Source of the DNA: an uncultured Bacteroidales bacterium
Lineage (GTDB): Bacteria > Bacteroidota > Bacteroidia > Bacteroidales > Paludibacteraceae
Length of the DNA: 56,135 bases
Assembly: GCA_903901975.1 (NCBI GenBank)
Contig: CAIUTB010000102.1
Coordinates: 1 to 56,135, forward strand
Direction of reading: 5' to 3'
Shown here: one piece after another, positions 1 through 56,135 of the stretch
Position numbering within the stretch: position 1 is the stretch's first letter
Layout: each line of letters starts with the position of its first letter
Program-made: the position numbers and the translations under genes
The notes under the pieces: generated by a model
The model's input: only the letters and a program-made list of their open reading frames with translations
What the model was told of the DNA's origin: nothing
Databases searched by the model: none

Positions 1-102
1 ATACTTGGTGTTTCTGCCTTAGACAAAACACCTATACGTGACTTGCTATGCGAAGAACGTCAATTCAATCAAAATGTCAAAGAGCAACTTAGCTTATTTT
101 AA
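1..102 (+). CDS. C-terminal 33 residues of an unidentified protein (cut by window edge)
   Basis: Frame 1 is open from the first base to a TAA at 100-102 and ends in the residues KEQLSLF. It is the tail of a gene that starts left of the window. The last residues are not diagnostic, so I do not assign a family. It ends two bases before a decayed cstA fragment on the other strand, so the two are convergent and abut with no room for a terminator. This fits a junction created by rearrangement, but too little is visible to say whether the gene is intact. Confidence 0.5.
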   Translation: MLGVSALDKTPIRDLLCEERQFNQNVKEQLSLF

Positions 103-104
103 TA

Positions 105-485
105 TCAATACATGTTAAATGTAAACGCAACAGCAGTAATTGAACTTAGATAATCGCGTGGTGAGAGCAAAAGCCAAACAGGTAATACTGAAGCACAAAA
201 GCCATAGCTAACAAGTAAAATTGTCAATGTTTTGTGGTCGTAAGTAAACCACGATGCAAAAGGAGAGTTTGGAATATATCGCCCGAAAATAACTGCCAAT
301 GTAAGAAGTGTAACTCCAATTATTGTTGCTTCAACGGTTTTTCCCTTCCGGAATTTAAACATCCATACTCCCATAAACAGGGCGATGGGGACGGTACTTG
401 CAATAGTAAACAAGCCCCAAGAACTTTCAGAAAGTGCATTGACAACTACTAAGCCCAAACCAGCCATGGCAATTACCAGAATCAA
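105..485 (-). pseudogene. cstA: Carbon starvation protein CstA, internal fragment
   Basis: CstA is a membrane peptide/pyruvate transporter, normally about 500-700 residues. This stretch encodes about 126 residues and keeps CstA-specific segments: a SSWGLFTIASTVPIALFMG membrane segment and the conserved VLPVWLLLSPRDYLSS segment. I align it with roughly residues 165-290 of the E. coli protein. Everything before and after is missing. Homology stops right after SPRDYLSS (near 148), and the frame then runs through unrelated codons to a stop. The only start is a TTG three codons after an in-frame TGA at 492-494. Hydrophobic segments remain, but the protein cannot be functional. It is a remnant left by deletion or insertion, next to an excisionase-like gene. 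Confidence 0.8.
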
Positions 486-504
486 TAGTATTCATGGCTC
501 AGAA

Positions 505-1062
505 TTATTTATGGTTGAATAGCCGGTCGATTTCTAATTTGGGGACATAAACGAATTTTCCAATTTGCTTTTTGGGAATACTACATTTTCGAATAGTCTT
601 TTGGACTGTGGAGGCTGATATTCCAAACTTCTCTGTTATCTCGCCAATCGTGTAGCACTCACTTGGGTCATAATTGAGTTTTGTTTGTTCGATTAGTGGT
701 TGAGCAGATTGAATGATTTCAACCTTTGGAAACATGGCTTCTATGTGAACCCGACTAATGCGGGTTAGCCGTTCCCCAAGATTTACGGCAGGAATATTGC
801 CTTTCTTGATTTGGCGGTAAATGGTATCCCTTGATATTCCGAAAAGAATTACCGCTTCCTGGATTGAAATGTAAGGTCGGTCTGCTGGGATTTGATTGGC
901 TAACTGTTCGTGCTTATCTTTTTCCTTTTCGAGGGCTTTCTTTTTACGTGTGGCTGCTTCAGAACATTTCTCGCAACAGTACTTCGAGTAGACAGTTTTG
1001 GCATTAAATTGCTTACCGCAATTTTCGCAATTTCTTTGGAGGATAAACTTGCTAACTGGCAT
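505..1062 (-). CDS. Zinc-finger and double HTH (excisionase-like) DNA-binding protein
   Basis: About 185 residues from the ATG at 1060-1062. A GTG at 1113 would add 17 residues of unlikely sequence. The N-terminus has a treble-clef-like zinc motif (CENCGKQF, then YCCEKC), followed by a charged lysine-rich helix. Two helix-turn-helix units of the HTH_17/excisionase type follow: ISIQEAVILFGISRDTIYRQ and YTIGEITEKFGISASTVQKT. Similar proteins in Bacteroidota are often encoded on integrative elements beside a tyrosine recombinase, where they act as directionality factors or regulators. No integrase is visible here. The neighbouring cstA scrap supports a former mobile-element boundary. DNA binding is well supported; the exact role is inferred. 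Confidence 0.7.
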   Translation of the reverse strand: MPVSKFILQRNCENCGKQFNAKTVYSKYCCEKCSEAATRKKKALEKEKDKHEQLANQIPADRPYISIQEAVILFGISRDTIYRQIKKGNIPAVNLGERLTRISRVHIEAMFPKVEIIQSAQPLIEQTKLNYDPSECYTIGEITEKFGISASTVQKTIRKCSIPKKQIGKFVYVPKLEIDRLFNHK

Positions 1063-1148
1063 AATACACGTTTTAAATGTGGTTACGTATGTATAAGTAT
1101 TTATAAGTCGCACTTTCCTGCTAATTAAGTCGCGTTACAAATATGTTG

Positions 1149-1180
1149 CAAATATAAGAAAAATAATCGTATATAACAAT
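1149..1180 (-). promoter_or_regulatory. Candidate Bacteroidota promoter for the zinc-finger/HTH gene
   Basis: Read on the minus strand, TATATTTG (1149-1156) matches the TAnnTTTG -7 box. It is preceded after 20 bases by ATTG (1177-1180), one base off the TTTG -33 box. This would give a leader of about 80 bases before the ATG at 1062. Confidence 0.45.
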
Positions 1181-1195
1181 AGATAAGCAAAAAAC

Positions 1196-1237
1196 AAAAT
1201 AAAAAAGTCGCTGTAAACTAAGCGTTTACAGCGACTT
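1196..1237 (-). terminator. Rho-independent terminator of dnaK
   Basis: A perfect 14-bp stem (1205-1218 with 1224-1237) and a five-base loop lie 32 bases after the dnaK stop. On the minus strand a T-rich run follows, seen as A-rich plus-strand sequence at 1196-1206. It separates dnaK from the HTH gene downstream. Confidence 0.9.
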
Positions 1238-1268
1238 CTCTAAATTAATCTTTCCTTGTTAGGGGCTT

Positions 1269-3179
1269 TTACTTTACTTCTTCAAAATCGACGTCTGTGA
1301 CATCACCTTCTTTATTTCCACCTTGGGCTTGTTGTCCACCGGCGTTAGGTTGAGCTTGTTCTCCACCCTGTGCATTCTGAGCATTGTACATTTCCTGACT
1401 AGCAGCCTGGAATACCGTGTTCAGTTCGTTGGTGGCAGCATCAATTCCGTCAATATCCTGAGCCTTATGAGCTTCTTTCAGTTTGGCAAGTGCAGCTTCA
1501 ATTGGACCTTTTTTGTCAGCCGGAAGTTTATCGCCAAATTCGCTCAACTGTTTTTCAGTCTGGAAAATCAAACTGTCAGCATGATTCATTTTGTCGATTC
1601 TTTCTTTTTCCTTTGCATCGCTTTCAGCATTGGCAGCAGCTTCATCTTTCATTCGTTTGATTTCAGCATCGCTCAAGCCTGATGAAGCTTCAATACGAAT
1701 ACTTTGTTGTTTTCCGGTAGCTTTATCCTTTGCGGAAACATGTAAAATACCGTTTGCGTCAATATCGAAAGTCACCTCTACCTGTGGCTCACCACGACGG
1801 GAAGGCATAATGCCATCTAAGTGGAAGCGACCAAGTGATTTATTGTGAACAGCTGTCGGACGTTCGCCCTGCAATACATGAATTTCTACAGAAGGTTGAT
1901 TATCGGCAGCTGTAGTAAATGTTTCCGATTTTTTAGTCGGGATGGTAGTATTCGATTCAATCAGTTTGGTCATTACACCACCCATTGTTTCAATACCTAG
2001 TGAAAGTGGCGTAACGTCAAGTAACAATACATCTTTTACATCACCGCTCAATACTCCACCCTGAATGGCAGCACCTACAGCCACTACTTCGTCAGGATTA
2101 ACCCCTTTTGAAGGAGATTTTCCAAAGAATTTCTCAACGGCAGTCTGAATTGCAGGAATACGGGTAGAACCACCAACCAAAATAATTTCATCTATATCGC
2201 CAATGGTCAAACCGGCATTTTTCAATGCAGTACGGCAAGGTTCGATAGTACGTTGAATCAAATCGTCAATCAGTTGCTCAAATTTAGCACGGGTCAGGGT
2301 ACGAACCAGGTGACGTGGTACACCGTCAACCGGCATAATATATGGCAAGTTGATTTCCGAAGAAGTGGTATTCGAAAGTTCAATTTTTGCTTTCTCAGCA
2401 GCTTCTTTCAACCGTTGCAACGCCATTGGGTCTTTGCTCAAATCAAGTCCGCTGTTTTCGTTTTTGAATTCAGTAACCAACCAGTCGATAATACGGTGGT
2501 CAAAGTCATCACCCCCAAGGTGAGTATCACCATCGGTCGATTTTACTTCAAATACACCGTCGCCCAGTTCCAGCACTGATACGTCATGAGTACCACCACC
2601 ACAGTCAAAAACCACGATTTTCATTTCTTTGTTGGTTTTATCCAAACCATAAGCCAAAGCAGCTGCAGTGGGTTCGTTGATAATACGACGAACATTCAGA
2701 CCTGCAATTTCGCCAGCTTCTTTCGTTGCCTGACGTTGTGAATCGTTGAAATAAGCCGGAACAGTAATAACTGCATCGGTTACTTCAGTTCCAAGATAAT
2801 CTTCAGCAGTTTTTTTCATTTTTTGAAGAATGATAGCCGAAATTTCCTGTGGAGAATACATACGTCCGTCAATATCAACACGAGCTGTACTGTTGTCACC
2901 TTTTACCACTTTAAATGGTACACGGGCAATTTCTTTTGCCAGGCGATCGTATGATTCACCCATAAATCGTTTAATAGAAGAAACGGTTTTTGTTGGATTG
3001 GTAATTGCCTGACGTTTTGCAGGATCACCCACTTTACGTTCGCCACCTTCAACAAATCCAACGACTGAAGGAGTGGTACGTTTTCCTTCGCTGTTAGCGA
3101 TAACGATAGGTTCGTTACCTTCCATTACAGAAACACACGAGTTGGTGGTTCCTAAGTCAATTCCAATAATTTTTCCCAT
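1269..3179 (-). CDS. dnaK: Molecular chaperone DnaK (Hsp70)
   Basis: 636 residues, the usual DnaK length. It is the ATP-dependent Hsp70 chaperone that binds exposed hydrophobic peptides and works with DnaJ and GrpE in the cytoplasm. The N-terminus [18 protein letters not shown] is the phosphate-1 loop. The second phosphate motif reads [10 protein letters not shown] where proteobacterial proteins have DLGGGTFD; I recall similar variants in this phylum. [12 protein letters not shown] is the adenosine-binding motif. The substrate-binding domain begins after [19 protein letters not shown], and the tail is a glutamine/glycine-rich linker ending DVDFEEVK. It stands alone: no dnaJ or grpE is adjacent. 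A strong terminator follows. No clear heat-shock operator (CIRCE) is visible upstream. Confidence 0.98.
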
Positions 3180-3411
3180 AATTGTTTTTATTTATTTAAT
3201 AAGTTAGAGTTTTCGTTTTATTGATACGACTTTGGTTTTACAAAGCGTATGCCAACAGCACTTTTTTCGAAAATAATTGAATTCTGTCAGAAAAACAGAG
3301 AAATAACAGTTCAAATACCTAAAATAACGGACAAAATGGCAAAAAACCCGACACAGCAGTAAGCGGTAAACGGTAAACAGCAAGCACTTTGTTCTTCTCA
3401 TTTGCTTACCA
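3180..3411. other. dnaK-folK divergent intergenic region, left part
   Basis: AT-rich upstream region of dnaK with no gene I can support. The segment near 3355-3387 (AGCGGTAAACGGTAAACAGC and flanks) is an inverted, imperfect relative of the 21-bp repeat that begins at 3412, so the two could pair into a long imperfect hairpin. On the minus strand TACGCTTTG (3242-3250) resembles a -7 box with one extra base and might serve dnaK. That assignment is weak. Confidence 0.4.
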
Positions 3412-3516
3412 CTTACAGTTTACCGTTTGCTGCTTACAGTTTACCGTTTGCTGCTTACAGTTTACCGTTTGCTGCTTACAGTTTACCGTTTGCTGCTTAC
3501 AGTTTACCGTTTGCTG
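3412..3516. repeat. Tandem array of five perfect 21-bp repeats upstream of folK
   Basis: Five head-to-tail identical 21-bp copies start at 3412, 3433, 3454, 3475 and 3496. Each contains CTTACAGTTTACCGTTTG. A sixth, diverged copy (3517-3537) follows, and then short GCCGTTTGCC-like pieces run up to the folK promoter. Every unit carries a TTTG, the same word as the -33 promoter box. Because 21 is a multiple of three, the array is open in several frames and produces spurious TVYRLLL or SLPFAAY repeats in translation. It has no spacers, so it is not a CRISPR. Copy number is probably variable between strains. Confidence 0.95.
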
Positions 3517-3544
3517 CTTACTGCTCACCGCTTGCCGTTTGCCG

Positions 3545-3575
3545 TTTGCCGCTTGCCGCTAAAATCGTATCTTTG
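3545..3575 (+). promoter_or_regulatory. folK promoter, exact match to TTTG-N19-TAnnTTTG
   Basis: TTTG at 3545-3548, a 19-base spacer and TATCTTTG at 3568-3575 match the Bacteroidota primary sigma consensus exactly. The G of the -7 box is only five bases before the folK ATG at 3580, so the transcript must be leaderless or have only a few leader bases. The -33 box lies in the degenerate end of the 21-bp repeat array. Confidence 0.8.
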
Positions 3576-3579
3576 CAGC

Positions 3580-4035
3580 ATGGCATTAATTTATCTGGGA
3601 CTAGGAACAAATTTAGGAGATAAGGAGCGTAATCTGAATGAAGCAATTCGGAAAATCTCGCTTGAAGTTGCTGAAGTAACTTGTCAATCAGGATTCTATG
3701 CGTCCAAACCCTGGGGATTTGAGTCGGAGAATGAGTTTTTGAATGCAGTTGTGGCAATAGAAACAAATTTGTTAGCGCTAGCTTTATTAGCGAAAACGCA
3801 GAAAATTGAGCGTGAACTCGGTCGTATTGACAAATCGACAAAGGCTTATACAGATCGGGTGATTGATATTGATATTTTACTGTATGATTACGAGATAATT
3901 GATTTGCCTGAATTAAAAATCCCACATCCGTTGATTACGGAGCGGGACTTTGTATATATTCCGTTACTTGAAATTGCACCGAATCTGGTGCATCCGGTAA
4001 ACGGTAAGAAATTTAGAGAATTGATTGTTGACTGA
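3580..4035 (+). CDS. folK: HPPK, 2-amino-4-hydroxy-6-hydroxymethyldihydropteridine pyrophosphokinase
   Basis: About 151 residues from the ATG at 3580. It transfers pyrophosphate from ATP to 6-hydroxymethyl-7,8-dihydropterin in folate synthesis. Family motifs are GLGTNLGDKERNL at the N-terminus, RVIDIDILLYD (HPPK signature with metal-binding aspartates) and LKIPHPLITERDFVYIPLLE. The frame stays open upstream to 3427, but that part is pure tandem-repeat translation and would contain the promoter, so I place the start at 3580. No other folate gene is adjacent. It converges with the DUF2007 gene 10 bases downstream. Confidence 0.95.
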   Translation: MALIYLGLGTNLGDKERNLNEAIRKISLEVAEVTCQSGFYASKPWGFESENEFLNAVVAIETNLLALALLAKTQKIERELGRIDKSTKAYTDRVIDIDILLYDYEIIDLPELKIPHPLITERDFVYIPLLEIAPNLVHPVNGKKFRELIVD

Positions 4036-4045
4036 TTACTGCCGA

Positions 4046-4300
4046 CTACTGTTCACTGCTAACTATTTCACTGTCAACAGCTTTTTCATAATCATCGAGC
4101 ACTTTGAGTGCTTTCTTGTAGTCATTTTCGAAAACCAGAATTCTCAATCCTTCATTAATCTCTCCAAACATCGGCATCAGTTCTACCGAATCTTCGTTAT
4201 TTATACTGGAATCAATATTGTTTTCTTTCAGCAATTCCTGATCAAACATGGCTTCAACCACTGTTTCGTAATTTTTTAGGGTAATAAGCTTGTCTTCCAT
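4046..4300 (-). CDS. DUF2007-like small protein
   Basis: 84 residues, acidic, no signal peptide. The pattern ITLKNYETVVEAMFDQELLKENNI followed by MPMFGEINEGLRILVFENDYKKALKVLDDYEK looks like the DUF2007 group (proposed signal-transducing, PII-like fold): a short beta strand, a helix that tracks endpoints of chains, then a strand and a C-terminal helix. No catalytic residues are apparent. It is transcribed alone and converges with folK. The 3' end overlaps a low-complexity ACTGTTCACTGC-type sequence (about 4025-4080), so its last residues may be of recent origin. Function is unknown. Confidence 0.6.
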   Translation of the reverse strand: MEDKLITLKNYETVVEAMFDQELLKENNIDSSINNEDSVELMPMFGEINEGLRILVFENDYKKALKVLDDYEKAVDSEIVSSEQ

Positions 4301-4460
4301 AACTTTAATTTTTAAAGGGTTTCCGTCTACAAATGTACAGCTTTATTTATATTTAAAACAACTTATCGCTATTTTAAGTTTAGAAAAATGACCTTATTTA
4401 TTATCTGTTTTTTATTTCTATTCTGATAAAGGTTTTATCGTCCTTACGAATTATTTTTAC

Positions 4461-4468
4461 TAATTTTG
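4461..4468 (+). promoter_or_regulatory. Candidate -7 box for the DUF5063-exonuclease-rlmI operon
   Basis: TAATTTTG matches TAnnTTTG and lies 28 bases before the first ATG. No exact TTTG is found at the -33 distance. The same extended word, TAATTTTGTG, occurs upstream of the tetR gene at 40970. Confidence 0.4.
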
Positions 4469-4496
4469 TGGCGCTCGCTAATAAAAGTATTAAAAG

Positions 4497-5138
4497 ATGG
4501 ATTTAGATCAATTACCCGACCATATCGTTTACAGCAAAAATGTCATTGAATTTGTTACAGTAGCTGCCGAAACCTGTCTGTTTTTCGAGCATGCAGTTGA
4601 ATTCCTGCCACAAGACTTTATTCGTAAATCGGTAAAACTGTTGCCACTTTTATATCTGAAAGCGTCGTTAGTAGAGATTCCAGAGCGGGTTTTTGATGAT
4701 CCAAGCGAACGATTTGTGGCAGAAGAAGATTATTTGTTTGTCAAAGAACAACTGGAACAAATTCTAGGTGCCGACGATTCGTACCTCGAAGTTTTTCATC
4801 CCGATATGGCTATCAGCGATACCCCAATTGCAGCTTTTGTATCGGAAAATCTGTCCGATATTTATCAGGAGTTGAAAGATTTTGCGGCCAATTACCAACT
4901 GGGCGACCTTGATATAATGAATGATTCGCTGGTTACCTGCCTCGAAGCTTTTGGCGAACATTGGGGTCAGAAACTATTGAATGCCATGCGTGCCTTGCAT
5001 GCAATCCGGTTCAGCGATAGCTTTGGTGAGAAAAATGAAGAGGATGAATTAAATGCTAAAACAAAAATTGACCGCAACTCGTTTTTAAATTTCCTTCACG
5101 ATGATGACGATGATGATTTAGATAATTTATTGAAATAA
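4497..5138 (+). CDS. DUF5063 family protein
   Basis: 213 residues, predicted all-helical, cytoplasmic and acidic. A run of aspartates (DDDDDDL) precedes the C-terminus. The NVIEFVTVAAETCLFFE and PIAAFVSENLSDIYQELKDF segments fit DUF5063, a family of unknown function. In Bacteroidota it is commonly encoded just before a 3'-5' exonuclease, as here: the exonuclease ATG follows this stop by three bases. Translational coupling and a shared function in nucleic-acid processing are likely but inferred. The start ATG at 4497 is the first in frame after the candidate promoter. Confidence 0.75.
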   Translation: MDLDQLPDHIVYSKNVIEFVTVAAETCLFFEHAVEFLPQDFIRKSVKLLPLLYLKASLVEIPERVFDDPSERFVAEEDYLFVKEQLEQILGADDSYLEVFHPDMAISDTPIAAFVSENLSDIYQELKDFAANYQLGDLDIMNDSLVTCLEAFGEHWGQKLLNAMRALHAIRFSDSFGEKNEEDELNAKTKIDRNSFLNFLHDDDDDDLDNLLK

Positions 5139-5141
5139 AAG

Positions 5142-5840
5142 ATGCTACAATCCAAAATAACCAAGGAAGAGGTAAATCAATTGCCGGTTACCATTTTCGA
5201 AGGAAAAATAACGTTGGTTGATGATATGTCGAAAATTCATCCTGCCATTGAGAAACTCCGGAAAGCTACTATTGTCGGAATTGATACCGAAACCAAGCCT
5301 TCATTCACCCGGGGAACGTATCATAAAGTGTCATTGGTTCAACTTTCCACACTCGATCATTGCTTTTTGTTCCGCCTGAATTGTATAGACTTTCCGGTTG
5401 CTTTAGCCGAATTTCTTTCGGATGAGAAAATTGCGAAAATAGGACTATCATTGCGCGACGATTTGAATGGTTTAAATAAACTTCACAGGTTTAAACCTGG
5501 AAATTGCATTGACATTCAAACGATTGTACGGAATTACGGAATTTTGGAACTTGGACTTCAAAAAATATATGCTATCCTTTTCGGCAAAAAAATTTCCAAA
5601 TCACAGCGACTTACCAATTGGGAAAGCCCCGAACTGACGGAACAACAGCAACGCTATGCAGCGACCGATGCCTGGGCTAGTTTGCAAATATATTTGCAGT
5701 TGATGAACGAACGTAAGCTTAGCAAAAAAGAACTGGATGCCTTATTACTTCAACAGGCGTTGGAACAAAGTCAGTTGCATGAACAGCGAATGCTTGAAAA
5801 ACAGCAGGAATCTGCATCGAATGAGCCAACTATCAACTAA
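5142..5840 (+). CDS. 3'-5' exonuclease, DEDDy (RNase D-like) family
   Basis: 232 residues with one DnaQ/RNase D-type exonuclease domain covering about residues 20-200. The four acidic ligands are visible: ATIVGIDTETKP (ExoI: D and E), IGLSLRDDLNGL (ExoII: D) and YAATDAWASLQIY (ExoIII, Y-x3-D type). HRDC domains of full RNase D are absent, so it is the short stand-alone form. A glutamine-rich helical tail follows. The substrate, RNA or DNA, cannot be read from the sequence. It is the second gene of the operon, three bases after the DUF5063 gene and 18 bases before rlmI, which suggests a role in RNA maturation. Confidence 0.85.
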   Translation: MLQSKITKEEVNQLPVTIFEGKITLVDDMSKIHPAIEKLRKATIVGIDTETKPSFTRGTYHKVSLVQLSTLDHCFLFRLNCIDFPVALAEFLSDEKIAKIGLSLRDDLNGLNKLHRFKPGNCIDIQTIVRNYGILELGLQKIYAILFGKKISKSQRLTNWESPELTEQQQRYAATDAWASLQIYLQLMNERKLSKKELDALLLQQALEQSQLHEQRMLEKQQESASNEPTIN

Positions 5841-5858
5841 CAACCGTCAACTAATTAA

Positions 5859-7046
5859 ATGATAACTGTCCAACTCAAACCCAAAAAAGAAGAAAGTTTA
5901 CTGCGTTTTCATCCCTGGGTTTTTTCGGGTGCCATTTTGCGCATCGATGGAAAACCCACTGAAGGTGAACTCGTTGAAGTGCTTGACAGCAACCGTAACT
6001 TTCTGGCATTGGGTCATTTTCAAATTGGCAGTATCGCCGTTCGGGTTGTGTCGTTTGAGAATTTGAAAGTGGATGATGATTTTTGGGCAAAGAAAATCCG
6101 AAATGCCTATGTCATGCGCCAATCTCTTGGCTTGGTTGCTCCCGGGTTCAATAATACCTATCGCTTAATTCACGGAGAAGGTGATTCGTTGCCGGGTTTG
6201 ATTGTAGATGTGTACGACGATACAGCCGTTATGCAGGCGCACTCCATTGGTATGCACGAAATTCGTGAAACCCTCGCCAGGGCTATTGTTGCCAATGTTC
6301 CCGAAGTGAAAAACGTATTTTACAAATCCGAAACAACCTTGCCATTTAAGGCGGCCATCGAACCCGAAGATGGTTATCTGATTGGTCAGGTTAATCCGGA
6401 AATCAAGGCTCTTGAAAATGGCTTGCAATTTCATGTCGACTGGTTAAAAGGTCAGAAAACAGGTTTTTTTGTCGATCAGCGTGAAAACCGCTCGTTGCTC
6501 GAGAAATATTCTGCAGGAAAGTCGGTGCTGAATATGTTTTGTTACACCGGTGGATTCTCCGTTTATGCCTTACGTGGCGGTGCGAAACTGGTTCATTCGG
6601 TCGACAGTTCGGCAAAAGCCATTGATTTGACGGACAAAAACATGGAAATCAGTTTTCCGAATGATTCGCGGCATACATCCTTTGCCGAAGATGCTTTTAA
6701 ATACCTGAATAATCTCCACACGCTCGAGCAACAATACGATTTAATTATTCTCGACCCACCGGCTTTTGCCAAACACCGCGAAGCATTGCGCAATGCGTTG
6801 AAAGGTTACAAACGCCTGAATGCAAAGGCTTTTGAACAAATTAAACCCGGTGGAATTCTGTTTACTTTCTCCTGTTCGCAAGTCGTTTCAAAAGAGCAAT
6901 TCCGCCTGGCTGTTTTCAGTGCTGCTGCCGAAAGCAAACGCAATGTCCGCATTCTTCACCAACTTTCACAACCGGCCGACCACCCGATTAACATCTATCA
7001 TCCCGAAGGTGAATATCTGAAGGGATTGGTGCTTTGGGTGGAGTAA
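5859..7046 (+). CDS. rlmI: Class I SAM-dependent rRNA methyltransferase, RlmI type
   Basis: 395 residues, matching the RlmI/YccW family (23S rRNA cytosine C5 methylation at position 1962 in E. coli). Residues 1-75 form a PUA RNA-binding domain (HPWVFSGAILRIDG, GELVEVLDSNRNFLALG). The Rossmann methyltransferase domain follows, with LKGQKTGFFVDQRENR, the SAM-binding VLNMFCYTGGFSVYAL, the catalytic DLIILDPPAFAKHR, and LFTFSCSQ carrying the cysteine. It is the third gene of the DUF5063-exonuclease operon. Low-complexity AACTATCAACTAACAACCG lies between it and the previous gene. Substrate position in this organism is inferred from family membership. Confidence 0.9.
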   Translation: MITVQLKPKKEESLLRFHPWVFSGAILRIDGKPTEGELVEVLDSNRNFLALGHFQIGSIAVRVVSFENLKVDDDFWAKKIRNAYVMRQSLGLVAPGFNNTYRLIHGEGDSLPGLIVDVYDDTAVMQAHSIGMHEIRETLARAIVANVPEVKNVFYKSETTLPFKAAIEPEDGYLIGQVNPEIKALENGLQFHVDWLKGQKTGFFVDQRENRSLLEKYSAGKSVLNMFCYTGGFSVYALRGGAKLVHSVDSSAKAIDLTDKNMEISFPNDSRHTSFAEDAFKYLNNLHTLEQQYDLIILDPPAFAKHREALRNALKGYKRLNAKAFEQIKPGGILFTFSCSQVVSKEQFRLAVFSAAAESKRNVRILHQLSQPADHPINIYHPEGEYLKGLVLWVE

Positions 7047-7105
7047 ATTTTAAAATACTTGTTTAAACCATTTTGATTTGGTACAGTCAACCTAATAAAA
7101 AGTAT

Positions 7106-8233
7106 ATGAGGAAATTACTACTGCAACTTACTTTCATTTTCTTACTGACCACTTTTACTTATAGTCAAACAAATGTTTATGACAGTATTTTTTTTAGTGG
7201 TCGATGGAGAACTTATTTGACTCATTTACCCATCGGATACAATGTTACCAAAAAATATCCTTTGATTCTGGCTTTTCATGGCGGGAGTCCGCTGGGATAT
7301 CAATCTATTCAATATCAGTCTCGTTTGTCTGAAAAATCGGATTCAGCCGGATTTATTGTGGTTTATCCCGAAGGTGTGAAATTTGCAGGCAACAGAACCT
7401 GGAATGCCGGCGGATGTTGTGCGCCTGCTACATCACTCAATATAGACGATGTAGGTTTTGTTAATTCATTATTAAATACATTAAACAAAATCCGATCAAT
7501 TGATAGCACCAGGGTATATGCAACCGGTTTTTCCAATGGAGCGTTGCTGAGTTATAAAATTGCAAATCAACTCACCAGAAGATTTGCTGCTATAGCCATT
7601 GTTGAAGGTGATTTTGTAAGTTATCCATGGCAACCCTCGCAACCAATACCAATTATTAGTTTTCATTCCTATATGGATCAGAATGTGAAGTATTACGGTG
7701 GCGTAACTACAGGTACTACCGGTACTTATTTTCCTCCTCAGGACAGCATGTTTACAATCATTAGCTCAACTTATTCTTGCGCGCTTAAGAAAGAAACCTT
7801 ATTTCACGATGCAAGTAAATACGACCATTTTAAATACTCAAACTGTTCAGGTAATGCTGTCATTGAGCAATATGTAAGCTATGATGGCGAACATTCGTGG
7901 CCGGGTGGTCAGTCATTAAGCGGAGTAGCTGTTAGTACTCAGTTTAGTGCAACGTATTTAATGTGGAAGTTTTTTCAGAACTATAGCACGAGTTTAAATA
8001 CAGGTATTCAGAATGTTGCAGAAACTCCGGATCTTCAAACCATTGCTTTAATTTTTACGAACAGAATAAATACGGAAAAGATTGGTATTGAAGGGACTTA
8101 TATGCTGCTGAATTCTTCCGGACAAGTTATCAGTTCAGGGAGTAATATTAAAGACAAAGATTTTTCAACTCTCAGCCCGGGTCTTTATTTTCTAAAATCA
8201 GAAAATTCACTTTTGAAACTTATCAGACAATAA
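7106..8233 (+). CDS. Secreted PHB-depolymerase/LpqC-like esterase with type IX secretion tail
   Basis: 375 residues from ATG 7106; an upstream TTG at 7073 adds only non-signal residues. Residues 1-20 are a signal peptide (KLLLQLTFIFLLTTFTYS). An alpha/beta-hydrolase domain of the polyhydroxybutyrate depolymerase/feruloyl esterase group follows, with oxyanion region LILAFHGGSPLG, nucleophile S143 in GFSNGALLSY, D191 in SYMDQNV and H263 in DGEHSWPGG. The natural ester could be a plant polysaccharide feruloyl/acetyl ester or a polyester. The last 75 residues are a type IX sorting domain ending LSPGLYFLKSENSLLKL, so the enzyme should be exported by the T9SS to the surface or medium. It is monocistronic. 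Confidence 0.85.
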   Translation: MRKLLLQLTFIFLLTTFTYSQTNVYDSIFFSGRWRTYLTHLPIGYNVTKKYPLILAFHGGSPLGYQSIQYQSRLSEKSDSAGFIVVYPEGVKFAGNRTWNAGGCCAPATSLNIDDVGFVNSLLNTLNKIRSIDSTRVYATGFSNGALLSYKIANQLTRRFAAIAIVEGDFVSYPWQPSQPIPIISFHSYMDQNVKYYGGVTTGTTGTYFPPQDSMFTIISSTYSCALKKETLFHDASKYDHFKYSNCSGNAVIEQYVSYDGEHSWPGGQSLSGVAVSTQFSATYLMWKFFQNYSTSLNTGIQNVAETPDLQTIALIFTNRINTEKIGIEGTYMLLNSSGQVISSGSNIKDKDFSTLSPGLYFLKSENSLLKLIRQ

Positions 8234-8535
8234 TATTATTCGTAAGTTTTTATATCTGATTTCCGCCGAAATTTAAAGTTACTGACCCGAATTATTTCCA
8301 TCCTTAAATTTATTTTGCAATATGCTTACAACCCGTTTTTCATCCTGAAAAAATATGCAAAATAATTAAAGAAATTTTTCTCTAATTCCTTTTTTTATCA
8401 AAATAAAAGTCGGATATTTGTACTCAAATTCAAAGCGGCTTTAGGAAACCATATAGTTCAGATTATCAGGTTGTTGTGTTGGTTTGGGTTTAAATAAACA
8501 TCTTTTTTTGAAAAACTATCAAAACGGATTATAAA
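8234..8535. other. Intergenic region before the carboxyltransferase
   Basis: About 300 AT-rich bases with no open frame of merit. GGATATTTG (8413-8421) is one base off a -7 box and would give a leader of about 110 bases for the downstream gene. No strong hairpin or riboswitch-like structure was recognised. Confidence 0.4.
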
Positions 8536-10293
8536 ATGAAGGAAATTAAATTCAGTCTTGTTTACCGCGATATGTGGCAATCGTCGGGTAAGTATGTGCC
8601 ACGCAAGGATCAGTTAGCCAAAATTGCTCCGATAATTATCGAAATGGGCTGTTTTGCCCGTGTTGAAACCAACGGTGGAGCTTCGGAGCAAGTGAACCTG
8701 CTTTACGGTGAAAATCCGAACGATGCAGTTCGCACCTTTACTAAACCATTTAATGAAGTGGGCATTCAGACTCACATGCTCGACCGTGGCTTGAACGGTT
8801 TGCGCATGAATCCCGTGCCTGCCGATGTGCGTGAGTTGATGTACAAAGTGAAGAAGGCTCAGGGTGTGGACATTACCCGTATTTTCTGCGGGTTGAATGA
8901 TGTGAAGAATATTATTCCTTCTATTCAGTATGCTAAAGCTGCCGGAATGATTGCTCAGGCTACCTTGTGTATTACTTATTCTGAAATTCATACGGCTGAA
9001 TATTATATTAACATGGCTGAACAGCTGATTGAAGCCGGCGCTGATGAAATCTGTCTGAAAGATATGGCCGGTATTGGTCGTCCCGAGATGTTGGGAAAAA
9101 TCACCAAAGCCATTAAAACGGCTCACCCACATATCATAATGCAATATCATGGTCACTCAGGACCGGGCTTCTCGGTAGCTTCGATGCTCGAAGTAGCCAA
9201 AGCGGGAATCGATTACCTCGATGTGGCTATGGAACCACTTTCGTGGGGTATGGTTCATCCGGATGTGATTACCATTCAGGCTATGCTCAAAGATGCTGGC
9301 TTTAAAGTGCCTGAAATTAATATGAATGCCTATATGGAAGCTCGTCGGTTGACACAAAGTTTTGTCGACGATTTTCTGGGATACTTCATCGATGATCGTA
9401 ACAAATTCATGACTTCGCTGCTCGTTGGTTGTGGACTTCCGGGCGGTATGATGGGTTCACTTATGGCCGATCTGAAAGGCGTTCATGCCGGAATCAACTC
9501 CTATTTGAAAGGAGTAAATAAAAAAGAACTCAGCACCGATGAACTGTTGGTTATGCTGTTCGACGAAGTAAAATATATCTGGCCAAAACTGGGTAATCCA
9601 CCGCTGGTAACTCCATTCAGCCAATATGTGAAGAATATAGCCTTGATGAACGTTATGTTCCTGGTAAAAGGTCAGCCTCGCTGGAGCATGATAGATAAAA
9701 ATAGCTGGGATATGATTTTGGGTAAAGCCGGAAAACTTCCGGGAACACTTGATCCGGAAATTATTGCCTTAGCTGAAAAAAATAAATACGAATTTTTCGA
9801 AGGAAATCCCCAGGATAATTATCCGAACGAGCTGGACAAATTCATTGCCGAAATGAAAGAAAAAGGTTGGGACAGAGGCAAAGACGACGAAGAATTGTTT
9901 GAATTTGCTATGCACGGCAAACAATACATTGACTTTAAATCAGGTGAAGCTAAGAAACGCTTTGAAGCTGAACTGGAAGCTGCTATTAAAGAAAAATACG
10001 CGGGCGGAAATGTACAGATTCCCGATTTACGTGCCATGAAATATCCGAATGCCGAACCGGTAGTTTCGAATGCCACCGGACGTGTGATTTGGGAACTTGA
10101 TTTCAACGAAGGTTCGGTAGAACCGGTTTACGGAAAGGAATACAAAGAATTTGACACTTTGTGTACGATTCAGACAAACTACGGTCTGGAACATATCGGG
10201 AGCTTCTGTGACGGTCGTATTGTAGGTATTGAAAAGAAACAGGGCGAAATTGTGCGTAAAGGCGAAGTGCTGGCTTATATCGAAAAGAAATAG
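8536..10293 (+). CDS. Carboxyltransferase of the PycB/OadA family, no visible biotin site
   Basis: 585 residues. The N-terminal TIM barrel matches the carboxyltransferase of oxaloacetate decarboxylase alpha, pyruvate carboxylase B and transcarboxylase 5S. Metal and catalytic motifs are present: YRDMWQSSG (D12), LKDMAG (K175, the carbamylated lysine position) and QYHGHSGPG (H205, H207), plus GLPGGMMGSL. A helical domain fills about 300-500. The last 60 residues resemble only the second half of a biotinyl/lipoyl domain (DGRIVGIEKKQGEIVRKGEVLAYIE), and no A-M-K-M biotinylation motif exists anywhere. A separate biotin carrier would be needed for activity. No carrier, biotin carboxylase or Na+-pump subunit is adjacent. 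The reaction probably moves CO2 between carboxybiotin and pyruvate/oxaloacetate. Confidence 0.85.
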   Translation: MKEIKFSLVYRDMWQSSGKYVPRKDQLAKIAPIIIEMGCFARVETNGGASEQVNLLYGENPNDAVRTFTKPFNEVGIQTHMLDRGLNGLRMNPVPADVRELMYKVKKAQGVDITRIFCGLNDVKNIIPSIQYAKAAGMIAQATLCITYSEIHTAEYYINMAEQLIEAGADEICLKDMAGIGRPEMLGKITKAIKTAHPHIIMQYHGHSGPGFSVASMLEVAKAGIDYLDVAMEPLSWGMVHPDVITIQAMLKDAGFKVPEINMNAYMEARRLTQSFVDDFLGYFIDDRNKFMTSLLVGCGLPGGMMGSLMADLKGVHAGINSYLKGVNKKELSTDELLVMLFDEVKYIWPKLGNPPLVTPFSQYVKNIALMNVMFLVKGQPRWSMIDKNSWDMILGKAGKLPGTLDPEIIALAEKNKYEFFEGNPQDNYPNELDKFIAEMKEKGWDRGKDDEELFEFAMHGKQYIDFKSGEAKKRFEAELEAAIKEKYAGGNVQIPDLRAMKYPNAEPVVSNATGRVIWELDFNEGSVEPVYGKEYKEFDTLCTIQTNYGLEHIGSFCDGRIVGIEKKQGEIVRKGEVLAYIEKK

Positions 10294-10335
10294 AAAGAAA
10301 TCGCAGTTACTGGATTTCAATTAGCTATTGTTTGG

Positions 10336-10393
10336 GTGAGTTCAGTATATTGAATTTTGCAATAAAAATCAACATACGGAACTCACTTTTTTT
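10336..10393 (+). terminator. Rho-independent terminator of the carboxyltransferase gene
   Basis: GTGAGTTC (10336-10343) pairs with GAACTCAC (10379-10386). The stem continues inward as GTAT/ATAC and TTGA/TCAA with single mismatches, and seven T follow. It lies between convergent genes and touches the stop codon of the BadF-type gene. Confidence 0.85.
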
Positions 10394-11243
10394 AGCTATT
10401 TACAGCAAAATTGCTATGGTAACTCACCAACCCACTCATTGGATTCTGAAGAATTTCTGAAATCACAATGCCACGTTCTGAAGCTACGATTTCAAGTGTA
10501 TCGCGAAAATAATGAGCAACAGAACCAACAAAACCCACTTTCACATCTTCCAGAGGGTATTGGCACACATTTCGCACAAAAAAAGCATCGAATGAATCGT
10601 AGACCAGATTAAAAATGGCCGGTTCTTCAATGTGTTCCAAAATAAAAGGTGTGAATTTAGCCAAAAAACGATTGGGGAAAGGCTTTTTATAAACACTTTC
10701 GAGAATCATAGCCGGAGTCAGTTCAAAATCAGCAAGTAGTTTAGCAGCAAGTCTTTCGGACAACTGATTTTTCAGACAATCGGCAATCAGCAACTTTCCC
10801 AGCACTGCCCCACTACCTTCATCACCCAGTATATATCCCAGCGGCGAGACGTTTTGCACAATTTCTTTTCCGTTGTAAAAACACGAATTAGAACCTGTTC
10901 CCAATATGCACGCAATGCCTTTATCGTGTTGAAAAAGTGAGCGGGCAGCTGCCAACAAATCGCTTTGTATATCAATCATGGCATTGCCAAAAAATCGAAT
11001 TAAGGCCTGACTTACCACCAATTTCTTTTCAGGGAAGGAACAACCCGCACCATAAAAGAAAATCTGCTCAATCGTACATTCAGGCAAGGTTGGAACAAGC
11101 TGTAAATCCAGCAAAGTAATAATTTCCAACTCGGTTTGATAAAAGGGATTAATTCCATCAGTGAAAATTTCACTCACTACTACCCCACTCTGCAACAGAC
11201 ACCAATGTGTTTTGCTTGAGCCACTATCAGCAATTAATATCAT
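10392..11243 (-). CDS. BadF/BadG-type ATPase, N-acetylglucosamine kinase-like
   Basis: 283 residues with the ASKHA (actin/sugar kinase) fold. The phosphate-1 loop is MILIADSGSSKTHWCLL. Other motifs are GAGCSFPEKK, ACILGTGSNSCFYNG (phosphate-2) and LGYILGDEGSGAVLG. The latter fits the eukaryotic-type GlcNAc kinase group within the BadF/BadG/BcrA family rather than benzoyl-CoA reductase activators. The likely reaction is ATP-dependent phosphorylation of an amino sugar, perhaps from cell-wall recycling. Only 34 bases separate its ATG from the upstream kinase stop, so read-through from the two-component cluster is possible. No sugar transporter is adjacent. Confidence 0.8.
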   Translation of the reverse strand: MILIADSGSSKTHWCLLQSGVVVSEIFTDGINPFYQTELEIITLLDLQLVPTLPECTIEQIFFYGAGCSFPEKKLVVSQALIRFFGNAMIDIQSDLLAAARSLFQHDKGIACILGTGSNSCFYNGKEIVQNVSPLGYILGDEGSGAVLGKLLIADCLKNQLSERLAAKLLADFELTPAMILESVYKKPFPNRFLAKFTPFILEHIEEPAIFNLVYDSFDAFFVRNVCQYPLEDVKVGFVGSVAHYFRDTLEIVASERGIVISEILQNPMSGLVSYHSNFAVNS

Positions 11244-11277
11244 AAATAATTAAAATAATTTTTTACAACTTAGCATA

Positions 11278-13320
11278 TCAATTTTCAACACTTAGGTATT
11301 TTAATAACATTTTATTAAACAAATGATTATCAATTGGTTTTGTCAAATAGTCATCCATGCCTGCATTCATACATTTCTCCTGTTCTCCTTTTAAAGCTCC
11401 GGCTGTTAAGGCTACGATTGAAGTATGATTAGCACTATCTTTTTCCAACTCCCGAATTGTTTCAGTGGCTTCCAGACCATTCATTATTGGCATTTGTATA
11501 TCCATCAGTATGAGGTCGGGTTGTTCTTTTCTACAAAACATCACGGCTTCTTTACCATTTACAACCTCAATAATCCGTGCAGTTGGAAGTATTCTTAAAA
11601 CCATGGCTTTAATTAATATCAAATTGAAATCGTTATCTTCAGCAATCAAAATAGTAGGAACTTTGGGTTTTTCCTGTATTTCCAGATTTTGTGTATCGAT
11701 CAGTTTATTAGTTCTATCGGGCACTAATGATTGGCACAAATAGTCATAAAGTTCGTCTGTCTTTACCGGTTTTGTCAATCTAAAACGCACTGCTAATGCA
11801 TCACATTTCTGTTGTAATTCGGCATCGTCCGACGAAGAATGTAACAGGATAATCTGTTGTTTATCAACTGGAAAATTGAATTTTTCGCGAATCAACCTCA
11901 TGGTTTCCAGTCCATCGATATAAGGCATGTGATAATCACAAATAATTATATCAAAGTGTCCGGAGTTTTCAATTATTTTCAGAGCATCCAATCCATTATC
12001 GCAGGTTACACATTCAATGCCCCAATTTGCCAGGCTATGTTCAAGAATAACACGATTATTTTTGTTGTCATCAATGACTAAACAGCGTTTTATGGCAAGA
12101 ATAGCCGTTTTGTCAACCAGTTCGCCATGCTCAATATCAGTTTCAATTTCAAAATAGAAGGTTGTTCCTTTTCCGAATACGCTTTTTATATTTATCTTAC
12201 TACCCATTTTCCGGGCTATCATATCCGAAATTACCAGGCCCAGTCCGGTACCACCAAATCTTCGGGTAGTGGAACTATCAGCCTGACTAAAAACCTTAAA
12301 TAGTTTTTTCTCCTGCTCTTCAGTAATGCCTATCCCTGTATCGCGGACTGAGAAACTGAACCGGCCTTGTTTGCTTCCCAAATCCGTGTAGCTGACTTTT
12401 AGTTCAATTTCTCCTTTTTCGGTAAACTTGATAGCATTCCCCATCAAATTGGCAAATATCTGTTTAAGCCGTACAGCATCAACTGTTGCAAAACGTGGCA
12501 TATTGGGGTCAATATCAAGTAAGAGTTCCAATTTTTTCTTTTCAGCGGCATATTTAATGATATCGACACTTTGTCCAAGCAGTTCAATCATATCGGTTTC
12601 GGTATGATCCAATTCCAACATTCCGGCTTCAATTTTGGAAAAATCAAGTATATCGTTGATAATTCGAAGTAAATCATACCCCGAAGCATTGGCATTTTTC
12701 ACATACTGTTCCTGAACTTTAGTAAGCGGAGTACTTCTGAGTAAATCGGTAAAACCAATCACTCCATTAAGTGGGGTACGAATTTCGTGACTCATATTGG
12801 CTAAAAATTCCGATTTGGCTTTGTTGGCGGCATCGGCAGCTTCCACAGCTTTCATGAGTTTCTCTTCATTCATTTTCTTCTCTGTAATATCCCAGTTAGT
12901 CCCAATCATTCTAACTGCCTGTCCATCAACATCTCGTTGAACAATGGCCAGGGCTCTAATGCTATGTATTGAACCATCCGACCAAACGACACGAAATTCC
13001 GTATCAAATTCTTTTTCGTCATTGATTGCCATTTGTATTTCGGCATCGCCTCGCGCTGCATCATCGGGATGTAGTCCGGCTTTCCATGTTTCATAAGCGC
13101 CACTAAATTCCTCTTTTGGGAAACCATAAAGCGAAAACATCTGTTCGTCCCAAAACAGAGAATTATTAACTAAGTCATAATCCCATACGCCCACACCACC
13201 GGCTTGCGTAGCCAACGAAAGGCGGGCTGATACCCGTTTCACTTCATCTTCTGCTTTTTTACGGGCAGTAATGTCGGTTAAGGAAGTAACCCGCACATCT
13301 TTTCCTTTATAGTGCGTCAT
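11278..13320 (-). CDS. C-terminal half of a split hybrid histidine kinase (PAS-HisKA-HATPase-REC-REC)
   Basis: 680 residues from an ATG at 13318-13320. It begins inside the end of a PAS/PAC domain (HYKGKDVRVTSLTDITARK), which belongs to the gene upstream in the same frame. Then come a PAS domain (about 31-148), HisKA with H178 in NMSHEIRTPLNG, HATPase with NLMGNAIKFT, DTGIG and FGGTGLGL, receiver 1 (VIDDNKNN, D462 in CDYHMPYIDG) and receiver 2 (IAEDNDFN, D607 in LMDIQMPIMNG). No membrane segments. The catalytic half is intact and could be made by re-initiation, since the ATG is only two codons after the TGA. Otherwise it is the tail of a nonsense-mutated gene. No promoter or strong ribosome site is evident at the junction. 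Confidence 0.85.
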   Translation of the reverse strand: MTHYKGKDVRVTSLTDITARKKAEDEVKRVSARLSLATQAGGVGVWDYDLVNNSLFWDEQMFSLYGFPKEEFSGAYETWKAGLHPDDAARGDAEIQMAINDEKEFDTEFRVVWSDGSIHSIRALAIVQRDVDGQAVRMIGTNWDITEKKMNEEKLMKAVEAADAANKAKSEFLANMSHEIRTPLNGVIGFTDLLRSTPLTKVQEQYVKNANASGYDLLRIINDILDFSKIEAGMLELDHTETDMIELLGQSVDIIKYAAEKKKLELLLDIDPNMPRFATVDAVRLKQIFANLMGNAIKFTEKGEIELKVSYTDLGSKQGRFSFSVRDTGIGITEEQEKKLFKVFSQADSSTTRRFGGTGLGLVISDMIARKMGSKINIKSVFGKGTTFYFEIETDIEHGELVDKTAILAIKRCLVIDDNKNNRVILEHSLANWGIECVTCDNGLDALKIIENSGHFDIIICDYHMPYIDGLETMRLIREKFNFPVDKQQIILLHSSSDDAELQQKCDALAVRFRLTKPVKTDELYDYLCQSLVPDRTNKLIDTQNLEIQEKPKVPTILIAEDNDFNLILIKAMVLRILPTARIIEVVNGKEAVMFCRKEQPDLILMDIQMPIMNGLEATETIRELEKDSANHTSIVALTAGALKGEQEKCMNAGMDDYLTKPIDNHLFNKMLLKYLSVEN

Positions 13321-13326
13321 TCGGCC

Positions 13327-13329
13327 TCA
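13327..13329 (-). other. In-frame TGA splitting the hybrid kinase
   Basis: On the minus strand the codons read TGC ATT TTA TGA GGC CGA ATG ACG CAC TAT. Family PAC motifs have the pattern F-P-x-x-x-R-G-R-x-x-x-Y-x-G-x-D-V-R-V, so arginine is expected where TGA stands. One C-to-T change turns CGA into TGA. Reading through gives one continuous protein of 1651 residues with an uninterrupted PAS domain across the site. Confidence 0.85.
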
Positions 13330-16233
13330 TAAAATGCAGGGAAATGTGCTGCCATCTTTTCGTAATGCCGTTGCTTCGTAGGGTTCTTCATTACCCGATA
13401 TCATATTATTCATCACCATTTCACGGTCTTCAGGTATAATCCAGTCAGTTCCATAGCGGGTTAATGCTTCTTCGGTAGTATAACCGAACATCGTTTCGCC
13501 GGCCTGATTTTGCTCGATACAAACTCCTTTTTCAGAAATGAAGATAGCCTCATAGGATGCTTCAGACAAACCTCTGTATTTTTCCCGGCTTTCTTCAAGT
13601 TCAGCTTCTGCCAGCTTACGTTTAGTAATATTGTGAGCAACTCCAATTAATCCAATTATATTACCCATTCCATCATATCGTGGTACTTTGGTAGTATGAA
13701 AGGTATATAACTTCCCATCCGCCCCATAAATTTCCTCTTCAAAAGTTTCAGATTTTCCTCCTTCAATGATGCGCATATCATCCGCCATAAATTTAGCTAA
13801 TTCTACTAAATTGGTCATAAAATCGGCTTTTGAATGCCCGATTAGCTGCTCCGGGGTTTTTCCGTTAAGCTTACAGCCTGCGGGGTTGATATATACGAAA
13901 CGACATTCTCTGTCTTTCACAAATATAACGTCTGAAGTGGTATCCATAATGGAGCGAAGCAAGGTTTCGCTATTCTGTAATTCTTTTTCTGCCTGTTTAC
14001 GCTCGGTAATATCGTGAGCCACACCTATCAGTCCAATGATATTTCCCTGTCCATCAAATCGCGGCGCTTTGGTTGTTAAAAATGTGTATAACTTGCCATC
14101 TGCCCCAACAATATCTTCTTCGAAGGTTTCAGTATTGCCCTCTTCCATTATGCGTCTGTCATTCGCTGTTAATTGTTCCGATGCCTGTTTATTAGTCATC
14201 ATTTCAGCATCTGAATATCCAATTAACTCTTCCTGAGTTTTACCAAATATTTTACTTCCAGCGGGGTTAATGTATACAAACCGGCATTCCCTGTCCTTCA
14301 CGAAAATAAGATCGCTTGTTGTATCCATTACTGAACGTCGCAGGTTTTCACTTTCTTGCAAGGCCTCTTCAGCCTGTTTCCGTTGGGTGATATCTGTCAT
14401 CGTGGTGAGCCAGCAGGGTTCTTCGTCGATATGAATATAAGTGGCTGAGAATAAGCCAATCAGTTCTTTACCGGTTTTGGTTCTGACATTTACCTCAATA
14501 CCTTTGGCAAAACCATTTTCGTCGATGGTTGATTTCACTAAATCCCGTTGCTTCATATCTTCAAAAAGATTGAGTTCCTGCGATGTTTTGCCAATGACCT
14601 CTTCTCTGCTGAATCCTAAAACCCGTAAAAACATATCATTCACATCAATATATCGACCCGTACTGATAGTTGAAATAGCCATCAGATTAGATCCTGACTG
14701 AAATGCCTTGGAGAATTTCTCTTCCGATTGTTTAACCTGTGTTACATCTTTTACAACACCAAACAAAGCAGGTTCTCCATCCCAAACACCCGGGTATACC
14801 CTGGTTTCAACCTGAATTTCTACACCGTTTTTTGAAATTACCGGCACCGGACAAAAATCTTTAGTCCCGGCAATCATTTCGCCAACTATTTTTCCTGCTT
14901 CTTCTCTTCTGGCTTCGGGATGTACCATCAAAACCGATTGCCCCATCAACTCTTCTTTGGAGTATTCTAAGCGTTTAATAACCGTTTCGTTCACATCGAT
15001 CATGTTCCCATTGGCATCCAGTACAAACAATAAATCGGCAATAGAACCGAAAAAAGTGCGGAAATTTTGTTCACTTGTTTTTAATTTTTCCTCAACTTGC
15101 TTACGTTCGCTAATATCGGTAATGAAACCATGCCAGAGTACCGAACCATCTTCCTCCATCTGAGGCAAAGCATTACCAAAAAGGAAAAGAACAGTATCAT
15201 CGTCAAATTTCACCCGATATTCATGTTGCCATGGAGTTAAATTTTTAGCTGATTCCTGAATCGAAGCTAAAACACCATCATAATCATCGGGGTGAATTCT
15301 GCAAAACACCTTTGAAGCGTCTTCGCGGACTTCCTCGGGACTAACCCTGTAAATGCTTGAAATAGCTTCACTGGCAAATGGGAAGCAGGAACTTCCGTCG
15401 GGGCGTAATAAGAATTGATACAAAACTCCGGGGACACGGGTGGATATTTTATTAAAACGGTCCAGAAGAATTTCCATTTCCTCTTCCGCTTGTTTGCTTT
15501 CAGTAATATCCTGCAGTGTACCATACGTGCCTGTAATTTCATCGCGGTCGTTCAAGCCCAAGCGTGCAAATACTTCAATCCACCTGAAACCGCCATCTTT
15601 CGTTAAATAACGTATCTGGTGACGGCAATAGTCTTTTTTACGGTTTATTAAAGGCTCAAATAATTCCATATTGCGTTGCCTGTCGTCAGGGTGAACGTAA
15701 TTTAAAAATAACTGCCCCAACGATTCATCAACACTAAATCCGGTAATTTCTTCCCAGGCTTTATTCAGAAATAGCCACAATCCATTCGTATCGGTCTGGA
15801 AGATAATTTCTTTCACATTTTCAACAACTTCACTGTATTTTGATTCACTTTGTTTCAGTGCTTCTGTTGCCTGATTACGTTCCTCAATTAATCTGATGAG
15901 AGAATCAAACAGATTAGTGCTCTCAGAATCATTCGTTTCACTTTCGGCAGGGAGCTTCTGATCTGTAGAATTGAGTGCAGCTATTGCTTCTTTTATTTTC
16001 GCAATGGTTTCCTGTTGATTTTCGGCGTAATGGCTATGTATCTGAAAAGCCTCATGTAGCTCTTTTGAACTGATTTCTAACGAATTATGACTCAATTGGA
16101 CATCAATATCAAAGTCATTATAGGTATTGTTAATATCCTTTAGTAGCGACTTTAGCTCTTCCGGCAAATGGTCAGTAGAGCCAAAATGTTTTTTAATCTG
16201 ATGTGTCAGTAGTTTGTTCAATTTATTTTCCAT
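13327..16233 (-). CDS. N-terminal sensor half of a split hybrid kinase (seven PAS domains)
   Basis: 968 residues before the TGA. Residues 1-70 are a helical N-terminal module seen in other PAS kinases (LLTHQIKKHFG, PEELKSLLKDINNTY, SLEISSKELHEA). Then come PAS/PAC repeats at about 130-250, 258-378, 388-502, 505-620, 631-748, 759-875 and 885-968, the last cut by the stop after FPCIL. PAS5 and PAS6 are close duplicates (both contain FVKDRECRFVYINPAG). No transmembrane segment or signal peptide is seen, so sensing is cytoplasmic. Alone it has no kinase core. The rest of the kinase continues in the same frame from 13320, so the pair was one gene. Ligands of the PAS domains are unknown. Confidence 0.85.
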   Translation of the reverse strand: MENKLNKLLTHQIKKHFGSTDHLPEELKSLLKDINNTYNDFDIDVQLSHNSLEISSKELHEAFQIHSHYAENQQETIAKIKEAIAALNSTDQKLPAESETNDSESTNLFDSLIRLIEERNQATEALKQSESKYSEVVENVKEIIFQTDTNGLWLFLNKAWEEITGFSVDESLGQLFLNYVHPDDRQRNMELFEPLINRKKDYCRHQIRYLTKDGGFRWIEVFARLGLNDRDEITGTYGTLQDITESKQAEEEMEILLDRFNKISTRVPGVLYQFLLRPDGSSCFPFASEAISSIYRVSPEEVREDASKVFCRIHPDDYDGVLASIQESAKNLTPWQHEYRVKFDDDTVLFLFGNALPQMEEDGSVLWHGFITDISERKQVEEKLKTSEQNFRTFFGSIADLLFVLDANGNMIDVNETVIKRLEYSKEELMGQSVLMVHPEARREEAGKIVGEMIAGTKDFCPVPVISKNGVEIQVETRVYPGVWDGEPALFGVVKDVTQVKQSEEKFSKAFQSGSNLMAISTISTGRYIDVNDMFLRVLGFSREEVIGKTSQELNLFEDMKQRDLVKSTIDENGFAKGIEVNVRTKTGKELIGLFSATYIHIDEEPCWLTTMTDITQRKQAEEALQESENLRRSVMDTTSDLIFVKDRECRFVYINPAGSKIFGKTQEELIGYSDAEMMTNKQASEQLTANDRRIMEEGNTETFEEDIVGADGKLYTFLTTKAPRFDGQGNIIGLIGVAHDITERKQAEKELQNSETLLRSIMDTTSDVIFVKDRECRFVYINPAGCKLNGKTPEQLIGHSKADFMTNLVELAKFMADDMRIIEGGKSETFEEEIYGADGKLYTFHTTKVPRYDGMGNIIGLIGVAHNITKRKLAEAELEESREKYRGLSEASYEAIFISEKGVCIEQNQAGETMFGYTTEEALTRYGTDWIIPEDREMVMNNMISGNEEPYEATALRKDGSTFPCIL

Positions 16234-16521
16234 CGTGATCTAGTTTATGCTTCTTTTATAAAAGGATTTGTCATGGTTTGAGAGTGAGGAGTGTTAAGGA
16301 TTTCCATGATTATACCCTTACCAGTTGATGGTTTATAAAACCCTTTAGTAGCTAATGATTTCGAAAGTATCTCTTCCCTTATTAATTTTCTGAGCCATAG
16401 ATAGAGAATCAGAAAAAACTCAGGTTAAATGATGAAAAAATCCATTCACAAAGATAGTGAATAGTTCTTCATTATTTTTATTGCTACTAAATATTATAAC
16501 CAAAACATGTTAACTGTTTCT
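16234..16521. other. Intergenic region between kinase genes
   Basis: About 290 AT-rich bases upstream of the multi-PAS kinase at 13327-16233. No gene, strong hairpin or clear promoter box was recognised. Confidence 0.35.
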
Positions 16522-17652
16522 TCAATCAATCGTATTGGGCAGGCTGAAACTAAAAGTCGTTCCTTTGTCCACTTCACTTTTCACCGAAATAGTTCCACCA
16601 AGCTTATCAATAAATTCTTTACACAGAATTAATCCAAGTCCTGAACCTTTTTCCCCTGCTGTTCCTTTTTGCGACTGGAGTTTATTATCAATGCGGAAAA
16701 GGTTTTTCTGAACGTCCTCCGGAATTCCAATTCCAGTATCAGAAATTGAAATTATGATTTCGTCGGCTAACTTTGCAGCCTGTATCGTCACTGAACCCTG
16801 GGAAGATGTGTATTTCACCGAGTTTGACATCAGGTTTCGGATAATCGTTTCGAGCACATCCTGATCCGAATCCATCAGAATTTCCTCCGAAACCTCGCAA
16901 AGCAGTTTTATATTCTTATTATCGGCCTGGGTTTGCAATAAACTGATGCAGTTAGCTACAGCGACGCTTAGCCGGAATACTTCGGTATTTAATTCAATAC
17001 TGTCAGTTTGCGACCTGGCCCAGCGGAGCAGGTTTTCAAGCAATTCATGACCTTGCTGAGCCGTAGAATGTATCGTTTTCAACTGACTTTCCATATCCCC
17101 GGGATCATAGTTTCCTAATTTCAACAAAATCTTTGTGAAATTTTCAATTCCTACAAAGGGATTTCGAAGGTCGTGGGCAATGATGGAAAAAAATTTATCC
17201 TTGGTGGCTATCAGCTTTTCCAATAGAGCCGAATAGTTATTAATCTGCTCATTTTTAAATCGTATTTGCAAATGGGTATTTACGCGTGCACTCAACTCTA
17301 TCAAATCAAATGGTTTGGACAAAAAGTCACTCGCTCCCGACTTAAGTGCTTTTCGCTTTGTTTCAAGTGTAACGTCAGCCGTAAGGACCAAAATAGGCAA
17401 ATAAATACTGGGTGAGACGATGGTTTTCAGTTGTTCCATGATGTCAAATCCACTCATATAAGGCATCATCAAATCAAGCAAAATAATATCGGGATCAAAA
17501 TCAAGTATTAATTGGGCAACTTCCCGTGAGTCGGTAGTGGTTCGAAGGTTAGTATATCCCTGCATTTCAAGGAAGTCGTGCAAAATATCTATATTAGCCT
17601 GCTGGTCATCAACCAGTAGGATGTTAGCATTTTTTAAATCAGAATCTATCAT
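16522..17652 (-). CDS. Response regulator-histidine kinase (REC-HisKA-HATPase)
   Basis: 376 residues. A receiver domain comes first (ILLVDDQQANIDIL, phospho-acceptor D60 in IILLDLMMPYMSGFD, lysine in DFLSKPFD). A linker helix follows, then HisKA with IAHDLRNPFVGIENF and HATPase with DTGIGIPEDV and GSGLGLILCKEF. This order, receiver before kinase, makes it a phosphorelay intermediate rather than a classic sensor. The receiver is a close paralogue of those at 23213 and 24430, which share the pattern TTDSREV. No DNA-binding output or membrane segment. Flanked on both sides by about 300 bases of non-coding DNA, so it may have its own promoter. Confidence 0.9.
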   Translation of the reverse strand: MIDSDLKNANILLVDDQQANIDILHDFLEMQGYTNLRTTTDSREVAQLILDFDPDIILLDLMMPYMSGFDIMEQLKTIVSPSIYLPILVLTADVTLETKRKALKSGASDFLSKPFDLIELSARVNTHLQIRFKNEQINNYSALLEKLIATKDKFFSIIAHDLRNPFVGIENFTKILLKLGNYDPGDMESQLKTIHSTAQQGHELLENLLRWARSQTDSIELNTEVFRLSVAVANCISLLQTQADNKNIKLLCEVSEEILMDSDQDVLETIIRNLMSNSVKYTSSQGSVTIQAAKLADEIIISISDTGIGIPEDVQKNLFRIDNKLQSQKGTAGEKGSGLGLILCKEFIDKLGGTISVKSEVDKGTTFSFSLPNTID

Positions 17653-17985
17653 ATTTTGGTTTTTGGTCTTTTGGGTAAATGGCTTTATGTTTGTAAATAG
17701 GACATAAGACCTGTAATCTATTAATCATGTTTTAGTCGCTTTTAGCGAAACCCGAATTATCCTGGGTATCAGTTGCCGGCTGCTTTAGCTGCCCGAAAGC
17801 TGTAATAAGTATATTAGAGATTATATTAGTTCTTTCGTTTTGATAATAGTACGCGGATGGAACATTTCTTTGTTTTAAAATATTTAATTCAATATATCAG
17901 ATACTTACAACTTGTATAATCCCTATTGGCTTTAGCCAATAATATCTTATTAGTTTGGAAATTAATCAAGTCCTCTAATTCGATA
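17653..17985. other. Intergenic region between kinase genes, with small hairpins
   Basis: About 330 bases without a supportable gene. ATTGGC-TTTA-GCCAAT (17925-17940) and TCGCT-TTT-AGCGA can fold into short hairpins. Neither has a T-run on the minus strand, so they are not convincing terminators for the upstream kinase. Confidence 0.35.
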
Positions 17986-20900
17986 TTACTTCAATGTAAA
18001 TATTTCATCAATTATCTTTAAGAAAACAGAAATATCGAGGGGTTTAGTCAGGTATTTTTTGGCACCGGCTTTGAGTAATTTGTCAACCTGATATTGCATA
18101 CCATCAGCACTGATAATAACCACCGGAATATCTTTTGTCTTATCGTTTCCTAAAATTATTTTAAGGACTTCAGCACCGTCCATATCGGGCAAATTCAAAT
18201 CAAGTAAAATCAAATCAGGCTTATATTCGATGGCCAGTTTCAGGGTTTCTTTTCCATAAATACTGGTAATTACATTAATACCCGGCCGTTTTTTGTCAAG
18301 AACTTCTTCTATCAGTTCGATATTCGATACATTGTCCTCAATATATAAAATAATACCACTGTGTTGACTCGAACGTGCTACAATTTCTTTCATTTGCTGT
18401 GATTTATCAAGCGCATCGTGTTGACTTTCGGCCTGTGGCAGTTCTATCCAGAAAGTACTTCCTTTATCAGGAATACTTTCTACACCGTAGGTTCCTCGCA
18501 TAACAGTCATTATTCTTTTTATGATGGCCAATCCCAAACCGGTTCCTTCAATTAAGGTTTTTTCAGATCCGATACGCTCAAATGGAGTGAATAATTTCGG
18601 AATATCTTCGGGTTGAATTCCAATGCCCGTATCCGTTATTGAAATCCGGATAAATGGAATGTCATTGTTCAGACGGGTTTCTGTTTTTATACTTACTGCT
18701 CCGCCGTCTTTGTTGTATTTTATAGCATTATTTAGCAAGTTCAGCATTATTTGTTTGAAATTATGTCTGTCGCAATATACATAAAGATTATTTGCCCTCG
18801 AATCAATAAGATTTAAGCGGACACCTTTTTTGCTAGCCTGAGGGTTCATAACATCCAACATTTCAGCATAAATAGGTTTTAAATGAACAGGCTCAATGGA
18901 GACGGCCAAATTGCCTGCTTCAATGCGCGAGATATCCAGCACATCATTTATCAAATTAAGTAAATATTTTCCGCTGCCAAGGATATGATTGACTCCTCTT
19001 TTCTGACTCACATTCAGTTCACCCATTTGGAGCAACTGAGCAAATCCAAGAATTGAATTCATAGGTGTCCGCAATTCATGACTCATGCGTGATAAGAATT
19101 CACTTTTGGCCAAATTGGCTTTCTCAGCTTCTTCTTTGGCTTGCAAAACTTTAAATTCTGCCTGTTTTCGCAGCGTAATATCCAATGCTATAGCTCCAAT
19201 CAGTGGTTTTTTTCCTTTTTGGGGAATTGCAAATTTCTGTGTTTCGTAATCATGCAATTTTCCATCGAGATTAGCAAAACTTTCTTCGATAATCTGATAT
19301 CCTTTTTCAAGGGTTTTTTTATCATCTGCCAGTATTCTTTCAGCTGTTTCATGATCGAAAGTATCAAATAATGATTTATTTATCCACTCCGAAACACCTA
19401 AACCAGTTTCCATGGCATTGTTGGCATAAATCATTTTACTATCATTGTCTTTTATAAAAACAAGAGCCGGCAAATAGTCCATAAATAACGAGAACCGTTG
19501 CTCACTATCAAGCAGTTCCACTTCAGCTCGTTTACGTTCGGTTATTTCTTCGAAAATATAAAATCGTCCAAAATACTCATCATTTTCGCCCCGAATCTGA
19601 GTACTGAACCTCCTGACGGTGCGATTTTGGGTAAATGGAATTTCATCTTCCACTACAACCCGGTTATTTTCATCCTGTAATGGAGTACAGGATTCAGCAA
19701 ACGCCGGAATATCAGTTAATACAGGCAGACAATAAGGAATAATATCATTGTTTTTCAATTCGCCCCGGTACATTCGGTCAGCCAGTTGTTCAATCTCCCA
19801 AATCTGGCAAAAACGATCGTTGAAATATAAAATATCGTCTGTTCGGTTATCTACAATTAAAAAGCCTAAGGGTGAGGAATTGGCCATTAACTGAAGTAAA
19901 GTTTCATTCCAACGTAAATCTTTTTCTATCCGAAAGCGTTCAACCAGCTCTTTTTCAAGTCTTTGGTTAAGCTCATTGAGTTCAATTGTTCTTAATTCTA
20001 CTTTTTGCTCCAAATTTGAGTTTAACTCCAGTAATTCTTTTTCAATTTGTTTTTGATGCGTTATGTCTTCTTCAACCGAAACATAATGCGTTATTTTACA
20101 GTTCGAATCAAATATCGGCGAAATAAGCGCTCCTGCCCAATACATTTCTCCGTTTTTCTTCTTATTATGAAACTCACCTTTCCATTCGTGTCCCGAACTG
20201 AGCCTATCATACAGGTTTTTATATTCTTCCTCCGATTTTTCGCCCGATTTAAGTATTCTCGGATTTTGACCAATAAGTTCCTCTTTCGTATAACCGGTTA
20301 CTTTCGTAAAAGCAGGATTGACATACTCAATATGGCCGGCTAAATTGGTAATTACGGTCATTACCGGACTTTGCTCCACTGCTTTGTAGATTTTCTGGAA
20401 CTCTTCTTCGTTTCTTTTTCGCTCCGAAATATCAATAACCGTAAATGAAATATATTGATTAACATTTTTTTCATCATAAATAACCTTGGCATTCATTTCT
20501 GCCGGAAAAGTAGAATCATCTTTTCGCAAATAGTAAAGCTCTTCGGCTGTACATTCGCGTTTTGACATTATGAGCGCAATAATTTCTTTAACTCTTGGAT
20601 ATTGTTCTTCGTTATGTACAGCAGTTGGCTCTGTATCCAATAAATCTGAAACTTCCCAACCAAGCATACGGGCATAAGCATTGTTTACATAAAGAAGCGT
20701 TCCGTCAATAGATGTTATTACTACGCCATAATTAGCCTGATCGGCTATGGTGTGGAATTTTGTTATCTCTTTTTCAGCTTCTACCCTGTCAGTTATATCA
20801 GCAGCAACTCCCCTGAAACTAATGGTTTCCCCATGGTCGTTTAAAACCCGAACGCCATTGCTCGATATAATTCTTTCGATACCGTCTTTCCTTACAATTA

Positions 20901-23166
20901 TAGAAATGAAATTAGTGAGATTATCCGTCTTCTGAAAAAATTCTAAAGCACGTTTTTTTATTTGTTCACTCTGTACTTCCGGCAACAGGTCATAAAAATG
21001 CATTTTCCCAATCATTTCTTCGGGGGAATAGCCATAAATATCTTCTGCAATCGGGCTAAGGAATAGATACAAACCGTCAGCATTTATCTCCCACACCACT
21101 TCATTGCTTTGTGCTACTACCTGACTGAAACGTTCTTCACTAATTTCAAGCCTTTTAGATGACTGCATTCGCTCTGTAATATCAAGAACAAAAACAGAAA
21201 TACCTATAATTTGTCCAGTATTGTTTTTTACCGGGTTATAAAAGTTTTCATAATAAGTCCGGTACAAATCAACATCACCATACTCTTCAATCAGATCAAA
21301 ATAATCACCGCTTAAGGTTCTGTCAAAGTTTATTTTAGATTTTAGCCTTTCATTAGGGTTTGTAATCATATCAAGCATATTCATACCTACCTGAATATCA
21401 ATACCCCAAATCTGTTTCATCGTTTGTGCATGATATTTTGAAAAAGCTAAGTAACAGTAATTTGTATCAAGCGAGAAAACGATAATATTTACAGGACTTT
21501 CAAGAATTGAATTTAGTACCTGTAAATCTTTGCGGTATTTATCTTCACTTACTTTTAAAGCATCCTGGGCATTCTTGCGTTCTGTTATATCGCTAAAAAC
21601 ACCAAAAGCGCCTTGATATTTGCCATTTGCATCATATTTTGGCTGAGTACTAACACTTAGATACTTAACATTATCTTTTGGGGTAAGTATCTGTAAATCA
21701 TAATTGTTCGAAAATCCCTTTCGTCGATTTTGAGTTTGCTGATGAATTTTTAGGATTTCAGAGGCTGTTAGAAAATCGAATAAGGACAGTCCAATTAAAT
21801 TATCGGTTTCGAATATCTTTAAAGCTGCCGGATTTACAAAGGTAAATACTTCATTTTCATCCACTAAACCTATTCCCTCAGATTGTGATTCAATCAATGT
21901 TCGATATTTATCTTCACTTGCCATTAAAGCAATCTCGGCTTGTTTTCGTTCTGTATTATCACGTATACTTCCGGTTATCTTAAGCGGATTTCCATCTGCA
22001 TCGATGATAAGGCTGGTTGATATGGCTACCGGTACAATTGAACCATCTTTGTTTAGTAATGACAGTTCATAATCAATTACTTTACCCTGCAACATTAATT
22101 GGGTATAAAATCGGGCACGTGCATCGGAGTCGGCAGACATGTTAACCAAGGATTTACCTATCAATTCTTCGCGGGTATATTGACCACTGGTAAGAGTTTC
22201 GATGGATGGGCTTATATCGAGTAAGATTCCCTCAGGTGATGCTTCATAATAGGCATCCTGAACTGTTTCAAAAATACTCCGATACTTTGCTTCGCTTATT
22301 CTTATTTTATCCTCTGCTATTTTACGATTTGTAATATTGCGGATACTTCCGGTAATCTTGACTGAATTTCCTTCTGTATCTTTGATAAGGCTGGTTGATA
22401 TGGCTACAGGAATAATTGAGCCATCTTTATTTTTGAGTGTCAACTCATAATCGATTACTTTCCCTTTGGAAATTAATTCAGAAAATAAGGCCGCACGGGC
22501 TTCTGAGTTGTCATAAAAATCCAGTAAGGATTTACCAATCAAATCAGCACGGGTATATTGCCCATTGGATAATATTTCGATGGATGGACTTATGTCGAGT
22601 AGAATACCTTCTGCTGATGATTCATAGTAGGCATCCTGAGCAGTTTCGAAAATACGATGGTATTTTTCTTCGCTTTTTTGCAATTTTTCCTCTGCTTGTA
22701 TCCGGTCTGAAATATCGTGAATAATTGAATAGAGGTAAGTTTTATTTTCAAACTTTATGGGACCGGAATATACTTCCACATCCCTGATTTCGTGGGTTGC
22801 CAAACGATGTTTAAAAAAGAAATGTTGACGTTTCTGCTCTATGGCATTTTGCATTTCAGCCTTTATCTCTGAAACCGAAAGCGTATTTATATCCGAAATA
22901 CTCATTTTTTGTATTTCTGCCCTTGTCCAGCCATAAAACTGGCAGGCAGCGGGATTTGCATCAATAATTTTTCCTGTTTCAGGGTCAATCAAAAGCATCG
23001 TTGAATGATTATTCTCGAAGAAAAGCTCATACCTCAATTCACTCTTACCAATACTTTCTTTATCACTAATTCCAACAGCAAGTTTAGAACTTAGCAATTC
23101 ATTCTCATTCTTCAGCAAAATTAATTCCTGAATTAGTTCATTTTTATCTTTATCTTCGAAATTCAT
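17986..23166 (-). CDS. Giant soluble hybrid histidine kinase (about ten PAS, HisKA, HATPase, REC)
   Basis: 1726 residues without membrane segments. PAS/PAC modules occupy about 42-155, 168-285, 294-410, 420-535, 543-668, 678-798, 803-918, 923-1040, 1085-1215 and 1222-1338. PAS2 and PAS3 are near duplicates (both contain GILLDISPSIE and PVAISTSLI). A coiled coil (1042-1085, NLEQKVELRTIELNELNQRL) separates PAS8 and PAS9. The kinase core has H1363 in RMSHELRTPMNSILGF, NLLNNAIKYN, DTGIG and GTGLGLAI. The C-terminal receiver has LYIEDN, LILLDLNLPDMDG and YLTKPLD. The protein should integrate several intracellular signals and pass phosphate through its receiver. It lies 46 bases after the REC-kinase gene at 23213, so they are probably co-transcribed. 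Confidence 0.93.
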   Translation of the reverse strand: MNFEDKDKNELIQELILLKNENELLSSKLAVGISDKESIGKSELRYELFFENNHSTMLLIDPETGKIIDANPAACQFYGWTRAEIQKMSISDINTLSVSEIKAEMQNAIEQKRQHFFFKHRLATHEIRDVEVYSGPIKFENKTYLYSIIHDISDRIQAEEKLQKSEEKYHRIFETAQDAYYESSAEGILLDISPSIEILSNGQYTRADLIGKSLLDFYDNSEARAALFSELISKGKVIDYELTLKNKDGSIIPVAISTSLIKDTEGNSVKITGSIRNITNRKIAEDKIRISEAKYRSIFETVQDAYYEASPEGILLDISPSIETLTSGQYTREELIGKSLVNMSADSDARARFYTQLMLQGKVIDYELSLLNKDGSIVPVAISTSLIIDADGNPLKITGSIRDNTERKQAEIALMASEDKYRTLIESQSEGIGLVDENEVFTFVNPAALKIFETDNLIGLSLFDFLTASEILKIHQQTQNRRKGFSNNYDLQILTPKDNVKYLSVSTQPKYDANGKYQGAFGVFSDITERKNAQDALKVSEDKYRKDLQVLNSILESPVNIIVFSLDTNYCYLAFSKYHAQTMKQIWGIDIQVGMNMLDMITNPNERLKSKINFDRTLSGDYFDLIEEYGDVDLYRTYYENFYNPVKNNTGQIIGISVFVLDITERMQSSKRLEISEERFSQVVAQSNEVVWEINADGLYLFLSPIAEDIYGYSPEEMIGKMHFYDLLPEVQSEQIKKRALEFFQKTDNLTNFISIIVRKDGIERIISSNGVRVLNDHGETISFRGVAADITDRVEAEKEITKFHTIADQANYGVVITSIDGTLLYVNNAYARMLGWEVSDLLDTEPTAVHNEEQYPRVKEIIALIMSKRECTAEELYYLRKDDSTFPAEMNAKVIYDEKNVNQYISFTVIDISERKRNEEEFQKIYKAVEQSPVMTVITNLAGHIEYVNPAFTKVTGYTKEELIGQNPRILKSGEKSEEEYKNLYDRLSSGHEWKGEFHNKKKNGEMYWAGALISPIFDSNCKITHYVSVEEDITHQKQIEKELLELNSNLEQKVELRTIELNELNQRLEKELVERFRIEKDLRWNETLLQLMANSSPLGFLIVDNRTDDILYFNDRFCQIWEIEQLADRMYRGELKNNDIIPYCLPVLTDIPAFAESCTPLQDENNRVVVEDEIPFTQNRTVRRFSTQIRGENDEYFGRFYIFEEITERKRAEVELLDSEQRFSLFMDYLPALVFIKDNDSKMIYANNAMETGLGVSEWINKSLFDTFDHETAERILADDKKTLEKGYQIIEESFANLDGKLHDYETQKFAIPQKGKKPLIGAIALDITLRKQAEFKVLQAKEEAEKANLAKSEFLSRMSHELRTPMNSILGFAQLLQMGELNVSQKRGVNHILGSGKYLLNLINDVLDISRIEAGNLAVSIEPVHLKPIYAEMLDVMNPQASKKGVRLNLIDSRANNLYVYCDRHNFKQIMLNLLNNAIKYNKDGGAVSIKTETRLNNDIPFIRISITDTGIGIQPEDIPKLFTPFERIGSEKTLIEGTGLGLAIIKRIMTVMRGTYGVESIPDKGSTFWIELPQAESQHDALDKSQQMKEIVARSSQHSGIILYIEDNVSNIELIEEVLDKKRPGINVITSIYGKETLKLAIEYKPDLILLDLNLPDMDGAEVLKIILGNDKTKDIPVVIISADGMQYQVDKLLKAGAKKYLTKPLDISVFLKIIDEIFTLK

Positions 23167-23212
23167 ACTTAATACATTAAATTTTTAATTGAATTTAAGA
23201 TGGTTCTCGCGA

Positions 23213-24391
23213 TTAACCCTTAAAACTCAACTTCACTATCGCCCCGGAGGGTTTATTGTTTGTCACTTTAATTTCGCCATGATGCGCATCCATGATTAAT
23301 TTTACTAAAGCCAGATTCAATCCGGTATTTTGATCTACATGTTTATCACCAAAACTGAAAAACCTGAAGATATTTTTCAATGCCAGAGTTGAGAAACCCA
23401 CACCCTGATCAATGATTTCAATGATTGTATTTTTTGAGTCGGAATAGGCATTCATAATTACAGTAGCATTCATGTGCGAGTATTTCACGGCATTATCAAT
23501 CAGGCATTCAAAGCAAATCTGGATTAATCTCAAATCGACCTTAATAAGCGATAAGTCAACATCTTTCTGGATTTCAATCTGAATATTTTTTTTTTCAATT
23601 TTTTCTCTCAATTGTTTTTTTGTCTCATCTAAAAGCATAAAGATAGGTAATACTTCCAGTTGAATTTTGTATACCTGAGTACGTAATTCGGTTATCAGTA
23701 AAGCCCGGTTTGAAAACTTTTCGAGTCGGTCAGCTGATGTCTCGAGGTATTGAAGATATTCAAGCAGCTCGGGCGAATCAATCCGTCTTTTTAGAATATT
23801 AGTAAATCCTTTAATCCCGTTAAGTGGAGTCCGTATTTCATGACTTATCAGGTGTAGAAACTCAAGTTTGGCCTTGTCAAGCACTTCCAGTTCCTGATTT
23901 GCAGATAAAAGTTGATGGTTTACTTTCTCAAGCTCACGGGTACGCTCTTTTACCTTTATTGCTAAGTTTTTATTGTGGTTTTCGAGCAATTGCTGAAGGT
24001 AACGTGTTTCGAGCAAGTTCTTTATGCGAACCAGTACTTCATCTATATCAAAAGGTTTTGAAAGAAAATCCTTCGCTCCGCCCGATAAAGCTCGTTGCCT
24101 GGTTTCATGGCTTAATTCGGCAGTAAGTACGAGTATCGGCAAAAACATTTTCGCCGGAATTAATTTTTTAAGTTGAATCAGCAGATCATAACCACTCAGG
24201 TAAGGCATCATCAAATCAAGCAAGATCAAATCGGGTTGGAATGACTCATACAACTCAGCAACTTCACGCGAGTCGGTTGTTGACTTCAGATTACTGTATC
24301 CTGCATGCTTAAGCAAAGATTCCAATAACTCAATATTGGAAATTGTATCATCAACAATCAGAATGTTGGCATTTTTAAGGCTAGGATTCAT
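23213..24391 (-). CDS. Response regulator-histidine kinase (REC-coiled coil-HisKA-HATPase)
   Basis: 392 residues. The receiver at about 8-125 has ILIVDDTISN, D59 in LILLDLMMPYLSGYD and DFLSKPFD. A coiled-coil linker (KERTRELEKVNHQLLSANQE) leads to HisKA with LISHEIRTPLNGIKGF. The ATPase domain keeps the N box (ECLIDNAVKYS) and G1 (EIIDQGVGF: D-x-G-x-G), but the G2 loop is altered (DQNTGLNLALVK instead of GxGLGL), so activity may be low. It is the second gene of the cluster, 38 bases after the lone receiver at 24430. The receiver is paralogous to its neighbours. Confidence 0.9.
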   Translation of the reverse strand: MNPSLKNANILIVDDTISNIELLESLLKHAGYSNLKSTTDSREVAELYESFQPDLILLDLMMPYLSGYDLLIQLKKLIPAKMFLPILVLTAELSHETRQRALSGGAKDFLSKPFDIDEVLVRIKNLLETRYLQQLLENHNKNLAIKVKERTRELEKVNHQLLSANQELEVLDKAKLEFLHLISHEIRTPLNGIKGFTNILKRRIDSPELLEYLQYLETSADRLEKFSNRALLITELRTQVYKIQLEVLPIFMLLDETKKQLREKIEKKNIQIEIQKDVDLSLIKVDLRLIQICFECLIDNAVKYSHMNATVIMNAYSDSKNTIIEIIDQGVGFSTLALKNIFRFFSFGDKHVDQNTGLNLALVKLIMDAHHGEIKVTNNKPSGAIVKLSFKG

Positions 24392-24429
24392 CGTACTGTA
24401 TTTATTTACTAATCAATGCCATAATTAGT

Positions 24430-24924
24430 TTATCTGTACCATTCATCGCTTATTTTCAGAAAAGTAATCACTTTTTCTTCCAGTGTCAGTTGTTTTTCGG
24501 TCATTAATTGAAAAAGATACTGTGTTTCAAGCAAATTTTTGATTCTTAATCTAACTTCTAACAAATCAAATGGCTTAGATAAAAAATCTTTTGCTCCGGC
24601 GGCTAAAGCTTTAAGCCGTACATCCTGACTTGCATCGGCCGTTAAAACAAGAATAGGCAGATATTTAGTTGGATTTAAAGATTTTTGTTTCTCGACAGTA
24701 AGCAAATCCATCACATCAAAGCCGGAAAGATAAGGCATCATCAAATCAAGTAAAATTAAATCCGGATCAAATGATTTTGTCCTATCTAACACTTCTCGTG
24801 GATTAGTAGTGGTTTCTATATTCAGATAACCATCCATAGCCAAAAGTTCTGTTAATATATCGATATTCGTTTGCAAGTCATCTACAATTAGTATTCTTGC
24901 ATTTTTCAAATCTTTCTGTATCAT
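24430..24924 (-). CDS. Stand-alone receiver protein, possibly a truncated REC-kinase
   Basis: 164 residues. A complete receiver domain (ILIVDDLQTN, D60 in LILLDLMMPYLSGFD, DFLSKPFD) is followed by a short helix beginning KNLLETQYLFQLMTEKQ. The paralogue at 23213 has KNLLETRYLQQLLE at the same place and then continues into a kinase. Here the protein stops after LKISDEWYR. It could be a CheY-like phospho-shuttle or a REC-kinase that lost its catalytic half. It is the first gene of the minus-strand cluster, with a -7-like box at 25001-25008. Confidence 0.85.
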   Translation of the reverse strand: MIQKDLKNARILIVDDLQTNIDILTELLAMDGYLNIETTTNPREVLDRTKSFDPDLILLDLMMPYLSGFDVMDLLTVEKQKSLNPTKYLPILVLTADASQDVRLKALAAGAKDFLSKPFDLLEVRLRIKNLLETQYLFQLMTEKQLTLEEKVITFLKISDEWYR

Positions 24925-25000
24925 TTTTTTTAAGATTAATTGTTGCGTAAAATTTGTAGAAATTTATTTAATAAACATCTTATAAATAGCCAAATAATAA

Positions 25001-25008
25001 CAAAGATA
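25001..25008 (-). promoter_or_regulatory. Candidate -7 box for the two-component cluster
   Basis: On the minus strand TATCTTTG matches TAnnTTTG exactly and gives a leader of about 70 bases for the receiver gene. No TTTG is found at the -33 spacing. Confidence 0.45.
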
Positions 25009-25031
25009 CAATATTCTCCGACATAACATCT

Positions 25032-25080
25032 GTATTATTAATAATTTTAAATTAAATAGATTTAAAATCATTAATAATAC
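25032..25080. repeat. 49-bp near-perfect palindrome
   Basis: Arms 25032-25052 and 25060-25080 are inverted copies over 21 bases with a single mismatch. They begin GTATTATTAAT and are separated by the seven-base loop TAAATAG. The sequence is almost pure A/T, lacks a GC stem or T-run typical of terminators, and lies just upstream of the minus-strand -7 box. Confidence 0.85.
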
Positions 25081-25353
25081 TACATATCATTGATTTACTG
25101 TACTTTATTCTACATATAATAACATTTTTTACCGACATACAAACTAGATTTTTTGCTACATCTTAATGCTCAATTTCTCATTTTAATTAGAAATTATTAA
25201 TTTGATAATTTTCAGTAAAGTGATTCAACTGTTCCAACTCTGTGATTATTCTGATATTTTTTTATTCTATATTTGCAATTTATTAACTATAAACTACCTA
25301 CTCTAAACGATTAACCTGTTTCGGATTTTTTGTGTTTTATCCGAACCTTTTCC

Positions 25354-25385
25354 CTTGCCCACTCGTTTTGTAATTCGTATCTTTG
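25354..25385 (+). promoter_or_regulatory. Candidate uvrA promoter
   Basis: TATCTTTG (25378-25385) is an exact -7 box. CTTG (25354-25357), 20 bases upstream, is one base off the -33 box. The leader would be about 20 bases. Confidence 0.65.
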
Positions 25386-25407
25386 CAAGTTCTAAAATAA
25401 AATCGTT

Positions 25408-28260
25408 TTGACTACAATTCCCGAAATACAACCCGTAGAAGCTTCAGAGTATGTAGAAGTAATTGGCGCACGGGTTCATAATCTCAAAAATATCGATGTT
25501 TCGATCCCACGCGATGCCCTGACTGTGATTACCGGTCTAAGCGGAAGTGGAAAATCATCACTCGCTTTCGACACCATTTTTGCAGAAGGGCAGCGCCGTT
25601 ACATAGAGACTTTCTCGGCTTATGCCCGAAGTTTTCTGGGGAATATGGAACGTCCCGATGTGGATAAAATAACCGGTTTAAGTCCGGTTATCTCCATTGA
25701 GCAAAAAACGACCAACAAAAATCCACGATCCACCGTTGGTACCACCACCGAAATTTATGACTTTCTGCGTTTACTCTTTGCACGAGCCGGCGAGGCATTT
25801 TCGTATGTTACGGGTGAAAAAATGGTGAAATACTCTGAAGATCAGATTGTTGATTTAATTCTGAAAGACTACGAAGGCAAAAAGACTTTCTTGCTTTCGC
25901 CCTTGGTTCGTGGCCGAAAAGGACATTACAAAGAACTTTTTGAGCAAATTCGCAAAAAGGGTTATTTACATGTCCGTATCGACGGTGAAGTGCGCGAAGC
26001 CACACACGGTCTTAAGCTCGACCGCTACAAAAACCACGACATCGAAGTGGTGATTGATAAGTTATCAGTAAGCGAAAAAGACCGCGCCCGCCTGAAACAA
26101 TCGATGCAAAAAGCAATGCAACAGGGCAATGGCATCGTCATGTTGTTGGAAAAAGATAGCGACGAAACCCGTTATTTTAGTAAAATGTTGATGTGCCCTA
26201 CCAGCGGCATTTCGTACGACGAACCTGCACCTCATAACTTTTCGTTCAATTCGCCACACGGCGCTTGTCATAAGTGTAAAGGACTTGGATTTGTCAACCA
26301 GATTGACATGGATAAAATTGTTCCGGATAAAAAGCTAAGTATATACAATGGAGCTATTTCACCACTCGGAAAACACAAGGCAACCACGATTTTTTGGCAG
26401 GTGGAAGCGATATTGGAAAAATACGACTGTAATTTGAAATCTCCGGTTGCCGATATTCCGGAGGAAGCCATGGACGAAATAATGAATGGTACAGAAGAAC
26501 GCTTACACATTAAAAATCAATCGATTGGCACAAATTATTTTCTGAGTTACGATGGCATTCTGAAATACATTGAAATGCAGACTGAAAACGGTGCTTCAGC
26601 AACGGAACAAAAATGGGCTAACCAATTTTCAAAATCAATTGTATGTCCGGAATGTAAAGGGGCTAAACTTCGGAAAGAATCGCTCCATTTCCGTATGCAC
26701 GATAAAAATATTGCAGAGTTATCGGCCATGGATATTGCAGAATTATCGGAATGGCTGAATAAGGTGGAGATTCATTTGTCGGAAAAACAAAAAACAATTG
26801 CCGCTGAAATTCTAAAAGAGATAAGAACACGACTTCAATTCTTATTAGACGTTGGGTTGAATTATTTATCGTTGAACCGTAGTTCACAATCACTTTCGGG
26901 CGGTGAAAGTCAGCGCATACGACTGGCTACACAAATTGGTTCGCAATTGGTAAATGTGCTTTACATTCTAGATGAACCCAGTATCGGATTACATCAGCGG
27001 GATAATCAGCGCCTTATTCGTTCACTAAAACAATTGCGTGATAGCGGAAACTCCGTTATTGTGGTGGAACACGACAAAGATATGATGATGGCTGCCGATT
27101 ATATTATTGACCTGGGACCACACGCCGGTCGCTTGGGTGGTGAAGTTGTTTTTGCCGGAACACCGCAAGAAATGCTTACTGCCAATACGCTTACTTCTGC
27201 TTACCTGAACGGGACAAAACGGATTGAACTTCCGCAAAAAATCAGAGAGGGTAATGGGCTTTTCCTAACACTGAAAGGTGCAACAGGAAACAATCTGAAG
27301 AATATAAATGTCAGCTTCCCGCTCGGAAAAATGATTTGTGTAACGGGAGTTTCAGGCAGTGGTAAGTCAACCTTGATAAACGAAACCCTGCAGCCTATTC
27401 TGAGTCAGGAATTTTACAAATCGTTACAAGATCCTTTGCCATACAAAAGTATAGAAGGACTTGAGAATATAGATAAAGTGGTGGAAGTGGATCAATCGCC
27501 TATTGGTCGCACTCCACGTTCGAACCCTGCTACTTACACCGGTGTTTTTTCAGATATTCGAAATGTTTTCGTAACCCTGCCCGAAGCTAAAATCCGTGGT
27601 TATAAACCGGGACGTTTTTCGTTCAATACGGCTGGTGGTCGCTGTGAAGTGTGTGGTGGAAATGGATATAAAACCATTGAAATGAATTTTCTGCCCGACG
27701 TGTATGTTCCTTGCGAAAGTTGTGACGGTAAGCGTTACAATAAGGAAACACTCGAAGTGCGCTTCAAAGGAAAATCGATTGCCGATGTACTGAATATGAC
27801 TATCGATCAGGCTGTTGACTTTTTCGAAAATCAACCTAATATTCTGAATCGAATCAAAACATTGCAGGATGTCGGACTTGGTTACATCAAACTCGGACAA
27901 TCAAGTACAACCCTTTCGGGCGGCGAAAGTCAACGGGTAAAATTAGCCACCGAATTGTCTAAACGCGACACCGGAAAAACGCTATATATTCTGGATGAAC
28001 CAACCACCGGATTGCATTTTGAAGATATCCGTGTGTTACTCGGCGTGCTCAACCGCCTTGTAAATAAAGGAAATACAGTAATCGTAATCGAACATAATAT
28101 TGATGTAATCAAAGTGGCCGATCATATTATCGATATTGGTCCGGAAGGTGGTGCAGCCGGGGGAAAAGTTATCTGTACCGGAACGCCAAGCGAAATCGCA
28201 CACCATAAAACCAGCGAAACGGGAAAGTTTTTGAAAATGGAGTTGGCCCCTAACCCCTAA
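25408..28260 (+). CDS. uvrA: Excinuclease ABC subunit A
   Basis: 950 residues. UvrA finds bulky DNA lesions in nucleotide excision repair and loads UvrB. It has two ABC modules: Walker [12 protein letters not shown] and [11 protein letters not shown], signature [13 protein letters not shown] and [13 protein letters not shown], each followed by LDEP. Zinc modules are [10 protein letters not shown] with CHKCKGLG, and CEVCGGNGY with CESCDGKRY. The start is a TTG at 25408; an in-frame TAA at 25393-25395 and no ATG or GTG between them force this choice unless the protein begins much further in. The last residues APNP and the stop codon are encoded by a CCCCTAACCCCTAAAGGGG repeat, so the native C-terminus was probably altered slightly. 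Confidence 0.96.
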
Positions 28261-28399
28261 AGGGGAATTATAATAGTCCACTTGTTTTTATTTGTTCTAT
28301 AAATAGACTATTTTTGTAAATTATTTTGATTTAAATCAAGGACATTTATTTAATTCACTTTAAATCTGGTCTTCAAGTCCCCTTTAGGGGATTTAGGGG
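28247..28399. repeat. CCCCTAAAGGGG element A (inverted pair filling the uvrA-hisB gap)
   Basis: The left arm CCCCTAACCCCTAAAGGGG (28247-28265) and a right arm in the opposite orientation (28379-28399, CCCCTTTAGGGG then ATTTAGGGG) enclose about 113 AT-rich bases. The left arm overlaps the uvrA stop codon and the right arm ends 17 bases before the hisB ATG. The same word occurs in element B (31188-31320) and singly at 47569-47592. Each arm contains its own palindrome, CCCC-TAAA-GGGG. Confidence 0.9.
28309..28316 (+). promoter_or_regulatory. Candidate hisB -7 box inside element A
   Basis: TATTTTTG matches TAnnTTTG exactly, about 100 bases before the hisB ATG. A TTTG lies at 28291-28294 but only 14 bases upstream. 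At 19-21 bases there is only a T-run. Confidence 0.4.
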
Positions 28400-28416
28400 T
28401 CATTAAATTATAAGTC

Positions 28417-29550
28417 ATGCCAGAAATAATCAAAAAGAAAGTACTTTTCATTGACCGTGATGGAACTATCATAAACGAACCGCCGGTAACCTTTCAGGTT
28501 GATACCCTGGAGCAAATGGAATTTTTGCCGGGCGTTTTGCGTAATCTGCATTTTATTCGTCAGAAACTGGATTTTGAATGGGCATTGGTAACTAATCAGG
28601 ATGGTCTTGGCACTGAAGTTTATCCTCAAGCTAATTTTGATTCGGTTCAGGCTAAATTCCTTCAAACACTGGCTAACGAGGACATTAGTTTCGATAAAAT
28701 TTTTATCGACAAATCCTTCTCTGAAGATAATCTGCCAACCCGAAAACCGGGTACAGCCTTGCTGAAAGAATACTTTTCCCAAAAATATGATTTGGCAGGC
28801 TCATTCGTGATTGGCGATCGGATTACCGATGTGGAACTGGCTAAAAACCTGGGATGTAAAGCAATTTTGATAAGCGATGACTCTGAAATTCTGAAAGATA
28901 AGAATTTAGCAGAATTTTGTGCCTTGCAAACAAGCAGTTGGGATGCAATTGCTGAATTTCTGTTTGCCGGTGAGCGCACTGCCACTGTAAAACGAACCAC
29001 CAAAGAAACAGATATCTTTATTGAACTGAATCTGGATGGTTCAGGAAAATGCAATATTGACACCGGATTAAAATTCTTCGACCATATGCTGGAACAGATT
29101 GGCAAACACTCCGGTTCTGACCTCAGCATTAAAGTGAAAGGTGATTTAGAAGTGGACGAGCATCACACGATTGAAGATACTGCTATTGCGCTGGGCGAAG
29201 CTCTTGGCAAAGCGTTAGGAAATAAACGGGGTATCGAACGCTATGGTTTTTACCTGCCCATGGACGATTGTTTATGTTCGGTGGCACTGGACTTTGGTGG
29301 TCGTGCCTGGCTGGTTTTCGATGCTGAATTCAAACGCGAGTATATTGGCGATTTACCCACCGAAATGATTTACCATTTCTTCAAATCACTGAGCGATGCT
29401 GCCCGTATAAATCTGAATATAAAAGCGGAAGGTGATAATGAACATCACAAACTGGAAGGCATCTTCAAAGCATTGGCTAAGTCGATAAAAATGGCAGTGA
29501 AGCGCGATATTTATCAGTATGAATTGCCTTCTACCAAAGGACTTCTTTGA
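28417..29550 (+). CDS. hisB: Bifunctional histidinol-phosphatase / imidazoleglycerol-phosphate dehydratase
   Basis: 377 residues, the bifunctional HisB layout. It catalyses steps 7 and 9 of histidine synthesis. The N-terminal HAD phosphatase (about 1-165) has [10 protein letters not shown], with nucleophile and acid aspartates, and [16 protein letters not shown]. The C-terminal dehydratase (about 185-377) has [31 protein letters not shown] and [13 protein letters not shown], the histidine-rich Mn-binding motifs. No other his gene is nearby, although hisG, hisD and hisC often accompany it in the phylum, so it is either detached from the operon or moved. It sits behind element A. Confidence 0.95.
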
Positions 29551-29583
29551 TTTACAATTTATTCATTACAGTTTACTATTGAA

Positions 29584-31194
29584 ATGAGATTTTTGCTCCA
29601 TAATATTTTCTTAATTTCTATTCTTCTGCTTCTAAGCCTGCATGTTTCAGCACAACCATCAACAGTTGAGCGACCACGATTGGTAGTGGGCATCATGGTG
29701 GATGGTTTGCAGCAAAAACACATTGATTTGCTGTGGAACTACTTCGACCCGAACGGTTTCAAAAAAATCATCGGTCAGGGAGCAAATTGCCGGAATGTTT
29801 CGTACAACATTGTTTCGGCAGGAAATGCTTCCGACATAGCCACCGTAATGACTGGATCGATACCTTATTATAATGGAATTGTAGGTAATAATTATTATAA
29901 CAGAACTGAAGATGAAATACAATCGATAATACAAGATGATGACCAAATTGGCATTGGAACGAAGCAGACTTTATCAGCTCACAACTTATTAGCAAGTACG
30001 ATTAGCGATGAGATTATACTTGCTAATCCCGGAAAATCGAAAAGTTACGCGGTGGCTTTAAGTCCCGAAGAAGCGATTATGCTGGGCGGTCATACGGCAA
30101 AAAGCGTAGCATGGATAGACGATGTAAATTATAAATGGATTACAACCGGATATTATACCGACGGGCTTTCGCATTGGGCTGATGAGATGAATGTGAATGG
30201 CGTTTTCCAGAATTATATGTCACGAACCTGGGGGCCGATATACAACATTAATACCTATTTGTCAAAACCAAATCGTGAAGACAAAAAATGGGGATTCTTT
30301 TATGATCCCACAACGAAAAAGGGGAAACATTCACTGGCATCCATTCTCCGAACGACACCTGCTGCAAACGGTTTAGTAACAGAACTGGGTTTGAAAATTC
30401 TCGAAAATGAGCATTTAGGAACAGAGAGTCAACCGGATATTCTGTTGTTGCAATTTACAGTTCGCACCCCTTTCGAGAAAACAACTTCACTTCAATCTGC
30501 TGAGAAAGAAGATATTTACCTTCGACTGGACAAAGAAATTCAGACTTTATTACAAAAAATAGATGTTAAAGTGGGTTTAGACCGAACCCTGATTTATATG
30601 TTTGGCAATCAAACTCAGATACACTCACCAACCGAACTGGGCGAAAATAAGATTCCGGCAGGTTACTTCAATGCTGACCGGTCACTGGCTTTGCTGAGCA
30701 CCTATTTGATGGCTATTTATGGACAGGAAAAATGGATTTCGGGCTACTATGGCAAAAACATTTTTCTTAATAAAGTAAAAATTGAAGAGAAAAAACTCAA
30801 TTTTACCGATTTTCAAAAAACAGTTGCCGAATTTATGCTTGATTTTGAAGGAATTCAGTCTGCAATTCAATCATCACAAGTGCTTAATTTGGGCGGAAAT
30901 TCAAATTCAGAAATGACCAGAATTAGAAATTCAACCAATAAAAATTGTGTTGGTGATATAATAATTACTTTATTGCCGGGTTGGATTGAAGTGGACAATA
31001 AAAATAATCCGGTTGGTGAATCAAATTCGATTGTTTCGTACACACCACTTTACTTCTTTGGTTGGAAAATAAAACCACAAACTGTTTCTGCATCCTATCA
31101 AACTACTGATATTGCTCCAACTATTTCTCGCATTCTCGATATTCCGATGCCAAATGCCTGTATTGGAAAGCCGATAATTGAAATAAACCCCTAA
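29584..31194 (+). CDS. Alkaline-phosphatase-superfamily (PafA-like) protein lacking metal ligands
   Basis: 536 residues with signal peptide 1-23 (ending LHVSA), so it is exported. The fold is recognisable from PRLVVGIMVDGLQ at the start, IYLRLDKEIQTLLQKID in the middle, and YFFGWKIKPQ ... TDIAPTISRILDIPMPNACIGKPI at the end. Active relatives have D-x-V-G-H, T-A-D-H-G and Y-D-T-H-V-P blocks for the two zinc ions. Here the equivalent places read RTPFEKT, MFGNQTQ and VSYTPL. The nucleophile block reads SAGNASDIATVMTGS. Only the N-terminal aspartate (MVDG) remains. It is probably a binding or structural pseudoenzyme of the periplasm. Its stop codon lies in element B. Confidence 0.8.
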   Translation: MRFLLHNIFLISILLLLSLHVSAQPSTVERPRLVVGIMVDGLQQKHIDLLWNYFDPNGFKKIIGQGANCRNVSYNIVSAGNASDIATVMTGSIPYYNGIVGNNYYNRTEDEIQSIIQDDDQIGIGTKQTLSAHNLLASTISDEIILANPGKSKSYAVALSPEEAIMLGGHTAKSVAWIDDVNYKWITTGYYTDGLSHWADEMNVNGVFQNYMSRTWGPIYNINTYLSKPNREDKKWGFFYDPTTKKGKHSLASILRTTPAANGLVTELGLKILENEHLGTESQPDILLLQFTVRTPFEKTTSLQSAEKEDIYLRLDKEIQTLLQKIDVKVGLDRTLIYMFGNQTQIHSPTELGENKIPAGYFNADRSLALLSTYLMAIYGQEKWISGYYGKNIFLNKVKIEEKKLNFTDFQKTVAEFMLDFEGIQSAIQSSQVLNLGGNSNSEMTRIRNSTNKNCVGDIIITLLPGWIEVDNKNNPVGESNSIVSYTPLYFFGWKIKPQTVSASYQTTDIAPTISRILDIPMPNACIGKPIIEINP

Positions 31195-31320
31195 AAAGAC
31201 CCCCAACCCCTAAAGGGGAGAAACGAAAATACTAAATTTATTTTCAAGACCAAGATGAAAAATATTAATAAAAATACAGGAAATGAAAGTAACTCCAGTT
31301 CCCCTTTAGGGGTTAGGGGT
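31188..31320. repeat. CCCCTAAAGGGG element B (inverted pair across the phosphatase-patB border)
   Basis: The left arm at 31188-31219 (CCCCTAAAAAGACCCCC, then AACCCCTAAAGGGG) and the right arm at 31299-31320 (CCCCTTTAGGGGTTAGGGG) are inverted relative to each other and enclose about 80 bases. The right arm is an exact inverted copy of the left arm of element A over about 21 bases. The left arm provides the stop codon of the upstream gene. The right arm lies inside the reading frame of patB and ends just before its conserved core. Confidence 0.9.
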
Positions 31321-32493
31321 AAGTACAATTTTGACGAAATAATTGACCGCAACAACACCGGTGCTATTAAAATTGAACGTTGCAAAACGCTTTTCGGGAC
31401 TGAAGATGTATTGCCACTTTGGGTTGCTGATATGGATTTTCGTACGCCTGATTTTATTCTGGAAGCTATACGTCAGCGGTTGGAGCATCCTATTCTGGGT
31501 TACACAATGTCACCCAAAAACTTTTATCCGCTGACTGTGAAATGGATAAGCGAACATCATAATTGGGATATAAAACGGGATTGGGTAGGTTTTCTACCGG
31601 GTATCGTTCCCGGATTGGCATTTGCGGTTCAGAGTCTGACCGAAGTGGGTGACGAAATCATTGTTCAATCGCCGGTGTACTATCCATTTTTTCATGTAAT
31701 TGAAAATAATCATCGAGTGTTGGTAAATAATCAGCTGAAAGAAGTTGAGGGGAAATTTGTGATGGATTTGGCTGATTTGGAACAAAAATTTACGTCAAAA
31801 ACGAAATTGTTTATTCTTTGTAATCCGCATAATCCGGGTGGACGTGTTTGGACCAAAGAAGAACTCCAACAATTTGCCAGTGTTTGTGAGAAACATAATG
31901 TGACCATTATTTCAGATGAAATACACGCCGATATGGTCTTACCAGGCTGTACTTCTCACACACCGTTTGCCACTGTTTCAGCATGGGCTGAACAACATAC
32001 GGTGACCTTTATGGCACCTACCAAAGTGTTCAACATGCCCGGATTAATCAGTTCTGCCTATATAATTCCAAATACTGAACTGCGTCAAAAATTCGCCAAA
32101 TTCCTGGAAGCTTCAGAAATGAATGCAGGTAATATATTTGCCTACATTGGCGCAGTGGCTGCTTACGAAAACGGCGAAGAGTGGAGGATTCAAATGCTTG
32201 ATTATGTTCAGGGGAACATAGAATATATTACTGATTTTCTAAAGAAAAATGTACCACAGGTAAAACCCATGATTCCGGAAGCCTCATTTTTAGTGTGGCT
32301 GGATTGCGAAGAATTAGGAATGGAAACCGATGAACTACATAAATTCTTTTCGCTACAAGCTGGATTAGGACTCAATAAAGGGACTGTTTTCGGTCCCGGT
32401 GGCGAATACCATTTGCGCCTGAATGTGGCTTGTTCACGTCGGATATTGGAAAAGGCGATGAAGCAACTTCATTCAGCGGTAAACAGTAATTAG
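31255..32493 (+). CDS. patB: PLP-dependent C-S lyase / aminotransferase, PatB/MalY type
   Basis: 412 residues. It is a fold-type I PLP enzyme; family members cleave cystathionine or cysteine conjugates. Core motifs are LPLWVADMDFRTPDFI, GFLPGIVPGLAFAV, FILCNPHNPGGRVWT, ISDEIHADMVLPG and FMAPTKVFNMPGLISS (Schiff-base lysine). The family core normally starts at the methionine just before KYNFDEIIDR, and here that K is at 31321. The 22 codons from the ATG at 31255 are element B sequence (giving SSSPLGVRG), and no start codon lies nearer. So translation must begin inside the element, adding an alien N-terminus, or a non-standard start is used. Confidence 0.9.
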   Translation: MKNINKNTGNESNSSSPLGVRGKYNFDEIIDRNNTGAIKIERCKTLFGTEDVLPLWVADMDFRTPDFILEAIRQRLEHPILGYTMSPKNFYPLTVKWISEHHNWDIKRDWVGFLPGIVPGLAFAVQSLTEVGDEIIVQSPVYYPFFHVIENNHRVLVNNQLKEVEGKFVMDLADLEQKFTSKTKLFILCNPHNPGGRVWTKEELQQFASVCEKHNVTIISDEIHADMVLPGCTSHTPFATVSAWAEQHTVTFMAPTKVFNMPGLISSAYIIPNTELRQKFAKFLEASEMNAGNIFAYIGAVAAYENGEEWRIQMLDYVQGNIEYITDFLKKNVPQVKPMIPEASFLVWLDCEELGMETDELHKFFSLQAGLGLNKGTVFGPGGEYHLRLNVACSRRILEKAMKQLHSAVNSN

Positions 32494-32584
32494 TTGATAG
32501 TTGTCAGTTGACAATTGACAGTAAATTAATTATCAACCGAACTAATCACTTTATGAACTTTATAAACTTTATGTACTGAAAATC

Positions 32585-33247
32585 ATGGACGTAAAAATAG
32601 AATCTTCGTGGAAAGCCGTTCTACAAAACGAGTTTGAAAAAGAGTATTTTGTCAGGCTGACTGATTTTGTTCGAAATGAATATAAAAACAAACTGACATT
32701 TCCACCTGCATCGCTTATTTTTAATGCCTTTGATCAATGTCCCTTCGATAAAGTGAAAGTAGTGATAATAGGGCAAGATCCCTATCATGGTGATGGTCAG
32801 GCTCACGGTTTGTGTTTTTCGGTGAATGATGGTGTGGCATTTCCACCTTCGTTGCTCAATATTTTCAAAGAAATAGAACGTGATTTAACAAAAACCACCC
32901 CAACGAGTGGGAATTTAATTCGTTGGGCGCAACAAGGAGTTCTTTTGCTCAACGCCACATTAACTGTTGAGGCTCACCTTGCAGGTTCGCATCAAAACAA
33001 GGGCTGGGAAACCTTTACGGATTCGGTTATCCGATTATTGGCAAATGAAAAAAAGCAGTTGGTATTTATGCTTTGGGGATCGTATGCTCAGAAAAAGGGA
33101 GAATTTATTGATTCAAAACGACATCTGGTGCTCAAGTCCGTTCATCCTTCTCCTCTTTCTGCCTATCGGGGATTTATCGGAAACAATCATTTTTCGCTGG
33201 CAAATAAATACCTGAGAGAGAACAATCAAACTGAAATAAATTGGTAA
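32585..33247 (+). CDS. ung: Uracil-DNA glycosylase, family 1
   Basis: 220 residues, the usual length. It removes uracil from DNA to start base excision repair. The catalytic water-activating loop is VIIGQDPYHGDGQAHG (D65), the uracil pocket is LLLNATLTV, and the DNA intercalation loop is HPSPLSAYRGF. All active-site residues are present. It is preceded by low-complexity sequence of the GTTGTCAGTTGACAATTG type (about 32490-32540) and followed by ettA after 124 bases, so co-transcription is uncertain. Confidence 0.97.
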   Translation: MDVKIESSWKAVLQNEFEKEYFVRLTDFVRNEYKNKLTFPPASLIFNAFDQCPFDKVKVVIIGQDPYHGDGQAHGLCFSVNDGVAFPPSLLNIFKEIERDLTKTTPTSGNLIRWAQQGVLLLNATLTVEAHLAGSHQNKGWETFTDSVIRLLANEKKQLVFMLWGSYAQKKGEFIDSKRHLVLKSVHPSPLSAYRGFIGNNHFSLANKYLRENNQTEINW

Positions 33248-33371
33248 AAAACAAAGCAACTGCTTAAGAAAAACAATATTAAAAACTAACAATTAACTAA
33301 TGTTTCATTTGCTTTCAGAAAAAACATTATTCATTTTAAAATCCTAAATTAAAAAATCTCAAAATAAAATT

Positions 33372-35042
33372 ATGGCCGACGATAAAAAAGTAATTTTCTC
33401 GATGGTGGGAGTAAGTAAGACCTTTCCGCCTCAAAAAAAAGTATTAAACAATATCTATCTTTCATTTTTCTACGGAGCTAAAATCGGTATTATCGGGTTG
33501 AACGGTTCTGGTAAATCTACCTTGTTAAAAATCATTGCCGGTGTAGAAAAAAGCTTCGAGGGTGAAGTGGTTTTCTCACCCGGTTATTCCGTAGGGTATC
33601 TGGAACAAGACCCCAAACTCGATCCCACTAAAACGGTGAAAGAAATTGTACAGGAAGGCGTGCAGGAAATTGTCGATATGATTGCCGAGTACGATAAAAT
33701 CAATGAACAATTTGCCGATCCGGAAGCCGATTTCGATAAACTGATTGCCCGCCAGGGTGAATTGCAGGAATTACTCGATCATGCCGATGCGTGGAATTTA
33801 GACAATAAGCTGGAACGAGCTATGGACGCACTGCGCTGTCCACCGGAAGAATGGAAAATTGAAAATCTGTCAGGGGGTGAGCGACGTCGTGTGGCTTTGT
33901 GCCGTTTATTACTTCGCAATCCGGATATTCTGTTGCTCGATGAGCCAACTAACCACCTCGATGCTGAATCGGTTGAATGGTTGGAACATCACCTGCAACA
34001 ATATGCCGGAACGGTGATTGCAATTACCCACGACCGCTACTTCCTCGATAATGTTTCAGGTTGGATTCTTGAACTCGACCGTGGCGAAGGAATTCCATGG
34101 AAAGGAAATTACACATCGTGGTTGGAACAAAAAACGGCTCGTATGGCTGGTGAAGAAAAGCAAGCGAGTAAACGCCGAAAAACCCTGGAACGTGAATTGG
34201 AATGGGTGCGAATGGCTCCAAAAGCACGACACGCAAAAGGGAAAGCCCGTTTGGAAGCTTATGACAAGCTGATAAATGCCGATCAACGCGAAAAAGAAGA
34301 GAAACTCGAACTTTTTATTCCCAACGGACCACGTTTAGGAAATAAAGTGGTGGAATCGATTGCCGTTTCGAAAGCGTTTGGCGACAAATTGTTATTCGAC
34401 AACCTGAACTTTATGCTTCCACCTAATGGAATTGTAGGCATTATCGGACCAAATGGTGCCGGTAAAACCACCTTGTTCCGCATGATGATGGGCATCGAAA
34501 AAGCCGATAACGGAACTTTCGAAATTGGTGAAACAGTAAAAATTGGTTATGTTGATCAAAGCCATGCCGACATTGACCCTGAAAAAACTGTTTATCAGGT
34601 GGTTTCAGGAGGAACAGAATTTATTCGGGTTGGTGGAAAAGAAATCAATGCCCGTGCTTACCTGTCACGCTTCAACTTTGCCGGAGGCGATCAGGAAAAA
34701 TTGTGTGGAGTGCTGTCAGGTGGTGAACGAAACCGTTTGCATTTGGCTATTACACTCAAATCGGAAGCCAACGTATTGCTTCTCGATGAACCAACAAACG
34801 ATATTGACGTGAATACTTTACGTGCATTGGAAGAAGGACTCGAAGCATTTGCCGGATGCGCCGTGGTTATTTCTCACGACCGTTGGTTTCTCGACCGTAT
34901 TTGCACACACATCATAGCATTTGAAGGGAATTCGGAGATTTTTGTATTTGAAGGTTCATACTCCGAATACGAAGAAAACAAGAAAATGCGCCTGGGTGAC
35001 GAAGGACCAAAACGTATCCGATATAAAAAATTGATGGTTTAA
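33372..35042 (+). CDS. ettA: Energy-dependent translational throttle protein EttA (ABC-F)
   Basis: 556 residues, two ABC domains and no membrane part. EttA binds the ribosomal E site and gates the first elongation step according to the ATP/ADP ratio. Walker A: IGLNGSGKST and IGPNGAGKTT; signatures: NLSGGERRRVALCRLL and LSGGERNRLHLAITL; Walker B: LLLDEPTNHLD and LLLDEPTNDID. The linker between domains (EREL EWVRMAPKARHAKGKARL region) and the absence of a long C-terminal coiled coil favour EttA over Uup or YheS. Followed by a strong bidirectional terminator. Confidence 0.95.
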   Translation: MADDKKVIFSMVGVSKTFPPQKKVLNNIYLSFFYGAKIGIIGLNGSGKSTLLKIIAGVEKSFEGEVVFSPGYSVGYLEQDPKLDPTKTVKEIVQEGVQEIVDMIAEYDKINEQFADPEADFDKLIARQGELQELLDHADAWNLDNKLERAMDALRCPPEEWKIENLSGGERRRVALCRLLLRNPDILLLDEPTNHLDAESVEWLEHHLQQYAGTVIAITHDRYFLDNVSGWILELDRGEGIPWKGNYTSWLEQKTARMAGEEKQASKRRKTLERELEWVRMAPKARHAKGKARLEAYDKLINADQREKEEKLELFIPNGPRLGNKVVESIAVSKAFGDKLLFDNLNFMLPPNGIVGIIGPNGAGKTTLFRMMMGIEKADNGTFEIGETVKIGYVDQSHADIDPEKTVYQVVSGGTEFIRVGGKEINARAYLSRFNFAGGDQEKLCGVLSGGERNRLHLAITLKSEANVLLLDEPTNDIDVNTLRALEEGLEAFAGCAVVISHDRWFLDRICTHIIAFEGNSEIFVFEGSYSEYEENKKMRLGDEGPKRIRYKKLMV

Positions 35043-35078
35043 TCCAGTTGACAGTGAACAGCGAATAATTATTATGTA

Positions 35079-35111
35079 AAACGGGTTTAATCTTATTGAT
35101 TAAACCCGTTT
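35079..35111. terminator. Bidirectional terminator between ettA and the DUF4301 gene
   Basis: A perfect 14-bp stem (35079-35092 with 35098-35111, AAACGGGTTTAATC) with loop TTATT lies between convergent genes. T-rich tails follow on both strands. Short AGTTGACAGTGAACAG-type low-complexity sequence flanks it on each side. Confidence 0.9.
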
Positions 35112-35154
35112 ATTTTCTTAACTGTGTACTGTCAACTATAAACTGTCAACTAAC

Positions 35155-36672
35155 TCATTGGTGTTGTGGTCGCAACAAATCATTCACCGTTTTCACAGGA
35201 TTGAAAGTTTCGATAGGCACTTCCACGAAAATCGTGTTCCAGTCACTCATAGCACCATTCCAAAGTCCCGGAAGTTCGAGGGCTTTCAATTCTTTTCCAC
35301 TTTTCGATTTTAGTGAAATAAATCCGGTATTGGGGTCGACAAATTGTACTAAATCAAATTTTTCTCCTTTAAAGTTCTTCAGGCTGCAAACCAAATCAAC
35401 CGGATTGAAATGAGTTGATTTTAGCATTATTTCTTTGTCAGTCGGATTAGTCAGGTCAATTTGCGAACTTTCCAAAATTTGTGGTGAAACCGTTCCATCG
35501 GAATTGACCGTCAGGAATGGACCTCCACCGGGCTCACCAACATTTCTCACCATTCCACAAACCCGAATCGGACGATTCAGTTTTAGGATAAGGTATTTCT
35601 TTAATTCCTCATGCGAAAGAGAATGTAAATTCGGATGATGATTATTCAACCTAACCTCACAAAACTGAGCAATAATTGATAGTTTGGCATCCGAAATTGA
35701 TTCATTTTCCAATTCCTGCAAATAAGCGAAACATTGTTTCTGAATGTTTACCAACATGCCGGCAATCACCTTCTTATAAGTTACCGTGCTCGATTTAAGC
35801 GAATCCGGTACAACATTATCAATATTTTTGATAAAAACAATATCACCGTTCAGGTCATTCAGGTTTTCAATCAAAGCTCCATGACCACCCGGACGAAAAA
35901 CCAATTCGGCATTGTCACGGAAAGGTTGGTTTATTGAATCCACCGCAATGGTGTCGGTCGATGGTTTTTGCTCGGAGAAACTCACATTATATTTCACTCC
36001 AAATTTTCGCTCAAAAGCCGGCAAGGTTTCATTCAGGTGTTTCTCAAATAATTGACGATGTTCCGTTGAAACAGTGAAATAGATATTTGCATTGCCGGTT
36101 TTTCCTGCAGCATACAACGCACCTTCCACCAAATGTTCCTGCATGGGTGTTCGTTTCTCTGTTTTGTACGAATGAAACCGCAATAATCCTTTGGGTAACA
36201 AACCATAGTTTAATCCTTTTTCGGACAATAAATTTTCAACAATCGGCTTAAACTGATTGTCTTTTAGCAACTCATCAATTGATTTTCGATTGTTTTTCTT
36301 ACAAACATCATTCAATTCATCGTAAAATGCAAAGTTCTTAATTTCAGAAAAGAATTTCTTTTCAAAGCTATTCATTGGTTCATCACCTTCCTTTTCTAAA
36401 AACTCAAAAAGGTCTTTAAACATACGGCTCGCTGCACCCGAAGCAGGCACAAATTTGATAATCGTTGCATCGGATTTCAAATACTCATCCCATTGATTCA
36501 GAAGTGTTGGAAGTTCATTTTCCCTGACTTGTACAACACCTTTACCGGGTTCAGCTGCACTTCTGATTTCCAGAAAAGGAAAACCGCTGGCAAATGATTT
36601 CAGTTGTTCGTTGATTTTTTCAAGAGTAATTCCTTTCTTCTTCAATAAAATTTCATCAGTTGGTAATACCAT
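35155..36672 (-). CDS. DUF4301 family protein, nucleotidyltransferase-like
   Basis: 505 residues, cytoplasmic. The N-terminus has KFVPASGAASRMFKDLFEFL, resembling the G-x-G-x-R-M loop of sugar-nucleotide pyrophosphorylases. Further blocks are LLPKGLLRFHSY with RTPMQEHLVEGALYA, and FRPGGHGALIENLNDLNGDIVFIKNIDNV, resembling the substrate and metal parts of UTP-sugar uridylyltransferases. The family has no assigned reaction. I infer a GT-A-type nucleotidyltransferase fold from these motifs. It is the last gene of a minus-strand run (HIT, rsmF, PhnP-like, DUF6340, DUF4301), 49 bases after the lipoprotein, and ends at the bidirectional terminator. Confidence 0.8.
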   Translation of the reverse strand: MVLPTDEILLKKKGITLEKINEQLKSFASGFPFLEIRSAAEPGKGVVQVRENELPTLLNQWDEYLKSDATIIKFVPASGAASRMFKDLFEFLEKEGDEPMNSFEKKFFSEIKNFAFYDELNDVCKKNNRKSIDELLKDNQFKPIVENLLSEKGLNYGLLPKGLLRFHSYKTEKRTPMQEHLVEGALYAAGKTGNANIYFTVSTEHRQLFEKHLNETLPAFERKFGVKYNVSFSEQKPSTDTIAVDSINQPFRDNAELVFRPGGHGALIENLNDLNGDIVFIKNIDNVVPDSLKSSTVTYKKVIAGMLVNIQKQCFAYLQELENESISDAKLSIIAQFCEVRLNNHHPNLHSLSHEELKKYLILKLNRPIRVCGMVRNVGEPGGGPFLTVNSDGTVSPQILESSQIDLTNPTDKEIMLKSTHFNPVDLVCSLKNFKGEKFDLVQFVDPNTGFISLKSKSGKELKALELPGLWNGAMSDWNTIFVEVPIETFNPVKTVNDLLRPQHQ

Positions 36673-36721
36673 TTTTTCTTAATTTTGAAGGTTTATAATT
36701 ATATCAGGCGTCGGATTTTCA

Positions 36722-37768
36722 TCATTCCCCTAGTTGCTTTTTAAGTACTTCTATTTCTTTTTTTCGTTCATTCAACTCGCTTACATAAGCTGAAATACGA
36801 AAAAATGAAGGGTAATCCGGAAGAGTTAGTATTCCAAACGAATAAAATGATTTGGTGGCAAATTCCAGGGCTTTGTCAACATCTCCGCTAATTTCGTAGG
36901 CAATGGCAATATTGTTCGCTGCATAGGCTTGAAGCATAGCATTGGAATTATGGTCATATACTGACGACCAAATATCAATTGCCGATTTCCAGTTTTTTAC
37001 ATACACCGAATCCATTCCTTGTTTCATCAATTTATTCTCAGATGAAAAAAAATAACGATCGACCTTTTCCCAATATGGAATGAATCGGTTAACGCATTTA
37101 CGACCGACTTCCAATGCGCCGTCAACAAGTGCATCTTCTCTTTTTGGAAGATCACTGACAGCTTTTCTTCTGCTGTATGATTCTGTTTCCCAGCACAATG
37201 TATCTTTAAAAACGATTGTTTTAACCTGAGATTTATTGGGGTAATGAATGCTCCATGAAGTCTCATACTTTAGTTCCAGCGAATTCAGGTAGGTGGCGTT
37301 ATCGGCCATAAAATATTCGTTCAAATCATCATTAACCTTAATATTGTCAAGCGATAAAATCACATTCGACCTGTTTGATTTACAAAGATGCCTTACTGTG
37401 TCATCAGATAATTTATATGATTTAAAATATTCAACTGATTTATTCCCCGAATTAGGTAAAAGTTTAGTCGAATAGAAAAAATCCTTGCTTTCCATCTCCT
37501 CTTTCATTGAACTTAAACAATAAATAGCAAGACTGTCGGTCGGGATGACAAGATCCATTATCTTTTCGTTTAGCAACACGGTTTTATGACCATAATTCGG
37601 AGGCTGAATAACGGTGTTATTTATAATTAATAAATTATTGGCATCTATATTAAATTCCACTATAGCTGGACGTAATACATCGAGCGAAGTATAAAGCAAT
37701 GTTGTGCAGGATGAAAAGAAAACAACTCCAAAAGCAAGCAAAATGAGTTTCAGTTTGTGCATTTTCAT
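36722..37768 (-). CDS. DUF6340-like lipoprotein with tetratricopeptide region
   Basis: 348 residues. A type II signal peptide (LILLAFGVVFFSSC) gives a lipoprotein; the residues after the cysteine are TTLLYTSLDVLRPA. The middle is a beta-rich region of the DUF6340 kind. The C-terminal third is helical and TPR-like (AYAANNIAIAYEISGDVDKALEFATKSF), then a coiled tail (ELNERKKEIEVLKKQ). No enzymatic motif. Two ATGs, at 37768 and 37762, are possible starts. Probably an envelope protein acting by protein contacts; the function is not known. Confidence 0.75.
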   Translation of the reverse strand: MKMHKLKLILLAFGVVFFSSCTTLLYTSLDVLRPAIVEFNIDANNLLIINNTVIQPPNYGHKTVLLNEKIMDLVIPTDSLAIYCLSSMKEEMESKDFFYSTKLLPNSGNKSVEYFKSYKLSDDTVRHLCKSNRSNVILSLDNIKVNDDLNEYFMADNATYLNSLELKYETSWSIHYPNKSQVKTIVFKDTLCWETESYSRRKAVSDLPKREDALVDGALEVGRKCVNRFIPYWEKVDRYFFSSENKLMKQGMDSVYVKNWKSAIDIWSSVYDHNSNAMLQAYAANNIAIAYEISGDVDKALEFATKSFYSFGILTLPDYPSFFRISAYVSELNERKKEIEVLKKQLGE

Positions 37769-37805
37769 TGAATAATTAGCTTATTAATGTTGATTTAAAT
37801 ATGAT

Positions 37806-38552
37806 TTATACAATGAGTTTCAGTCCATCATAAGACAGATGAATATTGTCAGGAAATTGTTTATCTACTTCTTCATGTAATCCCATATCGTGGCTAATAT
37901 GCGTAAAATAAGTTTGTTTAGCTCCAATTCGTATAGCTATCCGAATAGCTTCTTCAACCGACAAGTGCGAAATATGTTTAGTCATTCTCAGTGCATTTAT
38001 TACCAAAATGTCCAAATCCTTAAGCAGATCAAAGGATTTATCATCAATCGTTTTGACATCAGTGAGGTAAGCAATAATCCCAAACCGGAATCCTAAAATT
38101 GGCAATGCAGCATGCATAATTCGAACAGGTTGAATAACCTGATTGTTTATTACAAATTTATTTTCAGTTATTTCATTCAGTTGAATTTTCGGAACGCCCG
38201 GATAGCTATTTTCAGCAAAACAATAGGGCATATTACGCTTTATTATACCCAATACTTTTTTCTCTGCATATAATTGTGTTTCACCAAGGGGTCTTACATC
38301 GTCCAATCCACCTACATGGTCATAATGTTCATGAGTCAATAATACGCCCGAAAGATAATCAATTTTATGATGAATCAACTGTTGGCGTAAATCAGGTCCA
38401 CAATCAATCAAAATTCGGGTATTTCCTTCTGTAATCAAGACCGAAGCCCGTAAACGCTTGTCTCTTGCATCCGACGAAGTACAAACCTTACATTTACAAC
38501 CGATTTGAGGCACGCCCGTGGATGTTCCGGTTCCAAGAAAAAGAAGCTCCAT
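37806..38552 (-). CDS. MBL-fold metallohydrolase, PhnP-like phosphodiesterase
   Basis: 248 residues. It starts LFLGTGTSTGVPQIGCKCKVC, with the extra C-x-C-x2-C zinc motif typical of PhnP. The main metal-binding motif is LLTHEHYDHVGG, and a later histidine lies in TYFTHISHDMG. PhnP hydrolyses 5-phosphoribosyl 1,2-cyclic phosphate in the C-P lyase pathway. No phn gene is present, and in Bacteroidota these relatives are usually general cyclic phosphodiesterases (lipoate-ligase or RNase Z neighbours exist), so the substrate is open. It starts 15 bases after rsmF. Confidence 0.85.
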   Translation of the reverse strand: MELLFLGTGTSTGVPQIGCKCKVCTSSDARDKRLRASVLITEGNTRILIDCGPDLRQQLIHHKIDYLSGVLLTHEHYDHVGGLDDVRPLGETQLYAEKKVLGIIKRNMPYCFAENSYPGVPKIQLNEITENKFVINNQVIQPVRIMHAALPILGFRFGIIAYLTDVKTIDDKSFDLLKDLDILVINALRMTKHISHLSVEEAIRIAIRIGAKQTYFTHISHDMGLHEEVDKQFPDNIHLSYDGLKLIV

Positions 38553-38567
38553 AAATTATCTTTCAAT

Positions 38568-39896
38568 TCAAATTTTCATTCTTATTCGCCACTCGTAGGG
38601 ATATAAATTATTGCAACGGTTGCCTAAATTTTTCACCCATCCAAGTCCGAGTCCTTTATAACAAATCAACAGATAACCACGACTAGAATCAGTCAACAAG
38701 ATGGCATCTTTCCTTAAAAACCGAATAGCAGTCTCATAATCTACGTCTACATTTTCAACCGAATTTTTGTCCAATATCTTTGATAAGGCAATATTAGCTG
38801 ACGGAATAAAATCTTTGCCTTTCATTTCGCCCAAGACCAGACCAGAATACATACATCTCAAGTGCTTATTCAACAACAGGAAATCATTCAATTTATCTTT
38901 TTCATAAGCCCTGATTTGATTATTTTCAGTTGTGATAATCCAACGTTCAGGCTCAGTTAAAGAAAAAAAAGGAACTTCAGTTTTAGTAAGTTTCTGTCCT
39001 TTTTTCTCATGGTTTTTATTTTTAAACGATTGAATTTGATTGGATGTCTTTCTTAAAACTGAAATAAAGAAACCTTCTCCTTTCGTTTTGTGAGGATAAA
39101 ACCGATACCCAAAATCGCTTTTTGTTATATCACTATTCCCTTGTAAGTCAATAGATAAAACTTCGGCACCAAGTTCAGTGCAAATCCACTGCACATTTTC
39201 CTCATTCTCTTCTCGGTTGAATGTACAAGTGCTGTAAACTAAAACACCTTCTGTTTTCAGGGCATCCCAAACTGACGAAACAATTTCCTTTTGACGAGCA
39301 GCGCATAAAGTCACATTGTATTCCGACCATTCCTCAATAGCTCCGGCATCTTTCCGAAACATTCCTTCGCCCGAACAAGGTGCATCAATCACAATAGCAT
39401 CAAAGAACCCACCCAAAACAGCAAAATCTTTAGGTTCATTATTTGTAACTACAACATTCGGATTTCCCCATTTAATGAGATTTTCGGCCAAAACATAAGC
39501 TCTTGAACGAATTATCTCATTACTAACCAACAAACTACTCTCAGCTAAAGTTTGTGACAGTAGTGTTGATTTTCCACCCGGTGCTGCACACAAATCCAGA
39601 ACTATTTCAGCCATTGGAAAATATTGTTTCACAATTTGTTCCAAAAACATGGAGCTTGCTTCCTGCACATAATAAACTCCTGCATGAAAAAGCGGATCTG
39701 CAGTAAAAAGTGGACGCTCATCCAAATAATAACCCGAATTGCACCAGGCAACACCTTCAGAAGATGGCTGATATGCAATTTTATCATTTACCCTGACACT
39801 CGTAGGTGGAGATATTTGAAGCGCTCTATCGAGTTCTGGGTATTCATCACCTAATAATACTCTCGTTCTGCGTTCAAATGCTTCGGGGAAATTCAT
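38568..39896 (-). CDS. rsmF: rRNA cytosine-C5 methyltransferase, RsmF type
   Basis: 442 residues in the NOL1/NOP2/Sun family. N-terminus PEAFERRTRVLLGDEYPEL and PTSVRVN; SAM site VLDLCAAPGGKSTLLSQ; catalytic motif IDAPCSGEGMFRK with the release cysteine; and the methyl-accepting cysteine in VYSTCTFNREENE. The C-terminal 150 residues form the PUA-like part found in RsmF. The E. coli enzyme methylates 16S rRNA C1407. Its ATG directly abuts the stop codon of the HIT gene, indicating translational coupling. Confidence 0.92.
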   Translation of the reverse strand: MNFPEAFERRTRVLLGDEYPELDRALQISPPTSVRVNDKIAYQPSSEGVAWCNSGYYLDERPLFTADPLFHAGVYYVQEASSMFLEQIVKQYFPMAEIVLDLCAAPGGKSTLLSQTLAESSLLVSNEIIRSRAYVLAENLIKWGNPNVVVTNNEPKDFAVLGGFFDAIVIDAPCSGEGMFRKDAGAIEEWSEYNVTLCAARQKEIVSSVWDALKTEGVLVYSTCTFNREENEENVQWICTELGAEVLSIDLQGNSDITKSDFGYRFYPHKTKGEGFFISVLRKTSNQIQSFKNKNHEKKGQKLTKTEVPFFSLTEPERWIITTENNQIRAYEKDKLNDFLLLNKHLRCMYSGLVLGEMKGKDFIPSANIALSKILDKNSVENVDVDYETAIRFLRKDAILLTDSSRGYLLICYKGLGLGWVKNLGNRCNNLYPYEWRIRMKI

Positions 39897-40319
39897 TTAA
39901 AGTGCTTTTACTATTTTAGCAATTGTTTCAGCATATTCAGCATCCGATAAATACACTTTTTGCGGATTCATTTCAAACGTTCCACCAAAACCAAAACCGC
40001 CTTCATATTTAGGTACTAAATGGAAATGAAGATGAGGCAATTTGTCAGAATAAGCACCATAATTTATCTTGGTTGCTGAAAAAACCTGTTGAATGGCTTT
40101 GGCAACCTGACAAACATCAGCCATAAAAGCATTTCGGTCTGATTCAGTAAGTTCAAAAAGTTCATTTACATGGTTTTTAAAAGCGACAACACATCGCCCC
40201 GGGTGACTCTGTTCTTTAAACAAAAAAAGTGTTGAAGCACTCAAATCACAAATTTCTATCATTAAACTTTTTTGTAACTCGTTGCGTTGACAATACAGAC
40301 AATCGATTGATTTTTCCAT
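39897..40319 (-). CDS. HIT family nucleotide-binding protein
   Basis: 140 residues. The histidine triad is HLHFHLVPK. Two cysteines near the N-terminus (DCLYCQ) may bind zinc as in Hint-type proteins. HIT enzymes hydrolyse nucleotide phosphoramidates or dinucleoside polyphosphates. It is the first gene of the minus-strand run leading into rsmF. Start ATG at 40317-40319. Confidence 0.9.
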   Translation of the reverse strand: MEKSIDCLYCQRNELQKSLMIEICDLSASTLFLFKEQSHPGRCVVAFKNHVNELFELTESDRNAFMADVCQVAKAIQQVFSATKINYGAYSDKLPHLHFHLVPKYEGGFGFGGTFEMNPQKVYLSDAEYAETIAKIVKAL

Positions 40320-40355
40320 AAATTATTATTTTAATTATTAATTTGTTCGTGCATT

Positions 40356-40394
40356 CAAAAAAAGAAAGCAGTGAAATAAGTTATCACTGCTTTC
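40356..40394 (-). terminator. Rho-independent terminator of the small HTH gene
   Basis: The stem GAAAGCAGTGA (40364-40374) pairs with TCACTGCTTTC (40384-40394). On the minus strand a T-run (A-rich plus strand, 40357-40363) follows. It separates the gene at 40413 from the HIT operon. Confidence 0.85.
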
Positions 40395-40412
40395 AAAATA
40401 TCATTTCAAGGT

Positions 40413-40667
40413 TTAAGCTTTATGTGATTCTAAAATACGCATAGCAATATCTAAAATCTCCGTATCATCTAACATCACTAAACCACCATCAGGTCCTGGT
40501 TCGATATGAACTCCACAACTTTTACCATCTTTGTAGTCGTGTCCACCAAAATAATTGCGCACCGTTTCTTTTTCCAGACCAAGTTCTTCAGCGATCTTGG
40601 TCATACTACCGCTTGGGAGCGAATCCTTTACTTTACGTAGTTCGTTGAATGTTATCGTTTTCGTCAT
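40413..40667 (-). CDS. Small HTH DNA-binding protein
   Basis: About 84 residues from the ATG at 40667; an ATG four codons earlier (40679) also fits. The middle reads LPSGSMTKIAEELGLEKETVRNYFGG, a helix-turn-helix of the kind found in small Bacteroidota DNA-binding proteins. A cysteine/glycine-rich linker (KSCGVHIEPGPDGG) and an acidic helix follow. Strong terminator behind it and a -7 box (40745-40752) ahead suggest a well-expressed single gene. Target unknown. Confidence 0.75.
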   Translation of the reverse strand: MTKTITFNELRKVKDSLPSGSMTKIAEELGLEKETVRNYFGGHDYKDGKSCGVHIEPGPDGGLVMLDDTEILDIAMRILESHKA

Positions 40668-40999
40668 GACATTAAGCATTAGAATTGTTATATAAATTGT
40701 GTTTTTGAAAAGTGCAATAAACGTACTGTATTCTTTTTATATTACAAAATTATTTCGTAAAAAGTTTTCTAAAAAATGCTTAATTATTTTTTTCGATTAT
40801 CCTTTGTCCTATGTTTTTTAAAATAAATAGCCAATTATTCGGAAACTTGTAAACTATAATACTCTAAGAGTTTCCAATTAACTAATCCTATAGTTTTGTT
40901 TATCAATATATTAGCATATTTAACATATATATTTTCATATATTATACACATTTTTCAAATAATTATTTCTAATTTTGTGCCGATTTAATAAACTAGTGA
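40668..40999. other. Divergent region between the small HTH gene and tetR
   Basis: About 320 AT-rich bases. Minus-strand TAATTTTG (40745-40752) may serve the HTH gene; plus-strand TAATTTTG (40970-40977) may serve tetR. A spaced inverted repeat, GGAAACT (40841-40847) and AGTTTCC (40869-40875), could be a regulator site. No other gene is seen. Confidence 0.45.
40970..40977 (+). promoter_or_regulatory. Candidate -7 box for the tetR-efflux operon
   Basis: TAATTTTG is an exact TAnnTTTG match 22 bases before the ATG. No TTTG at the -33 distance. Confidence 0.45.
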
Positions 41000-41608
41000 A
41001 TGGAAAGTCCACAAGAATCAATAATCAGTACAGCAAGTCACTTATTTGAGCAGTTCGGAATACGAAGTGTTTCAATTGATAATGTTTGTACTGAATTACG
41101 CATTTCTAAAAAAACCTTTTACACCTATTTCCCCCAAAAAGAAGATTTGGTTGATGCCGTGTTGACTTTACAACGGAATGTTAACTTCGAAAAATATGGA
41201 AGGCTTTTCAAAAATAAAAATGCTATCGATTCTTTGATTTTAATAATAAAAGAAATAAGAAGAGATGGTGAACATGGATCACAATCAATGTGTTATGATA
41301 TAGAAAAATATTACCCAAAGATTCATGAAAAATTTGAGATACAGAAAAGAGAAGGTATAAGGGCAGGTTTTGAAATGAATTTAAAACAAGGGATACAAGA
41401 AGGATTTTATCGCGAAGATTTGGATATAGAATTGATTTCTTTCTTCCATTCTATTCAGATAAAAAACACCTTTGAATTAATGAGTCAGGATTCGAAAAAA
41501 TATACAAAAAAACGACTAATTGATTTTTTTATTGACCTTATGATTCACCTCATTGCCAATGAAAAAGGACTAAAATATATGGAAGAAAACTATAATAAAT
41601 CAGAATAA
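41000..41608 (+). CDS. TetR/AcrR family transcriptional regulator
   Basis: 202 residues. N-terminal TetR helix-turn-helix at about 5-50 (ISTASHLFEQFGIRSVSIDNVCTELRISKKTFYTYFPQKEDLVDAV). The C-terminal ligand domain is helical and unspecific. It is followed after 21 bases by the TolC gene, so it very likely regulates its own efflux operon. The ligand is unknown. Confidence 0.92.
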   Translation: MESPQESIISTASHLFEQFGIRSVSIDNVCTELRISKKTFYTYFPQKEDLVDAVLTLQRNVNFEKYGRLFKNKNAIDSLILIIKEIRRDGEHGSQSMCYDIEKYYPKIHEKFEIQKREGIRAGFEMNLKQGIQEGFYREDLDIELISFFHSIQIKNTFELMSQDSKKYTKKRLIDFFIDLMIHLIANEKGLKYMEENYNKSE

Positions 41609-41629
41609 TAATTTAACAGATAAAGTATC

Positions 41630-42967
41630 GTGAAACAGTTTAATAACAAAATGATGTGGTTAATAGCAATAATGTTATTGCCATCTATTGTGCTAAAAGC
41701 ACAAGACACTCTGACAGTCTCGCTTTCGAAAGCAATAGAAATTGCAATGAGTAAGAATCCGACAATCAGGGTTGCAAATAAAGAAATTACTCGTGTGGAT
41801 TATTCAAACAAAGAAAAATTTGCGGCATTGTTCCCAACTATATCGGCATCAGGGTCATACCAGCGAGCATTAAAAAAACAACGCATGTTTCTACCTTTCA
41901 GTTTTGTACCGAATACACCTCCCGATCCAAAAGGAATTGAAATTGGAGTTGATAACACTTTGAATGCCGGTTTAGGCGCATCTATTCCTGTTATATCTCC
42001 TACATTATGGGCATCACTTGAGATGACTGAAACAGACGCAAAATTAGCCTTAGAAATGGCTCGTTCATCAAAATTGGCTCTACTAAATCAGGTTTCAAAA
42101 TCCTATTATACAATTTTATTGACTCAGGATCAATATATGGTATTCAAACGAAGCTATGAGAATACTGCAGAAAATGCCAGAATTATTCAAAATAAATTTA
42201 AACAAGGTACTGTCTCAGAATTTGAATGGATTCGTGCAGATGTACAGGTCAAAAATGCACAATCAAACTTGGTATCTGCTCAAAGTGCTGTAAATATGAG
42301 CATTTTACAATTAAAAATGTTGATGGGGATGGATATGTTTACCGGGTTGAAAGTTGAAGGAAGTTTGGCTGATTTTGAATCAAAAATGTATGGTGATATA
42401 TTATCTATCGACACAACAGTTTTAAAGACAAATACTGATTTAAAACAATTTGATATTAAAACCAAACAATTGAATCATGCCTTGAAAATTCAAAAAGCAG
42501 CGTGGTGGCCAACATTAGCCGCAAGCTTTAACTATATGTATATGTCAATGGGAAATGATGGAACAGCATTAAGTTGGTTTCCAACTTCCACAGCATCTCT
42601 CAACCTTTCGATACCCATATTTCAGGGTGGTGCGCGGCTTTACAAACAGAAACAACTTGAAATTCAGATTGATGAAATGAAAGACCAACGGGATAATCTC
42701 CGTCGTAGTTTGGAATTACAGGTAATTGTTTGTTTGGATAACATCAAAAAAGCTATAGAAAAAATTGCTTCAAATAAAGAAGGTTTACGTCAGGCACAAA
42801 AAGCTGTTAGCATTTCAAAAAAATTATATGAGGTTGGATCGAGCACCTATCTTGATTTTTCGAATTCTGAATTAGCCTATATTCAAGCAGGCTTAATGTA
42901 TAATCAATCTATTTTTGATTACCTATCGGCAAAATCAGATTTGGAAAAACTATTAGGAAAAAACTAA
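41630..42967 (+). CDS. TolC family outer membrane efflux channel
   Basis: 445 residues from a GTG; a later ATG (41651) is less likely because the signal peptide (MMWLIAIMLLPSIVLKAQ) needs its charged start. Two OEP repeats are visible, each with coiled-coil helices and conserved segments (LSKAIEIAMSKNPTIRVANKE, LNLSIPIFQGG). It forms the outer-membrane duct of the RND pump encoded next. It begins 21 bases after tetR. Confidence 0.92.
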   Translation: MKQFNNKMMWLIAIMLLPSIVLKAQDTLTVSLSKAIEIAMSKNPTIRVANKEITRVDYSNKEKFAALFPTISASGSYQRALKKQRMFLPFSFVPNTPPDPKGIEIGVDNTLNAGLGASIPVISPTLWASLEMTETDAKLALEMARSSKLALLNQVSKSYYTILLTQDQYMVFKRSYENTAENARIIQNKFKQGTVSEFEWIRADVQVKNAQSNLVSAQSAVNMSILQLKMLMGMDMFTGLKVEGSLADFESKMYGDILSIDTTVLKTNTDLKQFDIKTKQLNHALKIQKAAWWPTLAASFNYMYMSMGNDGTALSWFPTSTASLNLSIPIFQGGARLYKQKQLEIQIDEMKDQRDNLRRSLELQVIVCLDNIKKAIEKIASNKEGLRQAQKAVSISKKLYEVGSSTYLDFSNSELAYIQAGLMYNQSIFDYLSAKSDLEKLLGKN

Positions 42968-43005
42968 AAAGAAATAAAATAAAATATAACAATAAAAAGA
43001 CGAAT

Positions 43006-44022
43006 ATGAAAAAGATTAAATTAACAGGAATACTACTTGTTGCACTGACTATTGGATTGTCTTCGTGTGCAAAAAAGAAAACTGACACATCAGTAATAAA
43101 TGAAACTCCTAATGTAAAAATTCAGGAAGCTACTGAAAAAAGCATTGAACAAACTTTCGAATTAACAGCTACTGTTCAGCCTCAGCTAAAAAATAGTATT
43201 GCACCATCTGCTCCGGGTCGAATTCGTGAAATTCTGGTTGAAGTTGGAAGTCATGTGGTGAAAGGACAGAAAATAGTTCAGATGGATGTGGCAAATCTTT
43301 CCAATTCTGAAACTCAGATTGAAAATCTAAAACGGGTTTATAAGCGTGTTCAGGAATTATTTGGTGTGGGTGGCGCTTCACAACAGGAATTGGACAATGC
43401 TAAGCTTCAATTGGATCTAGCTCAGACCAATCTTAAAAATATGGCTGAAAACACCTATCTTTTAAGCCCGATAAGCGGGGTTGTAACAGAACGTAATTAT
43501 GACAGTGGTGATATGTATTCAGCTCAGCGTCCGGTGGTAGTGGTTATGAATATCAATCCGGTAAAATTGCTTATTAATGTTTCCGAATCGTTCTATTCTA
43601 AAGTTAAAACAGGTATGCCGGTAAAAATCGGGTTTGATGTTTTTGGAAATGATAGTTTTCGTGGAAATGTCAATCTGATTTATCCAACTATCGATGAACG
43701 ATCACGCACTTTTCCTGTAGAAATAAAAGTAAACAATAACAATAATAAAATCCGCCCGGGAATGTTTGCCCGTGTGACCCTAGAATTCGGCAAAGTCAAA
43801 CATGTTGTTGTACCCGATGTAGCAATAGTAAAACAGGCCGGATCTGGTGCAAAATTTATTTTTGTTTACAACAAGGGTAAAGTGCAATACAAACAAATAG
43901 AACTTGGCCGTAGAGACGATGCAGATTATGAAGTTTTATCTGGTTTGAATGTCGGAGAACAAGTTGTAGTTGCAGGTCAGTCTAAATTAATTGACGGTAC
44001 ATCCGTTAAATTAATAAAATAG
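43006..44022 (+). CDS. RND efflux periplasmic adaptor (membrane fusion protein), lipoprotein
   Basis: 338 residues. The lipobox (LTIGLSSC) anchors it to the membrane. The barrel-sandwich halves (PSAPGRIREILVEVGSHVVKGQ and LSPISGVVTERNYDSGDMY) enclose a short hairpin with QELFGVGGASQQELDNAKLQ. A beta barrel and membrane-proximal domain follow (VPDVAIVKQAG, YEVLSGLNVGEQVVVAGQSKL). It links the RND pump to the TolC channel. Confidence 0.93.
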   Translation: MKKIKLTGILLVALTIGLSSCAKKKTDTSVINETPNVKIQEATEKSIEQTFELTATVQPQLKNSIAPSAPGRIREILVEVGSHVVKGQKIVQMDVANLSNSETQIENLKRVYKRVQELFGVGGASQQELDNAKLQLDLAQTNLKNMAENTYLLSPISGVVTERNYDSGDMYSAQRPVVVVMNINPVKLLINVSESFYSKVKTGMPVKIGFDVFGNDSFRGNVNLIYPTIDERSRTFPVEIKVNNNNNKIRPGMFARVTLEFGKVKHVVVPDVAIVKQAGSGAKFIFVYNKGKVQYKQIELGRRDDADYEVLSGLNVGEQVVVAGQSKLIDGTSVKLIK

Positions 44023-44029
44023 TTAAATT

Positions 44030-44049
44030 TCAACCAATTATTTGGTTGA
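44030..44049. repeat. Small hairpin between adaptor and RND genes
   Basis: TCAACCAA and TTGGTTGA form an 8-bp stem with loop TTAT in the 70-base gap between the two efflux genes. No T-run follows, so it is more likely an RNA processing or stability element than a terminator. Confidence 0.5.
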
Positions 44050-44092
44050 TTGAGTTTAAAAAATATTAGTTATAAATTATTAATTAAAGAAT

Positions 44093-47000
44093 ATGAGTTT
44101 ATACGAAAGTTCGGTAAGAAAACCGGTAATGACTTCGATTATATTTATCGCAGTAGTTATTCTGGGACTTTTCTCTTACAATAAATTGCCAATTGATTTG
44201 TTGCCAAAGATTGAAACAAACACCATTATGGTTATGACGACTTATGATGGTGCAAGTGCTTCAGATGTTGAAACAAATGTAACAAAGCCACTTGAAAGCT
44301 CTCTGAATACTGTTTCAAACCTTAAAAATATTAAGTCAACTTCGAAGGAAAATCGTTCGATTATCACTATGGAGTTTGATTATGGATTGGATTTAAATGT
44401 AGTAACCAATGATATTCGTAATAAGTTGGATTTGGTTAAATCATTTATGCCATCCGGTGCAGGTAATCCTATTATTTTCAAACTGAGTACGGATATGATT
44501 CCGGTAATAATGCTTTCGGCCACGGCCAATCAAAGCTTGCCGGCACTTTACAAAATTCTGGACACAAAGGTGTCAAATCCGCTTGCACGTATCAACGGTG
44601 TAGGTTCGGTATCTATCAGCGGTGCTCCTCAGCGCGAAATTCAGGTTTATGTTGATCCTGTCAAACTGGAAGCTTACCACCTGACCGTTGAGGCTTTGGC
44701 CCAGTATATCCGCATGGAAAATTTGAATACTCCGGCTGGATCAATGGATGTTGGTAGTGACACCTATGCACTACGCGTTGAAGGCCAATTTAAAGATCCT
44801 TCAGAAATGAATAAAATTGTTGTGGGAAACTTCAATGGAAAAACTGTTTTGTTGTCGGATGTGGCTGTGATAAGCGATAAACATGAAGAACGGATGCAGG
44901 AAAGTTTCACCAATGGAGTTCAGGGTGCTTCCATCGTTGTTCAGAAACAATCGGGAGCAAATACAGTTCAAATTGCAAGGGATGTAAAAAAGATGTTACC
45001 TGAAATTCAAAAAAGCCTTCCTTCAGATATAAAACTTACTATAATTAATGACACCTCCGACAATATTATTCGTACTATTGACAGTTTGGCTGAAACAGTA
45101 ATCTATGCACTCTTATTTGTAATGATTGTGGTGTTGTTCTTCCTTGGTCGCTGGCGTGCAACGGTTATTATCATTCTGACGATCCCAATTTCATTAATTG
45201 CTGCGTTTATTTATCTGGCTCTTACCGGAGGTACTTTGAATATCATTTCGTTGAGTTCGCTCTCACTGGCTATAGGGCTAGTTGTGGATGATGCCATTGT
45301 GGTACTGGAGAATATCACTACCCATATTGAGCGTGGCAGTCGTCCAAAAACGGCTGCTGTAAATGGAACGAATGAAGTTGGACTTTCAATTATTGCATCA
45401 ACGCTGACTATTATTGCCGTGTTCCTTCCATTAACAATGGTTCCCGGTATGGCTGGTGTAATGTTCTCTCAACTTGGTTGGATGGTAACTATTATTATTA
45501 CCGTATCTATGGTTTGTGCTTTGACTCTGACACCCATGTTGGCTTCACAGTTGTTACGACTTAACCCGAAACGAAGCAAAGGTTTTGATGCTGTTTATGG
45601 TCCAATTGAACGTTTTCTGGATAAATTGGATGAAAAATATGCACAATTGGTTAACTGGGCTGTTCGTCATAAAAAATCAGTATTAGCTGTTGCAACGGTA
45701 TTTTTCTTTTTGAGTATTGTTCCATTGGCTGTAGGTTGGGTTGGAACAGAAAACTTCCCGGCTCAGGATAGTGGTTTTGTTTCTGCTGTTATTGAATTAC
45801 CGGTGGGAACTAGAATGGAAATTACCAAAGATGTTTGCCAGAAACTCTATACTAACTGGAAAAAGAAATATCCGGAAATAGATATTATTAACTTTAGCAT
45901 TGGACAAGCAAGTAGCAAAAATATCTTCGGATCGTTGTTTAGTAAAAACTCCAGTAACGTTGGAACGTTTACATTAAGGTTGGTGAATTTAAAAATTCGC
46001 ACACGTTCTGCTTTTGCAATAACTGACAGCATACGTAATGACATTAAAGTTATCCCTGAGATACGAAAATCAACTGTTACTGCAGGTGGTGGTATGAGTA
46101 TGATGGGTGGTCAATCAACACTAGATATAGAAATTTACGGTTATGATTTTGCTCAAACAGATAAAGTGGCTGCAGAAATATCGAAACGGGTATCTAAAGT
46201 CCATGGTTTGGCAAATACAACAGTTAGTCGTGAAGAATATACACCTGAATACCAGGTTGATTTTGACAGAGAAAAGCTGGCGCTTAACGGTTTAAATATT
46301 GCTACTGCTTCAAACTATTTGAATAACCGTATCAACGGATTGACAGCTTCACTTTATCGCGAAGATGGTGAAGAGTATTCAATCGTGGTGGGCTATGCAC
46401 CTAAATACCGTCAGTCAATTGAAGACGTAGAAAATATTATGATTTATAACAACCAGGGACAAGCTATCCGTGTGAAAGATTTAGGCAAGGTTGTAGAACG
46501 CTATACTCCACCTACTATCGAACGTAAAAACCGTCAACGAATCATTACTGTTTCGTCGACTGTTTCTGGAACTACACTCGATAAAGCTGTGAATGATATT
46601 AAGGCTGAACTTAAAAAAGTGGATATTCCTTCGGATATTTCGACAACAATTGCAGGTTCATTCAAAGACCAACAGGAATCGTTTGGTGATTTGGGAAGTT
46701 TGCTTTTGATTATCGTGTTGCTGGTATTTGTAGTAATGGCTTCACAGTTTGAATCAGTTACTTATCCGTTTATTATCATGTTCTCCATTCCGTTTGGTAT
46801 TTCCGGTGTAGTGCTGGCCTTATGGATTTCGGGTACTACATTCAACGTAATGACTTTCGTAGGGGTAATTATGCTTGTAGGTATTGTGGTGAAAAACGGT
46901 ATTGTGATGGTAGATTATATCAACCTGAATCGCGAACGCGGGAATGGTATTATTCGTGCGGTAGTTACGGGTGGTAAATCCCGTCTTCGTCCGGTATTGA

Positions 47001-47230
47001 TGACCAGTTTGACTGCAATTCTGGGTATGTTGCCGTTGGCAATGAGTCACGGACAAGGTGCTGAAATGTGGAAACCAATGGCCGTTACCGTAATTGGTGG
47101 TTTAACTGTTTCAACCATGTTGACACTAATTGTTGTTCCTGTTATTTACACTCTTTTTGCTGGAGGTGGCGTAAAACGGAAACACAAAAAGAACAAAAAA
47201 GCAGCTTTATTAAAACAACTGGGAGAATAA
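44093..47230 (+). CDS. RND efflux transporter permease, AcrB/MdtB-like
   Basis: 1045 residues, the usual length, twelve membrane segments with two large periplasmic loops. The N-terminus (SVRKPVMTSIIFIAVVILGL) is the first helix. The proton-relay aspartates are in IGLVVDDAIVVLENI. Another family motif is GLVVKNGIVMVDY-like (LVGIVVKNGIVMVDYINL). A proton antiporter of the HAE group for drugs or bile-like compounds. It is the pump of the tetR-tolC-mfp-rnd operon. Confidence 0.95.
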   Translation: MSLYESSVRKPVMTSIIFIAVVILGLFSYNKLPIDLLPKIETNTIMVMTTYDGASASDVETNVTKPLESSLNTVSNLKNIKSTSKENRSIITMEFDYGLDLNVVTNDIRNKLDLVKSFMPSGAGNPIIFKLSTDMIPVIMLSATANQSLPALYKILDTKVSNPLARINGVGSVSISGAPQREIQVYVDPVKLEAYHLTVEALAQYIRMENLNTPAGSMDVGSDTYALRVEGQFKDPSEMNKIVVGNFNGKTVLLSDVAVISDKHEERMQESFTNGVQGASIVVQKQSGANTVQIARDVKKMLPEIQKSLPSDIKLTIINDTSDNIIRTIDSLAETVIYALLFVMIVVLFFLGRWRATVIIILTIPISLIAAFIYLALTGGTLNIISLSSLSLAIGLVVDDAIVVLENITTHIERGSRPKTAAVNGTNEVGLSIIASTLTIIAVFLPLTMVPGMAGVMFSQLGWMVTIIITVSMVCALTLTPMLASQLLRLNPKRSKGFDAVYGPIERFLDKLDEKYAQLVNWAVRHKKSVLAVATVFFFLSIVPLAVGWVGTENFPAQDSGFVSAVIELPVGTRMEITKDVCQKLYTNWKKKYPEIDIINFSIGQASSKNIFGSLFSKNSSNVGTFTLRLVNLKIRTRSAFAITDSIRNDIKVIPEIRKSTVTAGGGMSMMGGQSTLDIEIYGYDFAQTDKVAAEISKRVSKVHGLANTTVSREEYTPEYQVDFDREKLALNGLNIATASNYLNNRINGLTASLYREDGEEYSIVVGYAPKYRQSIEDVENIMIYNNQGQAIRVKDLGKVVERYTPPTIERKNRQRIITVSSTVSGTTLDKAVNDIKAELKKVDIPSDISTTIAGSFKDQQESFGDLGSLLLIIVLLVFVVMASQFESVTYPFIIMFSIPFGISGVVLALWISGTTFNVMTFVGVIMLVGIVVKNGIVMVDYINLNRERGNGIIRAVVTGGKSRLRPVLMTSLTAILGMLPLAMSHGQGAEMWKPMAVTVIGGLTVSTMLTLIVVPVIYTLFAGGGVKRKHKKNKKAALLKQLGE

Positions 47231-47271
47231 ACAGGTTGGATATCAGTATTAATATTAAAATTTGAAACAAT

Positions 47272-47565
47272 ATGAAATCAATATTTATATCATTCGATCA
47301 GGCATATTACGAGCAAGTTCAAACTATTTTGACTCTCAATCATGTTCGTGGGTTCAGCGGTTGGGAATCTGTAATTGGTCGTGGAACTAAAACAGGTGAG
47401 CCACATTATGGAACACATGCCTGGCCATCATTGAATACAGCAATTCTTACAATTGTTGAAGATGAAAAAGTAAAGCCCATTCTGGCAGATTTACGTGAAC
47501 TTGACGGAACTTCAGAACGTATGGGAATCCGTGCATTTGTTTGGAACATAGAAGATGGAATGTAA
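47272..47565 (+). CDS. PG0541 family transporter-associated protein
   Basis: 97 residues. The pattern FISFDQAYYEQVQTILTLNH, then GWESVIGRGTKTGEPHYGTHAWPSLNTA fits a small cytoplasmic family that follows RND pump genes in Bacteroidota, first named in Porphyromonas gingivalis. It resembles P-II-like ferredoxin-fold proteins (beta-alpha-beta with an E-x-x-x-G-R-G loop). No function has been shown as far as I know. It lies 41 bases after the pump and is the last gene of the operon; a CCCCTAAA repeat starts right after its stop. Confidence 0.85.
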   Translation: MKSIFISFDQAYYEQVQTILTLNHVRGFSGWESVIGRGTKTGEPHYGTHAWPSLNTAILTIVEDEKVKPILADLRELDGTSERMGIRAFVWNIEDGM

Positions 47566-47568
47566 AGA

Positions 47569-47592
47569 CCCCTAAATTCCCTAAAGGGGAAA
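47569..47592. repeat. CCCCTAAAGGGG element C (single arm)
   Basis: CCCCTAAATTCCCTAAAGGGG differs by one base from the inverted right arm of element A. It starts four bases after the PG0541-type stop codon. No partner arm is found within the next kilobase. Confidence 0.85.
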
Positions 47593-47596
47593 TAAA

Positions 47597-47639
47597 GAAA
47601 ATGCGCTTCCCGACCAATTCGGTGAAGCGCATTTTTTAT
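47597..47639. terminator. Bidirectional terminator of efflux operon and cyclophilin gene
   Basis: AATGCGCTTC (47600-47609) pairs with GAAGCGCATT (47624-47633). The stem continues inward with CCGA/TCGG and loop CCAAT. A plus-strand T-run follows and an A-rich stretch precedes it. Confidence 0.9.
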
Positions 47640-47662
47640 TGCCAACTGCTACTGCCTACTAC

Positions 47663-48484
47663 TCACTTCATCGCTTCTGCTTTAATCACCCTTACATCCT
47701 CCAGAGGACGGTCATTAGCTCCGGTTTTTACATTCGAAATTCGTTCCACCACATCCATGCCTTCAACCACCTCGCCAAAAACTGTATAAGCTCCATCCAA
47801 ATGTGGTGTTCCACCAATAGTTTTGTATTCTTCCCGCTGAAGCGGTGTCAGTTTACGTGCTGGATGAGCATTCATTTGAGTATGAACTTCGGTTAACACA
47901 GAATCGCGAAATGCATCCAGTTTAGACTGATTACGTTCAGCCTGATACTTTTTTACCTGATTCTGTTTTGTATTTACAATTTCCTGAAAAAGTTTCGCTT
48001 CAAGCTTTTTCTGATTATTTTGGTCAATTTCATCCAATTGACTATCCGAAAAGGTTTTGCCCTGAACAATATAAAACTGACAACCCGACGAAGCTTTTTG
48101 AGGGTTAACATTATCTCCCTCGCGAGCGGCTGCCAATGCACCTTTTCGATGGTAATATTTTGGATAAACAAACTCAGCCGGAATAGTGTAACCTACATCT
48201 CCCGAGCCTAGTGATGCTTTTGACTTAGCTGTTTTGGAATCCGGATCACCAGCTTGAATCATAAAATCTTTGATTACCCGATGAAATAAAACATCGTTGT
48301 AAAAACCTGAATTGACCAGTTTCAAGAAATTTTCCCTATGTTTTGTTGTCTCAGGATAAAGTCGAACAGTAATTTTCCCATAATTTGTTTCAAAACACAC
48401 CAAGGTACCTGCCATCTTTTTATTTGCGCAAGATTCTGAAATGCACGACAGAACTATCAAAACTATAACCGTAAATTTTTTCAT
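47663..48484 (-). CDS. Peptidyl-prolyl cis-trans isomerase, cyclophilin type, lipoprotein
   Basis: 273 residues. A lipobox-like signal peptide (VLIVLSCISESC) gives an envelope lipoprotein. Cyclophilin motifs are ENFLKLVNSGFYNDVLFHRVI and DFMIQAGDP, with catalytic R in FHRVI, and HLDGAYTVFGEVVEGMDVV. A charged helical insert of about 85 residues, starting after FSDSQLDEIDQNNQ, separates the two halves of the domain. Such inserts occur in phylum relatives. It helps fold exported proteins. Confidence 0.92.
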   Translation of the reverse strand: MKKFTVIVLIVLSCISESCANKKMAGTLVCFETNYGKITVRLYPETTKHRENFLKLVNSGFYNDVLFHRVIKDFMIQAGDPDSKTAKSKASLGSGDVGYTIPAEFVYPKYYHRKGALAAAREGDNVNPQKASSGCQFYIVQGKTFSDSQLDEIDQNNQKKLEAKLFQEIVNTKQNQVKKYQAERNQSKLDAFRDSVLTEVHTQMNAHPARKLTPLQREEYKTIGGTPHLDGAYTVFGEVVEGMDVVERISNVKTGANDRPLEDVRVIKAEAMK

Positions 48485-48782
48485 AATATCCTAATATTTA
48501 TAAATTGGCATTATCTTTATTTTTATTCAAAATTAATCATTTTATTTCTTTCGGATTTGTATTTTTAGTGTTTTTGTACAATTTAACGCAAATATTTGAC
48601 CTGAATTTATTCCTTGTTGAATGATTCTCTATGTTCTATTTCTATTGCCAGATTTTTCAATACTATTTATTCACACAAAAATAATATAATTATATATACC
48701 TTTGACGAAAAGAAAATAATCATTAATGCCTAAACAAGTTCGACAAATTGCTTGTTTTATAGTTTCAATTCTGTAAATAACA
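48485..48782. other. Divergent region between cyclophilin and MATE genes
   Basis: About 300 AT-rich bases. Minus-strand TAATTTTG (48528-48535) may be the cyclophilin -7 box. Plus-strand TACCTTTG (48697-48704) may be the MATE -7 box with a leader of about 75 bases. No gene seen. Confidence 0.45.
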
Positions 48783-50105
48783 ATGACTTCCAACAAAGAA
48801 ATTTTCAACATAACTTACCCTGTTTTCTTAACCTTTTTAGCGCAAAATATAATTAACGTTACAAACACTGCTTTCCTTGGACGTGTAGGTGAAGTTGAAT
48901 TGGGTGCTTCTGCTATTGGCGGGGTGCTTTATTTTGCCATTTTTATGATTGGCTTTGGGTTTAGTCAGGGTGCTCAAATTCTCATTGGAAGACGTAATGG
49001 AGAAAAAAGCTATAAGCAAATCGGGCCGATATTCAATAATAGTTTACTTTTTAATTTTCTACTCGCAACAGTTATTGTCGCCTTATCGGTAAAAGGCGTT
49101 CCAGCTATTATGAAGTTATTAGTGACTTCAGATCGCATCTACAAATCGTCTATTCTATACATGAATTGGCGCATTTACGGATTCCTCTTTGCTTATGTCA
49201 CCGTTATTTTTCGTGGTTTTTATGTTGGAATAACACAAACGAGGATACTGACTACTTCGGCCTTTTTAATGGCAATTACCAATATTTTTTTTGATTACAC
49301 TTTGATATTCGGACATTTTGGGTTTCCCCGACTTGGCATTGAAGGAGCAGGGATTTCGTCCGTTATTTCTGAAATCGTTACTCTTATTTACATGATTTGG
49401 CATACCGTCTATCGAACAGACATGAAGCTCTACGGCCTTTTTGAGTTTCGGAAAGTGGAATTGAAAACCATCCTGTCTATCCTTAATTTGTCGATATTCA
49501 TAATGTTTCAGTATTTCATTTCTATTTCCACCTGGTTTATGTTCTTTATTTTTATAGAGCGAATGGGCGAACAACCACTGGCAATAAGCAATATTGGTCG
49601 AAGTCTGTATACCTTTTTGATGATACCCGGAACTGCACTTGCTACCTCAGTAAGTACTTTAGTAAGTAACCTGATTGGTGCCGGACGAAAGGAAGAAGTT
49701 CTGCCTTTTGTTCGAAAAACAGTGGGTATAGGATTGTTGATTGCATTTCCAATGGCAGTTCTTACCTATTTGTTTCCTGAAATTTTTGCACGAATTTATA
49801 CCGATGATGCTTCGTTGATTGTGGCCTGTATACCGGTTATGAAAGTAGTATCAATTGCCATTCTGTTTTGTGCAGTAGGAATGTTGATTTTCAATGCTGT
49901 TTCGGGCACAGGAAATACCCGAACTGCTTTTGTAATAGAGTTTTTGACTCTGTTTTTCTATCTTAGCTTTGTTTACTACACAGCCATAATTCACCCCTAT
50001 CCTGTGGCTGTGGTTTGGATGTCTGAATTTGTATATTGGACAATAATTGGTGGATTAGGTTACTTCTATTTACTAAAAGGAAATTGGAGAAAGAGGGAAA
50101 TTTAA
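48783..50105 (+). CDS. MATE family efflux transporter
   Basis: 440 residues with about twelve hydrophobic segments, typical for MATE (NorM/DinF) cation-coupled drug exporters. The N-terminal half has ITYPVFLTFLAQNIINVTNT and LGRVGEVELGASAIGG. The second half has the repeat start, LAISNIGRSLYTFLMIPGTALATSVSTLVSNLIGAGR (two pieces). Monocistronic with its own candidate promoter. Confidence 0.92.
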   Translation: MTSNKEIFNITYPVFLTFLAQNIINVTNTAFLGRVGEVELGASAIGGVLYFAIFMIGFGFSQGAQILIGRRNGEKSYKQIGPIFNNSLLFNFLLATVIVALSVKGVPAIMKLLVTSDRIYKSSILYMNWRIYGFLFAYVTVIFRGFYVGITQTRILTTSAFLMAITNIFFDYTLIFGHFGFPRLGIEGAGISSVISEIVTLIYMIWHTVYRTDMKLYGLFEFRKVELKTILSILNLSIFIMFQYFISISTWFMFFIFIERMGEQPLAISNIGRSLYTFLMIPGTALATSVSTLVSNLIGAGRKEEVLPFVRKTVGIGLLIAFPMAVLTYLFPEIFARIYTDDASLIVACIPVMKVVSIAILFCAVGMLIFNAVSGTGNTRTAFVIEFLTLFFYLSFVYYTAIIHPYPVAVVWMSEFVYWTIIGGLGYFYLLKGNWRKREI

Positions 50106-50181
50106 GTCATTAACTTATTTAGATCAATGAATTTCTTCCATGAAATCACAATTATTGAGTAATTTTATGGAAGATAAAAAA

Positions 50182-51186
50182 TTACTTCGTTATTTCCCCA
50201 TTCAAATCCCAAAGATCTTCCCAACTTTTCGCTGATTCCCACAAGAAAACCTGCCCTTTTATCAATCGACAACATTTGTCAATTTTAGAAACAGCCACCA
50301 TTTCTTCTTCGGTCAACGGACCTTCAGTAATTCCCTTCAGGTTGTTGTACATTTTATCTGTTTTTACCGAAAATGGAATGGTGATTTGCCCACGTTGCAC
50401 TGCCCACTTCAGACAAACAAGGGCCGGATGAACCCCAAGTCGTTCAGCAATAGCAACAATAATTGGATCTTCCATGTCAACAGTATCTTCCGGAGTTTTA
50501 TCGCGTTCAGGACGACCGGGTGAGCCAATCGGGCTATAGCCAATCACTTCCACGCCATTATCTTTCATGAATTTATACAATTCAGGTTGTTGAAAGTGAG
50601 GGTGAATTTCCATTTCGTTCAATACCGGTTTAATTTTGCAATCGCGCAAAATCAGTTTCATCTTAGGAATAGTCACGTTGGATGTTCCAATATTTTTTAC
50701 AAAACCCATTTCAACCAGACTTTCCATTTGTGCCCAGGTTTTCAAGTAATCTGCATGAATATAAGGAACTGAATTTGGCTGACGAGCTGTAACATCACAT
50801 TTTGGAGCGTGGAAGTTTGGGAATGGCCAATGAACGAGGTACAAATCAAGATAATTGAGTTGCAAATCGGCCAATGTCTGTTTGCACGATTCCACTACTT
50901 GTTTGTGCTTGTCGTTCCACACTTTAGACGTAATCCAAAGTTCTTCACGAGTCACAATTCCTTCGGCAAAAACTTCCTGCAAAGCAATTCCAATTTCTTT
51001 TTCATTGCCATAAACCGAAGCACAGTCGATATGTCGATAGCCCATTTTAATAGCTATTTTCACTGCTTGTGCAATGGTTTCGGCATCGTAATTGTCTGAG
51101 CCAAAGGTTCCCAACCCTATTACCGGGATTTTATCGCCGGTATAAAGAATTTTGAATGGAACTAAAGTAGGATTTATTGTTTGCAT
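50182..51186 (-). CDS. Aldo/keto reductase
   Basis: 334 residues, an NADPH-dependent oxidoreductase with TIM barrel. The tetrad is D and Y in YRHIDCASVYGNEKEIG, K in ITSKVW and H in LYLVHWPFP. The NADP motif IPFSVKTDKMYNNLKG is near the C-terminus. It resembles AKR1-type aldehyde/aldose reductases. It follows the Zn-dehydrogenase gene after 90 bases that include low-complexity CGTAAATTGTAAATG sequence. Likely part of the sugar locus with FucU, reducing or oxidising a sugar or its aldehyde. Confidence 0.9.
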   Translation of the reverse strand: MQTINPTLVPFKILYTGDKIPVIGLGTFGSDNYDAETIAQAVKIAIKMGYRHIDCASVYGNEKEIGIALQEVFAEGIVTREELWITSKVWNDKHKQVVESCKQTLADLQLNYLDLYLVHWPFPNFHAPKCDVTARQPNSVPYIHADYLKTWAQMESLVEMGFVKNIGTSNVTIPKMKLILRDCKIKPVLNEMEIHPHFQQPELYKFMKDNGVEVIGYSPIGSPGRPERDKTPEDTVDMEDPIIVAIAERLGVHPALVCLKWAVQRGQITIPFSVKTDKMYNNLKGITEGPLTEEEMVAVSKIDKCCRLIKGQVFLWESAKSWEDLWDLNGEITK

Positions 51187-51276
51187 ATAATTAGATTTTT
51201 AGATATTAGAACCAAGAGTCATGACAAATACCCGACCCTGGCTCAATCGTAAATTGTAAATGAATAAATCGTAAAT

Positions 51277-52344
51277 TTATCTAATTTCCTCGTCGAAAAC
51301 AATGGCTACTTTACCACATTTTCCTTCAGCCATTAACGAATAAGCTTCAGGAGCTTGTGCTAATTGGAAGCGGTGTGTAACTAAGTCTTCCGGATGAATT
51401 CCCCAACGTTCGATACGTTCAACCAATTCTTCCATACGCCAAATTGATGTTACCCATGAACCATAAATTGTTTTTTGGTCGTGGATAATGTCCGGACTTG
51501 GATTGAACTCTACAGTTCCACCTTCGCCAATCATTACCATTTTTCCCCACTGACGGGTAGCACGAATACAAAGTTGACGACCTGAGGTATGACCTGAACA
51601 ATCAACAGTACGCTCGAAACCTTTCCCGTTGGTGGCAGCCATAACTTTATCCATTACGTCTGGTCCTGACACGAAAACCTCGTCGGCTAATCCAAGATCG
51701 ATTGCAATCTGGCAACGTTCGGCAACAGTGTCAACCCCAATCAGTTTTTGTGCGCCCAATGCTTTTGCAAGCATCAAAGCAGCTAAACCTACCGGGCCAA
51801 GACCAGTAACCAACACGGCATCATTTCCAGAAATACCGATTTTTTCCAATCCTTCATACACCGTTCCGAACCCACAGGCAATTTGAGCACCGTCAGTGTA
51901 AGTTAGGCTATCGGGCAAAAGTACAAGGTCTTTTTCTTCGGCAATCATGTACTCTGCCATACCACCGTCGCGTTGCCAACCATACGCTGCACGCGATTCG
52001 CTTTTGCACGAAATCATGTACCCACGACGACAATCATTACAACAACCACAACCCGAAATATGGTAAACCACCACACGGTCGCCTTCTTTGAAACGTTTCA
52101 TACCCGGACCACATGAGATGATTTGTCCGGCTGGTTCATGACCACAAATTTTGTTTTGATAGCCTTCAGGCCCTTTCCCGAGATGTTCTCGATAGATTGC
52201 ACGAATATCACTACCACAAATTGTAGATGATTTTACTTTGAGCAGAACTTCTCCATGTCCGGGTGTTGGAAATTCTACATCCTTGAAAACGACGGTGCTG
52301 TTACCCGGTAAATAAGCAGCTTTTGATTTAAATGACATTGTCAA
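51277..52344 (-). CDS. Zinc-dependent alcohol (sugar/polyol) dehydrogenase
   Basis: 355 residues, medium-chain dehydrogenase family. Catalytic zinc residues are in STICGSDIRA (C) and ICGHEPAGQ (H, E). The structural zinc loop is SGCGCCNDCRRGYMISC. The Rossmann motif is VLVTGLGPVGLAALMLAKALGA, and D in LIGVDTVAERC favours NAD. Relatives act on polyols such as iditol/sorbitol or on sugars. It starts 14 bases after fucU and is probably co-transcribed with it. An L-fucose or related substrate is inferred from context only. Confidence 0.9.
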   Translation of the reverse strand: MTMSFKSKAAYLPGNSTVVFKDVEFPTPGHGEVLLKVKSSTICGSDIRAIYREHLGKGPEGYQNKICGHEPAGQIISCGPGMKRFKEGDRVVVYHISGCGCCNDCRRGYMISCKSESRAAYGWQRDGGMAEYMIAEEKDLVLLPDSLTYTDGAQIACGFGTVYEGLEKIGISGNDAVLVTGLGPVGLAALMLAKALGAQKLIGVDTVAERCQIAIDLGLADEVFVSGPDVMDKVMAATNGKGFERTVDCSGHTSGRQLCIRATRQWGKMVMIGEGGTVEFNPSPDIIHDQKTIYGSWVTSIWRMEELVERIERWGIHPEDLVTHRFQLAQAPEAYSLMAEGKCGKVAIVFDEEIR

Positions 52345-52358
52345 TTATGAATTATAAA

Positions 52359-52796
52359 TTATGAATTAATTGGTGTTACTCCTTTTTTCAGCAGTATATT
52401 TCCATATTTTGCTGTTTCGCCTGTCATAACTACAGCGAAAGCTAATTTTGCACGGTCGTAAAAAGCAAAACGGTCTATTCGCTCAATAGCAGGAGCAGTA
52501 GGATTACTAATGTGAATACTTTTTAAATATGATTCTTCAACTTTCGGATCGAGTTGATCACTTGGAACAGCAGCCATCATGGCCAAAGGATGCGGAACAT
52601 ACGCATCAAGTTCGAATAAAGGCAAAATTGCCTCTAAGAGTTCAGGAATGCGAAGTCCATCAGCCCGCAATACACGACTATTAAATGTTTCGCCGGGGAA
52701 ATGAGCATCGGCCAGAATGATTTCGTCGCCATGACCCATGCATGCCAAAACTGCCAACAGTTCCGGACTAATGAGGGGTGAAATTCCTTTAAGCAT
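52359..52796 (-). CDS. fucU: L-fucose mutarotase, FucU/RbsD family
   Basis: 145 residues, the usual length. It interconverts alpha and beta anomers of fucose (RbsD: ribose pyranase). Motifs: [22 protein letters not shown], containing the catalytic histidine region; [10 protein letters not shown]; and [15 protein letters not shown] at the end, the substrate-binding tail. The SISP and residue pattern favour FucU over RbsD. First gene of the minus-strand fucU-dehydrogenase-AKR set and divergent from an AraC regulator. Confidence 0.88.
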
Positions 52797-52805
52797 ATTA
52801 TTGAT

Positions 52806-52835
52806 TTTGTAAGTAAAAAAAATAAACTACATTTG
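52806..52835 (+). promoter_or_regulatory. Candidate araC promoter
   Basis: TTTG (52806-52809), 18 bases, TACATTTG (52828-52835): both boxes match and the spacing is one base short of the usual range. It lies about 120 bases before the ATG. On the other strand TATTTTTG (52860-52867) could be the fucU -7 box. Confidence 0.5.
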
Positions 52836-52956
52836 TGCAATAACTATTTATTACAAATGCAAAAATAGGCGATATAGCTATCAACCAATTGTATATTTAA
52901 AACAACTTTGTATATAAAGTAAACATATTTCGATTAATGACCAGATTAAAATTATT

Positions 52957-53880
52957 ATGTTCGATCATTTAAAGAAATTATCTGAAAATAGAAAATTTGA
53001 CCCCTGGGAGGCTAAGCAAAGCATTGCAGAAATCAAAGTTTTGTTGCATTGCAGCAGGTACTGGATGTTGTCGGAATGGGAATGTGAAAATATGTCGTTT
53101 CCGTTTTGGAGGCTTTACCATAGTAGTACAGGAGGCTCTTTTATAACCTATAATAAAATTGAATATGAACTCAATAATACTAAGTTAGTATTGATTCCTC
53201 CTTACACTTCGTTTTCGACACATATTAAACAACACAGCGTAACGGAAGAGGAGAGTATAATTGGAGAAGTTATTAAAACCACTACAGAAGTTGATTATTT
53301 TAAAGAAAAAGGGATGTGCGACCAGTTATTTGTACATTTTAGTCTGGGTTTTCCGTATGACAAAATAAAAATTGGTATCTATGAAATTGAATTAAATGAT
53401 TACTGGCTGCATCAAATAAACCTTATCAAAATTAACCGATTAGAATTCCCAAACAACATAAATACTCATTCTGCAATCGAGATTAACTGCTTAATAATGT
53501 ATGCATTACAGGGAATCACATTGGAACATTGGGATTTTCCGGTAATTGATAAACGCATTCTGAAAGTAATTTCATTTATCGATAAAAACATTGATAAAGA
53601 ACTAACTAACAATGTATTAAGCAAAATTGCAAATTTAGCCACCAACTCATTTGCCCGATTGTTCAAACTATCATTAAATTGTACGGTTAAAAACTACATT
53701 CAACAAAGACGAATCGAACACGCCATCATGATACTCCACCATTCAAACAAGGATATTGAAGATATTGCTCTTGAATGTGGATACTATGACAGACATCATT
53801 TTTCAAAAGTTTTTAAGCAACAAACGGGAATTCCACCGGCCAAATACCGGTTAAAAATTGAATACAAAAACGACATTTAA
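52957..53880 (+). CDS. AraC family transcriptional regulator
   Basis: 307 residues. The N-terminal half (about 1-195) is a ligand/cupin-like domain (FPFWRLYHSSTGGSFITY). The C-terminal AraC HTH at about 205-303 has IANLATNSFARLFKLSLNCTV and IEDIALECGYYDRHHFSKVFKQQTGIPPAKYR. Divergent from fucU over 160 bases, so it is likely the activator of the fucU-dehydrogenase-AKR genes. Ligand is presumably the sugar, by inference. Confidence 0.9.
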   Translation: MFDHLKKLSENRKFDPWEAKQSIAEIKVLLHCSRYWMLSEWECENMSFPFWRLYHSSTGGSFITYNKIEYELNNTKLVLIPPYTSFSTHIKQHSVTEEESIIGEVIKTTTEVDYFKEKGMCDQLFVHFSLGFPYDKIKIGIYEIELNDYWLHQINLIKINRLEFPNNINTHSAIEINCLIMYALQGITLEHWDFPVIDKRILKVISFIDKNIDKELTNNVLSKIANLATNSFARLFKLSLNCTVKNYIQQRRIEHAIMILHHSNKDIEDIALECGYYDRHHFSKVFKQQTGIPPAKYRLKIEYKNDI

Positions 53881-53918
53881 TAAAAGTTAAATGTCGTTTT
53901 TGCTAAATTTCAATTTTA

Positions 53919-55190
53919 TCAATCGATTATATCAAAACCCGTATAGGGGATTAAGGCTTTCGGAATGCGTATTCCCTCAGGTGTTTGATTGTTTTCAAGT
54001 AAAGCGGCAACTATACGTGGTAAAGCCAATGCACTACCATTCAGTGTGTGAGCCAATTGAGTTTTCTTATCTGCACTTTTAAAACGGCATTTCAAGCGGT
54101 TTGCCTGATAACTTTCGAAGTTCGAAACCGAACTCACTTCAAGCCAGCGTTCTTGAGCAGCAGAGAACACTTCAAAATCAAAAGTCAATGCTGAAGTAAA
54201 ACTCATATCACCACCACAAAGTCGTAGTATACGCCATGGTAATTCTAGTTTATCGACTAGGGTTTGCACGTAATTCACCATTTGGTCAAGTGTTTCGTAC
54301 GATTTATCGGGATGTTGAATTTGCACAATTTCCACTTTATCAAACTGATGCAAGCGGTTCAATCCACGAACATCTTTACCATACGAACCGGCTTCGCGAC
54401 GGAAACAAGCAGAATAAGCCGTATTTTTAATGGGCAATTCGCTTTCATTTAAAATCACATCGCGATAGATATTGGTTACTGGTACTTCAGCCGTTGGAAT
54501 CAAATACAAATCATCAATAGTACAATGATACATTTGTCCTTCCTTATCGGGTAATTGTCCGGTTCCATAACCCGAAGCGGCGTTTACTACATAAGGTGGT
54601 TGAATTTCCAGATAACCAGCTTCACGGGCATTATCCAAAAAGAAATTAATTAATGCACGTTGTAAACGGGCACACTTTCCTTTGTAAACAGGAAACCCAG
54701 CACCTGATATTTTCACACCCAGTTCAAAATCAATCAAATCGTATTTTTTCGCCAAATCCCAATGCGGAACTGCACCGTCATATAAAGTTGGCATATTTCC
54801 GCCACTACGTTCAATCAAGTTATCTTCAGCATGTTTACCTGCCGGTACACTTTCGTGTGGGAGGTTTGGAATTTGCACCAACAATTCGTTCAACTTTTGT
54901 TCAGCAGCGCTTTGCTGATCACCTATAGTTTTGATGATTTCTTTCAGTTCAACTGTTTTTTCCTTTGCCTGAGTTGCATCGGATAGCTTGCCCTGTTTCA
55001 TCAGGTTACCAATTTCCTTAGACAAACTATTAAGTTCAGCAGAAGCAGTGTCAGCCTGAACCTGTGCAGCTTTACGTGCATTATCCAGTTCAATTACCTG
55101 AGCAATAATGGCTGCTCCATCGAAATTTTTCTTTGCCAAACGGCTAATAACTTCGCTTGTATTTTCGGTGATAAATTTGAGTGTCAACAT
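53919..55190 (-). CDS. serS: Seryl-tRNA synthetase
   Basis: 423 residues. The N-terminal coiled-coil arm (about 30-105) is followed by class II motifs: motif 2 FRREAGSYGKDVRGLNRLHQF and motif 3 ALPRIVAALLENNQ, with TAEVPVTN (serine site). It charges tRNA-Ser. ATG at 55188-55190, preceded by low-complexity TTTACAATTTACG sequence. Separated from rpmA by a strong terminator. Confidence 0.97.
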   Translation of the reverse strand: MLTLKFITENTSEVISRLAKKNFDGAAIIAQVIELDNARKAAQVQADTASAELNSLSKEIGNLMKQGKLSDATQAKEKTVELKEIIKTIGDQQSAAEQKLNELLVQIPNLPHESVPAGKHAEDNLIERSGGNMPTLYDGAVPHWDLAKKYDLIDFELGVKISGAGFPVYKGKCARLQRALINFFLDNAREAGYLEIQPPYVVNAASGYGTGQLPDKEGQMYHCTIDDLYLIPTAEVPVTNIYRDVILNESELPIKNTAYSACFRREAGSYGKDVRGLNRLHQFDKVEIVQIQHPDKSYETLDQMVNYVQTLVDKLELPWRILRLCGGDMSFTSALTFDFEVFSAAQERWLEVSSVSNFESYQANRLKCRFKSADKKTQLAHTLNGSALALPRIVAALLENNQTPEGIRIPKALIPYTGFDIID

Positions 55191-55278
55191 ATTTCAATTT
55201 ACGATTTTTTGATTTACAATTTACGATTGCAAACAAAGTCCTTATTCTTTCGTACTAGTTCTCACGTCGGTATAAAAA

Positions 55279-55320
55279 AATCTCCCGTAATTTTACACTA
55301 CGGTAAAACAACAGGAGATT
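55279..55320 (-). terminator. Rho-independent terminator of rplU-rpmA
   Basis: The stem AATCTCC (55279-55285) pairs with GGAGATT (55314-55320), with an inner TTTTAC/GTAAAA helix and a minus-strand T-run (A-run 55274-55280). It follows rpmA by about 45 bases. Confidence 0.88.
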
Positions 55321-55365
55321 ATAATTTCAAATAAACTATTCTTAAGTCCCTCAGGAATTTATAGT

Positions 55366-55635
55366 TTAGTTAGCTGCTACTTCAATAGGTTTTACAGAAA
55401 CAAAAGATTTGTTGTCTTTCTTTTTTCTGAATTCTACAATTCCGTCAATCAAAGCGAATAAAGTATGGTCTTTACCAATGCCAATATTCTGACCAACATG
55501 ATGAACTGTTCCGCGTTGACGAACTATGATGTTTCCTGCTTTTGCAAATTGACCACCGTAAATTTTAACGCCAAGTCGTTTGCTTTCCGATTCACGACCG
55601 TTTCTTGAGCTACCCGCCCCTTTTTTATGTGCCAT
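55366..55635 (-). CDS. rpmA: Ribosomal protein bL27
   Basis: 89 residues, [19 protein letters not shown] start without a cleavable pre-sequence, then [23 protein letters not shown] and [15 protein letters not shown]. Its N-terminus reaches the peptidyl-transferase centre. It lies 20 bases after rplU, the standard pair. Confidence 0.98.
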
Positions 55636-55655
55636 TTTTCTTATACTTTTTTCGG

Positions 55656-55970
55656 TTAAGCTACAATTTCTTTAATAAACAATTCTGTAAAGTTCTGACG
55701 ATGACCGTTACGTTTGCGGTATCCTTTGCGACGTTTTTTGTGGAAAACAATTACTTTTTCACCACGAACGTGCGAAAGAACTTCTGCGACAATTTTTGCG
55801 CCTTCAACAACCGGTGTACCAACTGTTACGGCACCTTCATTGTCAATTAACAATACTTTGTCAAACTCTAACTGAGAACCTCTTTCGGCCTCTTCCATAC
55901 GATGGATAAACAGTCTTTTCCCGGCTTCCACCTTGAACTGTTGTCCTAAAATTTCTACAATTGCGTACAT
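55656..55970 (-). CDS. rplU: Ribosomal protein bL21
   Basis: 104 residues: [40 protein letters not shown], and the basic motif [18 protein letters not shown] 50S subunit protein that binds 23S rRNA. First gene of the rplU-rpmA operon, with an exact-match promoter about 85 bases upstream. Confidence 0.98.
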
Positions 55971-56054
55971 TTTTTTAAACGACTTTTCTAATTACATCGG
56001 GAAGGTGAGTTGCCTTGGGCATTGCTTCTTGATTACCTTATCCGAAACGGACTG

Positions 56055-56085
56055 CAAAAATACTATTTATTTTTTAAAATACAAA
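56055..56085 (-). promoter_or_regulatory. rplU-rpmA promoter, exact TTTG-N19-TAnnTTTG
   Basis: On the minus strand TTTG (56082-56085), a 19-base spacer and TATTTTTG (56055-56062) match the consensus exactly. The leader is about 80 bases and contains TGCC-CAA-GGCA, a small hairpin that could be part of a ribosomal-protein leader. Confidence 0.85.
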
Positions 56086-56116
56086 GAGTTGAATCAAAAT
56101 AATTTCGATTCAACTC
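56086..56116. terminator. Terminator-like hairpin at right edge
   Basis: GAGTTGAATC (56086-56095) pairs with GATTCAACTC (56107-56116). A T-run follows on the plus strand. No plus-strand gene ends here, so it probably ends a minus-strand gene to the right, where the tail is moderately T-rich. It abuts the rplU -33 box. Confidence 0.7.
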
Positions 56117-56135
56117 CATTTTTTTCATTTCGCTG

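Follow-up and report, generated by a model that had tools for sequence, protein, structure and literature searches.

Palindrome-armed elements at gene borders of a Bacteroidales genome are probably non-autonomous members of a DUF559-bearing mobile family

Introduction

Two short elements with inverted arms, A and B, occupy gene borders beside uvrA and patB in a 56,135-nucleotide stretch of a Bacteroidales genome (the whole stretch is called the window below), and a single arm of the same kind lies further along. They raise the question of what kind of element these hairpins represent and how it spreads. The most likely answer is that A and B are non-autonomous members of a mobile family bounded by palindromic arms, the full-length members of which would carry one gene between the arms, encoding a DUF559 endonuclease of ~100 residues. 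DUF559 is a widespread protein family of "unknown function".

Anatomy of elements A and B

The features discussed here are the following.

28247..28265, plus strand: left arm of element A, comprising outer CCCC, linker TAA, and hairpin CCCCTAAAGGGG; the uvrA stop codon (28258-28260) lies inside
28266..28378, no strand: interior of element A, 113 nt, AT-rich; resembles the interior at the same border in relative G019 and is unlike those of other relatives
28379..28399, minus strand: right arm of element A, comprising hairpin CCCCTAAAGGGG, linker TAAAT, and outer CCCC (minus-strand reading); sub-type TAAAT/ACTT
31188..31195, plus strand: extra half-arm CCCCTAAA to the left of element B, providing the phosphatase stop codon (31192-31194)
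31200..31218, plus strand: left arm of element B, comprising outer CCCCC, linker AA, and hairpin CCCCTAAAGGGG
31219..31300, no strand: interior of element B, 82 nt, holding the ATG (31255) of the longest patB frame
31301..31319, minus strand: right arm of element B, comprising hairpin CCCCTAAAGGGG, linker TAA, and outer CCCC (minus strand); translated within the patB ORF as in-frame PLGVRG
47569..47589, plus strand: single arm, comprising outer CCCC, linker TAAAT, and hairpin TCCCTAAAGGGG (one mismatch)

The hairpin word CCCCTAAAGGGG is exact at 28254-28265 (+), 28379-28390 (-), 31207-31218 (+), and 31301-31312 (-); a further copy, at 47578-47589, has one mismatch. These five matches (up to one mismatch allowed), where 0.09 would be expected and none of 100 shuffles gives more than one, place both elements and the lone arm described in the initial annotation far beyond chance. 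The inverted pairing given there also stands (a repeat tool finds 16 nt at 94% in A and 21 nt at 95% in B), but the arms proper measure 19-21 nt rather than 20-30 bases. The 21 bases said to be identical between one arm of A and one of B were recovered as CCCCTAACCCCTAAAGGGGAA, common to the left arm of A and the right arm of B (reversed). Both elements fold more stably than all of 200 shuffles (z of -4.1 for A and -4.4 for B), and an Rfam search of the window returned no match.

The arms have a common grammar of outer C-run, linker, C4-n-G4 hairpin, and an inner word that is paired with the linker. Mutual information between linker and inner word is 1.78 bits, compared with 0.38 after shuffling, and most of 157 arms have TAA, TAAAT, AAA, AA, TAG, or AAG as their linker. 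The window conforms to this pairing, with linker and inner word TAA/AA and TAAAT/ACTT in A, the arms of which are thus of two different sub-types, and AA/AG and TAA/AA in B.

Placement at gene borders, as originally noted, is borne out by the uvrA stop within A and the phosphatase stop within the half-arm at B. The hisB start lies 17 nt past element A, and the phosphatase upstream of element B is PafA-like. The longest patB frame opens at 31255 within the interior of B, and the right arm is therefore translated in frame as SSPLGVRG. It is only at residue 26 of this frame that the PatB family model begins. The single arm begins 3 nt after the stop codon of a P-II-like gene.

Copy number, placement, and turnover

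The 3.97-Mb genome (170 contigs) contains 136 exact copies of CCCCTAAAGGGG, whereas the reversed control word is absent (0 copies). Counts across the genus range from 0 to 261, and the number of words also follows genome size. The same borders in relatives are filled, empty, or refilled, so that elements turn over at gene borders. The proposal of a short, multi-copy palindromic family is upheld by this variation and by the presence of borders both with and without the element among orthologs.

Of 38 own-genome arms examined, 31 are no more than 60 bp from an ORF end, compared with 397 of 1000 random non-ORF positions, and three fall within ORFs of 150 aa or longer. The initial annotation read such placement as targeting of gene ends. 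We do not retain that reading, as selection against insertions elsewhere predicts the same pattern and related elements are found in frame inside genes. The placement would also suit hairpins with a regulatory, non-mobile role (as terminators, promoter cassettes, or protectors of mRNA 3' ends) that selection keeps at gene borders, as would the strong folding of A and B. The interior of A further contains TATTTTTG (28309-28316), a motif that we take to be promoter-like and that recurs at the uvrA-hisB border in relatives without the element, and one of three terminator-like sites in 28000-31600 overlies the left arm of B on the minus strand. A purely regulatory origin is nonetheless improbable given the range of copy number within one genus, borders both with and without the element, in-frame copies inside enzymes, and a separate terminator-like inverted repeat (47598-47635) that comes after the arm at 47569. 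Terminator function in particular was rejected, the three terminator-like sites comparing with 3.0 in shuffles and showing no excess.

Single exact arms are common in the genome. A comparison of the inner 60 nt at 55 distinct own-genome arms gave five similar pairs. Interiors within a genome are nearly all unrelated, unlike those of a classical transposon copy family. Interior swapping between loci of one genome was considered and set aside, since almost all interiors are unique. In relative G020 an arm has been tandemly duplicated together with ~46 flanking nt.

With their terminal inverted repeats, lack of an ORF, and size of ~130-155 bp, A and B could be taken for MITEs of an unseen insertion sequence with a DDE transposase and CCCC-rich terminal repeats. 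We find this very unlikely. The interior is hardly ever common to copies, and no target-site duplication was seen by eye in the IleS and border alignments, in which alleles have diverged and loop residues are replaced. Frames between arms 700-820 bp apart at three loci (L038, L041, and L043) have no Pfam family match, and two frames enclosed by arms 1551 bp apart in G036 resemble by eye a regulator and a membrane protein.

Linkage of the arms to DUF559 endonucleases

In relatives, endonuclease genes of the DUF559 family (PF04480) are bordered by arms built in the same way. Around 33 DUF559 loci available from the genus, the 25.8 kb within 400 bp of DUF559 contain 29 exact copies of the word, compared with two in the 47.0 kb that lie 700-1500 bp away. 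On at least one side, 31 of the 33 loci have a C-run hairpin, either short or long (22 + 9 more). In named genomes, inverted repeats between the two flanks (score of 14 or more) were found at 42 of 79 DUF559 loci but in only 5.1% of cross-locus control pairs.

Arm type tracks DUF559 group. Two sister groups, both of free-standing copies, are here termed group A; with this grouping, drawn after seeing the tree and therefore post hoc, the window-type word adjoins 7 of 8 group-A genes and 2 of 25 others (p = 6e-5). The word CCCCAAATGGGG is confined to a different free group, all three loci of which have it. Nine further group-A loci have the exact word in six cases and lack it in three, with three words falling in the far control zones; five of the nine, plus L180, sit at a single trpB-trpE border and so are not independent. 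Support for group A as a single clade is weak. L178 and L184 join it in the tree on a long branch and have no such arms.

The trpB-trpE border occurs in two forms: in six species DUF559 lies between paired arms, and in two the arm pair is short and devoid of any ORF. A further border holds DUF559 and additional arms in G020 but a short element in G043. Arms of this kind enclose DUF559 in several phyla. Outside the genus, a strong DUF559 match (E below 1e-15) is present in 9 of 11 word-rich genomes and 17 of 51 genomes without the word (p = 0.005); at the looser tool threshold the figures are 9 of 11 and 26 of 51 (p = 0.09).

Group-A presence is not significantly associated with word number (p = 0.12, n = 25), and we rejected it as an explanation of that number. 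The genome of the window contains four DUF559 copies, of which three are in frame and the fourth is free-standing, with longer arms. None is in the matching group, so that the presumed partner is missing from the 170 contigs or unassembled. G011 has 104 words and no DUF559 match at all. Viral contigs are not a general source of the family, as only 2 of 40 DUF559 tested on them reach the stronger repeat score, and PADLOC gave weak partial matches only.

The initial annotation had proposed a REP/BIME-like family and a search for a REP-associated tyrosine transposase. TnpAREP subclass 2.6, mostly from Bacteroidetes, is known for atypical REPs. One study describes it as flanked by atypical hairpins that recur at other places in the genome (PMC6006769). 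Mobilization by such an enzyme would agree with the REP-like hairpin and foot word of each arm and with seven Y1_Tnp genes (PF01797) in the genome. At six of these seven loci, however, a CCCC-n-GGGG hairpin is missing from the 1.5 kb on either side (or as far as the contig extends), and the seventh lies 1.1 kb from an arm pair and has its own, different upstream repeat. GTAG or GTGG occurs in the 7 nt before the hairpin at none of 55 exact arms, and it is DUF559 that the arms adjoin instead. These flanks and foot counts disfavor REP/BIME membership in this genome, and we give it only the slightest chance.

The DUF559 protein and its in-frame insertions

Vsr and I-Bth0305I, an EDxHD homing endonuclease, are relatives of the DUF559 endonuclease, which comprises roughly 100 residues. 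It has a profile match to 3R3P (E 3.6e-7), and its structural model resembles I-Bth0305I at TM 0.70-0.72. The catalytic E, D, and ExD residues are retained, and the H mostly so. Copies occur in frame inside IleS, LeuS, ValS, MetH, PurL, and UvrA, with frames open throughout arms and domain, and the domains cluster by insertion site in the tree. In one genome the sole IleS detected has two DUF559 domains.

No intein-type Pfam domain was found in seven interrupted frames, no Rfam family (introns included) at 15 DUF559 loci, and no extra DNA-binding domain by Pfam in the three DUF559 segments scanned. The inserts, often found in essential enzymes, are apparently unspliced. Lack of an intron or intein does not alone exclude EDxHD membership, because free-standing homing endonucleases exist (PMC3943268).

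The arms may instead be a mobile or recombining unit that spreads by host replication or recombination slippage, with DUF559 as a passenger. The mostly unique interiors, the frequency of single exact arms, the tandem duplication in G020, and the abundance of words without a matching enzyme in the genome of the window and in G011 all accord with this. A passenger, on the other hand, need not show a match between arm type and DUF559 group, be enclosed by such arms in several phyla, or retain its catalytic residues, and we consider this explanation rather unlikely.

Proposed mechanism and significance

Membership of A and B in the DUF559-bearing, palindrome-armed family is well supported. The data show a common arm anatomy, linkage of the arms to DUF559, arm types that track DUF559 group, DUF559-bearing and ORF-less forms that alternate at one border, and elements that are present, absent, or replaced from species to species. 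For their movement we infer copying triggered by the nuclease. The endonuclease would recognize or cut the arms, or the empty site, and host recombination would mend the break by copying an element, which would install or replace the content between the arms. ORF-less copies would be moved in trans, and their position at gene borders would mirror where insertions are tolerated. We assign a probability of roughly 60% to this explanation as a whole, that is, non-autonomous A and B, full-length members with DUF559, and nuclease-triggered copying.

At slightly less than even odds, these elements may constitute a new class of mobile element, palindrome-armed and powered by a solitary EDxHD/Vsr-like nuclease in place of a transposase, intron, or intein. 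Such a class would spread to positions between genes and also, as unspliced in-frame inserts, into loops within essential enzymes, aminoacyl-tRNA synthetases among them; it would generate swarms of ORF-less copies that exchange interiors and keep their arms.

Should DUF559 be the mobility enzyme of palindrome-armed elements, the family would gain a role. Many of the palindromes between genes and of the unusual in-frame inserts in Bacteroidota would then be accounted for, relatives of which occur in Chloroflexota, Cyanobacteria, and Planctomycetes. Transposases and intron or intein homing would be joined by a route of mobility that needs only a nuclease. With a sole detected IleS that carries two DUF559 domains, the tolerance of essential enzymes for unspliced selfish inserts becomes testable.

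Comparison with known systems

We found no published description of palindromic arms paired with DUF559 in open PMC papers, a collection that leaves subscription papers and preprints largely outside. Judged by titles and abstract starts, none of the open PMC papers naming DUF559 concerns such elements. In this literature CCCCTAAAGGGG turns up in a single paper, which deals with E. coli NarL, and the six arm-type peptides are absent from it.

MITEs are, like A and B, short and ORF-less with terminal inverted repeats, but A and B have no common interior, and neither a DDE transposase nor target-site duplication was seen in a non-exhaustive look. Rickettsia palindromic elements resemble DUF559 elements in being palindromic and inserted in frame within proteins, which in the Rickettsia case are unrelated and apparently functional (PMC10969869, PMC3733652, in the parts available). 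Some in-frame DUF559 elements, however, carry an endonuclease domain, and none is reported for Rickettsia palindromic elements in those parts. REPtrons (REP plus RAYT) likewise have small hairpins, each with its foot word and present in many extragenic copies, and a single enzyme gene that such hairpins flank; DUF559 elements differ in encoding a Vsr/EDxHD-like nuclease rather than a Y1 tyrosine transposase, in lacking the GTAG foot, and in having arms in inverted pairs. I-Bth0305I and other EDxHD or Vsr-like homing endonucleases are similar to DUF559 elements in fold, catalytic residues, copies that intervene in conserved genes, clustering by insertion site, and patchy presence among species. 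Unlike these endonucleases, DUF559 elements have no detected intron or intein, are bounded by palindromic arms, and also occupy intergenic positions, with many copies free of any ORF.

Architecture and Placement of the Arms

Both elements and the third arm described in the initial annotation were recovered as follows, where CCCCTAAAGGGG is the 12-nt hairpin word of the window:

28247-28399, element A, uvrA-hisB border; CCCCTAAAGGGG or its complement, exact, at 28254 and 28379
31188-31320, element B, border of the PafA-like phosphatase gene and patB; CCCCTAAAGGGG or its complement, exact, at 31207 and 31301
47569-47589, single arm; CCCCTAAAGGGG with one mismatch at 47578

These five matches (at most one mismatch) compare with 0.09 expected and never more than one in 100 shuffles. 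The arm pairs of A and of B are inverted repeats, and single-strand folding of each element is more favourable than that of any of 200 shuffles (z −4.1 for A and −4.4 for B). The left arm of A equals the right arm of B over 21 bases, the identity already claimed for one arm of each. From the outside inward, an arm comprises a C-run, a short linker, the hairpin CCCC-TAAA-GGGG and an inner word, the palindrome being only one part. Element A combines a TAA-type left arm with a TAAAT-type right arm, and element B an AA-type with a TAA-type arm. Across 157 distinct arms of the loci examined, linker and inner word determine each other (TAAAT with ACTT in 18/20, AAG with ATGT in 9/9, AAA with CTT in 14/16, TAA with AA in at least 55/58), their mutual information being 1.78 bits versus 0.38 when shuffled (maximum 0.54, 1000 shuffles). 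Common descent of arm types can suffice for this co-determination, with no need for pairing.

The left arm of A contains the uvrA stop codon, with the hisB start 17 nt past the element, and a half-arm at the left edge of B contains the stop of the phosphatase gene. Over 31255-31320 the longest patB frame starts within B and reads through its right arm, and the PatB family model matches from residue 26 only; the ORF apparently has an arm-coded N-terminal extension, SSPLGVRG, absent from that model. With ORFs taken as simple, uncurated ATG-to-stop frames, 31 of 38 arms examined in the window's own genome have an ORF end no more than 60 bp away versus 397 of 1000 random non-ORF positions, and three of the 38 fall within an ORF of 150 aa or more versus 65% of random positions. 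The arm at 47569 lies directly 3′ of a stop codon and is followed by a separate terminator-like inverted repeat, so the arm there is not obviously a terminator. Positions 28290-28330, within the interior of A, contain promoter-like words of the form TAnnTTTG, which also occur in the empty uvrA-hisB alleles of relatives; element A may therefore have displaced the hisB promoter or taken it over.

REP systems, whose enzyme is the REP-associated tyrosine transposase (Y1_Tnp, RAYT or TnpAREP), were considered as the first rival because atypical REPs are ascribed to TnpAREP subclass 2.6 of Bacteroidetes in passages of one study (PMC6006769). The association with such a transposase raised in the initial annotation did not materialize among the seven Y1_Tnp genes of the own genome. 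Around six of them such a hairpin is absent for 1.5 kb, or as far as the contig reaches. An arm pair lies 1.1 kb from the seventh, which is preceded by a different repeat of its own. The GTAG/GTGG foot is found in none of 55 exact arms. At locus L037 (contig 53 of the own genome, 977-1827), a divergent Y1 transposase gene has a direct-repeat upstream word, one frame of which reads CDFKSGF-VCN-AL; this looks like a separate REP/RAYT pair within the genome.

Copy Number and Turnover

In the own genome, 3.97 Mb in 170 contigs, the exact word occurs 68 + 68 times and the reversed control never. In keeping with the mobile family first suggested, copy number varies within the genus, from 0 to 261 in a set of 24 genomes to which the own one belongs. 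The word is present in 4/16 genomes of other families of the order (2 to 37 copies) and in 46/395 genomes of a phylum sample whose sole member of the genus is the own genome, reaching at least five copies only there and in eight others. These scattered high counts indicate amplification in scattered lineages.

Alleles with and without the element, a comparison proposed in the initial annotation, were found at orthologous borders, where elements are present, decayed, absent or replaced. A search for the 3′ region of uvrA succeeded in 48 genus genomes. Of the 30 loci examined, 29 come from relatives, and in eight of these hisB adjoins uvrA. Paired arms like those of the own genome are present in G019 and G017, decayed pairs in G045 and G062, and a different arm in G009; arms are absent from G015, G016 and G007. 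One interior is common to the own genome and G019, another to G017, G045 and G062. For the species pair G020/G043, which is 96% identical around uvrA, 20 contigs of G020 and 20 stretches of G043 were taken and ten contig pairs used; comparable borders numbered 16 in total (a flank was unmatched at seven other sites of these pairs). Arms or clear remains occur in both species at 14 borders and an element in G020 only at two, one with a diverged neighbour gene. The interior is unrelated at two borders despite flanks 87-94% identical, the hairpin loops of both arms having changed together at one of them; it is largely different at three more and mostly conserved elsewhere. Given this presence or absence and interior replacement, the element does not belong to these borders as a constant part.

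Three arms of this pair differ in other ways. At L141 of G043 the palindrome GATCCCGATAACTATCGGGA lies inside the arm hairpin and G020 has a plain arm (L136:3634), so that one palindrome family appears inserted into another. At L130 of G020 (~1100-1130) the palindrome CCGTCAGTTGACGG replaces the hairpin, and G043 has an exact left arm there (L157). At L138 of G020 (around 2767-2836) a whole arm and ~46 flanking bases are tandemly duplicated; the duplication is not in G043.

Association with DUF559 Endonucleases

At one of the G020/G043 borders, G020 has a DUF559 (PF04480) gene and extra arms. The own genome has four DUF559 domains, and 37/48 genus genomes have at least one. Pfam also reports MTES_1575, below cut-off in all but one of three segments. 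Against the PDB the DUF559 profile matches 3HRL (E 1e-30) and 3R3P (E 3.6e-7), and the structure modelled for a related copy (pLDDT 88.7) has TM scores of 0.78 to 3HRL, 0.70-0.72 to I-Bth0305I and 0.52 to Vsr; passages of PMC3943268 give I-Bth0305I as an example of EDxHD homing endonucleases. Both DUF559 alignments keep E15, D43, E54, D56 and D67 without exception; H60 is invariant in 21 named-genome rows and lost in one own copy, L164.

Arms are concentrated beside these genes. Among 33 genus loci whose flanks were read, 22 have a short-stem CCCC-n-GGGG hairpin within 400 bp and nine more a longer-stem hairpin; L178 and L184 have neither. The bases adjoining this armless pair, GGGGACGAGCGAAGCGGAGGGG, are perhaps another repeat type. 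In the 25,844 bp that lie no more than 400 bp from the 33 domains there are 29 exact words, versus two in the 46,960 bp that lie 700-1500 bp away; nine loci have the word, six of them on both sides. Among 79 named-genome loci with enough flank (from the best 80 of at least 581), a flank-to-flank inverted repeat scores at least 14 in 42 (5.1% of cross-locus controls) and at least 18 in 24 (1.5%), with representatives in Bacteroidales, Pedobacter, Chloroflexi/Anaerolineae, Planctomycetia and cyanobacteria. For 40 viral loci tested from 77 contigs the corresponding counts are three and two. In viral contigs L305 and L313, DUF559 genes lie between C-rich palindromic arms of the same kind, a possible vehicle between hosts. 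Outside the genus, a strong DUF559 match (E <1e-15, a cut of our choosing) is found in 9/11 genomes with at least five words versus 17/51 without the word (Fisher p 0.005); the default cut gives 26/51 for the latter (p 0.09).

Arm type matches DUF559 group. In a tree of the 33 domains, two well-supported sets of four free-standing copies, L172, L175, L177, L187 and L173, L180, L183, L188, lie together (group A); L178 and L184 attach to them by a long branch, flagged unsure by the tree program. The window word lies beside 7/8 group A domains versus 2/25 others (p 6e-5). Another free-standing group (L171, L174, L176) has CCCCAAATGGGG in 3/3, a word absent from all other loci, and longer-stem arms accompany the MetH, LeuS and two of three ValS inserts. 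Scores of a group A profile set further members apart: nine previously unused loci have the exact word in six and some CCCC-n-GGGG hairpin nearby in all nine, with three words in far zones. Five of the nine share one border with L180 and therefore count as few events.

Two forms of element occur at trpB-trpE, where the paired arms of eight species lie in identical positions, albeit slightly changed in some. Between them lies a group A DUF559 frame in G001, G008, G004, G061, G049 and G040 (partial, with an internal stop, in the last) and only a short AT-rich interior in G020 and G043. Of all the evidence that short, window-like elements and DUF559-bearing elements are two forms of a single thing, this border is the most direct.

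DUF559 Insertions within Enzymes

The only strong IleS match of the own genome (contig 52; L161, L164) is a single open frame containing two DUF559 domains and an arm relic; it retains HIGH- and KMSKR-type motifs. Of 30 aligned IleS frames, three have DUF559 at site 1 and two at site 2. A palindrome-coded insert lacking DUF559 is seen by eye at site 1 in about five more, and the loops of most frames are short and plain. The site 2 insert takes the place of ~10 loop residues, with no target duplication evident by eye. Host frames in the genus are PurL, ValS, UvrA, MetH, LeuS and IleS (9/10 scanned), and in named genomes LeuS (7), MetH and acetate-CoA ligase (9/11 scanned). Intein-type domains were absent from seven interrupted frames and Rfam introns from 15 DUF559 loci. 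Domains from one insertion site cluster in the tree, and the support is strong at IleS site 2, PurL, ValS and MetH but weak at IleS site 1; this pattern would be expected of homing endonucleases, and vertical inheritance with loss would give the same one.

Proposed Mechanism and Relation to Known Systems

We propose that DUF559 may cut arms or empty sites and that recombination repair would then copy an element in; repair with the arms as sole homology would exchange interiors between fixed arms. Several observations weaken a DUF559-driven mechanism: profile scores reveal no group A enzyme in the own genome, group A presence is no significant predictor of word number (p 0.12), word number correlates with genome size (0.57) as well as with DUF559 number (Spearman 0.66, n = 25), and interiors are unshared between loci. 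Searches of open PMC papers turned up none that describes palindromic arms around DUF559 or the in-frame inserts reported here. That the DUF559 palindrome-armed elements form a new class of mobile element we consider slightly short of an even chance (about 0.45). Their mode of action would be a mixture of those of homing endonucleases, REPtrons and the Rickettsia palindromic elements.
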